From positions 18,505,173 through 18,569,172 of the forward strand of contig OZ020526.1 of NCBI GenBank assembly GCA_963971425.1: a stretch of DNA of 64,000 bases, written 5' to 3'. This stretch comes from Bryoerythrophyllum caledonicum. Its lineage: Eukaryota; Streptophyta; Bryopsida; Pottiales; Pottiaceae. Shown here piece by piece: positions 1 to 64,000 of this stretch. Under the pieces are notes generated by a model. That model was not told where the DNA came from, did not search any database, and saw only the letters and a list, made by a program, of their open reading frames with translations. Numbering within the stretch: position 1 is the stretch's first letter; each line of letters opens with the position of its first letter. The position numbers and the translations under genes were made by a program.

Positions 1-1178
1 TAATCGCACTCGGGTGTAAGCCGGGTATTTTATAGGTATTATACTAGCATGGGACGCGTATTGGGTAGGTATCGCATCAGGGAGACTTGAGAAGCGAGCG
101 GACTGCTACGAGTTGACTTCTTCGTGTGGTGGTTGAAGAAGTTGGCCGGGTCGCCAGGGTGTATTCCGGGTATTGAGGTGGTATTGACGTAGTTTTGGAG
201 GAGTATTGGGCAGGTATCAATCGGGGTTACACGGTTTGATGAGACTTGGTGAAGCATTAATTGAAGACACTGTACATTTGTTCGACTTAGTCTCGTGGTG
301 ATGGTTGATGTTGTGTTTCAGGGCCCGCTTCACACCGGGTCCAAGGTGCAAATTCCACCAATCTGATTACAAGAGTGGCCAAAGTTTGGCCTCTTGGTCT
401 TCACAGTAGAGGCCAATATCCAAAGGTCATTGTCCTCCATTGTGTCTACATGGCAACACTTTTAGAGGGCAAACCTGAACCAACACGAACCTGATGACAT
501 CATGGGTACCTTAAGTGGGAAAAACCAAATGAGGTGCACTTTTGGTATAGATATCCAAGCTTGAATGTAAGCTTAAATAAGACACAAATGTAATTTTATC
601 CAGCCATGACGAGATCATCAGTAATTTGTTTTGCTAAAGTACAAAGAGTTTGAAGACTTGTGAAGAACAAAATTTTACTTATTTCTTAAGGAACTTATTA
701 TATTCCTCTCAAAGAGTGATCAGTGACACTGCTAATGTGTATTCCACATTCTTCTTTCTCTCTGTCAATTTTTGAATCTCAACCTACCTTTCTCTTTTCT
801 TTCCTCTTTGAAAAACTCCACTTAGGATCCTAAAACAAACAACAGATCACTTGTGGATGTCTCTGAACTAGCTGACAACACTACAAGCAACCCTGTCGCT
901 CCTCACTCAAAAGGTGTTGTCCTTCACTTGTGTAGAAAGTGGAAAAGGGTGCTTTTCCTCGTATTTTGTGACCCAACTGACTCACCAACTTCTAAAATAC
1001 TTGAAATAGTAAGTGAGGGGCGACATGGTTGCTAGTAGTGTGAACTCTTCGCTCTAGATAGCAAAGCAGTAAGATAAAATCTTGAGAAAATTCCCTACAA
1101 AAGTTCAACCAAAAGTGAGTGACCATTTGGTAAACCAGCTGAGATCCAGACTGTGTCTGAAACCAAGTCGGTGAGTGA
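1..1178. other. Intergenic, no gene recognised
   Basis: No convincing coding region is seen. Short open frames here lack recognisable motifs. The only structure noted is an imperfect inverted repeat, with arms at 876-907 and 1012-1042 and about 26 of 31 positions pairing around a ~105-nt loop. It could be a small foldback relic or, less likely, a small-RNA precursor. Confidence 0.4.
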
Positions 1179-1607
1179 TCACGCAATGGCGGCGATGAAG
1201 TGGCGAGAGTGCACCACAGCCTGTTCCTGCAGCGCCTGTTGGATCATGACCCCCCGCTCGCGCTCTTCCCTCGCCGCCCAGTCGGCCGCCGTCGCGGGGT
1301 GAATGCCTCCCGCTCCAGGGCACGCGTAGAACGACGACGACGACGACAAGCCCGCCCCCGCCCAGTCGTTCATCAGCTTCACGTACCCGTCCCGCAGCTT
1401 CTTCACCAGCATCCGCAACGGCTCCCCCGATCTCGGCTCCCCAGCTCTCGGCTCACTACTCTTCTGGCAGCTCGGAGCTACCTCGCAGTGCTCCAGCACG
1501 GGCTCCAGTGTGTTGCACTTGGCGCCTTTCTGGTTCTGGGAGTAAGTTTGGGACACCTTCACAGTAGTAGAAGTACTAGTACTACTCCTCATCCTCGAGG
1601 GTGCCAT
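1179..1607 (-). CDS. Small GC-rich hypothetical protein
   Basis: A single open frame on the minus strand, taken from an ATG at 1607 (product begins MAPSRMRSS) to a TGA at 1179-1181, giving about 142 residues. I do not recognise the family. Visible features are a Ser/Thr-rich N-terminus, a cysteine-containing middle, a basic amphipathic stretch (MLVKKLRDGYVKLMNDWAG) and a Glu/Arg/Gln-rich C-terminal helix (REERERGVMIQQALQEQ). The GC content and codon use differ sharply from the AT-rich flanks, which favours real coding. Just upstream, ttgcag precedes the ATG by two bases, so this could be a terminal exon with a splice acceptor. A plus-strand frame (1200-1619) overlaps it but is low-complexity Arg-rich and is judged a shadow. 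No neighbouring gene supports a function. Confidence 0.4.
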   Translation of the reverse strand: MAPSRMRSSTSTSTTVKVSQTYSQNQKGAKCNTLEPVLEHCEVAPSCQKSSEPRAGEPRSGEPLRMLVKKLRDGYVKLMNDWAGAGLSSSSSFYACPGAGGIHPATAADWAAREERERGVMIQQALQEQAVVHSRHFIAAIA

Positions 1608-1622
1608 TCCTGCAACTGACAC

Positions 1623-2272
1623 CGAACAGGTCTACTTGTCGAAACTAATTGCTAGAAAGTTGAGCGATGGAGGACCTGGATAGGAAATGAAGTCATGTGA
1701 TGCCCAGATGATGGGAGGGGATCCATTATAAACCGTGCAGATCATGGTTTCAGAGAACGCGGTAACACGCTAACACTCCCATCCTACTGGTTCTTTTACT
1801 GTTTGTAAAGTAGTTATTGTTATGTGAGTGGGGTCCAGATGAGTGTTCAGCGACGACGGCCGTTGAACCTCTCTCCGGCTCCAAGCATAGGTGATACAGT
1901 AACTACTGTCGAACGTCGACTCAAGCATCCCCTGGTTCATTTCTGGGCCAAGAAAGAGGAGGTAATGTTTGTATTTTGTATTCTCCAAAACTTTTGTCAG
2001 TCGGAGAGCGGTAGCTATAGCTCTATCTGTGAAACTTGGTTTGGACTTTGGAAACCCTGGTGACGTCGTTTTTGGTTTTTGTGCAAGTCATGACTTTGGG
2101 GAAATACACGTTTTTATCAGGAAACGCGTAACTGATTCGGTGTCACTGTTGCTTATCACTCTGTTTCTCAACGAACGCACATGAGATTCTTGAAACTCCG
2201 GTTGGTTTCACTGCACGGTGGGCGTTGGAGGAAATTGATTGTTATGTCTTGGGTGGTGGTTTTCTTCTTGTG
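1623..2272. other. Intergenic, one exon-like stretch
   Basis: Mostly non-coding. The stretch at 1839-1951 on the plus strand reads as an exon-like peptide (MSVQRRRPLNLSPAPSIGD onward) that ends at a plausible GT donor (gaggag then gtaatg). No following exon or known domain was found, so it is not called as a gene. Confidence 0.25.
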
Positions 2273-2277
2273 TTGAA

Positions 2278-2588
2278 TATCCTACGCGTTCATACATAAT
2301 TAATTCAAAATGGAGGGTGTTATCAAGTTTTGGAGAATATAAAAATATTTCTCTGAGTGATACCCATGTAATGTGAGGGTCCACTCTCGAGAGGGGGGAG
2401 TGGTTCCATACTACTTAATCTATGTTGGGTGGACATAGATTAAGTAGTATGGAACCCTATGCATTATAGGGGTAGCATCTTGACATTACATGGATAATCA
2501 CCTGGACAAAAACTTTACATTTTCCAGAATTTTGGACAAATCTTCATTTTGAATTAATTATGTACAAAAGCGAACATGGCGTAGGGTA
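2278..2588. mobile_element. Foldback MITE with long inverted arms
   Basis: The two halves are imperfect inverted copies of each other. The left arm (2278 to about 2425) and right arm (about 2435 to 2588) meet at a 9-nt loop (ttgggtgga), where about 25 bp pair perfectly (gttccatactacttaatcta). The outer ends read TATCCTACGC and, inverted, TACCCTACGC. TTGAA flanks both sides (2273-2277 and 2589-2593) and may be a 5-bp target duplication. If the repeat is read as TTGAATATC, a 9-bp Mutator-type duplication is possible. No coding capacity. The superfamily is not settled. Confidence 0.7.
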
Positions 2589-3034
2589 TTGAATATCTTA
2601 GGCATGTTTTTAGATTGGAACTTATAATTCCAATTTTTGAAATTTCGTAAAAAGATGCAAGATCATACTATGAGTCTTTTATTTTCAACAAATCTAATAT
2701 AGAAAAATGTTATGCTAAATTAAATAAAAATTGACAAGGATGGGCACAAATTAAATCACATTTGCTCTTAAAAAATTGAGATTTTCAATTTTCTTTCATA
2801 TTCCATTTTTTAATTTAAAGAAGCATGAATTAGAGTTTTGACCATATTAATTTTCAATCTACGCAAGAATAAATTAGTTAAAAAACCAAAATATAGTTTT
2901 GTGATTTCTTATTTCTTGAACCTTTCTTCATTGTTTTTTTTAATTATATACTTCACTTCTTTGATACCTCTAAAATATTGGTGTGCAAGAAACTAACATG
3001 ATGTACAATACAATTATAAAAATTCAAGAACTTT
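2589..3034. other. AT-rich spacer
   Basis: Very AT-rich sequence between the foldback element and the CACTA element. No ORF, repeat or RNA gene seen. Confidence 0.5.
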
Positions 3035-3289
3035 CACTATGGGAAATCGGCCTATAAATGACTATAGCACAAATGACTAGCCAGAAAACAATTACTACAG
3101 AATTACTCAGGATCTACAGACGCTGCCCGGATCTAGCTAGTTAGCTACCCTAGTCATTTTACAGTAATTTAAGTTTTTGCGGGCAGAGAGGTGATGAAAA
3201 CCATGTGACGGCCAACATCGTTCATATCGTCATCCCAATGTTTTCATCCATGCTTCATCCGATAGTGTTGACGTGGCAACTTGCAAGAA

Positions 3290-4980
3290 GGTGACTAACT
3301 AGGGTTGTGCCTTAGTGATTCATTAATGATACGTTTGAAAAGAATTACTCTCTCACTAGAAAATAACTAGCTAAAGTAATATATGTTGGAACTCAAAAAT
3401 AACTCCTGGGTATTTTTAGAAAATTGCTGAAGTAGATGGATGTCTGCTTCTGTTGGACATTGTTGATGTGGCAAATAGGTGATGCCTTAGATTGTATTCC
3501 AGTAATTCCTTAGTAATACATTCGGCACAAATCATAGCGTCACTAAAATATTAGTTCGTGCACTAATATATTTTATAACTAAAAAATAACTCGGGGATAC
3601 TTTTTAGAAAGTTGCTAACGTAGATGGATGTCTACTTTTGTTTGACGTTGTTGATGTGGCAAGTAGATGGTGACTTGGATTGTGTTTCAGTAAATCTTTA
3701 GTGATACCCTTCAGGCAAATTACTGCATCACCGGGAAATAACTTGGCAGAGTAATATATTCTACAATTGAAAAATGACTAGTGGATAATTTTTTATAACT
3801 TCCAATCAGATTGTTGGTACTTTGGATAATTTGCTGACGTCGATGGATGTAGGGTTTTGTCAGATACTGCTAACTTCGATTATGTCTATGTCATTCATTA
3901 GTGATACGTTTGAAAAGAATTATTGTCTTAGTAGAAAATAACTAGCTAAAGTAATATATGTTAGAATTCAAAAATAACTCATGGGTATTTTTAGAAAATT
4001 GCTGATGTAGATGGTATCTACTTCCGTCGGACATTGCTGATGTGGCAAATAGGTGATGACTTGGATTGTATTTCAGTAATTCCTTAGTAATACATTTGGC
4101 ACAAATCACTACATTACTAAAAAGTTATTTGGTGCAGTAATATATTTTATAACTAAAAAATAACTTAGGGATATTTTTTAAAAAGGTGTTGACGTAAATC
4201 GATGTCTACTTTTGTCCGACATTGTTGATGTGGCAAATAGGCGATGACTTGGATTGTATTCCAGTAATTCTTTAGTAATACATTTGACACAAATTACTAT
4301 GTCACTGAAATATAACTTGGCACAATTATATATTGTATAACTCAAAAATAGCTCATGGGTATTTAAAAAAAATTGTAGACGTGTATGAATGTCTACTTCC
4401 ATTTGACAATAGTGATGTGAGAAGTAGGTGGTGACTTGGATTGTATTCTCGTAATTCTTTGGTAATGCATTTTGCACAAATCATTGCATCATCGGGAAAT
4501 AACTCGGCACAATAATATATTTTATAACTGGAAAATTACTAGTGGATAATTTTTTATAAACTGCTCACGTGGATGAATGCCCATTTCCATTTGACATTTT
4601 TGATGTAGCAATTAGGGGTGATTTGGATTGTATGCTAGTAATTCTTTACTGATACATTTGAGACATATTACTGTGTCAGTAGAGAATTACTCAACACATT
4701 AATATGTTTTATAACTTCCAATTAAAACGTTATCACTTTAGACATTTTACTGATGTGAATGGATGCAAGGTTTTTTCAGATACTGTTGACTTGGATTATG
4801 TCTAAGACATTCATTAGTGATACATATAAAAGAATTATTGTGTCACTAAAAAATAATTAGGTCTAGTAATATATTTATAACAAAAAAATTACTCGTGTAT
4901 AATTTTTTCTAGTTGTTGACGTAGATGGATGTCTATTTGTGTTTGACATTGATGATGTGTCAAATAGGTTAGTGTCAAAT
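3290..4980. repeat. ~186-bp tandem satellite inside the CACTA element, about nine units
   Basis: Each unit contains a run like aactcatgggtatttttaga, then gctgacgtagatggatgtct, then gatgtggcaaataggtgatg, then a cagtaattctttagtaatac-type segment. The 'gatggatgtctact' landmark recurs near 3437, 3622, 3842, 4011, 4199, 4384, 4573, 4757 and 4925, a spacing of about 170-220 bp. Units are diverged at many positions. CACTA elements often carry subterminal repeats bound by their TNPA protein; this array is unusually long and regular. Confidence 0.8.
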
Positions 4981-5499
4981 TTCAATTAAATATTTGAATG
5001 TTTTCTAACAAAATTGAATAAGTAAACTTTGTAGAAGCAATCAATGAAAAATGTATGCCAAAGAATGGCAAAAAGAAAATATCCATCCTATGTTATAATT
5101 ATTGAAAGATTTCTAGTAGAAAAATAGAAATATAGAGAATTAAAGGATTAAGTAAGAGTTAGACTATGGAGAAATACAAGTGAAATATGAAATAGGTAGA
5201 AAAATAGATAAAAAAGGAATAGGAGTATGCAACTACTAACTAGGTTGGAAGAAGAAGACCGGGATGGGAAATACCCAACCAGATGAATGTTAGACTTAGG
5301 GTGACAAATTGTGGCGGCTAGGGTTTGAGGGAGTGGCTTGCAAGGGATGCCCTCCTCCCTTTCTCACTCTCTCTCTTCCAAGGTGTGTATGTGTGTGGCG
5401 TATGTGAAAGAGGGTAGTAAGTTAGGATTAGAGTGAGATAAAAGAAGGCCGTGGTTAGATCTACAACTACGGTTGGAGTAAGTAAGAGATGGTAGTTGA

Positions 5500-6035
5500 G
5501 ATTTAGAAAAGATCAAGCTTATCAAGCTGACTTTCTGAAAGTCTAGGTTCAAAAGATTTGGAGCATTGATGAAGGAGATACGGCCTCCAAAGCAAGAAGG
5601 GGTCTGCCATCAATACATAGCTCAAATCCTTACTTTGGAGAGCAATATCTTTGAGGCGCAACCAAATCAAGACCTTAAGTTTAGAGAAGATTGAGCTTAT
5701 TGAGATGGCCTTTTGAAAAGTCTAGGCTCAAAGGATTTGAAGCATTATCAAGGGAGATATGGCCGCCAAAGCCAGAAGGGGTCCGCCGTCAACATAGACC
5801 TCAAGCGTTGACTTTGGAGGACAATATCTTTGAAGTGAGGACGATTCAAGACTTGAGATTTGCAAATGTTAAAGCTTGTTAAGTTAGCTTTTCAACAAGC
5901 TTAGAATCAAAGAATTTGGAAGAATAACAACAAAGTTACGGCCAACCAATTGCAAGAGGATTGATTGCCGCAAGATTTGAGAAGCCTTTACTTTGGAGGC
6001 TCTTAACACTTGATTGATAAAGTTGTTTCTAGTGA
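5500..6035. repeat. ~179-bp tandem repeat, three units, inside the CACTA element
   Basis: Three diverged copies start at about 5500, 5679 and 5857. Each contains a gatttagaaaagatcaagc-like start, then tctaggttcaaaagatttgg, then gatacggcctccaaag, then ctttggagagcaatatcttt. The third is the most diverged. A second satellite family within the same element, unrelated to the ~186-bp one by eye. No coding sense. Confidence 0.7.
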
Positions 6036-8209
6036 TTTTTTCATGAGCTAAAGGATATTTCAGCCAGCCTTCATTAAAAGTTTATTTTGTTGAATTTGGA
6101 GCTTCGAGTAAGAAATGGTGTATGTTTTAGTGTCAGGTGATGTGCTGCCCCCTTTTTGGTGTTGATTTTCCACTTGCAAGTATTGTTTTCAATGTCCTTG
6201 CTAATATCTACATGTATGATCTTAGCACGTGTGGTGAATGTAAATGAATGATACATAAACGTGCATGTGTATGTTGTCATAGATGTGAAGTTCATAGGTT
6301 ATGTACGTGACGTACTTTTGCATGTGGAAGTCAAATTCTTGGTTAGAAGTCCATTGCTTGGAGGCACTGAGGTCACATACACTCTCCACCGGCCCATCTC
6401 TATGACATTCATCTTGCAATGTGGATTGTTTATAGTAAGCACTAAACAATAGTGATTTCCGGAAGTTGGTATGTGTAAATTTTATACTTGTTACGATGTA
6501 ATTTAAAGTCATAATATAGTAATATTGCACTCATTTAGAACTAATATCAGTCATTTTTTCATGTAATTATTTAATTGTGATTAGTAATTGTGTAGTCAAT
6601 GATTTGTAGTCATTTCATGTATTGTTTATGTTTTCTCTAGTAATTCTGTAGTTGTACTAAATTCATTGTTTAGTAACGATATATTACTTGTGTAGTCATT
6701 GTACATAAATTTTGTTGTTTAATAAATCTGTATGGATATGGACTTGTAGTACCATGTGGAGGTATTGGTGGATTTGCTAAACCCCAAAAACAAGCCACAG
6801 AAAGGGGCTTGGGGAAGAGTGAGTGGTCTTGCAGGGGACAAATGGCATGGATGAAGTATTTCAAAATCATGGTTCCAACCTCCAGATAGATACCGGTGGT
6901 GTCCTCAATAATATTGATCTTATGTTCGTGAACAAGCTAGCTGACCAATACAAGGTCCAAGATGCTTGTGGCAGTAATGTTCTATGGGAAGAAAAATTTA
7001 TGAAGCTTAAACAAGACAATTGATTGAGGACTTTGTTTTAGGTTTGATTTTTATCGAGCATGCATTACAAGTGCTAGTAGATGGTTGTTATTGGGCGTTG
7101 TATTTGAGGGGCTTTTGTAGCATTGCTCTAGTGACCATTTTGTTTATTTCAAAGTATTTCATGACGAAGACACCTTTGGTATTATTTATGGTTTTAGAAC
7201 ACAACACAATGACTAAACAATAACTAGATAATATATATAAAAACTAATAAATAACTATAAAATAACTACAAATAAACCTCACAACAACCAAATAATAACT
7301 TGAGTAGAACTAAACTAACACCGCACAATGATTTAATAATAACTAGGCAGTTCACCAAAAAACTATCAAGTAACTACAGATTAACTACATAAAGTTTTAT
7401 AATAACCAAATGACTCCCTGACGCGAATTGAAATTAGTGCATGCCATTCTATTATAGCTAAATTTATAATACCACAATAACTAAGGAATTACTAGCGTAA
7501 CACTGCATAATGACTAAACAATCACTAGGCTGGACATAAAATAATGGTATTCAATGAACCACCTCCACGTACAAAGAAGTGGATCCCACACATACATTGA
7601 AGAAGAAGAAGAAAAACGCCGGTTCCCGAAGGACACCAGCGTGAATAAAGTGTCTGTTCGTTCCACATACATTGACATATAAGTTGCCACGTAGGATTTC
7701 ATGTCAGTAAGAGAACACATCATTGTCCACATTAACCGCCACGTTTAATTCCACGTCACACATAAAATCCACATCATTATCCACTTTAAATTCCATGTTA
7801 TACTCAAATCCACATCAATAGCCACCTCATCGATCTTCGAGGATGATGGGCCACATCAATAGATGGATGAGAAATCCACGTGTCAAAAAGAATGACTACA
7901 GAAATCTACTACTCAAAATTATTTCTGTGCCTAAACTAAAAAAAATTTAGTCATTTCCTAGTAATACAGGTCATCTATGACTCAACAATGACTAAAATCG
8001 CTAGTCATTGATGCCTCGATTTCCTGTAGTGTTTTCTGATGCAAAACTTTGTCACCAAGTAAAGTCAAAGTTTGATATTCCTTTAAACTTTCCATGAGTC
8101 TTTCTAAATACAAAGATTCACTTTGTAAGACTTTTGTAGAGTGCTCTTATTCTTGCCCTCAACGGTCCAGTCGGCATGGACTTGGTGGTAGTATGAACAA
8201 ACACTTTAT

Positions 8210-9578
8210 CACTATAAGAAACCCGTGATTTTTGTGACGTTAGCTGTGATCAAGTGTGTTTTTCAAAACATGTTTTTGCGAACGGGCCGAGCCTTGGGCT
8301 CTCGGATTCTGGTGGATGTTGCACCAAACATGGAAAAATTGGCGGAAAAACGCAGAGATGTTAGCATAAACGTATTTGTTTTGCGGGACGTCCTAGTGAA
8401 TAGTCATGTTTTAGACAACGTCCTCAGAAAGGTGACAATGCCACGTCGGCAGGGGGGTTTCAGCTTTACTATGAGTAACTTCGAGATTGTTACTGCAACC
8501 TCCCGTAAAACACTACCCAACGATTAAAACACAATGGAGATGGGCTGACCCCTACAAAAATAAAAACGTGGATGTCGTTACTGACGTCACAAAAAACGTG
8601 GATGTCCTTACTGACATCACAAAAAACATGTTTGAGCCACGTAGGCAAGGTAGAAATTGGATTCTTTTAAAAATGTTTGTGCCACGTAGGCAAGGTTGAA
8701 ATCAGCTGCCACGTAGGCAAAGAGGATGTTCGAACAGACGTCTGGATGGACGTCTACTGTGACATTTTAATGTTTATGCTAACACGAGGCTAACACCATG
8801 ACAAATCCAATAATCCCACATGGATTGTCACCACTTGTGCATCCCATTGTATATATATGTAAGGCCTTCTCTCCTATCTCATCACACTTGAATCAAGAGT
8901 GATTCACTTTCATCCATCTATTTGGATGAATTTGAATTACCCTTGAAACTTAAAGTGATACGGTACTTTTTGATGACATGGCGCTTCTTTTTGGTGACAT
9001 GGCACTTGCTTTTGCTGACTTGGTGTTTGCTTTTGGTGACCTCCATCTCAACGAACGTCACAGAAAATGTCATAACGAATGTCACAGAAAACATACCGTG
9101 TTAGAAATGACGTTCAATTTACAGTGTCCACAATTAATTATTGCATTAAACTATGCTAATTGGACATGCCACGTCATATTTTAAAAAGTGACACGTCATA
9201 TTTTAAAGGTGCCACATCATAAAATGGCGGGTCCACGTATGCAAGCCTAGTCACAATCGTATGCCACGTCATGCGCCACATCATGGGCCACATTACCAAG
9301 GGCCCGGATGAAAAAGTTGGGGATGTGGCACTGCCCGTCCATGTGGCGATGACGTGGACGCGACGTGGCAGCCACATGGCAGATTTTTAACACCTTCAAC
9401 CCCCAAGTTTTTGTGATGTTTTAAAAAACGTGGGCCTATTTTTTGAGATTTTCGCATGTTTTTCGCATGTCAATTATAACGGATTTTTTTGGACGTCAAC
9501 GTTGACGTGCCGGATGCTGCTCAAAACATAATTGCACGTTAGTTGCCCTGTCACAAAAAACACGGGTTTCTTATAGTG
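8210..9578. mobile_element. Small non-autonomous CACTA transposon
   Basis: The ends are near-perfect inverted repeats of about 28 bp. The left begins CACTATAAGAAACCCGTG; the right end, on the other strand, begins CACTATAAGAAACCCGTG and both continue into TTTTTTGTGAC with one small length difference. The 3-bp duplication TAT flanks it (8207-8209 and 9579-9581). No transposase frame. Subterminal sequence is packed with TGCCACGTCA-like motifs (about 8430-8725 and 9160-9385). It lies only 178 bp from the larger CACTA element and shares that motif with it. The intact ends and perfect duplication indicate a fairly recent insertion. Confidence 0.9.
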
Positions 9579-10473
9579 TATTCACGCCGGCCTCCCCTGA
9601 GACCGGAGTTCTTCTTCTTCTTCTGCCCTCAACGTTACTATTTACTACTTCTTGTCCCTCATTGGAATCGAACCTCTTCAACCCTTTAATGCCCATGAGA
9701 TCCAAAATGGGACTCTGGAGATGTTAAAACTCAATTTGCATGAAATCCATGAAAAATTAGGTTGTGAATTTGAAGTTAAGATTTGCGCACACGTTACATG
9801 AGCACTATGCAAAAATCAAATCATGATTTGAAGTAAAAGAACTCCTGGAAAACCAAGGTATACAAAACAAAATACATCAAATACACTAAAATACAATGAG
9901 TACCATGCCGCATACTATGTTGTATTTCCTACACATGCAAAATGACTTTGGTATTAACTTTGATTAAAATTTGTTTTTTTTATTTTAGATATTCTTCATT
10001 GTATTGAGATTGTTGTTTTTTCTCATTGCATACAAAACTTTTGTTTTAATTAATATAAGTTTGGAACATTTTCGTATACAATCAAGTAAATAAAAGTTAA
10101 AAAAATCATCAATAATCATGTATAATTGATTTCATCAAGTATGATATGTCAATGCGAAGCAATTGACCTAGTGCACATGTGAACCTCTTTTATTTGAAGT
10201 ACAAAGTTTTTTGCAAAAAACTTTTGATGGATAAAGTAGTATACCCTCCAAAGTTCACAATTTTTATTACCAATATACGATAACTTTAAACACTATTATC
10301 TATTCCATCAATTGTTGGATGTTGTGAAAATTTTCTCCAAAGATTAAGTCATGGTTTGAGTTCAATTTTGTAAGGTTGAATACTAAAATTAGGCATTCAA
10401 TTTTCATCAAAGTCAGTTCAAAGAAAGAAATCAGCACATATCTTGGTTATGGATAATTATGTTATGGTTATAG
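9579..10473. other. AT-rich intergenic stretch
   Basis: No gene, RNA or clear repeat recognised. There is a short TTC run near 9611. Confidence 0.4.
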
Positions 10474-11450
10474 GCGCAATAGGGGAACAAGGTTTACATG
10501 TGGGTTGTCGATTCTTGGAAGATGAAGTACGCTAGGCAGGACACGAATGTCGCCATTGAAGGGTACCACTTGATGTTGAAGGCGATTCTGAGGTCTAAGC
10601 ACAGTCGCATGGCTCATAGGAAAGTCGATTGGTGCGTGTGGAGGTTGCATGAAGAGATGAAGCTACACTATTGGTACACATTGTTGCGCAAAGAGGGCAG
10701 ATTTGTAGATAAGAAGAAAAAGCAGGACATTGTTGTCTCGGCAGCGTTGCGTGCGAGCTGGAGTATCCCTGAGACGGACGTGACGTTGCCAATGTTTGCT
10801 AGAGGACCAACTTTTGTTACGTCTTAGACTCATTGGCATCTCCACTACTTCCTCTATAATCTGGAGATTGAGATGTCAGGTTGTAACTGCGTGCATGGGT
10901 AGAGGGGGAATACTTGCAAACACCAAGTTAAGGTGCTATTGATGCTGAATCTGCATCTTGCAGAAGGAATGATTGCTTGGTATTGTGGGCAAGAAATGGG
11001 CAAGGCCACCGGAGGACTACAACATTTCTTGACGCCATCGAAAGTTCATGTGCGGAGCTCAAGAGATGCGGAGAAGCAGTGTCACAGTAGTTCTGTTACC
11101 CCACCAGTGTTATAGGAAGGTCTAGAGCTGCCAATGCCCAAGGCACTGGCTGCGAAGCCCTTGGTGGAAGAGTTGGGGATAAGATACTGGCAGTCATGAA
11201 GGATATTTTTGAAGACATAGGTTTCGACTCGGAATTGATGCTTCATTTCTTCGTAGATTTGCGTGCTGCAAGGGATCAGATTTGGTTAATGAAAGCAAAG
11301 GTGAAGGGGGAGCATGTCTATGCCATTGCCGGATTGTCGGCACTCCATTGGGTGGATGGTGGTTGCATAATGAAATTGGCGTGTGACAAGGACTTCCTTG
11401 AGCGGAGAGAGAAATCTGTCATAAAAAAATTGCGACTTGAAGGTGATTAG
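10474..11450 (+). pseudogene. Broken SWIM-zinc-finger transposase of Mutator type
   Basis: The frame at about 10480-10827 reads VYMWVVDSWKMKYARQDTN, then VAIEGYHLMLKAIL and RKVDWCVWRLHEEMKLHYWY. This matches the C-terminal part of Mutator-like or derived transposases, in which a 'TNxxxExYHxxLK' helix precedes a SWIM finger. The same frame then has a TAG at 10825-10827 and, after about 20 codons, CNCVHG, a second TAG (10888-10890) and RGNTCKHQVKVLLML. Together these give the CxC...CxH SWIM zinc-binding pattern. A further piece (11196-11450, product beginning MKDIFEDIGFDSELMLHFF) is in another frame and looks like the tail. Two in-frame stops plus a frame change mean it is not functional. Upstream DDE sequence is absent. 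No terminal repeats were found. Confidence 0.6.
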
Positions 11451-13059
11451 ACCCGATATATATAGTACCTTCCATGGAGCTATGTTGTGAATGTTTGAAA
11501 CACTACTCATTGCCAGGTTTTGGTCTATAGTCTCCGGTTTACAATTTATGGTTTGCAAGGACTTCATGATTGAAAGTTTGCGGATTAGGATCATATAACA
11601 GTGGCCATAGTAATGTAACATTAGCCGTCACCTTGTAACACTGTACGCCGGGAACATACTATATCAAACATTGGAACACGGATACACGTGTCTCACGGGC
11701 GCTTTGCCGTCAGTTGATTTCCGCCCCTAAAGACAGTACTAATACCCATTCGTCAATACATTCTGGCAATTTTTAATTTTCCTCCGAAGCATCACAAAGT
11801 CTTACAACCCTCCAACTGTCTTACAACCCTCTCACTTTACTATGTTGAAAATTTCAAGGTTTTTATAATAAGCTAGCCCATTGTAAAATGATTAATAGCT
11901 TTTTATGCTCAAAGATAATACTTTTAATGCCATGGCTAATGTAGTGTTCAATTTCCTTACAAAGCAAAAATGACAAATGTGTTGCTTCGTTGGAAGACAC
12001 TATTGATGTTAGCTCTATATGGAACAATGTACAATTCCTCCAAACCAAACCGCCATGTATTGTACGTAATACAGAGGTCATTGCCATATATCATGATTCA
12101 AGCAAGTGTAACAATGCGACTTATTCAATAGAAACTCGATAGCAGACATGTAAATTGCAAACTGGATCCTAAATCCTAACACAGAAAAATCTTTGTCGTT
12201 TATCCATGAACTTTATGGAAAATAGGAAATGTTCAATATTCCAAAGAAAATAAGCGTAGAAGACCCCTATGTAGGAAAAATGAATTTTATGCCTAAGAAG
12301 TTGAATAAATTGAAGTGCGCATGTACGAGAGCATGACGAAAGCAACCGAACTCTAGATCTGAAACACTGAAACAAAAATTCTCAAACTGTGGCCGTCCAT
12401 ACTGACTTTTGAAAATTTCCAGATAGTCTTAGAGGCACACACTTTCTACTGGCTAGCCTTTTGGCTGCACTTGTGGCTAGAGAAGAGAAGTCTTAAAATT
12501 TCAAAATACATCCGCTTTATCATGGTTCGGAAATCGTAGTAACTGTAAACCCTAGACTTGAAACACTAGCCGGCCGCACTGTCAATGAGACATTGTTGCC
12601 CCCATGTTGTAGTCTAGTAGTTCATAATTCTCAAAGTTAATCTAAATTATCCGTATGCGAATCGACCTAACCAGATCGTTCCTAGGGATTTTTATTGTGT
12701 GCCAAACTTTCTAAATCTAAGGACAATTCATACTCAATACCTCAGCCTATCCAAGAGGATGGCTTCCCTAGTATCTTTATACTCAGGAATAAGTAACCAC
12801 AATTATTTAAATTATTCTCTATTGCACGTCAGAGTTGTTTATCGATAGGTTTTACAATGCCCGGAAAGTCACTACCCTCCGTTCTCATAGTCCAAAGGCC
12901 ACAATCTCCACAACCTAACTGTATACCATGAAAGAGTTAAAAATGTTGCAGCTAATTCACAATAGTCACTAGCTACCCTCCAAAAACTAGGTCTCAAAAA
13001 GGTGGAAAACGACATCTAGATCCTAGAATTGAGGGTTGCCTAGTCACCGGCAGATTATC
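11451..13059. other. Intergenic, nothing recognised
   Basis: No coding, RNA or repeat structure that I can support. Confidence 0.4.
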
Positions 13060-14800
13060 AATTAGACCAGTAAACCAGAAGACTCCCGATCCCAGACCGG
13101 AAAAACATACTTTAACAAAAGTAAGTATCCGGATAAATCATTTAAGTGGTAGACTGGTAGTGACCGAGTGCACAAAGGGGCCCCATCGACATCACTACTC
13201 TTATCCAATCGTAAATCCACCGCACCTAGCAACATCTCATCAATAGATAGGATAAATCTACAATAACATATATAACATAGATTCATCTGGAAAACTTATC
13301 CGAAAGAGTGGACTTATCTTCCAATAGGTCCATGGAAGGATTGACTAGAAGAGTGGGAGTATCCCTAAGCACATAGTCAAGAATATCTATCAAAATGTTG
13401 GAAGTCTCAATCGAGAGGTCTACCGGTAGGTAGAGAGTATCTACTGGTATATTAGAAGTATCCACCGATATATGAGAAGTCTCCACCGGATCAACAAGCA
13501 TAGCTATTGGAGACTTAACCAATGAATCTGTTTGTGATAAAGTAAGATCAACCGGTTCCTTTCTAGGAGGGTTGACCGGGAGACCTCGTTGCCTCTTATA
13601 GACTTTCACACCCCACTCCTTGGAAGATGGAGAATCCGCTCTACTCATTAGACATTGAATGGGTGGATTATCATCTTTTTAAAAAATATAACTGGTATAG
13701 ACAAACATTCTCTTCTTCCGGGTTGTGCTTTAGTCTTGCATTGGTATGACATCACTTGTCTGTCCAACAAATAACTTGGTTAGTGCCACCATAGTCTACT
13801 GTGCCTTGACCTTTGTGTCAAGGTGCTCCTCATGGGATGTCCGAAGATCCTTCTTCACCTTAGTCAACTGTTCCCGGTCCTCCCGGGCTGCAGCTAAAAT
13901 GTCTCCGGTATTTTCTACTCCAAACACCTTCCGGAGAGCCTTCTTAAGACTCCTCGCCTGTAGAAGCTCCATCTGCTGAATATCCCCGATCACATCTCGG
14001 AAAAATTTGGCTATGTTTTCCACCAATGTGAGATTCTTGGATGGCCGGGGTGGTAGTGGTGGTTTTTCCCGGTGAGACGAGGATCCCTTACCCTCGTTCT
14101 AAAGTGACAGCGATGATGACGCCTCCTGTGAGTTTGCTAGTGGCGCCAACCGTAATTCAATATGCTGGGGAAAGACAAAGGAGCATGGTCTTGAGAAGCC
14201 ATCCTCTGTCTCCAACTTCTATTTTCTTCCGGTTCCAGACAGTCATAATACTCATTTAAATGCATGAGGTATGGAGTCAAGAAGGTCTTGGAACATCCAC
14301 CTTGATGACTTGCTCGGACTTGTGGCAAAATTGCTTCTTCCAACAAAAATCCCCAGTCCGAGAAGGATTCCTCGAAGAATGCATGTATGTAGGTTGTAGC
14401 CAATCGTGCTGTGATTCTTTCACGTTGGTTGGGGTGGAAGATTGGGTTTAAAAAACGCAACCACCGTCCTCAACCGATTGTTTGTGAATTGATCACTCAA
14501 ATAATACTCTGATACGTCAAAGAAATTTGATAAGTGCTTATCCAACAACTTCCGGTTGACCCCAGATTTTGATCCTACTTCTTCTTCAAAAGAATACACC
14601 TTACGCCATACTTTGTGGTCTATGTCCGAGGATTAGTCCGGTAGACTCCCCGGGGTGTTCCAGGAGATAACAACTCTGCAGCCGCATATCCTTTCTGGAA
14701 GACCCATGGTTTTTCGTATCATCCCATGCAACCCATCCAGGTGAGGTCTCCCTCCAATTCTCCTCCTTGCTCCGTCCCCTCTCACTTGTTGGGATCAATC
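13060..14800 (-). mobile_element. Possible retroelement-like fossil, broken
   Basis: Several minus-strand coding-like stretches lie in succession (13283-13648, 13796-14026, 14137-14460, 14601-14798). They include a coiled-coil-like charged segment and a segment of the kind seen in plant gag-proximal proteins. No reverse transcriptase, integrase or LTR was recognised, so the family is uncertain and it could instead be a decayed gene of unknown type. It is broken, with several breaks, and looks old. Confidence 0.25.
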
Positions 14801-15400
14801 TTGGAAAGCTTCGATGTCCCTAGTGGAGTCATGTTGTCCGGAATGGACTAACTCTAGGATGTACATGGACTTCCACCAATCACCCTACCAACTTATCACA
14901 ATTTCCGATCCGGCCTGGAAAACACAAGTAGACCGGGCAACCGGTGCTCTTTCTCCGAAACACTGTTCTAGATTAATGTGGATGTAGGTATCTCACATAT
15001 CTAGTAATACAACTAATAAAACAACATAACAATTAATCACTTCAAGCAAAAGAGATGACTTAGGAGAACAAGAATTTTTTAAGGGGATTTCTCAGGTAAC
15101 CAGAGAGTCCAAAAAAAAGATGGAAAATTTAGGCAAGACTTAGGAAAAGGGGAAGAATTGGGAAACCACAGAAGAAGACTTGCTACAGGGCCGGGATAAT
15201 AGAAAACAAGTGATGGGACAAAAAAAAGTACACGCATATTAAGTAACAAGAATCCAAGATCTAGGACATATGAGGTCTAGGTAGAATCTACTGGAAGACT
15301 TTTCTTTATACCGGTAAGAAGGCAACCGGAATTCACCCCGAGAAAAGGAAAATGAGAAGAGATTTAACAAACGAAGAAGTTGTACAAACAAGAAAAATCC
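14801..15400. other. Intergenic, nothing recognised
   Basis: No gene, RNA or clear repeat seen. Confidence 0.35.
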
Positions 15401-15701
15401 ATCAATTGGCAAGAATCACCTTGTTCACCACTCTTGCCACCTCCTTGTTGCACCCGCAACCTCCTTGAAATTGTGGTTTAGGCTCTGAATCTAGTTCTCG
15501 CCGCGGTTGTGAATCTCCTTGCACCGCCTCCACGCCTAATAATCTCCACCTTGTTATGTCTAAAACCTCCTCCACCACAATCATCCACCAACCCTAGTTT
15601 GCAACTTCCAACCCTTGATGGTTGCAACTCTCCTTCCACCTTTCTCCACAAACCTTCCTCTTCTTCCTTCTTCTTCGTGGTCTAAACCTCGCTTCTGTGG
15701 T

Positions 15702-15870
15702 CTTTGTGGTCTGAATCTTGCTTTTGTGGTCTTCGTGGACTTCCTCTCGCCCTCGTGTTCTGCTCCTCATTTTCGTGTCTTTGTGGTCTTCGTGTTGCCC
15801 TCGTGTTCTGCTCCTCGCCTTTGTGTCTTCGTGGTCTTCTTCCTGCCCTTGTGTTCTGCTTCTTGCCTGC
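15702..15870. repeat. 48-bp tandem repeat, about three copies
   Basis: Copies containing ccctcgtgttctgctcctc start at about 15750, 15798 and 15846, with a regular 48-bp spacing and a related partial copy before them. Each also holds a tgtcttcgtggtcttc segment. Because 48 is a multiple of three, a short plus-strand frame spans it with a 16-residue repeat (LALVFCSS core). There is no other sign of a gene. Confidence 0.7.
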
Positions 15871-15950
15871 TGATACCCGTGCCCGCTAATACTCGTCCAG
15901 TATCCGATCGATACTCGAATTTAGCTCGTGTATCAGATCTTTTTATTTGA

Positions 15951-16876
15951 TTTTTTCTATTTTTTTCTTTGAATTTTTTTTTCTCCTTTTTATCTTTTTC
16001 TTTAATTATAATTGTTTTAAATTCCTATTATTATGAACAAGAATTTAAGACATTCCTTGACTCAATTAACTAAAAAGAAACCTACACAACTAAACTAGAA
16101 GAAAAAAAACTACAATTAAACTATCTACTAAATGAAAAATTAAATAGCTAATTAAGTCCTAAGTGGTGATTTGAACATTTGTTCCAAAGATTCTTCCCGC
16201 GCACTCTCTTCAAGTTTTACTGGGCATAAAAATTGGTTGTTTAAGGCCCACTGTTATTACCACTATAACACTGATTAAGTAGTTAAGCATTCACCTACTT
16301 TCACTAATTGCTATGCAACCTACTTCCATGCAATACCAACTACTTTGCCGGTCATCTAAACAAAAAATCACCATTTTAGCTAAATATTTTTTGTAGGGGC
16401 AACCAAGCACTAGTTTCAAACTCCCACACCCCAACCCTAACCATGATCCCGGCGGCTGAAACATTGTATGGTTGTGAAACGGCGGCGGTAAAAACCCCTC
16501 GAGCGTAGCATCCAATGCCCTAAATCCTAATCTCTACATATAAAACAAGGATGCATGGTGGACATTGCCATGGCGGGTATGTGCATAGCTGCGTTGGGAT
16601 GGTGGAACACTGAGTGGATGAAAGGAAACAATAGGTCCGGCCATTAGGACCTGCGTCGTAGTAGGACCTCGACCCGTGTTTCGCGACTAGGTTATATAGA
16701 AACACTATTCTCGCACTGGAGTTACTCCACGTCGTTGAAACCGGACCCAACGAGGCCCGGGTCCCGTGGAGATTAACATCAGCGCGGTTGGGTCCCACCA
16801 TCGTTACATAACAAATAACAATCTCCTACAACTTCTTCCCGTGATCCAGAAATAGCCCTTCTAAAAGCCTTCCTTC
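15951..16876. other. Intergenic, nothing recognised
   Basis: AT-rich to about 16,280, then mixed composition. No supported gene. Confidence 0.35.
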
Positions 16877-17575
16877 GGATTGCGTTATTTCATCCCGACG
16901 AGCGTGGCTCGACACTGTAGCCTTGTCGGGGTGAGAGGCTCGGTGGCCAGGCCTAAGCCCGCCAACCCGCTGCCCGGCAAAAGATAGAAAAATTAGCGCC
17001 CGCCCGGTTTCCCTCTCCTGCCCGATCTCTCTCCTACTGCCCGGTCTTGCCTCCTCCCTCTAGATGCCCGTTCGCCCAACGCCTCTTGCACCTGAGGTTT
17101 GGGGTTTGGAGAGAAGAGAGTGCACCTTAGAGTTTAGGAATAGAAGAGAGGAGAGTGCACCTTAGGGTTTGGGGTTTATTGTATCGCATGTGATAGATCT
17201 AAGTTTAAACAGCCTCCGCCATGCTTCCCTATAGTAATGCGCAAGTTTGAGTTTAACAGTGGGGTTTGAGTAGGGTTTGAAGGGAACAAGTTTAAGGCTC
17301 AGGGTTTGTATGCGGCTCGAGAGGGCATAGGAGGCGTGGCGGGAGGCGGTGGGGAGGAGGTGCGGCGCGTGCTCGGTTCCCCTAGAGGCGCGGCGCCTGT
17401 TGTTGATGAAGGAGGCGCGAGGCGTTGCTGATGGAGGCGCTGCGAGAGGAGGCGCGGCCTTGCTGAAGAAGGCGGGTCGGGAGGAGGTGCGACGCGTGTT
17501 GGGTTCCCCTGAAGGCGCGGCGCGTGCTGCTGCGGAAGGAGGCGCGAGGTGCTACTGAAGGAGGCGCGAGGTGCT
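16877..17575 (+). repeat. Left inverted arm of the 5.6-kb element
   Basis: GC-rich and inverted relative to 21783-22464. Its inner end carries a 21-bp tandem unit (ggaggcgcgaggtgctactg) at about 17539, 17560 and 17581, which gives the spurious Ala/Gly/Arg-rich frames seen on both strands. Confidence 0.75.
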
Positions 17576-18449
17576 GCTGAAGGAGGCGCGAGGTGCTACT
17601 GAACGAGGCGCGGCGCATGGAGGTGCAAAAGGTGGCCCGACGCCAGGTTTAAAGTTGGGCTACAGGATAAGGTGCGGCGTGAGGTATAGGATTTGGGCGT
17701 GGTGTGAGGTTCAGGGCTTATTTGCGACGTCAGACGCTACGATAGGAGGGGCGGCGCGAGGTTGAAGGTTTGGGCGCCACGTGAGGCGGTGCGGTGTCCT
17801 GATGGAAATTCTTCCATCACGTAGATATTAATACCTGTGTGGATATGTTTTGATTACAGCTAGCGGTTAGATGAGGTAAAAAGGTTTGGTCGTGGAGAGA
17901 ACCACGGTTTGAGGATTTGGGCAAGTGTTAGCATGTAGGTGCTGCATTGTTCTTGTCACTGCTCAGGGGGGTAAGTAGCGGGTTGACAGGTATTTTTCCT
18001 GCCTCATTAGCGAGCCAAGCCGTGGGCCGCCCAACCACTCAACGGACTCGATTGGGTTCAAACCCGGACCGGCGGCGGCCACTGACCACGACATTTCGAG
18101 CCAACCAAGTCCACGACTTGGCGATCAGGTTGTACGAATCAGAACCTTTAAATGTCCGTACCATCAGCTATCTTGCGATAAGTTTTTTTTTATTATTTAG
18201 TTTTTTTTAATTTTACTTATCTTGTTGGTTGGAAGCTCTAAGTTTTTAGTCTTCCCATAAATAAAAGACTAGGGGATTTTATGTGGTTAAAAGTGGAAAG
18301 GATAAGAAAGTAATGAAGTACCTTGTGGGATACTTTAGATAGGGTGACATGGGCTGGAGTGCCCACGTCCACTTGAGGTGGAAAAGGTTAGGGGGAAGAT
18401 TCCTTACTGAGTGTGTGTGTATGTGCGGGTGAGAGAGCATGGGTTTGGA

Positions 18450-19110
18450 GCAGAACTTTGACTGTGTGTAACTCGTTGAGCTTAAATGACATGGAATTGA
18501 AAATTTGTGATCTTGTTCCTTGTTTCAAGAGCTTCCAATACTCGTTTTAAATTTTGAATTTGAAGTTGTAGAGAAAACGTTATTGAGGATTTAATTCTTT
18601 GAAAACTCGAGGCCATCCATTGAGGGGCAAAGGTTTCGAGGAGCCACAATTTTTTCTGTAATTCTCAATTCGATTTGCAATTTTAAGGGTATGTGAATCT
18701 CTATCTTAGCTTTCTAGAAAGATATAACAATTGAGATTTGGAGTTGTGAGCAAGTTATAGAGATCTGAATGAATAAGGGTAGGCAGAACTTTGATTGTCC
18801 ATAACTTTTGGACAGTAGTTTAGAATTGTTTGAGAATTGGAAGGTGCGTGAACCATGGTCACAGCTCTTCAAAACGTTATTACAATTGAGATTTAGAGTT
18901 TTATAGAAGATGTTATGAACGATTGAATATCTGAAGGAGCAGAACTTTGAACTCGTATAACTTTTGGACAGAAGTTTAAATTGACTTGAAATTTGGAAGA
19001 GTGTTAGTTGTCTGAATTAGCTTTCTAGAGAGCTATTACACTTAGTACTTGAAGTTTTGAGTCATCTGTGTCACTTGTTTGAAAGTTACAGCCTTGGTGA
19101 AACTTTTCCA
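18450..19110. repeat. ~160-bp degenerate tandem repeat, about four units
   Basis: Units begin with gcagaactttgattgtcc-like sequence at about 18450, 18783 and 18939, with a more diverged unit near 18,612. Each continues through a cataacttttggacag-like box and a tagctttctagaaagatat-like box, then a cttattacaattgagatttg-like box. This texture is familiar from repetitive leaders of plant transposons. No protein is encoded. Confidence 0.6.
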
Positions 19111-19670
19111 TTGTGTTTTTGAACACTTCTTTTGAGTTTCTTAGTGTTTTTGAACACTTGAAGACTTTGGAGTTGAAGGATGGAAGAGTTGAAGACTTGA
19201 GGCTTGAAGAGAAGAGAAGATGGAGACAAGTGTGTTGTGGCTTGTGGTCCGATTTTTTTTTTGTAATTCCAAGCCAGTTTTGGAGGCTAGTTGTATTTCA
19301 ATTCTGTTCTTGTAAACTCTATTGCAGCGAAGTAGGGTTAATTGCCGACACAATCGTGTTTATGTCGTTCTCACTGGTGAGGCACGTTTGCTGGTCGCCG
19401 TGGGTTTGAATTTTAGGAGCCAATCTTTCGGACGATTTCAGCTTGTGGTCTGGCCGTCCCGTTTTATCTGTCCGAGGCCGTAGTTTCTTATCACCCACAT
19501 TTACCCTTAACTCTTTAGAGCCACCACAAGATAGGCCAACGGGGAGGAGTTTGTAGACTAAAGACTGAAGACCGAAGACCACAAGATTTGACAGAACTCC
19601 GTAGCAGACTATACGAAGTCGCAGCCAGATACCTCGCGTATTCTCAAAGCGCACTCCTCTCTACACGACA

Positions 19671-20560
19671 GCGGGAGGAGGCTAATTGAGGCGATGCGCT
19701 GCGGGACGCGGCTGCGGAAGGAGGACACCAACTTCTGGTTGTGGTGCAACGGCTCGCGCATCCCATTCATGAAGTGCCGTGGTTCCAGAATGCCTTGTCG
19801 TATCCCATCAACGTCTCCTGGACCATTGGCCGAAGCTTGATCAGTAAGTGCACGTCTTTTCTCTTTGGAAAGTTTCAGTAAGATATCCCCTCTTTTTACT
19901 ACTCTTTTTCTCATTCTAGATCAGTGGAAGAGCTCGGTAGTATCATCCTTCAATTCAGTCAATGGAAGAGTTTGGTGCTCTCTAAACTAGTTCTAATTCT
20001 CTTCGAGAGAGTTTGCATGAGATCAACTCTGATGAATCTTAGCGCCTTTTTTTCTCCTTTGAGCTGGTTTTAGATTGATTGAGAAGTATGCAGAGGTGAT
20101 TGAGGAAGTTTTTATGGAAAGAACTCCCATGTGAGCAGAATTGTCCTGTTTTTGTGTTGTGCTGACGAGGATTTGGGTCCAATTGGACAGTCGTTTGTAC
20201 AGTGTGCGATCGCCAAGAAATCAAAGTTGTCGAACACAGTGGCTTTGGTGCACTCGTCATTGACGGCTGTGGCCATCAATAGTTTCATCTCTTCTTTAAA
20301 AGAATCTCAGGTCAGTTGAATGCAGCTGAAGTTTTGGAGTTAATTTTAGACCCTTTTACTTAGAATCGTGCTTGTAAACAACTTGTTGCAGGGGGGAGCG
20401 TTTTCGTAACAAATGAGTAAGGAAGCCTGTTATTTTCATCCGAGCCCTCAGTGTGCGTTATCAGCAACAAGAGCGACTGTGAGAACAAGGGAGGAGGCTA
20501 CGTGAGGCGCTGCGCTAACGGAGGAGGCTGCGGGAGGAGGACACCTACTTTTGGTTGGCC
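19671..20560 (+). repeat. Diverged ~70-bp duplicate pair in the 5.6-kb element
   Basis: 19671-19740 and 20499-20560 are related: both contain gggaggaggct, then gaggcgctgcgct-like sequence, then ggaggacacc and ttttggttg-like ends. The first copy is followed by coding-like sequence that ends at a plausible GT donor (gatcag then taagtgc region, near 19845). These may be captured gene fragments, but I cannot name a source gene. Confidence 0.4.
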
Positions 20561-21782
20561 GTCGTTCATGTTGTTGTAAGTACTTCAATCTCTCTCACCT
20601 GCAGTTGATTGCTTGGCCCCAACTATTGCGTTGCAGCATCTCATTGATTACATTTATTCTCTCGAAGGCTTGCCTTGGTACGTCTTATTTTCCTTTCTCC
20701 CCATTATAACTATCAACACATCTTGTCATTACATTATCGTGTTTCTTTTGTTTTAAACTGAGAAATAGTTACTTAACTTTGAGTCTCAACTTGTTGTCAA
20801 TTGCTGCCACCACAGTTAGAATGAAAGTCATGATGTTGAAGGCTTGAAGCTTGCAAAATTTGACAGGATCTCAAGAAATGTCCTGCGATTCGCCCTCGGG
20901 ATGAATTGTTTTGGTTCAGTCATCTACAAGTGCTGCTTTTCCTATTGCACTTCATTCAAATCCAGGTAACTTCATATTTGATGTTCGTTTTTTTTAAGGC
21001 ACATCTGGTATCGGTAGAATCCGATTATTGCTATTCAATATTTTTTCATTGGAGTTTATATTACTTGTATTAATCAAGTTCCATCTGACTGTTTTGTTTT
21101 TCCCAGAATGCCTTCGAGCTTGCCTTCTTCTAGACTGTGGTGAGTTTCCGATCATCTCTAGAATAGGGCACTCTTGCTGCAGACTTTGTGGGTTTAGGAT
21201 CTGGCCTCCTCTTCCTTCCCAATTCAGGGTTTGTTTGTTTTTGGGTAATTTTTTTTTTTCCAGTTTTTTGTTTCCTCTTCTAATTGCCTTCGAATGTGTC
21301 CCCCAGGTCTTCATACCAGCATTTCTTCGTGGCAGGACATGAAGACACTAGCTGCACAGCGACATAATTGTTTTGGGCTTTAGGGTATACCGTTGTAGAA
21401 TTCAGAGCTCCTATTAGGATGTTATGATAGTTTAGGGCTGGTCACTGTTCAACGTTTGGTTGTTCAGGATTTAGGGTGGTAGATTTAGGGTTCTTAGTTG
21501 AAGCGTGGGCTCGACGATTCCACCATGATTCCGAACCTAGACCGCTTTGTAAGTATACTACAACCTCTTCTATTTTCCATGGGATTTGGAGGGACTTAAT
21601 TTTTTTTGGCTTAGTTTTGCCAATGACATTTTTTTGGAACTAAGTTCTGGTTGTTTTCATAGTAGGTTGAGTGTCAGACCACACCGAATTTGGGTGAATT
21701 GTGCTATGATGATGCTGAGGAGGTGTTAAAGCAACGGGCAATTATACTGAAGGAGTCTTCACTCCCTCCACAGTGGCGGCAC

Positions 21783-22464
21783 ATACCTCGCGCCTCCTTC
21801 AGGAGTACCTCGCGCCTCCTTCCGTAGCAGCACGCGCCACGCCTTCAGGGGAACCCAACACGCGTCGCACCTCCTCCCGACCCGCCTCCTTCAGCAAGGC
21901 TGCGCCTCCATCAGCAGCGCCTCGCGCCTCCTTCATCAACAATAGGCGCCGCGCCTCTAGGGGAACCCAGCACGTGCCGCACCTCCTTCCGCAACGCCTC
22001 GCGCCGCACCTCCTCCCCACCGCCTCCCGCCGCGCCTCATGTGCCCTCTCGGGCCGCAAACAAACCCTGAACCTCAAACTTGTTCCCCTGAAACCCCACC
22101 CTTAAACTCAAACTTGCGCATCACTGCAGGGAAGCATGGAGGAGGCCGTCTAAACCCAGATCTATCACATGCGATACAACAAACCCCAAACCCTAAGGTG
22201 CACTCTCCTCTTTCCAAACCTCAAACCTCATGTGCGAGAGACGTTGGGCAAACGGGCATCTGGAGCGAGGAGTCGAGATTGGGTGGGAGGATGGAGACCG
22301 GGCAGGAGAGGGAGCCCGGCCGGGCGGAGGGAGACCGGGCGGGCGCCGATTTTTCCATCTCCAGCCGGGCAGCGGGCTGGCGGGCTCAGGCCCGGCCACC
22401 GAGCCTCTCACCCCGACGAGGCTGCGGCGTCGAGCCACGCTCGCCGGGTTATATAACGCAATCC
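21783..22464 (-). repeat. Right inverted arm of the 5.6-kb element
   Basis: Inverted copy of 16877-17575. Its outer edge contains a TATA-like box (gttatataac, near 22449) that the left arm lacks. The arm ends about 500 bp before the start codon of the Dabb gene, so it may contribute promoter sequence; this is inference only. Confidence 0.75.
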
Positions 22465-22959
22465 CCCTGGTTCCGCAACTGCTGGGCATGATCTGAGAGC
22501 AAGATTCCACCCCAGCTTTCCCTCCTCCCACCCCATTTTTCCCTCCTCCCACCCCATTCACACCTTTGTGCACCATACACACACATTCTCTTTCTCTCTG
22601 TGGCATATGCTAAGTTCGTTGCTGGTAAGTTAGCACTTCACTGTTAAATTTGTGCCATGTCAAGGTCATGAACCATGTTTTAGAGAATTTGGACCACGTC
22701 ATGTAACCTACCAAAGTTATGTGGGTTTTGGGAGGTAACTTTGGAGAATTTGGGGCTGTGTTTGTAATGTACCAAGGATATGGGTTTCTTTTCAGAATGT
22801 TTGGGCGACGTACCCAAGATGCGGGTTTTAGAGGTGTCTGGAGGATGGTTTTTGTTTAGGGTTCTGGGGTTGGAAGTGACAAGGCTGTTTGTGATGTGGT
22901 GATTCATTCAGGTGGAGATTTCATCAGAGCTTGGTTGGTTGAGTGAGTGGGGACAAGCA

Positions 22960-23396
22960 ATGGCAGCGGCAGCTGGGGATCAGAGCAAGGGTCCGTTGCG
23001 GCACATCGTGTTGCTCAAAGTGGAGAAACAGGAGGACGTGCCGGAGGTGGTGGCGACCCTGGCCAACATGAGCAAAGAGATCGTCAAGCACGTCTCCTGG
23101 CTCAGCTTCGACATTAACTCCGACCTCGGTAGTAGTCATTTGCAACCCAGCCCTCTCTCATCGTATTGTAGTTGTTTTCTATGACATCATTGTCTCATTA
23201 GCCCTTTTCATTGGTTTTTGTGACAGGTATTAGCGGTGGCAATGCCGATGTGGGGCTCGTGATAGATTTCCCAGACGAAGAGAGCTTCCACACGTATCAG
23301 AAGCACGACCTGCATGTGTCGGCCGTCACGCACAACAGGAAGTTCGTGGTCAGCCGCACTGCCATTCAGATGCCACTTCCCAAGTCCAGTTTGTGA
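22960..23396 (+). CDS. Dabb (stress-responsive A/B barrel) domain protein
   Basis: Two exons, 22960-23128 and 23227-23396, joined within a glycine codon (G at 23128; GT at 23227-23228) across a GT-AG intron of 98 bp, give 112 residues. The start is the ATG of MAAAAGDQSK; the frame stays open further 5' but has no other ATG. The product carries the single ferredoxin-like Dabb fold (family of Arabidopsis HS1 and POP3): the first strand GPLRHIVLLKV, a helix VPEVVATLANMSKEIV, a strand DVGLVIDF, and the conserved histidine region HTYQKHDLHVSAV. Family members form small dimeric barrels, are often stress-induced and some have antimicrobial or ligand-binding activity; the exact role here is unknown. 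No signal peptide is visible. Two AATAAA motifs (23489-23494 and 23499-23504) about 95 bp after the stop are likely polyadenylation signals. Convergent with ATM. Confidence 0.9.
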
Positions 23397-23488
23397 ACCG
23401 AGGCAGTGTCTGATAGGGTTGCATGATTGCCAAAGTTCCAATCAATCCGGAGCTGGCAGACAGTCTAACTTGAAGCATGGCTTCAGTC

Positions 23489-23504
23489 AATAAAGATCAA
23501 TAAA
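23489..23504 (+). terminator. Poly(A) signals of the Dabb gene
   Basis: Two AATAAA hexamers, 23489-23494 and 23499-23504, about 95 bp downstream of the Dabb stop and 218 bp before the convergent ATM stop. Confidence 0.5.
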
Positions 23505-23721
23505 TTACGGGCAAGCAGAAACCCATGCGCCTATCATCAGTGAATTCTCATATTTCTTCTTGTACACAATTGGGTATCTCTGTACATTTTGTGTCATGCT
23601 ACTCTTGCACCAAGAATTGATTGACCAAGATCCAAGTCACGCTTGTATCCTATGTTGATGAACAGAAGTGAAATCACTCTTCAGAATGGTAACGAAGTTA
23701 TCAGGTGCAGCTCTAGTTTCT

Positions 23722-26400
23722 TCAGAGCCAGGCACCCCATCCTGGAAACATGTGGCTCAAGCGCTCCGGGTCCTGTGCGTCTTGGATCAGCTGCTGGACC
23801 TGACATAGTGAAAATCGAATATTGAAGTGAAAATCCTGTTTCGTCAATACAGTCTGTACAACACCAGAATGCCTGCCAGTGTGATCTGAGTAGTACCTGT
23901 CCTTGAAGGCTTCTCATTTCACCTCCCTCGTAACCATCTAATTTCTGTTTGACCCGCAGTAGGGCTCGTGCAGCGTCTTTGTTACCCTCATCTTGCATCT
24001 CAGGCTGATGCAATTCCTCCGAGTGGGCTTCGTCAGGGGACGCGTCCTGTAACGAGCCAAAGAATATCAAGGCACGCTACTACATTCCGTATCAGATGAA
24101 ATGAAATGAAATACGAAGGCACACGGTGCGGTGAATCACGTACCCGCTGTCGTTGCAGGGCTTTTAGAGGTGACAGTGCCCACTTATACAAAGGATCGTA
24201 AATGAAGACCTGCACACCAAGACCGAGAAATTAAAACTTCGATAACGGAACATGTTTCTCATTTTTACACCGGTTAACCAAAATAGTTCTGCTTCTTGGA
24301 CAAAAAGATAGCGGTTATTTATATTTTCAGCCTTATTGTTGCTTGCACCTGGCGCAGTCACCGAGTTCTGACCGACAAACATCTGACCGGACCTTACCTC
24401 TATGATGGTCAATAGCGCATCTTTGTTGGTGCGCATGACAGAGAGCGTAGCTTCACAGCATCTTCGAAAGACACCTTCAACGCCAGACACTCCCATCCCA
24501 TCAATGATGTCACGTGTGAGACGGAATGGCACCTAACACGGGACACGGCACTCAACATCGTCAGAGCTAGCGAAGGAGGTTTCAGCTAAAGAGATTCACA
24601 GAATTAATACACAGGAAATTACTATTCAGCACCTAACGGAGCTGTGCTTCACAACGTGGCCAACGAACATGGTCCCGGTGATACTTGCACATGGCACTAG
24701 TACATGAAATTAACCTCTGAATTCTGGATAAGAGTACCGTGTTCCAGCATACGTTCCTGTGAATACTTCGTGGTTAGTGAAATGTGAACGCACCCGCTCG
24801 GGAGTCTTCAGCATAAGACCTTGCTCGAACGCAACGCCAAGATCTATGTGAACCACTTCCGCAGTCACCTGGTCCAGTAGGATATTCATAGAATGTCGAT
24901 CTCCGAGTCCCACAACATATCCGACCTGATGAAAAACCGGTGTTTAGATCGAGAATGAGAGTGACTGCTGACACCAATGACAACCACAAGAGCCAAGGAA
25001 TTATAAAAGACAAGGCCTTCGAACCCCGCAGTATAAATCGTTCAGTGAAAATGGACAAATCAATACAGTTGTCAACCTGAGAGGAAGTTCCGTTTTCAGA
25101 GTGAAAAAGGACATACCATTGAACTTGCAGCCACACTGCGGGTATACGCCAGTCGTTTCTCGAACCAGTCCGCAGCTTGTGTGAATTTCTCCAGGAAAAA
25201 GTTGTGCATCACAGGCCTGCAAATTAAAAAGCGAACGATGAGAGACACAGTTTTGTAATAGCATCAAAGACCAAACGGATGGAACCACTCACCATTGCGC
25301 ATTAATCATGCCTAAAATCAATTTGCGGCATTGCAGACCAACTTACCGAAAGTTCTTACAAACTGTCTCGAATGCTTGTCGCTTGTCTTTCTCCTGCAAA
25401 TTCCAACCGAACTCTTTTAACACATCAAAGAGAACTGCATCGCAGTGCCTAAAACACTCCATGTAATATTCTTCCTCGAGTCTCTATAGAACTTACAAAT
25501 AGAACAATTTAATATAGGATGTTCTATAACAAGTACTTACATTCGACATGTGCTCCCGGCATTGCATGAATGACCAATCATTGCCGCCGTACCGAAGGTG
25601 GGCACCTCCGAAACGTGAACTGCAGAGATATGAGAATATTCATGTCAAATTGGACGCAATGTAAACGAGAAGATTGCATAAGTATAGACTACCCTGAAAT
25701 TGCACAAGAAGCAGACCTGCCAAGCAGATACTCTCCCAAAGGTATAGTTCCATCAACCCACTCCAGTACTCCAGCACTCGGCGTGAATGGAACCACCTGC
25801 AGTAAGGTAGCATGCATGATGAGAAACCAGGTAATTCTTGAGGTAAATAATGCACAAAAAACATGTGCAAATAGAAGGCATTTAAACTGGTTCTACCTTG
25901 TATGTACGCACGCACAAATGCCGTTTGCGTGCGTCAGAGTGGTCTTGTAGTAGAGTATTTACAAGTCCGAAGAGCTGCTCCATAACCTGTATAACAGCAC
26001 ATATACAGTAACACTTACTCCAGCTACTCAACAGAGCCAACTGCAAAGGCAAGAAACACCCCTAAATCTTACCGCGTCTTGTCGCAGATCGTCATTGCCA
26101 GACTTAGCTAGTTGTTTATACCGGCGACCATCAGATCCCTTGCACTCTACAACCTTTGGGGCGTTTATTCCATTCATAACTCTGCGCGCAGGAAATTGGT
26201 TTATCAGTCAGAACCAAAGCTCCCTTGACAGCTCGACACTACCCGCATCAAAGAATAGAGATGGCGATAGCATGGGCGGAACATACTGCACTGTGTCCGA
26301 TAATCCTTTGAAGTACGGTAAAGATCGTTTTTGATACTGGCAGCCGGGATCCACTGGAATATGTGCTGTTATTACTGGCACCTGCCAAAACCAACCATTA
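23722..26400 (-). other. ATM kinase and FATC exons
   Basis: Reading 5' to 3' on the minus strand: a [13 protein letters not shown] exon (about 26,390) leads to the ATP-site exon with [19 protein letters not shown] then LRQDA. Next come [20 protein letters not shown] (about 25,090-25,210), the catalytic-loop and activation-loop exon 24794-24925 (GDRHSMN; metal-binding D in HIDLG), [20 protein letters not shown] (24398-24532), [20 protein letters not shown] (24144-24209) and FATC. All expected catalytic residues are present. Confidence 0.9.
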
Positions 26401-29400
26401 GAGGAATCACTGTGATATTTCAGTGCTCGGGAGCATATCTTCAGATACAGCATCAGCGGGTAAACAAACCAGGTAGAGAGCCCACCAGTTCAAGCTGTCG
26501 AACGCTTCGGATTTCCCTTGGTAATGGAATTTTTTTGTTGGTGTCCTGTAGTCCCACATCATTCGAAATTGCACATAATCAAACATCACTACAGATTGCA
26601 CCTAGAATTTAGATATGCTTACTTCCGGAGCCTAATGTGTGTTACCCTCCCGCCTAGACCTATGAAAAACGTGTGTTCGAGGACTTGCATGCAGACCACC
26701 AAAGAGGCTTGGCTCGTACCTCTCAATTGACTAAAATAACCAGAACAAAAGTCCACAACAACTCAGCAGGATTGCATAGATTTATTTACCTCCTTTTTCG
26801 TCTCAAGCTCAGCAAGCTTGATGTAAATCTCTACCATTCGTCTCATCTGCGCGAAACGACAAATCCATTAACATTATGCCGCCTAACAGGCAGGTCCCCC
26901 TAAATTGAGTAAACAACTGACACTGCATGAGCAAAGACCTGAAGCAGGAGATCTTTGTGATGAGCAGTCAATTTCTTCAACAGCTGCTCAGCTGTGTGTT
27001 TCTTATCCATATCAACGACAAACGCTATCTTCCCACGTTGATTCGCCTTCACACGATCACCATTCGCTAAAGCAAAGATCTGCCCAGGACGTTCACAATC
27101 TTAGCAAGCTTCTCTCCGCTAAAGAATAGGTGGATAGAGATTCAACCAAGAATACTGCTCAGTGAAGCACACAAGGCATGAAAATTCAGCCCACAGTGCT
27201 CAGCAACTCAACAGACAACAGCGGATGATGGACAACGTAGAGATGGGTATGAACCAAATACCTGATACATGGTGTGATATGGATGTTCGATTGCCATTCT
27301 TTCGACCAAAGCAGATAATGCATACTGCAAACAAAGTGGATTCATGAGTTAAAACAAAAACTTTGGAACCGAACTATTCCAATGGTCCAACTAAAAACAC
27401 TGACCACACCATTCGTTGAACTCGAGAACTCCGTAAGACTTCCAGCTATTGTTAACCTCGCAATATATCCTGAATGGTAGCAGAGTGGCAAGGGCCATAC
27501 CTTCGACTAACTCAACAGGCTAACGGGGGTATAAGCATATAGCCATTTACCTGGAAACCATGGGATCCTGACAGTTGGTCCTTTGAGCTCCCCATTCTAG
27601 AAGCTATTTGGTACACCAAAGGTACAAATTTGTAAGACTGGACCTGAAATTCAATTAGAGACTTGTCAGAACCTGTTCTACTCGGGAAAATTTTCAAAAT
27701 AGAACCAAGTAGTTAGGTAGCAGAAGTATTGCAGCGACACATAGCCATTGATGAACAAAGTCTCGCTTCGGCGCTAACGTAGGAAAATACTTTCACATTT
27801 AGTCGCAAGAGTACCTTCTTTACTGTCTCTAGCATTGCGTTGACCACACGTGAATTCGTGGACAGATTGAACCAGAGAGACAGCAATCTGAATACCTGAG
27901 GGTAACAAAGAGATGAATGTGTTCACTGCATATATGTTATGGGAAACAAACAAATTCTCTTCTATACGTCAAATTACTCCCCAGCCCCAAAAGACCAAGT
28001 CCATATTGTATAGCACACAACCAGCACCAAAGAACACATCAGTGAAGTTATCAACTTCAGGAGGTTCATCAGAAAGAACTGCTAAGACGTACCACTCGCA
28101 GATCATACTTGTTGCCTGTGAGTAGACAGTTTCGATAGCTTTCCAGAGCCAATCCTAAGAATTGGTCTTTATCACCCTCCATGCGCTGGGCTTCCTCATC
28201 GTCCAAAGCAAGCTGCTTCTGAAGCTCAAAGATCTTCATTGAGATGTCTCTTGCATCACCCTGTCACAAAACACACAAGCAGATAAACTTCCAGCAACAA
28301 GATGAAACAATGGAAGACGCTCGTACCAGGACCAGAACTTTATGCTCGTCCAAATTTTTAATTGCACACAACTTCATCTGACAACTGGGTGGTAGTGCTA
28401 TTGGACATATTATTTCTAGGCATCGCACAAGCTCAATATGGAGTCTTACAGCTCACCTTCTGATTGTTCAAACGCTTCTTTAAGGCATCGAACTCCTGAG
28501 ACTGCAAATCGCAGAAACATTGAGGTGAGATATCAACAGGTGAACAAATCTCACTACTGAAGCAAAAAATCCTTTGGCACTTAGAAAATATGTCCATCTC
28601 CCACTCGAACTAGACCGTCTGGCATGTACAGTCTACCTTGTGTTGCCGCAGCCGCAATGCTGCTTGCCACTCGCTTGATATAAGGCGCTCTTCATAGCTT
28701 TTGAACAGGTTATCTGTATAGTGAGCTAGTCTGTAGTGAGTCCGGCACAATCGTTGCGCCCACTTCACGTAAATGCCCGAACTTCTGTCAATGTTCTTGA
28801 CCGCACTTTCGACAAGCTCCACCGACTTTCCCAAGTAGAGGTCTAGTATCACCCGGAAGCTGCACATCGTGTACGTGGTCAAGTGCCAATCGGAAACAAA
28901 CAGCATCTTCTTAGCGCGACCTCATAATGCTTGAAAGTTGACAAAATTAGAGTACCTGTCTGATCGTGTTTCTGCTAGCCATTTTCCAGTGAGACAGTGA
29001 AGCACTGCAGATTCTCCAGCTCCAACGATCGAATGTTGCAAGATGTACTTCATTAGATTCACGGCCATCTCTTGTTGACCTTGTGCCCATAGGATTTTCG
29101 CCTCCTCAACCTGTCACAAACCAAAAGCAAAGACATATTAAGATTAGATGATAATTCGGCTCAAAGACGCTACAGAGATCTGACGATCCCACTGGTTCCT
29201 TAAAGCACAAGTAAGTAAAGCGGTTGACAACTACCAAAGGTTTCTCGTGGGGAAAATAATATGCAATATCTTACCCTGGCAGCTGACAACAGATTTCCTA
29301 AATTGGTCTCGGATTGTTCACTGCTGCCACTCAGAATTAACTTCAGCTCGTGAATTGAGTCGGCAGCTTGATTACGTCTTTCAGCCTGCCACGAGGAGAA

Positions 29401-32400
29401 AGAACCTTAATCATTAAAAAAATTAGGCAAAGTCCAGGCCAGAACAATTCACTAAGCTGATTTCCTTAGGTTGTGGATCTTGTCATAAGATAAACCAAGA
29501 ATCACATACCTTTCGAGCAAGAGTGGAGAATTCAAGCAGATGACGAGGTAGGAAGTCATGCCGATTGAGCACATGGAACAGTACTTTGCGGAAGGTGATA
29601 TATGGCTCCAGCAAATCATAATGAGACTCCATTTGCCTTATGTTTTCTTGCCACAAGCCCTCGAATGCATACACCTGGAAAGCAATAACACGTGAACGCC
29701 CCCATATAAAACGATAGATTTTAACTTTGAGGGAGTGGGTGGATGTAAAGGAAAAACTAGCAGTTCATGTCAAACATTTCTACCATAAGCTCTGATAGAA
29801 ACTTACAGGTCTTGGTTCCCTGTTAGACAGTCAGCTAGTCTTCTTGACCTAGATCCTATGACTCCGAATTATATCTCTTAAAAACACATCATGCCCTAGA
29901 GATGAACCATAGGATGAAGCATGCTGATGTCATGTACCCTGTACCTGATTATCAGTTGGAATAAGAGGACCGGCCACCACAGTACGCTGGGACAGCCTCC
30001 ATCTCATCTCCCATGATTGAGAAAGGCATTCGAGCATCTGTAGTAAAATAAGTAAACAATCACTAAGCAAATTCTGACCAGAATCGAACAAATCCGAAAA
30101 CCAGTGCTTATAAATAGTTAAACGAAGCAACATCCTTCGGCAAAAGAAACCCTGGTTCAACTCAATATTCAGAAGGTACCTGAAGTTTCATGATAGCAGG
30201 GTTTACAGTTTGCGTGCTCTCCATGCTACTAAGGGTCATACTTGTGATTATTCCCTGCGATTCAGTTCCAATTCACAAAGTTGTCACAGGCACATGAAAT
30301 GGTTGAGCATAAAGGGATGCGTCATAAGTGAAACTGGACCCATGAAGAGAGTTGTGAAACTTCAACTTCTCAAATACAACCCTTCAACATTAAGAACCAA
30401 GTAAGATAGACTCAGCATATATCATATCCTGGTATGCATAATATTGTTGAACTTGAACAAATTGAGCTAGACAAACACTGCCTTGAATTTACACATCACA
30501 TTTTTGTCAGAGTGGATGTGCATACCTGTCTTGCTTGCTGCAACCGAGGGTAAAAGATTTCAGCATCACCTTCTACCAGAGCTCGCAAACAACTACACAC
30601 GGGTGCCACACAAGAAGAAACATATGAGATTATGTATACAAGGTACTCAAACAGACGTGTTTGATAGTCTATGAACGCACATAGTAGCAAGAGCTAACAT
30701 GAACAACAAATGGGTTGGGTTGGTGCAGCGAAATGGTGAAGTGCTAAAATCTTGTACAACGAGAATCACTTAGCGAGAATTGCTGGGTTCAGAAGAGTGT
30801 AACCTGTGCAAGTGAGCATGAAAAGCGAGTCCTATTTGACCTCCCACTTGGATATTGGACAAGTCGTCAACGAGATCAGGACCAAAGAGGTTGTTGTCCC
30901 ACTGGCACGATCTCCAGGCCGCCTCATACTGGAGTTCTCTGAACTCAGGGTCACATTCAAGCCCCTTATGCTGGGCAAGGCTTTGGTTGCAAAGGTCCAC
31001 AACATAAGTGCATCCCATCTGCCGTAGCGATCGCATCAAGCCTTTATGAGATTGCCAGTTTTGCTCTTCGGTAACAGCTCTAGAAGAGGACCCAGGTGCG
31101 TCACCTGATCTTGCGTTTAGCAGCGGCGACTTCCTACTTCGTAACAGTAGGTCATATGTCTCCACAGCCTTACTCCAATTCCCCTCGTGCTCGTAAGTCA
31201 GCAGCTGAGACCTCACCTAAGATTCAACACGCCAGTTTTCTTCAGATATAGCAACAATTGCGTGGCATTAGAATAGAGAGACCCAGCCCATGAACATTCA
31301 CCAGTTTTAAACAGCATCACAATACTCTAGGAGCAGGTCACATTCGTTACATCAACTTGTAAGAAGGCTTCAAGGTCATAGGAAGTGTTCAATTGAAAAA
31401 CCACATTCGTAAGTACCTTATGCGAGCGTGCAACACCATACACGCCATCAGGCTCATTGATCTTCGTGTACACCAATAAAAGCAACTCTATATGAGCAGG
31501 TAACTGCGCAACATACAATACAATATACATAGAAAAGGTCAGAATTCGACATAATATAAAAAGACAACCAAATAGCGTGATATCCAAAATTGTCGTGGCT
31601 CTTGCGACTTTATAAACATCCACGTCGAACATCCATGCTGAACCTTTTTCTCAGGTTGCAGTAGATTGAGGATCACAATTTAGAAAGAAAATGTCAACAG
31701 GAAGAGCATCCCTACAAATGAAGAAAGAAGAAATACCTTATTATTCATAGAAAAGTCAGGCTCACCAAGTGTGAGACTCCCAAACTTGTCTTTGCACCAA
31801 TGCTCCACATATAATATTGATGTAAAATAGGCGGCACAACGCTACAGTAAACATAGGTAAAGATAAGCTCTTTTCGTACTCAAGACATCAAACTTCAAAT
31901 TCATATATCTTCTCCCTTTTCAACTGATAAAACTGATGGACAGAACCAGATATTCATATGCTTGAAAAACTCATCATCAGGCAAAGAAATCCTTGTAAAC
32001 CAAGAAACCAAATCGTTTGGGAAATTTTTAAATCAACTCTATTATGAATCAAAACGGACTTCAAGCAACTCTTTGATGAATGTAGCTCACTTGGGCTGCT
32101 CCTGCTGTAGAGAGGTAGTCGACTTGCAACCAATACACCTGCGTTCACACACATGTCAGGCACACATACGTAACTTGATGCTATGATGGATCTAATCACA
32201 ATATCAGCATGTAATGAGAATATGATAGAACTTGATTACTTACAAACATTTTAAGTGTCAGTCATGTGCAAATACCAAACTAGTGGGGGATATCATTCAA
32301 AGTCCAACATAGATAAAAATTAAAAAGCACGAATCAAACCAAACTTTTAAATGAAAAAGCTTTAGAATGCAGATCCTAGAGATGCGTAACCTTCTGCCAC

Positions 32401-35400
32401 CCCGGTATTATTGTATCCCCTTGATCAGACGATCCAACACCGGACTTTCTTTTTCGTGCAGAGCCACTTCTGGAGTCTCCATTATTTCCCGCTACTTTAT
32501 TTCCCTAAACTCAGATGTCATTGAAGGTCATATATCAGAAGAGGAAAAAATAAGTAAAGAGCCAAAATCTTGCATGAATATAAACTTGCGAGTACTAATT
32601 CAAAGTGAAGCACACACAACTGAACTTGCTTCATTAAACAACCCACTCTAGCTTGGAAGAGTTTTTCTCAAAAAGTTGGCCTTGAGTTTCCAAACTACGA
32701 ACCTTTGGATTGTCTTTACCCCTCGAGGATGGGCCTCTCATAATCGAGGCAACATAGCTACACCGAAGGGTGTTGAGGGCACCCAGAAATAGCTGGATTG
32801 AACGCATATCCTGGTTATGCTCACCCAGAATGTGCTCCTCAACCTACACGAAATATGTCAAACAATTAGATGTAACAATTAACTCCTACAGATGGTTCCC
32901 ACAAAGTACCCCAATCTAAACAAAATCTAAACTGGAAGCAACTTCGGAGCACTTGGCCACTACTTCCATGGCTGTCTCTAAATAACATATATTTATGAGA
33001 AAGAACATGACATCGCACTGATAACAACCAACTTAAAGCTCCCCACTATCTTGCAAATCCTGTCTTGGTATCCCGAGTTCAGTTGGAAACAGTAAAATCA
33101 TGTAGCAGCCTCGACTGACCTGCTTTGAAATAGTTTTGCAGAGTTCGCTATCTGATGTATTTCGTGCGGCAAGGTCGTTAAGAAGATGAGGGAAGACTAA
33201 CTCGGCAAGAGAGGCTTTCTTCAATACTAGTCCTTGAGAAATTCTGAATATCCAAAACCAAGCATAATGAGATATCAGAAAACAGAAACAGTAAGACCCA
33301 TGAAAAAATAACGACAGGAAGCTTAACACCAGAGAATTATTGTCAAGAGTATTATTTCAAAGAGAACTGAATAATTAACATTTTAGGCTAAGATCCCCAC
33401 ATCACAACAAACTAATTTCAAATAGACGAATAGATTCCATCACCTCAATATCTGGTCGTCGGTGTACTCTATCAGAGAGTGCACAAGCTCACAAATCCAC
33501 AGGCTATAAGCTTTACCATCCGTTCTCCATAGCTGTGCATCCTCAGCTGAAATTGCAGTACCTATAGTAACAAAATGGCATACTAAGAATATATGGAACA
33601 GGAATTACAGTAAAACAGTTATTATTCATCGTTAGGCTGTTTTATATGTTGTCTGGCATCCACATATAAAACACAAAATATCGGTGTCCATCGAGAAGGT
33701 GCTGCTCACTTGCTGACTTTTGCTTTGATGAACTCAGCATGTCCTGCACAATTTTAGAATTGATTCCCTTCGAATGAACCTGCAAATCACAATATCAGTG
33801 TCATCAATTACCTCTTCTTTAAGCGATGACAGAAAATCCACGCCATCTTCATTCTAGCAAAGGCATCTGCATGTGTCGGTGCTTCATCCAAGATTGAATG
33901 CAGAAATCGGATTTTATGTCTACGACGAGAGCTCGTCAGTGCAAATACTTAAACTGGGTTCTGTGCGTACCTCCAAGTAAGCGCTCTCTTTGGACGTCAT
34001 TGATTTCAACACCCGATGGCCTTGGTCAGTTGACAGCAACCCCTGCACAAAAAACAGCAGCAGTTAAGTTGTTAGATGTACTATGTTATCATCAAACCTG
34101 CGTATGTGAACAACACATAAAAACCAGCGTTCGACAACCTTCAAAGTAGAAACAGAGTACGTAAAATTAAGGAGACATATACCTTCAAAGTCTTGGAGGT
34201 TAGCTCTATGATCTCCACGTCGTTGTCAACTAGATAACCTCGCATTTGGAGCATGATCTGCTTCACAAGAAGGTCTGATGCTCCCAATTCTGTGTTTGTG
34301 GTAACCTCTGATGCACCTGAAGACAAGCCATCTCCGGTTCCATCCGGCAAATGGAACACTACAGCGTGTGGGTCACCCATGCCAACCTGCCAACCAATGA
34401 ATAATCATGTTTCAAAAGTACTCAACACTGTCGATAAGCAAGAATATAACTCAGTTGGAGAGGGATTCAAACATTTAGATTTCCAGTGGACATCTGAGCT
34501 GTGCCTAACATGTTAAACTTGGGACAGCTGAGTTATGACAGGATACGTACAGCAGCCAAAATGATGCCAGCAAGATCACGCATGTCCGTAAAATTTTCCT
34601 CGTCGCAAAGGTGGACTAATCTCCACGCCGCTGACACAACTTCTGAACTACAACGCCACCTGCTCCCATCTCTACTGATGAACGGATGCTCATACAGCTC
34701 GCCTTTTCGATATTTGAGCTCATTTACAAGACTCTGTAGGCTGCAAAATCTCCCAACGATATAGTAACTAATCACAGAAGCAAGGAGCAAGTAAGCTGCG
34801 ATGTAACACTGATTCTGTCTAATCAAGTATACAACACGATCGTAAAGTGAAAGAGACTCATAAGGCTATGTAGAGAGGTTTGCAAAAACCTGCTGAGTTG
34901 AAGTTGCGATGGAAGGCTTGGTGCTCTCTTAACAAACTGCACATAGTGACAAAAACATAACAGCTTTAATCAAAAGACTTGGAGCAATGACATGGATTCA
35001 TTTCTAATTTTATCATTAAAGAATGGATCCACAGACAAATTAATGGGAATGCGCATAGATTCCGTTTTCAGGTCACAGGCACACAAGACACTAGAGGTGT
35101 TCTAGGTAGAAAAACCTGGACAAATTCATCTGCAAGACTTCGTCCGCTACACAAAGTGTTGTGCAGTGCTCGCATGGGCTCAAAAATCGGCAGTTCCGGG
35201 AAAGGATTCAATTCCTGAGAAGTTAATTGGTAAGTACATGAGTTGGTCAGAAAATATCAACTGGAAAAACTAAACTCTTGCTGGGAAACCGCACTGCCCC
35301 TTTATTTTTCGGGCCTCACAAATGGTCTAAATCATTCTGGAATCTCGATTTGGCAAAAGCGACAGAATCACTCTAAGGTTCACTACCTATGGTGAAGACA

Positions 35401-38400
35401 CTTACTTTTATTGAATCGTGTAGAGTCTGGTTGGCATTCACAGTCAACCGCTCCAGCAACCCTACCAACAGCATGTATGGTTTATGCGATTGAAGCTCAT
35501 CAACATCAACAGAGACTTGGTGATATGCTGTGATGCATGACACTAGCTTCGACACGATTGACTGCACGACAAACAGTGCAAACTGATGAGAACGATGAGA
35601 ACTATAAGCCCCAATAGAACATGAACCTCAATATGCATTGACTTCGGAATCCGTCCTATTTCAGAGCTAGCTGATTAGACGTGAGAGAGTATTAAACTCT
35701 AGCTAATAAACCTAAAACAGCATCTAAAATCCACTGAACCATGACAAGCCAGTTTAGGCAGAGTTCAATTACTAGCATTAATGTCGACCTATAAGTAATG
35801 GATACCTGAAGCTGTTCACCAAGAGCAGCTGCACTCAAGGGGGTAGATTCCACTTTATCCAGAAGGTGTCCTAAGAGTGTACAACACTGCTGTTGAAGTT
35901 CCTTTATCTCTATGGACTGCAAGATGATGTGCACTATGTATCTGCGATCATAGCAAGAGTACGTTTGGTCAGGATACAAGAGTCCACAACAAAGACATTG
36001 TTCATAGAGTATCTTGTAGGCTACAGCAAATTGAAAACGTAACTTTTTCCTCTGCCTAATTAAGGCAAGAATATCTCACCGACAGGTGCTGGAGACAACC
36101 ACACGTTTGTTGATTACAGTCATAATAGCCATCAAGCTGGCTAACAAATGGCGCCGATGGCGTGGATGGTTCGCCGAATCGATTTCATAGTGAAGTTGCA
36201 GCAGAAGCTGCACAAACACCAGGTCAAGTCTTAGAGCGTCAGATGGACAAACCAATCGATAAATTTCATCGAAACTCATTCAGGCCTCAGATCCAGTGAA
36301 AAATGAGAACCACAAAATAAAAGATTGGAACTCCATAAAGCACACCATGAAGACACGGTCAGGCCGGAAAACATGCAAATTGTCCACCACTCCTTCCTCT
36401 TGTGAATCTTCTTCTCTGCAAAATAAACATGTCCAAGGGATTCAATGTGGTGAAAAGCATCGCTAGTAGGCAAAATGAATAAGTAGCAACATCTCTAAAC
36501 ATAAAGTACACGAAAAGATTAACATCTCTAAGGCTGAGGTTAATTCAGACACTAGCCTACTTCGACATTCTGACAAAATGCAATGCTTATTTCCTCATAG
36601 CTCGAGACAATAATGAATCTGGAAATCGTACACATCCAAGAAACCATCCACAACAATTCGTACGGCTGACGAAATAGCAGCTTTCGTAAACTGGGGAGGT
36701 TGTGGCGTCTCTACGTCACCGCATAGTCTGAAAAGATAGCTGACAATCGCAATCTGCAAAAGTTATGAATTTCTCGAAGTCAGTGATGAAGATGGTCATA
36801 GAGAGATGCGAGCATCAGAACATCCAACGGGGTGCTTGGAAGGAGAAAACCCGTGCCTACCATGTGGTTTTTTATGAGGGTATCACGGTCATCTTCTGTC
36901 AACTCAGCTGCCACCAGCATGTGCCCCTGAAGCACCGCATCAGCCTTCTCCTTTTCGGGACCAGTTCCATAGGAATGTAATGGCAAAAGGCTTGCTAAAA
37001 CCGACGCAAAGTGTCGCCTCACCAGTGCTGAGAGTGGAAGAGAAAGAGTCTGCCATATTTTGCACCCAATGTTTTCATTGATTGACTTCAGATTAATAGG
37101 CTGACATGTCAAATTCAAACTCGAGGACAGGATTTTGAAAAGAGAGGTGCTCGAATCACCGTTGCATGCTTAAAGAACAAATAAACAAGCTCCTAATGAA
37201 TCCATTCAGCAGTAGGAAAGGAAAGAACAAGAGGCTTGTAGTACGCACCTTAGCAATCCAGTCCAGTTCATCTTTGTCATCATGGAGAAATAAAGATGAA
37301 AGAAGCCACGGACAGCATTTTTCGAGGAACACCGCAGTCTCTGAACTTTCACTGAGTACGTCCTTAATCTATAATAGTGTAACAAATACAAATGTATATT
37401 ATCAAATGCTGGTCAAGCCAGAAGGAATGTGAAAAGTGATTAGTCTAACTGAAGAAGACTGGTAGAAGTGAAGAGAGCTTCGTCTACCTGAACAAGTGAT
37501 GGTATTGATAGACGTGCAGTGACCCATCTGGTCAGTAGCGCTCTCATCACGTACTCTAGGTACTGCAAAAATAACATATTTGCAGTAATGTTTAGCATAG
37601 CGTCCCTCTACCCGAAAGACCAATACAAGTCATACCTCGTTGACGACATAACAATGAAAGGAACTTTACCAAGGGTTCTTATGAGGCATGAATCATCCAG
37701 TTAAACTGACCTTCCAGCGGTTTGGATACTGTAGTTGATTCGCTACTCTATCCAGAACATTACTGACAAGAAGCCTGCAGCAGAACAATGAAAGCAAGAA
37801 AATAAGCGACAACGTCCAAATGTCGACAACCTTAAACAATCCAATCTCAAATATTACAATGATTCAAATCGTGGTGTTTGAATTGTACGTAGTGAAAAGC
37901 TCCCAAAACACCGATTCGTTAGAAAGCGCCAGTTGCTGCCCGGAATTTTTAAAGAGAAAACTACCTTTGTGACGAATTTAAACCAGCATGGGCACACAGC
38001 ATGAACAATGCCTGCAAGAAGATCCACATTCAGTGCAAAGCCCTCTGGAGAATGATCGTGGAGGGAACATAATGTTAATGCAGAAGGTTCGTAAAAACAT
38101 AAGACCGCTAAGATGACAACTGATAGAACTCCAAGAACGATGAACCTACCGAAAAAATATGAGGGGAACTCGAAGGTGACAATACATTTGAATGAAAGCG
38201 CATCTACATCTGGATTCCATCACTGTCTGACTGCAATGCTTACCTCATCTTCCACTTTGTCGCTAGATGCAGCAATCTCTCCTAATGTTAGCAAGGCCGT
38301 TTCTGTTAATGGGGCAGTCTGTGAGCCTGCTGGTTCAACTTGGGATGCCCGGACCACCTTGTTCATTGTTACCATCACCATCTTGACTCCAAAGTTGGCA

Positions 38401-41400
38401 CTGCGAAGAAAGTAACCAATTACAGCTGTTAACCGATCATAAACGCTTTCCAGTTCCGATCCACCAACATATACTGCGTACGATTGACAATGACAAAATC
38501 ACAGAATAAATCTTAAAAACTACCAAAGCACAAGGATGCTACATCAGAATATACTTCAGCTCATTTTTCTCCAAAAAATGTGATTTAGATCCATTCTAAG
38601 TTATGCGGTCGCCATTCCTTCGGATTGCACGCTTACCATAAATCACGGAATAATCCAAGATGACCATCCCAGGTCTGAAAGAATACCCCAACTCGCACAG
38701 ACATTAAGCGTCTCACTTTGTATTCCACATCATGCATATAGCCCAATAGTCTCTCCGTTATTTCCTGCAGGAAAAACCATTGTAAAATTCTCAAAGCATA
38801 AAGAAACTAGAATGACCTTGTTTACGATTTACCATTCTGAAGCTGCATGCATCTACTGGTGCTATTGAAACATACATCTCAGAATTAAATCTCAAATCTA
38901 GTTGCGTACAATGAGACAAGTAGATGGCTTGAATAAACCTGAGTAATACCTGAGCCGTACTTGGAGAGACCAGAATGTAGTTGAAGACTGTGTCGACAAA
39001 CTTCGCTCTAGTGGGCCAAAGAAGAAGATTCATTTTTTCGATCGCTGCTATGAAGGAAGCCAAATGAGGCAATACCTGTTAATTTACAATCCAGCCAAAT
39101 CAAATATCATACCATTCACAAGATTAGTTTTTCATTCTGCCAAAGTTGGTGCATAAAACTACCATATATCATACCAAAAAGATGTGAAATCTCTGTACTT
39201 TCACAAATCTCTATTCAAGTTAAGACAAGGATACTGAGTTGAGCGGGGCAATAAACCTCTTCTGGAAGCAGGTGCACTGCTTTAATTGGGGTGAGTTTTG
39301 GATTCCTTCTACGATCAGTCCCATCTGGCATCAGTAAGTTGGTAAGTATAGTATCGATGCCTCTCAAAATATCGTATCGAGTAGACTCGCCATTCTGGCA
39401 ATCTTCACGAAACCTCTCCATGAAGCACACCTGAAGGTCAGAAATATACAATCGAGAAACGTCAAGAAAATGCCTTTCATAACTTCTTGTTCTCAGATAG
39501 AAAAATAAGACAACGAGGTAAAATTCGTAAGACAAAGAATGCCAAAAGGCTCACATGTACTGCCCAAAAACAACTTGAACAGCCAAAAAGTGTCCTAAAA
39601 TTCAAGGAAAGATGTAAACAATTCATTTGACCATCTGAAATCAGCATACCCATATCATGTAATCAAACAATAATAATCAAAATAATTTACTCCTAATATT
39701 CGGGTCATTGTTACCTGCATACCATAATTTATACCTTGCGAACCACAAAGCTGCAATTACAATGCGAGAAGCGAGGATTAGGGACTCACCAGCTTAGGTA
39801 AATTTGCGATGGTTTTCTCATTCATAAGCTGGCATAAAATGAGCAAGACTTTCCAGCAAACCTGTTTCAGAAAGCAGAACATTTCAGACACCTCCGCTAA
39901 TGGTATAATGAGTAACAATAGACATCAAAGAGAAGGTGCCGTCAACTTGTGAAATTCAACCTTAAACAAGTTCCATTTCAAGACTATATATGACAAGGTG
40001 GTTAGCTAAAACCTTGGTATCTCGCTCATTCTCGAGCAGTTTCAAGAGAACATTGCATGTTGTCTCTGGCACAACACGCCCAATTTCAGCGATCATATTC
40101 AAACAGACCTCCTTCCATTGGCCGTAAAGACTGGTATTTCCTCTCTTCGTTGAGCGAATGCCCTCAAGGCTTTGAGAGCCTTGAAGTCCCGTCTCAGAAA
40201 ATTCATCCAAGTCGACATCCATCAGTTTAATTTCTCCTTCCCGATCCTCCAGCATTGTTACAGGACTGCCTGGAATTTCTTCCTGGGCCAAAATGTTCTT
40301 AGCCGCAGCAGCAGTCAGAGCACTAGAGAGAGCTTCAAGGAACCCAGCCATTATGGAAGGACTATTGGTCTGCATGTCTGGTTCAGAAGCGAGTCCTCCA
40401 TAAGATACCAAGGGTGCCCAACCCGGTGATGATAAAAAACTTGATAAGGCTGATAGTGTCGCTGGCGTAAACTCATGGAGAAAAGAACTCAAAGAAGTAG
40501 AGAAAGCAGAGTTTCTCAACGGATCAATTGATTCGATCCGATTTCTGAAACTCTCAAGGAGAGATAGACAAAGCGAAAGTATGTTAGATAAGCCTATCAT
40601 TACTCTTCCCTTGGAGCACCAATCTGGCAGCCGTTGTCCCCTGCATCAATCAGCCAAAGAGCAGTTGGTTATGGATAAGAGTTTCTCTTCAACTGTAGAG
40701 AGTGATACGGAAGACACGAACTTGCAAAACTGAAGTTCTATAATATAGGAGAGTTGCAACCACATCCCCTTCTGCATTTGAAACAAGCTTTGGCTTCACT
40801 AAGCCCCACAGTCGCAATGAGTATATTAAAGAAAGCTAATCTAACGACAATGAATCAAATCTAGCAGAAGAATGAAACACCGTGTTCTTTTTGAAAAGAA
40901 GTGCCTATTCCTTAGTTAAGGGAAACGGAACCAATCGCACCTTCTCAGCATTGAATATTCTACTCCAAAGATGCAGTTTGCAAGCAATCCGCTTAGAAAG
41001 AAGAGGTACGGTAACAAAGCCGTCAACTCAGCTTTCTTACGGACAACGGTAACTTTCTGCAAAAGCAGGTCCGATAGACTTTGAAGAAGAAAATCACTGC
41101 TAGAGCGTGGCAAGGGACTGCTCCGTATGTATGTAACAGACGCACCCTGTTCAATCCCAAGCATATTCAGATGTCAGTCCGCAATATTAAACAGATCCAG
41201 TGCTCTCACAGCATCAACTGCAATGAGATAGGTCCAAAGTGAGTTCAACAACACCGTATGATTTGGTAGAACTCCAGTGTTTGAGGATGTACATGAAGAG
41301 CGGTCCATCGACTCCAAATCCACCTCTGTTTCTTTGCACTGCTGAAAAAAGAAATTTATAAATTGAAATTAAAAAACTTAAAAACTCATGGTGTGTCCAT

Positions 41401-44400
41401 GGTTGTGAAGAGAAGAATTTTTGTCCTAAAAAAATCTCAATCACAACTCCGGAGAGACGCATACAAAGAGTACTATGATAGCTTTCAGTCAAAATCCAGC
41501 TCATCAACTCAATGAGGTCAGGAAGTCTATCTACCTCTGCCCAATGCGGCAGTTCGTTCGTGAGATCCAGTGATGCATAATTTAAGTTTTGTGGTGGTGA
41601 CTGATTTTTGGGATGCAGGGGAACGAATCCCACACTGAGCGCTAATACCGCTCCACTAAGAAGAACCAAAGGCGTTGCTTCCAACGCTGTCCCCTTAGAC
41701 TTCTCGGCCTGAAATAAAAGATTTGTCAGTAAGACTACAGTAATTCCAGTATTCCAGTAAGGTCCATTAATTCCAGTATTGAGAAACTACATGAACTAAA
41801 ATAAGGTCTTTCTATGCACTACTGGCATCCAAGATCAAGTACACGAGTTGTTAAGACTTTAAAAATTCGTCAAGTAAACGGGTTGACGAGAATGAGAAAT
41901 TCTTTCAACTGAAAAGGAGACCAGTTGGAGAGGAACAGCACGTAGGATATCACAAGATCTGACCTGGAGATCCAGAGATGTCAATGACCACTTAAGAAGC
42001 TTGTTGCGAAGGTCCAAGTCGGCTTTTGTTACGGCCTGCTCTATGCAGATGGGCACTTCGTTAGAACGCTGATAATTGGCTTTCACTAAGAAGTCAAGGT
42101 GCTTATTATCCTGACCAAACTTGACCAAAACCCAGAACTGATGACTACATCATTCATAATCAGCCCATGAGGTACCAGTGAAGAACGCACTTGACTATTA
42201 ATTTCAAGGCTGAATAAACGACATATTGCAGGCTCATGTAAATTTACCTGACTTCCAGGACATGCAAAGAACGCTGCGATGAAATAGAGAAGATTCCTGA
42301 TGGTGAAAAGCACCTTCAAACCAATTAATATAAAGTAACCAATATAAAGTAACCAAATAAAGAATGTGTAGACATCAGCCGGATACAATGTCATGAAGAT
42401 TCTCAGTTTCTAAGCACTATGAACCATGCCACAAGCCTGAGTAATTGTTCCCGAAACTTTTCACAGAAGGACCAACTGACCATATATAAGTAGCATGCAA
42501 TTTGTGACCTGATCATGCTGATATACTTACCCGGAAGGCACCTCAGAGAACATTTGCAGCTCCCAGAAATCAGGAGGTATGTAATATACTGATACCAATC
42601 TCTGCGACCAAGCACAAGTCACAACAAATATTGATCAAACTCCAGGTCAACTTCAGAAAACTAAACGCACTTTGGGTTACTGTCACGATGAATCGTGACC
42701 TCAGCCAGAATTCCATATCACTGACTGAAAGATCCTCCATGATATGTTAGAATGCTGATTTCGACCACAAATATCAAAAAATACGGAAAAGTATCCAATT
42801 TCACGACACAAAAACGGGTGAACTTTGTTTACCATGGTAGCCATCAGTCCAAGCAAACGAAATGCCTCATCCACCTGTCATAAACCATGAGGGGTCAAAT
42901 TGTATGATATAAATTAGTCAAGTTTTCAACCCCGAAAATTTCTAGAGATGTATACATTCTAGATCAGCCCGAAAGCGAGAGCAATGTATCTTAGTATATG
43001 TATGTACACATACATGAGATGGCAAGAAAACATCAAATATACAACAAACAAGCTCATTTGAACAGGCCGGTTGAAGGATCACCATGACTGGAACATTTGT
43101 AATCAGAGGTATCCAATGCAGCATGGACTCCCAGATACATTTCCAAACAACTGACTTCTGCCCAAAAAAAAGCAAAAGTCAAAGATTAGGTGCACTCGCA
43201 GATAGAATTTTGCGAAGAAGCGTGACAACCTTATGAAGTAATTGAATAATACATCAATAGTATACCTTGCTCAATGTTTCAAATGAAGAGTTGGCTGTAC
43301 CTCGCCAAAGATTGCTCAACTCTTGGAGGCACCTACGAACAATCGAAAAACAAGTGTCATGCATGTTCTGAGAGCAGCACAAAGCACAAGAACCTCAATA
43401 AGACAAACACCATAATATGATGTCATGTTTGGATCCAACATGTTATGTCATAACACATTTGCATACCGGAGAGTCCAAACAGGAGCTCCAAAGCTACGGG
43501 TGTTGACACCTTCGCTCATCACCCTATACCAACACAGACGAAAATCAATCACTCAATTGAAACCAGAAATAATCAAAGACATCAAAAAATAAAATGCATA
43601 CATATATACACTGTAACATTTGTGTATGTAAAACATGGGTGAACCATCAACATTTTGCACTCCTAAATCATCTTGCTCCCATTTTCAAGTGCACAACCTC
43701 CAAGAGCAGCCAATGCAAAGCAATCAGCAATAGTTGTGAGGCGAATGGTACCGTTCTAAATTAGAAGCTAAACCGTCGAGCCATGCTTCAAGGATTTTCG
43801 GAGGTAATCGAGGCCCGAAATTGTGGATTAGAATGCAGAAAGCCCCATCCCTGCAAATCACAGTCAACCACTGTTGCTTGTTAAATAAAGTTCACACATG
43901 ATTTCATGAAGAAACACAATTATACAGAACTCAAAGTGTGACACACCACAAGATCTTGCCAGCAGTTATCTTCTCCCCCACAAGAGCGTACACAGACCCC
44001 TTTCTCCTGCGCTTACTAATCTTCCCGTGCACCCTCCCAATATCCTTCTCTCTTTTGCCCACCTGCATGACAGCAAATGATACAACATCTGTGGATAATG
44101 TATGCTCAAACTCCCATCCAGACAATACACGACAAAGGATGGCCTTCGATTACCTCAAAGAATGTTGCGGCTGCCAATTCGAGAAAGCATTTCTCACTGC
44201 GGCTCACAGAACCGACTTTGTCCTCGCGCATGATATCGTATCTGGAGACATTCAGAATTCAGCATCGGCATGAATAGGATACAGCAATCATCCGGAAATC
44301 AGCAGCAATAAATACCTTTGGTATCCAGTAAGAGCAATCCCAGTTTGATCCAGCTCCTTCTCCACCAGTCCCACGAGCTCTTCTACCACGCCACTGTCGT

Positions 44401-44992
44401 CCAGTGCTAGAATGTATTGAAGCTTCAGCTGCATCCGGGCGTACATCACAAGCTCGTCCTGCCAAAGACATCACCACAAATGTTAGAAGGTGGAAATTCT
44501 CACACCTCATGAGTCAAGGAAAACTCTACCTTCAAGTCCCGATCTCGTGTAGTCAACCATGTCCGCACCATGAACGCCCGAAAACTAGAATGAAGCTTCA
44601 CCACGTCCTCTCCGAGATTCAATCCGTCTACTACCAAAAACGCATTCAACGACGAAACAAGCTTCTTGGTGATTCGGTCTTCATCTCTGCAGATCACACA
44701 GCAATCGTCAGAACCAATGCAGGAATCCTAGATAGGAGAAAGCAAAACGAGCAGCACCTGTTGAATGCAAAGATTTGACAGAAGCCCTCGACGATGTCCT
44801 CCTTGACATGCGCAGCTAAATCTCCAGGCGGATTTTGCAACAGAATCAGCAACGTGAGAGCATTCCGGAACGCTTCCTCTTTCGCTACCGGAGCTTCGAA
44901 CTTGCGGTTGTGCACAATCTCCTTCGCCTTCGCCAAATAGTGGCTCACGAGATCTAAAAGACAAGAGGGTGACGGTATCAATGCAGCATCAA

Positions 44993-45085
<93 letters not shown>

Positions 45086-45718
45086 AGTCTCTCACCATTG
45101 TAAATCTTCTTGCCCATGCGGAGGCGATACTCCACATCGGGGAGGAGCTCGCGGAGGATGTGGCTGTAGTCGGAGGAGAACGCCTGAACCTCCTGCAGCA
45201 TATCGAGGAGATGCTGAAACAAGCGCTTGATTTTGCGCAGGAGGAAATGAGACTTGGTGTCCTCCGCTTTGTGCACAAAGCTGCGGAGCGTCTTGGCAAG
45301 AATCGGTCGCGGCCCTCGCTTCTTGCTGGCCGCCACCTCCATCACGATGCACTCGCACAACGCGTTCATCACCCCCGGCCATGTCGCCGCTGTGGAAAAT
45401 CAAACACCATCAGACTTCCGCCATCAACCTTCACCATTGAAGAAAGAGATGATCGCACTCACACGCAATGCGGTCGTTGGCTCGCAAGAGCGCCGTCTGC
45501 TGGTCCAGCAACGGGCAGATACTCAACCCTGCCGCGCCCTCCAAGTAGCTCCCCAACGCCTTCACCCCCTCCTGCACATGCAAACACCTCCACAATTCAA
45601 GCTCAACATGCAATCGGGAACTCCACCCCGAGCATGGCGAAGTGCAGACCTCCCGGACTTTCGCTCGGTCCGACGCGAGCTTGCAGTTGAGCTCCTCCAC
45701 ATCCTTCACGCCGATCAT
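23722..45718 (-). CDS. ATM: Serine/threonine-protein kinase ATM
   Basis: A giant PIKK-family kinase that signals DNA double-strand breaks in the nucleus. Dozens of exons lie on the minus strand, separated by introns of about 70-300 bp. Start: ATG at 45716-45718 ([20 protein letters not shown]). Exon 1 is 45650-45718, exon 2 45463-45571, exon 3 45096-45389 and exon 4 begins at 44953. All join in phase and read as the N-terminal TAN-type helix ([10 protein letters not shown] then [12 protein letters not shown]). The last exons are 24794-24925, 24398-24532, 24144-24209, 23897-24046 and 23722-23799, each a whole number of codons. Their products match plant ATM: kinase motifs GLGDRHSMN and [11 protein letters not shown], the PIKK regulatory segment, and a FATC end, MFPGWGAWL then stop. 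The FAT region lies near 27,500-31,220 and the helical solenoid fills the rest. I did not resolve every exon. Head-to-head with the uridylyltransferase gene. No inactivating change was seen in the exons read. Confidence 0.95.
27500..31220 (-). other. ATM FAT-domain exons
   Basis: Recognisable pieces include [20 protein letters not shown] at the upstream end (30,801-31,216), [19 protein letters not shown] and [20 protein letters not shown] (28,638-28,790), [20 protein letters not shown] (about 28,130-28,262), [18 protein letters not shown] (about 27,834-27,896) and [15 protein letters not shown] (about 27,580-27,660). These match plant ATM FAT helices, which clamp the kinase domain. Confidence 0.85.
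44995..45084. repeat. (AG)45 microsatellite in ATM intron 3
   Basis: Ninety uninterrupted bases of AG. On the transcript strand this is (CT)45 beginning about 11 nt after the donor (exon ends at 45096) and filling most of the 142-bp intron 44954-45095. Likely length-polymorphic. Confidence 0.98.
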
Positions 45719-46237
45719 CTCCACCAATCGCCCTCACATTATTGCAGCCAAACCCTAACGGATCCGCGACATCAACACTTGTGGATGAACTTTCTCCCTT
45801 CGTGTCTACGAGCAACGGCCCGACTTAGTCGTCAGAAATGCTGTGGCCGGGGAAATAGTGTTCGCAAGCCCATGACCGTGACGCTCGCAACGACAACGAC
45901 GACGAGGACGACGACGAGGAGTATGTTACCCTAGCCCTAAAGCAACCCCGCATCACCTTCATTCACGAATTTGCGCGGAGGATCTCTTCAGTTCCGGAGG
46001 CCATCTGTCGAGAGCGCTCTCGCTCCGGCCATGGCCGTGAATGCTTGCCAATGTGTGGAAAGCAAGTTGTGATGGATTGATCGCAGGTTCTCGTTGTGGG
46101 TTAGAGGTCGGGTGTGTTTAGGAGCATGGATGTTTCGTTTGGGTAACCTAGGGTTTGGTGATGGAGGCAGGGTTTGAAGTAGTGTTGGATTTGTGAGCTC
46201 GTGTTCGTCGGGGGGGATTGGAGAGCGGTATCATGGT
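45719..46237. promoter_or_regulatory. Shared head-to-head promoter interval, ATM and uridylyltransferase
   Basis: Only 519 bp separate the two start codons, which point away from each other. The interval must hold both 5' leaders and both core promoters. No canonical TATA box stands out. A short CGA/CGACGA-rich stretch lies near 45,890-45,920. Confidence 0.6.
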
Positions 46238-49200
46238 ATGGAGCCGAACGGAGAGTTTCTGTTGCAGCTGCTGCAAGGCGGAGGAGGGGGAGGGAGGAGG
46301 GAGGCAGCGGTTGCGGAAGGGCCGCCAGAGGAGACGGGTTGGCAGCACCGCGACCCGGCAGTGGCCGCATTAGGCCCGAGCCACTCGTTCCATGGAGGCG
46401 AGGCGAATCAGCAGCTCTTCATGGCGCCGCACGGCGGGGTGTGGACTCCACAGCACCAGCACCAGCACCAGCACCAGCACCAGCACCAGCACCAGCAGCA
46501 CCAGCAACACCACCACTTCTTCCCCCCGGCATCGCATCCCTTGCGGCAGCAGTTTCCGCCGTACCCGCCTCCGCCGACGGCGTGGAGGGCCGAGAATCCT
46601 CCGATGCTGGAGTTCTCGCCAAGGCGGGCCGAGGCGCCGTGGCTGCCTCGCGATCGCGCAACGTGGAAATCCCCGCCTCTGCCTCCTCCGCCCGTGGCTC
46701 CGCAGCAGCAGCAGCAGCAGTTCCTCGGCAACGGAGCCGAGCTTCTGCAGCTTCTTCTCGGCGGGAAGGCCCCAACGCCGAATCCAGCAGGGTTCCCTGA
46801 GGAGCTTGCCGGGGGGATTCAGGTCGACGGCGCTTTGCCGAAGGCGCAGGTGCACGGGCCCATTGGCCCTCCGAAGCGGCCTGAGCAGCAAGCAGGAGGG
46901 GAGGATCTGCTGGGCAGGTTCTGGGCGACGGCGAGCTCGTCGTTGGCCAACAACGGGTCCCCGGAGCGTCATCTCGAAGGCCAGGTGCGGAAATTGTCTC
47001 TCGCGAGCGCACCTTCGCGAGGAGCGTATGGATTGTCTCCGGACCAGGCCAAGTCCAACAAGGTCTCCAAGCCGCCTGGATTCTTCGGCGAGCGCGACCA
47101 CACTCCCGGCGACAATCCTGCCTTCGCGCCGTCGCCTTTGAATCGTTTCTCGGATTCGAAAGGACCTCCTTTCGCTTGGGCTGCTGATCACAGCGCATCG
47201 GATGAGAGAGGTGATGGTGCTGCTGATGTTCAGATAGTCGACTGATGTTGAGATGATGTTGAGATTTCGTGATGCTCATGTTGGTTGAACTCGAATGCAG
47301 GTGTTCCGAGCCGCTTCGGCAGAACGAGAGAGGATCATGGTTATGGAAGGACGATTCGGGATGATCCTCCGACGAGCTTCGGCGATGACACTAGCAGCAG
47401 CAGCAGCGGAAGAGGAGCTGGCGGCAGAGGAAGTGGTCGGCGTGGTGGCGGTGGTGCGGGGCGAGGAGGCGAAGCGGGGCGCGCAGGAGGGAGACTGAGC
47501 ACTGGGCAGTGGGTAGCGGTGAACGAGAAAGCGAGGGAGAGAGAGGAGCAAGGGCTTGACGAGATGGGAGGTGATGCAACAACCAAGATTGCGAAGGACG
47601 AATTCCCGAACGGGAGCGCCGGAAAGTCGAAAGAAGAAATGAAGCGGCGCCGGGGCCAGACTCAGGAATGGCGGATGAAGCAGGCCTCTCCGCCTCACTC
47701 CAAGACCGCCTCGGAGCCACCACCACGAGACGCATCCTCAGAAGGCATTCTTCCCCTCGCTTCCCAGGTGAGGAGTCAAGTTACCCTTTCCTGCATCCTT
47801 TCCTTCAGGTACTAAGATTTTGTGAGTATTCCAGTTGTAATAAACGTCTTGATTGGTGTGTACAACAGGTAGACCGCCCCGGGCTGCCGTCGAACATGGT
47901 GCGCCACTCCATGCCAGGGTCCGCGACGGATGAGTCAAAGCAGCAGTTACAGCACCAAATGGACGAGGGAGTGCGTCCTGGTGGCAGGGAAAGAGCCGGA
48001 AGCCATGTGTTGGAGAACGGGCGTTTGATATGGGAGGATGGTGTCGGAGGAGAAGAGGACGAGGATCTGGTACGGGAGTTGAATTTTTCTGGTTACGCAA
48101 AGCTTGTCGATGACGCGGAGCATATCTCCACAACGCCGCCTAACGTGCACATCAACGCGAGGCATGCAACTCGTCTTACTCCTGAGGTATGTTGCGACCT
48201 CGGCGAATGATGCACTAGCTTGAATTTGGGGAATCTGATGGGTAGGGACTGAATCGTCTGAGTTTTTTTAACTTCTCAGGAAATGGAACTTGAAGGAAGG
48301 CACGAGAATTTGCGAGACTCGCGAGAAGTTCGTCGTCTTCAGCAGCGAACGAATATCCCAACAAGTGTGCCAATCAAAGGAGACCTGCAACGGCTGGATC
48401 TCGACACATTTAACCCTCGGCTTCTCTCAATATACAAGGTCATGCCCTGACGCGAGTTTTGTATGTTTGTTTGTGGTGTCTTGCCTAGATTTGTACGTTA
48501 CACCACCGACTTCGACCTGAATTTGTCCTTCTGGTTTTGCAGAGCTTGATACCTTCTGAAGAAGAAGTACAAAAGCGAAGAAAGTTTCTCACTCATCTGG
48601 ATAGGCTTGTGACTCGCGATTGGGGAGGTGCCAAGCTGTTTCTTTTTGGCTCATGTGCGAACGACTTTGGCGTGTGCAACAGTGATATTGATGTCTGTCT
48701 GTCAGTTGATGATGAGCAATCCAGCAAGGCAGAGCTTGTCATGAAGATGGCTGCCATCTTGCGCACTGACGACATGCAAAACGTTCAGGTGCACTTATTC
48801 CTTCCTCTCGCAATGAACACTTTTGGTTGTAATTATTCATGAGATTTCTAGAAGTGTAATTTCTAAATTCCTGCAATTTGTGTTTTGGATGGTTGCTTAG
48901 CAGTTGCTTACTGTTGTCGGCAAATTATGAACGAGCAGCTTGTGTTATAACTGGTAGCCTATGAAGGCTTGGCAGAAGGAATTCAGGGTTCTCTGAGTAT
49001 GTGTACACTTCGACATATACATCATGTAGAGCACCTGGGCGTTCATCATTTCGTTTGGCATCTGTGTCCAGTTATTGTGCTCAGGAAATCACTAATCTGG
49101 CATATTGTTCTCCATTTGCTTGTCGCGGTGCAGGCACTGACCCACGCCCGAGTGCCAATTGTGAAATTCTCGGATCCCGACACTGGAATCAATTGCGACA

Positions 49201-50449
49201 TATGTGTGAACAACATGTTGGCTGTGGTGAACTCAAAGTTGCTCCATGACTATTCTCAAGTTGATCCTCGCCTGCGGCAGCTAGCTTTCCTGGTAAAGCA
49301 CTGGGCAAAGCAACGACAAGTCAACGAAACATACCGCGGCACTCTCTCGAGCTATGCGTAAGTTCTTCCAGACTTATGGTTGCTGCATACTACTGCACGT
49401 GTAGGAATTTACTGCAGATTAATCTAGAGGATCGACAGCAGCAACCATAGTTGAGATCTCTTAATAGTTTGTGAAGCACATGGTGTGCAAGTACCTGTCT
49501 GTGTAGTACTAGAGGAACTTGTTTTTCCACATTTTGAGGTGATGTTCATTTTACAGGTACGTTTTGATGTGCATCCATTTTCTTCAGCAACGGAAACCGG
49601 CCATACTTCCTTGTCTTCAGGTGTGGCAACCTGAGATATCCAACCTTGGTTTCTTTTCGTTTTTTCTCTTTTGTCTCTATCCAGACTTTTTCTAGAGTAT
49701 GGTTGCACCATCGAATAAAAACATGTTTTCTTTGCATATTGCTCCGCTATCTGGTATCTTTATTTTGAGGTTTAGTATACGATGCTCTCCTAATAGATCA
49801 GCCGGTACGTATGATGTAAGTGATACAACACCAGATTATCCAACCTTGATGATGCCGAAGTGATCCTAAGATCCGTAAATATTGATTTAAACGTGTTGTA
49901 TTGTTCAGAAAATGCAACCAACTTACGAGGTCACGGTGGGCAAGATCAAGTGTGCCTACTTTGATAGAGTCAACACGCTGAAAAACTTTGGCACAGGCAA
50001 CAAGGAATCAGTGGCGGAGCTCATGACATACTTCTTCGAGTACTGGGCATCTTGCCATGACTATAATCGTGCAGTCATCTCCATTCGCACTGGAGGCTAT
50101 TTAAGGTATGGTGCTCTTGGCAGCAGCTTTGATCATTTATTCCGGTAAGGTGATGACTTAGTAACCTAGGGTTTTTCTTGGTTGTAGATTTCGTGCATGT
50201 TTGGCACTAAGTTCTGTGGTTTGGTATTGCAGCAAGGATGAGAAAGATTGGACGCGGCGTATTGGCAATGAGCGCCACCTGATATGCATTGAGGACCCGT
50301 TCGAGATTACTCACGATCTGGGACGAGTGGTGGACCGCCACAGTATTCGCGTGTTGCGGGACGAGTTCAAGCGTGCTTCTCGAATACTGCGTCACGACCC
50401 CAACCCCGCGGCCGCTCTGTTTGAGCCCTTCATACGCGAGAAAGTCTAG
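46238..50449 (+). CDS. URT1: Terminal RNA uridylyltransferase, URT1-like
   Basis: Nine exons, all in phase: 46238-47210, 47301-47767, 47869-48186, 48280-48438, 48543-48788, 49134-49357, 49557-49620, 49909-50105 and 50233-50449, coding for 954 residues. Adds uridines to mRNA 3' ends, mainly short poly(A) tails, in the cytoplasm. The C-terminal third is a Cid1-type nucleotidyltransferase: [20 protein letters not shown] holds the GS pair (about 675-676) and two catalytic aspartates (about 687 and 689), and INCDICVNN the third (about 743). It is followed by the PAP-associated region ([13 protein letters not shown] and [15 protein letters not shown]). The first ~640 residues are disordered: a (QH)n tract, Pro/Gln runs, a Gly/Arg patch, and KPPGFF at about 278-283, which resembles the PPGF short motif reported in plant URT1. 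This long N-terminus and the '[12 protein letters not shown]' core favour URT1 over HESO1. Start chosen as the first in-frame ATG ([13 protein letters not shown]). Confidence 0.9.
46451..46495 (+). repeat. Coding hexanucleotide (CAGCAC) repeat
   Basis: Seven perfect CAGCAC units (46451-46492), then CAG-rich imperfect copies. They encode alternating Gln-His in the uridylyltransferase N-terminus. Prone to length change in steps of two residues. Confidence 0.95.
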
Positions 50450-50966
50450 AAACATCCATCTCCATCTACTTTTCATTGATATTCTGGCAGTCCTCTGGTG
50501 TAGAGAGCATGTTGTTCGCTCACCTGCGCGAGAATTGGAATGTACTGACAGTGCACACTGCCGTCAACAGCATGCGTCGCATTGCTGATCAGGTTCCTCT
50601 CATTATGACCTGTGTGACTCTCCTTTGTAAATATTGATGCAGTTCCATGGGAAATCAGATGGTTTGGTTTGCAGGCCGTTCTCATGAAACACTAGAACGC
50701 AGAAATATTTATATTGTAGGGTGTCCTTTTCATTCTAGATTTTGTGGGGCCAACCTTACGGCTCTTTTTGTTTTCCTACTTGTTGGAAAATGGGTACTTG
50801 TTCTTCTACCGACAGCGAAGCGGCTGTTTCACTTGGTGATATTCTGAGATTGAGATCATACAGATGGACAATGCAATGACATGAAATTCTAGAGTGCAGA
50901 GGATCCAAAGTCCGCATATAGTACACTTCGACAAGCACTTCTTATGGAGAATTTCCTACTGCTAGC
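50450..50966. other. Convergent 3' ends of the uridylyltransferase and DEG5
   Basis: 517 bp separate the two stop codons. Both 3' untranslated regions must fit here and may overlap as antisense. No independent gene is supported. Confidence 0.6.
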
Positions 50967-52961
50967 TTATGTGCTATACCGCCTTGCTAAACTCTTGGAA
51001 GGAATGACAGGAGGGGATTGGGTGGACGTGACTGTCCCGTACACAATCAAACGCGGCACCAGCATCCGCACCGTGTTGATGGGTATGGCGAAGTTCACGC
51101 CTGACGACATTCCCGTGCCTGCAGATGATGAGTTGAGCATCGTTTAGTGCTTGTTATTTCCCGTAATCAAGGGTTGCTTCTGGATTTACAATGCCCTTCT
51201 TTTAAGAGCACTGATGGATTGTCATTGAGGAAGATTGGAACTGCACATACCTGAACGTGTGAATGTAGCAGTATTTACTCCGATTATACGCCCAAATGAG
51301 TCCAACAATGGCCCTCCTGAGTTACCTGCACAGTCCATTTCACCAGTGTCAAAAAGCAGCTGAGCAAAGTTGAGATTATGATGAATTTGGTTTTGGTGTC
51401 GAGGATTACCGGCGTTGATGGCAGCATCGGTCTGAATGGCACCTGCAATGGCTGTTCCAGTTGGAGAGGGAATTTCCCTCCCTAATCCACTAACCACCTG
51501 CAGTAAAACAGTCCCCGGAAAAATTTAATTCAATCAAAAAAAAGAGAAAGACCCAGATGGAAAGCCTGGCCGTATTGATCTATGTTGCCTAAACCCTAAA
51601 CCCTAAGCAAAGGATAGGCATTCATTGTATACCCCAGTCGTAAGTGTGTGCTGGAAGCCGAAAGGATTGCCAATGGCGAAACAATTTTGACCCACGCGGA
51701 TGTCTTCAGAGGTTCCCAGGGGAATGGGGCTCAACCTGCCTTCCGGCGAATCTATCTGAAGAAATTCACAAACAAAAGGCTCCCATGTCACCTTGACATA
51801 CAAAGATAAAGCCTAGCAGTTACATTGACGTGGAAGCTGACATAAGAAGATGTGTAATCCTCCAAGACTAGTACCCTGTTCTGTGAGCCTGTCTCCAAGA
51901 TGATAAAGTACCAGACATACCTTAAGAACAGCAAGATCGTGGCTCGCATCAACGCCAATCAAGGAAGCACCGTGCACAGTAATGGTGCCGTCGCCTCCGA
52001 GAACCGATACCTGGTTCACCCACTTGACTTTACTGACCATGCAAATGACAGAACAGCAAGGCAACTGTCAACAACTACACCAGCCAGCAAGAAACTGTAG
52101 TATTCCGGACATGAGGACCTTCCTCTGCGATTTCATCTTTGGTCCATTGCGTACCTGAGCTTTCTGTCGCCCTGATGAATCCATGGCCAGTTTCGCTATC
52201 ACGTGGTAATTGGTAACCTACAAAAAAACAAACACGAGCAGAATGTGATTTCCTAATATGGAAGAAGATGATCATTGAAAGCTTCTAGAGTTTCAGATGC
52301 ATACAATATGGCCGAACTTGTCCCAGATAAACCCGGAGCCTATTCCTTCCACCCTCACGTCATCGTCCTCCGTAACAGGTTGCCCTACAACTTTGGTACC
52401 CAATGTTTGCACACTCTGAACCGACACCACCGACCTCGATGCTTTCTGCACAGCTTTCACAACGGTCCACTAGGTCAACAAACATTGAAATATGAATGTA
52501 CTGTGATGATCAAAGTAGTATTCCAGATTGCAACAAATGAGAATTCGGAACATATATTAGTATAGATTATCACGTGGTATGGGGTAACATATGATAGCGG
52601 ATTCAAGAACCTAGACACAGAGAGAATAGAAAAGACTTTGGAAATTGAAGATTACCGAAAAGAGCGCAATCAAGCTGTCTTCCTCCTGATCGAATTCATC
52701 CTGCTGCAAGGACGGAAGCTCCAAAGCGCGCGCCAGACGCGCAGAGAGGAGGACCGCCGTCGTCGGCGCAGTGAAGAAGCTCAAGAGCGCGCCCCGGCGC
52801 GTGACGCCACCAGAAGTGGAAGCATCGACGTCTCCAGCTCGCAATGAGCTCCGGCAGTCTACCGAATTACAGCCGTGATGCTTCCGAACCCCTGCGCAGC
52901 GCCTCGTCTCGAGGCGAAATGGTGTAGACAATCGTGTGGATCGGGCGATGGTGATCTCCAT
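50967..52961 (-). CDS. DEG5: DEG5-type protease of the thylakoid lumen
   Basis: Eight exons in phase on the minus strand: 52656-52961, 52305-52469, 52155-52217, 51921-52010, 51633-51755, 51410-51497, 51251-51325 and 50967-51118, coding for 353 residues. A trypsin-like (S1C) serine protease. The triad is His162 (VTNYHVIAK), Asp203 ([10 protein letters not shown]) and Ser281 ([10 protein letters not shown]). It ends soon after [20 protein letters not shown] with no PDZ domain, which separates DEG5 from its partner DEG8. The N-terminus is a plastid transit region followed by a lumen signal: twin arginine at 55-56, a hydrophobic core ([19 protein letters not shown]) and ARA at 77-79 before the likely cleavage site. 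DEG5 and DEG8 of Arabidopsis form a complex that helps remove damaged photosystem II D1 protein. Start is the ATG giving [10 protein letters not shown]; no further in-frame ATG lies upstream. A plus-strand frame over the last exon is a shadow. Confidence 0.95.
51588..51606. repeat. Short interstitial telomere-like tract in a DEG5 intron
   Basis: About 2.7 copies of CCCTAAA (plus strand) in the intron 51498-51632. Such telo-boxes are common in plant genes; likely chance or a minor regulatory motif. Confidence 0.8.
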
Positions 52962-53081
52962 GGCCGAGAGAAGGAGTTCGCATGCTCCAAGGTGGCTCGG
53001 TTCTGTCTGGTCCCTGCCTTCTACACAAGATGGATAGGCACGCACCCGGCGTTCCTTGCTCAGAACGACGAACCGTCGCAG

Positions 53082-53205
53082 TTTCGTTGGACTCCTCGTC
53101 GGGGTTTCGTTGGACTCCTCGTCGGGGTTTCGTTGACTCCTCGTCGGGGTTTCGTTGACTCCTCGTCGGGGTTTCGTTGGACTCCTCGTTGGGGTTTCTC
53201 GAATT
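53082..53205. repeat. 23/24-bp tandem repeat upstream of DEG5
   Basis: Five copies of a unit like gttggactcctcgtcggggt, alternating 23 and 24 bp, start about 120 bp upstream of the DEG5 start codon, so in or just before its leader/promoter. The unit holds gactcctcgtcgg. Confidence 0.9.
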
Positions 53206-54180
53206 ATATTTTTTCTTTTTGTGTTTCTTACGATTTTATTATTATTATAATGTTTACTTTGAGACCATTACTTTGAAGCACACCAATTCATTTTCCAAAA
53301 AAATGGATTGTCTATTTATAAAAATCAATTCATCTCTAGAGGTTCTATTGGAATATGTTTTATTACTTTTTGAAAATAACACTTCAAAATCAAATAGATA
53401 GTATCGTCGCTTCATGATGGAATTAATAAAAATAAATGATTCAATATTTCATAAGATAAACAATTTCACAAATCAAATAATTTAAAGGCTATGTTATTGT
53501 TTATGAACAACATAGAATCATGATATTACAATGCTTCAAATTGCAGTATTGGACAATATGCAATGAAAATATTTTGTTGGGTATATTATTTTATTTGATA
53601 ATTATGGAAACTTTTATTTGGAAACTTTTATTTTTATTTTTTCACCAATTTTAAAAGATACTAATAAAGTGTAACAAATTTATAAATTTATAGACTCAAT
53701 GGAGGTTTAATTTGGTGATATAAATTCTATGTTATTTAAAACTTGATATGGAATAGAATGAAAATTCAAGTCATGAGTAAGAAGATTTACACCACATCTT
53801 GTAGACAAAGAGAGCGCTTGCTCGGTGATAAAAAAAATTGATTCTTTACTTATTAGAAGAGAACCTTATCCAATCAATTTTCTAAAATAAATCAATTACT
53901 TACCTCCTTAAATTCAAGTAGCAAAACTAAAGCCATTTATACAATCTACTCCATGGCCTTGTCCAGGCAATCTGTTGTAGTCTTGTTGGCTCCTGCAACT
54001 GTATGGGCCTTTAACCCTTAAGCGTTGGGGCAACCAAAATATGGTCAATGTATGAATGAAAATGTCCTCCACGGAAGTAATTACCCACAATTTCATCCAA
54101 CTTTTTTGTGTACAATGTCTACAAGTCGTGAAAGCATCAGCTAATGATGAAACCCGTCTCATTGAGGTAGTCATGTTTTA
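53206..54180. other. AT-rich intergenic, nothing recognised
   Basis: No gene or repeat seen. Confidence 0.5.
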
Positions 54181-54726
54181 AAGTAGAGGCACCCAATTCT
54201 GATCGGCCACCCAATTCCGATCAGTAGAGTATGCATGGCATGGTGCATGAAAATGGCAAATGCTTGAAATAGTGCATGAAGTGACCAAAAATTGATAGCT
54301 GAAAATCTGAAAACACAAGTCATTATCCGCATTGGGTCATGATGTGTGCAATTTTGGATTGCTCCACCTCAATTGAGCTCTCATTGGTGGCATTGCCTTG
54401 AAAGCCGAACAAGGCTGATCGATATTGAGTACCCTCCATGAGTTGGTTATCCATGGCATGTCTTTTCTCTTTTACTCACTCTCACTTATTGGCATTGGAT
54501 GAAGGAGGGCACCAAATCTCATGTGCTCTAGAGTTTGATTATGGGTTCAAGTGGTTTTTGGGCTTTTAAATTCTATATGAATTCCAAATCTTTGAAATTG
54601 ATATTGAAAAAATATTTTTTGAGTTTCATTCCTAATTCCGCATCTTTCTACATAAATGTTTTAGACATACAATGTCATTTGAGTCCCCAATTGGGCTTAA
54701 GTGATCGGAATTGGGTGCCTCTACCT
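54181..54726. mobile_element. MITE candidate with ~25-bp inverted ends
   Basis: The left end reads AAGTAGAGGCACCCAATTCT and the right end, on the other strand, AGGTAGAGGCACCCAATTCC; both go on GATC. A TA dinucleotide flanks each side (54179-54180 and 54727-54728), as in Tc1/mariner-derived MITEs. The left end has a second direct copy of cacccaattccgatcag at 54206. No coding capacity. Confidence 0.6.
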
Positions 54727-54728
54727 TA

Positions 54729-56767
54729 TCTAAAGAAAAAATGTTTGTGACATGGATCTTAATGTAGTGAATTTGATAAATTTCTAACCTTAGCTTTATA
54801 TCTGAATCCGAGCCAATAAGATGATATTTTTAAATTTGAGTACAACTAATGAAATGAAGGTTATGATGTCTAGTTTCCAATCCAATTTGAAAACTTGAAA
54901 AATACATTAAAATAAAGAAGTTAATGCAATTTGAACTTTGGATCTATTACCATGGTTCATAGGTTTTTAAAATTTAGATGAACACGGAAGTTTCGTTTAC
55001 ACCACAAGTTTTTGGCACTACAATGTCTACCTTGGTGAAAATTTCAGATTTTTTAAGCATAATTTGTATTCGATATGAATTTTTGTAACGTTTTCTTTAT
55101 AAAATCATTATAATCCATTTTTTTACCAAAAAAACTATGATTTTTGTGACATAAACAAGACATGTGATCTCATCTCTAAAAAATGAAATTAAAAAAATTC
55201 GCTGATATATAATGAAAATTAAAGCACACAATAGAATGGAAACGGGGGTTGATGCTTCTTTCATAAGCTTTGTTGTTCAAGGATTAAGAACTTGCTCAAA
55301 AACGTCTAGTTGACATTGAACGGAAGCAAATCACCCTCTCCAACAATCTTGTGTGCAATTGTCTAGATATTGAGCACAGCTTATGTTCTTCCATGGGCAC
55401 ATCAAAGCACATGTGCACAAGGTCATGGACCATGCCAACCTCCTCAGACATGAAGACGTACTTGCGGAAGCGTATGCCCTTCTTCCACTCCTAGATTGCC
55501 AATGCAAGTCCCAAAGGGGTGGCTCCGATCGTGGTGATGCCGTGGCTGTAGCCCGGTTGCAAGTGTCGGCCTCTATTGTGATCGTGCCTACAATGAGGCT
55601 GCAACAACCATTCATATAATTCATTTCAATTTATTTTAATATTTGTTAATATAATTGAGCTTCATTTATTGAAATTGATTTATTTAATATAATATAATAT
55701 AGTTTCATTTGATTTAACTAATCTAGTATAGTTTAATATAATGTAATCTAATTTAGTTTCAATTTATACAATCAAGTTTCATCAACGTTTTTAATTCAAT
55801 TAATCTACTTTAGATTCAATAATCAAGTTAATTTATTAAATTTATTTTATTATTATTACTTCATATTTAATCAATTGATCTCATTCACTTGCATAAATTT
55901 ATTATAGTTTGAGTAATCTATTTTAATTTAATTGATCTACGTATGCAATTTGGTGTAAGAAGAAACAATGTGATATATCATGTACTAGTACTAAATTATA
56001 CCATGCATACTACAAAAAACTATCATCAAATAAAATATAAATCAAAAGCCATCTCATTTGAACTCAAACACTATAATTTTTCAAATTTATGCTGTTGACA
56101 TCCAACAAGTTTGTAATTTTTTTAAAAACTCATACGATAGGAATTTGAAAGTAAACCCTTAGATTCTCTTCAATGTTTTATACAATGCTAACTTCTCCAT
56201 GCAAGCCAAGAACTTTGTTCCAGAATTTTTTATTTATTTTTTCTAATGATTTTTTCTCCTTAAATGGAAGAGAATGAAAAATTAAGATAAGAAATATGAA
56301 TTTAAGAAAGTGAATAATTGCTTCGCATGGTTTTTACAAGAAACCCTACTTAGAGCATGTATCAATGGTAACAAAAACAATTAAATTGGTTCAAATATTT
56401 GTCAAAATGCTTTTGTATGGACATTAAGTTGTACATTGGACATTTATAGATCTTTGAATTAATGCATGAATTATTCATCTTACTTAATCACAATTATTTT
56501 TTATTTTATTTTAAAGTTACAGTATATTTTCTTTTATCATTAGAAAAATAAACTTAGTGGAGTACTAAAATGTTTTTGTAACCAAGCATAAAATAAAATC
56601 TTCCAAAAATGAAATATTTATAAGCTCAAACCAAATGATGAAACCTAGGAAAGCCATATTTCATACAAAAAGAAAAAGAAAAAGAAAAGACGAAGTTGAA
56701 TGCAAAAGAAACGGCAATTTACACGAATTCTCTTTTTCCCATTTGGTTTTTTTCATCCATCAAGATG
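54729..56767. other. AT-rich intergenic with one coding-like scrap
   Basis: Very AT-rich except 55,320-55,600. On the minus strand this stretch reads as interrupted coding-like sequence, for example RKYVFMSEEVGMVHDLVHM then CFDVPMEEHKLCSISRQL, with an in-frame stop upstream. It looks like a decayed gene fragment of unknown family. Confidence 0.3.
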
Positions 56768-57050
56768 TTAACCCCTAAAGGACCACGACCTGATTCGCTC
56801 TGAAACCAGTCCAAAACTGCCACTGTCAAAAAGAGACATGAAAATCACATTTTATAGTTAATTTTGGATTTTCAACCGTGAGATCTTAAAATAGACTTCC
56901 ATATACACATGCCATCAAATTTTGGTTGCAATTCACCACACGGATTGATAGATTTTAGTATTTAAAGTCAAAACAATGGTTCATTTTCATCCTTGCGTTG
57001 AGTAGATCAGTTGACTTTGACTTCATTTTGTATCAAATTTTTGCATTGTA

Positions 57051-57630
57051 CAATAGGGTGACATTCAAATTGGCCGTTTAGTAGTTCCAGGGATAGTGTC
57101 CTACACTGCTGCCAACTTTGACACCCTCCTCAAAGCTGAGAAATTGTTATTTTACCATGAAAATTTGGGGACAACATCATCTTTATGTTGAAAACATGCA
57201 TACCAAATTTCAAGTCGAGGAGACTTATACAAAAAAACTTATGCATGATCTACCAACAAGGGATAGCTGTGAGAAAAGTGTCACAACTGCCAACTTTGAC
57301 ACCCTCCCAAGAATTGAGAAAATTTTTTTTGCCCATGAAATTTTTGGAGCAAAAACATTTTTATGTTGTTTGCATGTGTGGAAAATTTCAAGTCCAAAAG
57401 ACCCATACAAAAAATAATATTCCAAATCTACCAACATGTGTAGTTTTGAGAAACAAAGGGGAAAACCATTTTACTACTTCCAACTTTGACGCCCTCCTTA
57501 GGATTGAGTTTTTGTTGATACATGATGAAATTTTTGGCACAAGATCATCTCTACACTGGTAACATGTGGGATAAATTTCAAAGCCAAAAGACATACATAA
57601 AAAAAGTTATTCCATATCTATCAACATGTG
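57051..57630 (+). repeat. Left terminal repeat of the Tc1-type element, three direct units
   Basis: Unit landmarks are at 57111, 57289 and 57479, spaced 178 and 190 bp. Each unit runs ccaactttgacaccctcc, then a tttggagcaaaaacatcttt-like segment, then caaatttcaagtc, then atctaccaacatgtg. The units are diverged from one another more than the two ends are, so the tandem structure is older than this insertion. Confidence 0.85.
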
Positions 57631-58253
57631 TAGCTATGATAAACAATTTGAAGGTCATATTGAAAATGTCAAAATATCTTTGACACCTCATGCTTTTTCA
57701 TTGAACTCAATCATGTGAGTAAGCCACCAAACATAAATGCTTCTCAAAAAGATCAATAACATCTAAATGAAGAAGTGAAGAGGTGTTCCATGCAGAAGAA
57801 TCCACTTGGCCATAAAGTGTGCATTAGACACATGACAAATTTTTTCTTCTAAATATCTATTGAACACTATGTAAAGGGAATGGTGTGTGTGATTTGTGAT
57901 AGACTGAATGTTGAAACAATCCTCAAAACAGAGAGTGTTGTATTGTGGGATGCATGAGTGTTGATTCACATTGGGCATACATGATGAGTGATTAAGAGCA
58001 AAACGATTTTTCATGTATGCATAGGGGCTTGTGTTTTGGCGACCCTTCTCTCTCCTCTCTGCTCCAGTGCCTTGGCTCCCTTCTCTCCCCCTTGCTCTGT
58101 TCCAGCCCTGTTCTCCTTCCTCTGCCAATTGTCACGTGTCAATCCTGCAACCCCCTTTGCTCTGCTCTAGCCCCTTGGCCTTCTTCTCTCCCCCTTGCTC
58201 TGCTCAAACCCCTACTCTACTGCTGTAGCTAGCATCACGCACTCTATAAATTT

Positions 58254-59264
58254 ATGATGGAAATTTTAGATGAAATTTGTGCTCGCATCATATGTTTGAG
58301 TGAGGGAGGATTTACAGGAGTTCAAATTGCATCTACTATTGGAGTTCCTATTAGAACAGTTACAAGGTTAGTAAAAATATTTAGAGAAGATGGAACCTAC
58401 AAGCGCAAACCTTGCGGTGGAAGTCACGCTAAAAAGCTTAGTGATAGAGATGTTCGTAGTATTGTGCATTACTCAAAAATTCATCGTTGCTCTTCACTCT
58501 CAGAGATTACCAATGCATGTCCTATTCAAGTGTGTAGACGTACTATTCAAAGGGTCTTACATAAAAATGGCATTTTTAGTTGAATTGCAGTCAAAAAACC
58601 TTTTTTGACACCTCGTCACATGTCTCAACGATTAGCTTTTGCTCAGAAGTACCGTGGATGGAGTGCAAAAGAGTGGGAGCGTGTTGTTTGGACAGATGAA
58701 TCTACTTTTGAAATTGGAAAAAATTCTCGGCAAATTCATGTTTGGAGAAGTGCATACGAGCGTTATTCATCAAGTTGTCTAGCTCCTACTTTTAAAAGTG
58801 GAAGGACTTCTTTAAAGATTTGGGGTGCATTTGCCGGAAGACAAAAGTCAGAACTTGTCTTTATGCCTAAAGGTCAACGTTCTGCTAAAGATTTTATAGA
58901 AGTGGTTTACGATGCCAAATTGGTTCATTTCATGGGTCAAATTCCACAAGGAGTGCTTATGGAAGATGGGGCACCCGTCCATAGGAGCAAAATATGTGAA
59001 GAATGGAGACAAAGCCACCTTCTCGAAAAGTTCAACTGGCCTGCAAACTCTCCCGATCTCAATCCAATCGAGAACGTTTGGAGGATGTTAAAAGATGTTG
59101 TGCAACATGGCAAACAATGCCCTAGAAGCTTAGATGTGTTGAAGGTAGTTCTTGAAAGAGAGTGGAAGTTAGTCAATGGTACTAAGCTCCTTCAACTATG
59201 TCATTCTATGCCCTCTAGGTTACTAGCAGTGATTGACGCTAATGGAGGACATACACGTTGGTAG
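58254..59264 (+). pseudogene. Tc1-type transposase with one in-frame stop
   Basis: One frame of 336 codons plus stop, open except for TGA at 58581-58583. The N-terminus has the paired helix-turn-helix DNA-binding part: LSEGGFTGVQIASTIGVPIR, then the basic linker KPCGGSHAKKLSDRD, then a second helix set ending RRTIQRVLHKNGIFS. After the stop the frame continues IAVKKPFLTPRHMSQRLAFA. The catalytic core shows Asp in VWTDESTFEI, Asp in MEDGAPVHRS and Glu in PDLNPIENVW, with 34 residues between the second Asp and the Glu, so DD34E. Length matches Tc1 transposases (~340 aa). In this family the stop position is normally within a 'SR(V/I)A(x)KKP' motif, so TGA most simply derives from an arginine CGA. 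Cuts and pastes the element by recognising the terminal repeats. Read-through or an intact copy elsewhere could supply activity. Confidence 0.9.
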
Positions 59265-59828
59265 ATATGGAATAATTTTTTTGTATACATCTTTTGGCTT
59301 TGAAATTTATCTCACATGTTACCAGCGTAGAGATGATCTTGTGCCAAAAATTTCACTATGTATCAACAAAAATTCAATCCTAAGGAGGGCGTCAAAGTTG
59401 GAAGTAGTAAAATGGTTTTCCCCTTTGTTTCTCAAAACTACACATGTTGGTAGATTTGGAATATTATTTTTTGTATGGGTCTTTTGGACTTGAAATTTTT
59501 CACACATGCAAACAACATAAAATGTTTTTGCTCCAAAAATTTCATGGGCAAAAAAATTTCCTCAATTCTTGGGAGGGTGTCAAAGTTGGCAGTTGTGACA
59601 CTTTTCTCACAGCTATCCCTTGTTGGTAGATCTTGCATAAGTTTTTTTGTATAAGTCTCCTCGACTTGAAATTTGGTATGCATGTTTTCAACATAATGAT
59701 GATGTTGTCCCCGAATTTTCATGGTTAAATAACAATTTCTCAGCTTTGGGGAGGGTGTCAAAGTTGGCAGCAGTGTAGGACCCTATCCCTGGAACTACTA
59801 AACGGCCAATTTGAATGTCACCCTATTG
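59253..59828 (-). repeat. Right terminal repeat of the Tc1-type element
   Basis: Inverted copy of the left end, with the same three-unit structure (ggagggtgtcaaagttggc landmarks near 59,385, 59,570 and 59,755). Its inner edge overlaps the last four codons and stop of the transposase. Confidence 0.85.
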
Positions 59829-60480
59829 TACAAGGTCTAAATCTTTTACCATTGTCTTAAGCATGATGTTATTTCCCAACACACCAATTTTTAGAGGTAA
59901 AAAAGGGGTGTAGCATATTCAAAACAAGTGTGCAAGGAGTGGAGGTTCAAAAATTGCCATTTCACGTTTTATTTTTTTGTGAACTACGTATGTATTCAAA
60001 TGATAATCCAAACGGTCAATAAGAAGGTTTTCACCATATATTGTTGTTGAAAAAAAAAAAAGTGAAAAATATGAAGATCTCTAGGTTTTATGTAGAAAAG
60101 ATGAAGTTTTTTTCCCCCGTTGCCCGACAATGTGTGAAAATGTTTGACTTGGAATAAAATGCCTTTTTACACTAAAGACAAGATTTTTTTTTGAAAATTT
60201 CTAATTAAGGAAATATTATTTACATGTGTGAAAAATCTCAATGTCAATAGAAACTTTTGTCAAAATTTTTGGAGGTGCCCGAAGTCCCACTTTTTGCTTT
60301 AAGTGGTACTAACTTTCAAACCACAAATCCAAAAAAGAATAAAAAAATATCTCCACGAAGCTCTTATCAGAACCTATCTTGAAAAAAAAATTCAATTAAA
60401 AAGGATTTTTTTTCGAATTGTAGGTACATGCCCAAAATCCAAAATGACCCTGGGGGAACGTTTGGTCCTTTAGAGGTTAA

Positions 60481-61427
60481 ATCTTATTGCAACTTGTATC
60501 TGGTAGTTCTTAGTATATTTTTAAACTTGGAATACACTTTCCAATATACCGTATTCTATTGGCATTTAGCGGCGAAGAAGAGAATGAGTTGTTCCCCCAC
60601 ACAACGAGCCGAGCCCGCCCAATGCGTGGCTCGAAGATGCCCCAAGCAATGCACCGCGGTCGCCGGTGCCCGCGGACGAACTGGACAGATCTTGGATGAT
60701 AACTTGTGGATGAGATGGATGAGGGTCCATCGGGCATGCGAAAGGAGAGGCGAGAGAGAGAGAGAGAGAGAGGCGCAGGAGGCGAGAGAGACAGAGTAGG
60801 AAAGCGAAAAAGAAGCCTGCGAGGAGAGGAGATGTGTTTTTGCCGAAGCTCCGCTTGGCGATGGTGGTTAGGGTTTCGTCGGCCTTCTCCGCACTGCAAT
60901 TCGCGTCTCCTGTGTGATCGGAGCCCAGGTTCTGACGCTTCTGGCGACCCTAATTTCGTCGCATTCCGTCGCGTGACCTGAGTGGGAGCCAGCGCGGAGG
61001 ACAGGGGAGCGGGCGAGAGATTGCGGGGTGAATTCGAGGATGCTGCAATGTATGGCGCTGGTTTTATTTGGTGGAGAGTAGTAGGTTGGAATGTAGGGCA
61101 TGGCGGGGTGTGGCCCCTGGCGCTGAGGCTGTCGTGAGCGGGGAAGGAGGGAGGGGCGGGGCGGGGCGGGGCGGGGACCGGTTGTTCGATTGGCGCCTTT
61201 GTTCTCCCGCCCTGTGGCTCGGTTGGGAGAGCTGACAGGCGCAGGGCGTGGTTGGGAGGTGCGATGGTTGTGTCGGTTCTCTGGAGGGCGAAGCAGGTGC
61301 CTGCTCGGAGGAGCGATCGCGAGAAGTGCGTGGTTCTGTGCGGGGATTGAGAGCGAATCGCGGTTAGGGTTTTGGAGCAAGAGTCGGGGGTGAGGCGTGC
61401 GCTCTCTTGCAGATGTGACTCCCGGCT
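60481..61427 (+). promoter_or_regulatory. Promoter and leader region of the PWWP gene
   Basis: GC-rich from about 60,590. Contains a short (GA)n run (60752-60772), five GGGG runs with single-C loops (61153-61176), a likely leader-intron acceptor (gctctcttgcag, ending at 61412) and a start-stop uORF ATGTGA (61413-61418) ten bases before the main ATG. A long minus-strand open frame (60510-61880) overlaps it and is judged a composition artefact. Confidence 0.5.
61153..61176 (+). promoter_or_regulatory. Potential G-quadruplex, five G4 runs
   Basis: GGGG repeated five times with single C spacers, on the coding strand about 250 bp before the start codon. This pattern fits the standard sequence rule for a parallel quadruplex in DNA or RNA. 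Confidence 0.75.
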
Positions 61428-64000
61428 ATGGCGAAGAAGAAGGGAGGAGCCGGGAGGGTTGCCAAGGCAGCGGGAGCTGCCGCGGGCGTGTCTGCGGAGG
61501 CACCACCGCCCCGGGAGTTCAACAAGGGCGACCTGGTGTTGGCGAAAGTGAAGGGGTGGCCGGCGTGGCCCGCGCAGGTACGTGGTGACGAGCCCTAGGG
61601 GATGGCATTTGGGGAGAATTGATCCGTGCGTTGAATGATAGGTTTTGCTTCGCAAGTAGGAAGACAGGTCTCCCAAAATTTTCTGAATCCAGAGCCCGAG
61701 TTGTGTATCCTCGGTCGATTCACGGTCGCGGTTCGCGACGTTATCGTGTGGCGCGCTGTTCCTGCAGCAGGTCTTAGTTAGATTTGCACTGGTTGCTTCT
61801 CGAAGTCTTGAGTATGTGCGGGCGTGCCGCGACCTACCGTTTGTGTGTTGAGTGTTTACCGAGTGCGTGGGGGTGGTCATGAAAGAGGGTTTGTTTTTTT
61901 CGAGGGATTTGAACTCTGCTTAGCGAAGACCACTTGTCGGGATAGTGTATGCGATAGTGTATGGGAATTGGCCAGGCAGCAGAGACAGTTTTGCGAGCCC
62001 ATCGTCGAGTACCGTTTTGTTGAGTGTTCGTGAGTCGAATTTTCGTGTGGGTTTCCGGTTTTTGTAGCAGTGGCGGAGATTTCTAGTTCGGGTTAGAGTA
62101 TGACACTGGAGTTGGAGGATTTCGACGTTCTCTGACAACTAGAATGTGTGGGAAAGGGCTGAGCTTCCACACATATTCGTCCAGTGGATCTGCGCAGCGA
62201 TTGAACAGGAGCTCTGCAGCCTTTTGGAGATGGGATGATGGGTTACGACCTGACTCGGTGTTGTTGTGGCGGCGTGGCAGGTTGAGAGGTTGGAGACAGA
62301 TGGAAAGTTTCAGGGAAAGTACTATGTAACGTATTTTGGACCGGGACAGCAGATGTGAGTGTTTGATCCGTCTTTGTGTTGCACGATGCTAGGTCCTGGG
62401 CCGTTTGTAGAGATATTAAACTGCGTGGTTGTGGTGACAGTGGTTGGTGCTTGCCAACGGAGCTGGCGGATTTTGATGCGGAGCAGAAGGAGGCGGCCAT
62501 TCAAAGGTCGCAGAAGAAGACTGCGGACAAGAAATTTATATCCGCGTTGAACGAGATCTGTGCTCTGCAGGACGAGCGGGCAGGGATCACGCAAAAGGAC
62601 TCCGGGGACGACAACGAGGCGGAGAATGAGAACGGGGGATCGCTGGAAGACGACGCACCTCGGGACAGCGGGCTGGACGGGCAGGAGGATGATATGACGA
62701 AGGAGGAAGACGTGACCAGCAGCGTGAAGCACGAGACATTTCTGCCGCAGGTGACGCTGAACAAGCAGGACGACTCCGTTCCTTTCAACGATGCGAATCC
62801 CGAAGAGGACGTGGAGGATGACGCTGCGGACAAGGATTGGAGGGAAAAGCCGGAATTTAACGGTGGCGGTCTGGAAACGGGAAGAGATTCCGACGAGAGG
62901 GGTCCGGAGGGCGCGGCAGCGGAAGGGGCGAAATCGCCCGGAGATGCCGAAGGCGTCGAGTCGGAGGGGAATGGAGGGACGAGACGTGCTTTCAGGAACG
63001 CTCTGAGGAGGATTAACGAGACGGCCGACAAGGATCCAGAGCCGAAGCGGGAGGAGCCGGAGAGCGAAGGACAGGTGCTGACATACCAATACGGGAGGAA
63101 GAAGAACCGGAACAAGAACACCAATCTGGATGGATCAGCGGTTGTGAATGGTGCAGGGACAACCGGTGGGCAAGCAATTGCAAAGGAGTCGGTCCCTCCG
63201 GTTGCCGAAACCGGTGAGGCTCAGAAGAAGGTGAAACCGAAGCTGGGCAGGCCATCGAAAGCCAGTCAGCAGGCGAAACTGGGGGTCCGAGACGGCAAGC
63301 CGAATGTGCAGGCGAGCAAGAAGTCGAATGGCGGAGAGAAGGATTCGAAGTTGGAGAGAGGCAACGGTGGAATCGGCCATGGAGGCAGTGGCAAGTATGC
63401 GAAGGATCCTTCAAACAATGGGCACGATAAGAAGGGAGCTTACATGACAAAGAAGGATATATACAGGTCCAGCTGGAAGGAAGGAAGCGAGAGTCGGGAA
63501 CGGAAGTCAGAGGATAAGAAGGATGTGAAGAGAGTGCCGCCGGAGGCGGACAGGCTGAAGAAAGGACCGAAGAAGCCGCAGATGTCGAGTAAGGAGGTGG
63601 GTTGTTAGGTTGCGGTTGGTTGGGTTATTTGTGTTATCTTCTTGCATGAGAAGATATAGGGTTGGTTTCAGCGATGGATATGTGGCTTTAGTCAGTGCTT
63701 GGAGATTTCTGTGATGGATGTCATGCATTGCTTTTATTGGGGTCGTCATTGTTAACGTCGGTGTTGCACATATGGATATGAAACGTCATATGAAAAGCCA
63801 GGAACATTCTGTTACCAGTGTATGAGTATGCTCGTGGTGACCTACATGATAATTTTGATGATCATATTAGTGTTTTATAATTTTGATCAAAACTAGAGCA
63901 TATAATGAAGTCGGTAGGCATTGCATGTACAGGGGAGTGCTAAGCAGGAAGGAATGAATGAATGTCTGTGCTGGTGCAGGAAGCGAAGAAGTATTCTGGT
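61428..64000 (+). CDS. PWWP-domain protein, HUA2-like (5' part)
   Basis: Partial; it runs off the window. Exons in phase: 61428-61577, 62281-62354, 62441-63596 and 63980 to beyond 64000, giving 467 codons so far. The N-terminal PWWP domain spans about residues 30-90 over the first three exons: FNKGDLVLAKVKGWPAWPAQ, then GKYYVTYFGPGQQI, then GWCLPTELADFDAEQ. PWWP domains bind methylated histone H3 tails and DNA. A long charged, low-complexity region follows (acidic 100-170, then basic Lys/Arg/Gly with KPKLGRPSK, an AT-hook-like GRP core). Plant HUA2 and its paralogues have this PWWP-then-disordered layout with a later RPR/CID domain for RNA polymerase II CTD; that part would lie outside the window, so the HUA2 assignment is provisional. 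Start: ATG of MAKKKGGAGR. Likely nuclear, affecting transcription or pre-mRNA processing. Confidence 0.8.

What the first reader, a model, noticed from the sequence alone, without database searches (positions are those of the whole stretch)
57051..59828. DD34E Tc1-type transposon with three-unit IR/DR ends in a plant
Seen: TA-flanked ends, ~570-bp inverted repeats, three ~180-bp direct units per end, and a transposase with D, D and E spaced by 34. Known: Tc1-type IR/DR elements such as Sleeping Beauty carry two transposase-binding direct repeats about 165 bp apart in each end, while the well-described plant mariner-like elements are DD39D. Inference: this is a plant IR/DR Tc1 lineage with a third repeat, possibly acquired by transfer from another kingdom.
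Basis: partly seen in the sequence, partly recalled or inferred. Interest (0 to 1): 0.8.

Follow-up and report, generated by a model that had tools for sequence, protein, structure and literature searches.

The report
Plant Tc1 transposon with laddered ends
This is one of several hundred close copies of a cut-and-paste jumping gene in a plant genome; its ends are ladders of repeated protein-binding-like sites, and it inserts almost only at the sequence TGTACA, which each insertion rebuilds on both sides so that the site can be used again.

Summary
This copy has an in-frame TGA; 10 of 30 inspected relatives keep an open frame with the triad motifs.

Plant DD34E Tc1-like elements have been in print since 2014, and Tc1-like ends with three direct repeats are known (Bari), so neither is new. 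Transfer from another kingdom is untested and unsupported; the transposase clade has eight diverged families in this genome.

New here: (1) the sister family has five units per end, in register with the window's three; one copy has lost one unit; the 18-bp cores vary about ninefold less than the rest of the repeat. (2) The target is nearly fixed as TGTACA, unlike the ATATATAT reported for SB, ZB and Bari. The tips (CA...TG) rebuild TGTACA at both junctions; 12 tip-to-tip junctions share one TGTACA. (3) 22 unoccupied copies of the window's own site carry TACAGTA or TACTGTA, the expected Tc1-type footprint, and some copies sit inside such footprints.

A new variant of a known kind: a recently active Tc1 lineage with a renewable target.

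The parts
57051..59828 (+). Tc1-like (DD34E) element, tips CAATAGGG...CCCTATTG
57049..57050 (.). left TA; with flanks reads TG-TA-CA
   Evidence: empty sites have one copy
59829..59830 (.). right TA; with flanks reads TG-TA-CA
57051..57629 (+). left terminal inverted repeat, three tandem units
59253..59828 (-). right terminal inverted repeat, three tandem units; overlaps the last codons of the transposase
57112..57129 (+). core of left unit 1 (62 bp from the tip)
57290..57307 (+). core of left unit 2 (240 bp from the tip)
57480..57497 (+). core of left unit 3 (430 bp from the tip)
59384..59401 (-). core of right unit 3
59572..59589 (-). core of right unit 2
59750..59767 (-). core of right unit 1
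58254..59264 (+). transposase frame (HTH, HTH_Tnp_Tc3_2, DDE_3), broken by TGA at 58581-58583 in this copy
58695..59072 (+). span of the catalytic triad: codons D 58695, D 58965, E 59070 (34 residues between the last two)
56768..57050 (+). left part of the dispersed ~0.93-kb repeat into which the element inserted
59831..60488 (+). right part of the same host repeat

Best explanation
A recently multiplied DD34E Tc1-like cut-and-paste transposon of a plant genome. SHOWN by sequence: each end is a ladder of homologous 178-190-bp units, each with one strongly conserved 18-bp core (three units here, five in the sister family); insertion is almost restricted to TGTACA; the CA...TG tips rebuild TGTACA at both junctions; empty sites, tip-to-tip insertions and Tc1-type footprints occur. 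Unit number changes by recombination between units. The spacing is near a nucleosome repeat length, so a wrapped end might present several cores together (speculation). The window copy itself cannot make a whole transposase without reading through its TGA and would depend on other copies.
For: Domains and triad; profile of ten transposases of this genome scores Sleeping Beauty 217.7 bits and Mos1 37.4. Ladder: cores at 62, 240, 430 (window) and 62, 240, 430, 610, 800 (sister f337) from the tips; one copy has lost one unit at its left end. Cores differ from the majority in 3 of 1728 letters, rest of the repeat 241 of 16347, Fisher p 1.3e-7 (letters are not independent events). Target: G before TA in 716 of 737 exact ends, then T in 664, A in 49, G in 3 of the 716. 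Empty sites: 40 of 40 scored places cross the junction without a gap, 37 over all 301 bases. 12 tip-to-tip junctions on one TGTACA, control 0. Footprints at the window's own host site: 15 TACAGTA, 7 TACTGTA, 1 TATAGTA, 1 extra TA, control 0. Insertion into footprints: 5 of 8 fetched A-class flanks, 8 of 20 fetched non-G flanks plus 2 one base off. Recent spread: 97.7% mean identity in 16 copies; 13 of 30 loci open for at least 337 aa, 10 of them with all three triad motifs.
Against: No binding, excision or transposition was measured. Duplications of 2 (TA) and 4 (GTAC) bases cannot be told apart because the target hardly varies; two copies with A at -2 (L057, L060) speak against 6. No CAA/TTG footprint, the one expected from the window family's own CAAT tips, was among the 24 at the host site. 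The footprints may have been copied along with the host repeat and so count few events. The window family's tips are CAAT, not the CAGT described for Tc1. 6 of 20 fetched non-G flanks are plain, so the target is not absolute. Deep forks of the tree are open.
Confidence: 0.75

Rival explanations
1. An ordinary plant Tc1-like element of the published kind: TGTACA is simply part of the element's tip, and the long, internally repeated ends are neutral baggage.
For: TGT...ACA at nearly every end could look like an element-borne extension of the inverted repeat. Known plant Tc1-like elements have short 33-bp ends.
Against: Empty copies of the same host site keep one TGTACA, so it belongs to the target. 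No duplication is seen further out in the flanks. Cores vary about ninefold less than the rest of the repeat, and core positions agree exactly with the sister family at 62, 240 and 430 (left end).
Confidence: 0.12
2. A recent immigrant from another kingdom (fungus or animal) that then burst in this plant.
For: Copies are young (97.7% mean identity). Tc1-type elements are reported to move between species (titles and abstract starts).
Against: The clade has eight families in this genome with support 98/97, the nearest at 83% and the next at 52%. No closer relative in viral, phage, plasmid or prokaryote collections.
Confidence: 0.1
3. A member of the plant DD39D mariner group (PlantMar).
For: Plant host; this is the well-described plant group (PMC7325037, passages).
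Against: 34 residues and E in place of 39 and D, in all ten transposases examined; profile far closer to Sleeping Beauty than to the mariner Mos1. No DD39D sequence was at hand for the tree.
Confidence: 0.01

Closest known systems
f337 family of the same genome (L093+L086+L094), not previously named as far as I know
   Same: Transposase 83% identical to L012 of the window family; same tip sequence apart from CAGT for CAAT; same core and register; TGTACA flanks in the copy read
   Different: 3.68 kb, 952-bp inverted repeats, five units per end
PpTc1 and PpTc2, moss Tc1-like elements (PMC4054914; text parts 1-3 of 5 read)
   Same: Plant host, DD34E, ~338-aa transposase, TA duplication, recent amplification
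   Different: 1.6-1.7 kb, 33-bp inverted repeats, CAGT ends; no unit ladder in the parts read.
Sleeping Beauty and other IR/DR elements (PMC7827188, passages)
   Same: DD34E, repeated transposase-binding sites inside each inverted repeat, 3-base footprints
   Different: ~220-bp ends with two direct repeats; here whole ~180-bp units are repeated three or five times and the outermost core is 62 bp from the tip. SB and ZB prefer ATATATAT (PMC7913693, passages)
Bari1 and Bari3 of Drosophila (PMC3828361, PMC4120734; passages)
   Same: Three direct repeats per end, bound by the transposase with differing strength
   Different: Short repeats, not whole tandem units; target reported like SB's
Galileo, P superfamily (PMC3688188; abstract and passages)
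   Same: Long inverted repeats with tandem repeats holding several binding sites, the first about 70 bp from the tip
   Different: Unrelated transposase with a THAP domain: analogy only

Membership tests
Tc1 (DD34E) family | D, D, E with 34 residues between the last two | tested here: met
   also in nine other families of the genome. L012, an open copy, has N for the first D
Tc1 (DD34E) family | two N-terminal HTH domains plus DDE_3 | tested here: met
   L012: HTH_23, HTH_Tnp_Tc3_2 and DDE_3 over their cut-offs; in the window copy the frame is split
Tc1 (DD34E) family | terminal inverted repeats flanked by a TA duplication | tested here: met
   empty sites. A 4-bp GTAC duplication is not excluded
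Tc1 (DD34E) family | terminal bases CAGT (as used in PMC4054914) | tested here: not met
   CAAT in the window family; CAGT in f337 and f343. Not treated as decisive because the nearest relative has CAGT
Tc1 (DD34E) family | groups with Tc1-type rather than mariner transposases | tested here: inconclusive
   Profile: SB 217.7 bits, Mos1 37.4. Tree: own clade 98/97, deep forks open, Mos1 on a very long branch
IR/DR elements | at least two direct repeats in each inverted repeat | tested here: met
   three per end
IR/DR elements | the repeats are bound by the transposase | not testable with these tools
   only indirect: low variation of the cores
PlantMar (DD39D) mariners | 39 residues between second D and a third D | tested here: not met
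   34 and E

The most novel reading that the evidence does not exclude
A Tc1 lineage with a self-renewing target: strict choice of the palindrome TGTACA, plus tips that recreate it, turns every insertion into two new targets, so that the same address serves for stacking, excision and re-entry; and its ends evolve as ladders of nucleosome-length binding units whose number grows and shrinks by recombination.
Probability: 0.5. Interest if true: 0.65.

Novelty: new variant of a known kind. Interest (0 to 1): 0.5.

Why it matters
SB, ZB and Bari are reported to prefer AT-rich palindromes around TA. A clade with a 6-bp palindromic target that it rebuilds itself, together with a natural series of ends with two, three and five units, makes two open questions testable: which part of a Tc1 transposase reads bases beyond TA, and what the number and spacing of end repeats do.

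Tried and rejected
Relatives elsewhere: the clade's profile against prokaryote contigs (76 pattern matches, none confirmed) and viral contigs (33, none); L084 of the other group against viral contigs (2, none). Plasmids: 43 records, all under 60% identity. Phages: none. The window has no Rfam match at gathering score and no tRNA.

I suspected an inverted fourth core at the tip (AGGGTGAC...AAATTGGC, with a gap): the ungapped scan found nothing in that place in that orientation at 7 mismatches or fewer, so it is not claimed. Considered and set aside: DD39D mariner (triad); TGTACA as part of the element (empty sites). A fold prediction was not run. Host species not settled: my impression of a bryophyte- or lycophyte-like plastid gene set is recall only.

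Literature: no listed paper contains TGTACA, and as papers with more of the terms rank first, none in that library holds all of the terms given. One search listed 4 papers, none on a Tc1-type element with whole tandem units as far as title and abstract start show. Other searches. Subscription papers and preprints are not covered.

Full report
WHAT IS THERE. Its ends are inverted repeats of about 579 bp. Each holds three tandem units; at the left end they are spaced 178 and 190 bp and are 74% and 69% identical to the reference copy. The six units share an 18-bp core, CCAACTTTGAC[A/G]CCCTCC; the window has six such sites, all here, against 0.10 expected. A transposase frame, 58254-59264, carries HTH and DDE_3 domains and the triad D, D, E with 34 residues between the last two. 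In this copy a TGA at 58581-58583 breaks it. The right repeat overlaps the last codons. The element interrupts a dispersed repeat of about 0.93 kb, 56768-57050 plus 59831-60488.

HOST AND COPIES. The genome held for the window has 437 Mb; the window lies on a 20-Mb contig. rbcL matches lie on three small contigs, of which C894 (115 kb) and C821 (95 kb) also have a frame that I recognise from memory as accD. A land plant is therefore reasonable; the species is unknown to me. Exact 24-base tips number 737: 716 with G before TA and 21 with another base, that is some 370 elements as a lower bound. Of 20 fetched copies 18 align over about the whole element; L061 lacks its left end and L069 is rearranged. 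Sixteen copies, the window's included, are 97.7% identical on average (120 pairs, 96.8-98.5%). Of the 30 loci that best match the window's transposase, 13 have a frame of at least 337 aa without a stop, and 10 of these keep all three triad motifs. So the family spread recently and may still have working members.

FAMILY. Ten transposases from ten families of this genome have the 34-residue spacing. A profile of them scores Sleeping Beauty at 217.7 bits and Mos1 at 37.4. In a tree of 15 proteins the window family (as L012, an open copy whose first D is N) and seven others form a clade (98/97), with f337 (L086) at 83% identity to L012 and f353 (L042) at 52%. Sleeping Beauty joins two other families of the genome (81/84). 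The deep forks are open and Mos1 is a very long branch. So: DD34E, Tc1-like, a lineage of its own, deep place unsettled. No DD39D sequence was available for the tree. Plant DD34E elements as such are not new (PMC4054914).

THE LADDER. In f337 the inverted repeats are 952 bp and 99.7% identical, with five cores at 62, 240, 430, 610 and 800 bp from both tips; the window family has 62, 240 and 430, with 428 for 430 at the right end. The window's units 1, 2 and 3 are nearest to f337 units 1 (82%), 2 (87%) and 5 (85%); f337 units 3 and 4 look like a further 3-type and 2-type unit, as if a two-unit block had been duplicated, or lost in the window family. One copy (C2:3271226) has two cores at its left end and three at its right; its left end passes from the tip region straight to unit 2, a loss of one unit. 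Among the 20 fetched copies 19 have three cores in the left end and 19 in the right (L053 and L055 have one further weak core outside the element). Cores differ from the majority in 3 of 1728 letters, the rest of the repeat in 241 of 16347 (p 1.3e-7), the reading frame in 148 of 15756, internal non-coding DNA in 143 of 9786 (p 1.6e-4 between these two). That points to selection on the cores. Differences by codon position are nearly even (48, 44, 58), so selection on the protein among these copies is weak at best. Three direct repeats per end are known, and long ends with tandem binding sites exist in the unrelated Galileo. A spacing near a nucleosome repeat is only suggestive.

THE TARGET. In the window and 19 fetched copies the flanks read G-TA on the left and TA-CA on the right in 20 of 20, and T before the G in 18 of 20. 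Genome-wide the base before TA is G in 716 of 737 exact ends; before that T in 664, A in 49 and G in 3 of the 716. For scale, of 3597 TA in the window 147 are in GTAC and 24 in TGTACA. The f353 family shows TGTACA at 4 of 4 ends found (the pattern left out C at -3), and the four f343 ends read have T or A before GTACA. ZB prefers ATATATAT, reported as very similar for SB and Bari (PMC7913693). Since the element begins with CA and ends with TG, insertion into TG-TA-CA leaves TGTACA at both junctions. Whether the duplicated bases are TA or GTAC cannot be told from these data.

REUSE OF SITES. The joined flanks of the window copy find empty sites: 40 places scored out of 3134 first-look candidates, all crossing the junction without a gap, 37 of them over all 301 bases; the four read have one TGTACA. 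Twelve places have two tips back to back on a single TGTACA, by tip base 10 between a CAAT and a CAGT tip, 1 CAAT-CAAT, 1 CAGT-CAGT; control 0. For the three on contig C1 the partner ends listed lie about 2.8-2.9 kb (window type) or 3.7 kb (f337 type) away in five of the six elements; the sixth has no listed partner. The tip base alone is not a sure family mark, since one search also lists elements of window length with one CAGT tip. At the window's own host site 24 further copies carry extra bases in place of an element: 15 TACAGTA, 7 TACTGTA, 1 TATAGTA, 1 with an extra TA; control 0. These are what CAGT-tipped Tc1 elements are expected to leave. Of 8 (of 49) A-class flanks fetched, 5 read TGTACAGTACAAT: the window family inserted into such a footprint; one of them, L121, is at the same host site. 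Of 20 (of 21) flanks without G, 8 have the form TGTA-nnn-TACAAT, 2 more are one base off, 4 abut what look like other element ends, 6 are plain. Against the reading: footprints may have been multiplied with the host repeat, and none of the CAA/TTG kind was seen at the host site.

VERDICT. Observation confirmed. The interest lies in the unit ladder and the renewable TGTACA target; I saw neither in titles, abstract starts or passages of the papers found.

Noticed in passing
56768-57050 and 59831-60488: A dispersed ~0.93-kb repeat carries the insertion; first look gave 3134 candidates, at least 40 empty and 24 footprint-bearing copies of the site. Its own nature (non-autonomous element?) was not worked out.
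   Followed up: partly
G000 tip-to-tip junctions: 10 of 12 are between unlike tips; about 39% would be expected from a rough tip count (p 0.002). Like-with-like junctions would make near-perfect giant palindromes, which may be lost or collapse in assembly.
   Followed up: partly
L071 and L073 (contigs C821 and C894): Two clearly different rbcL sequences, each beside an accD-like frame, in one assembly: a second plant, or a diverged plastid copy.
   Followed up: no
L084, L087, L050: A second group of DD34E transposases in the same genome, nearer to Sleeping Beauty (39% for L084), with short inverted repeats in L050.
   Followed up: partly
L042, L043, L047: f353 family of the same clade: ~1.5-kb element with ~140-bp inverted repeats and no unit ladder, yet TGTACA flanks; in L042 one flank is replaced.
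   Followed up: partly
57055-57076: The extreme tip looks like a gapped, inverted copy of the core; the ungapped scan does not support it.
   Followed up: partly
58057-58211: A 52-nt C- and T-rich direct repeat (83%) upstream of the transposase start, perhaps promoter-related.
   Followed up: no
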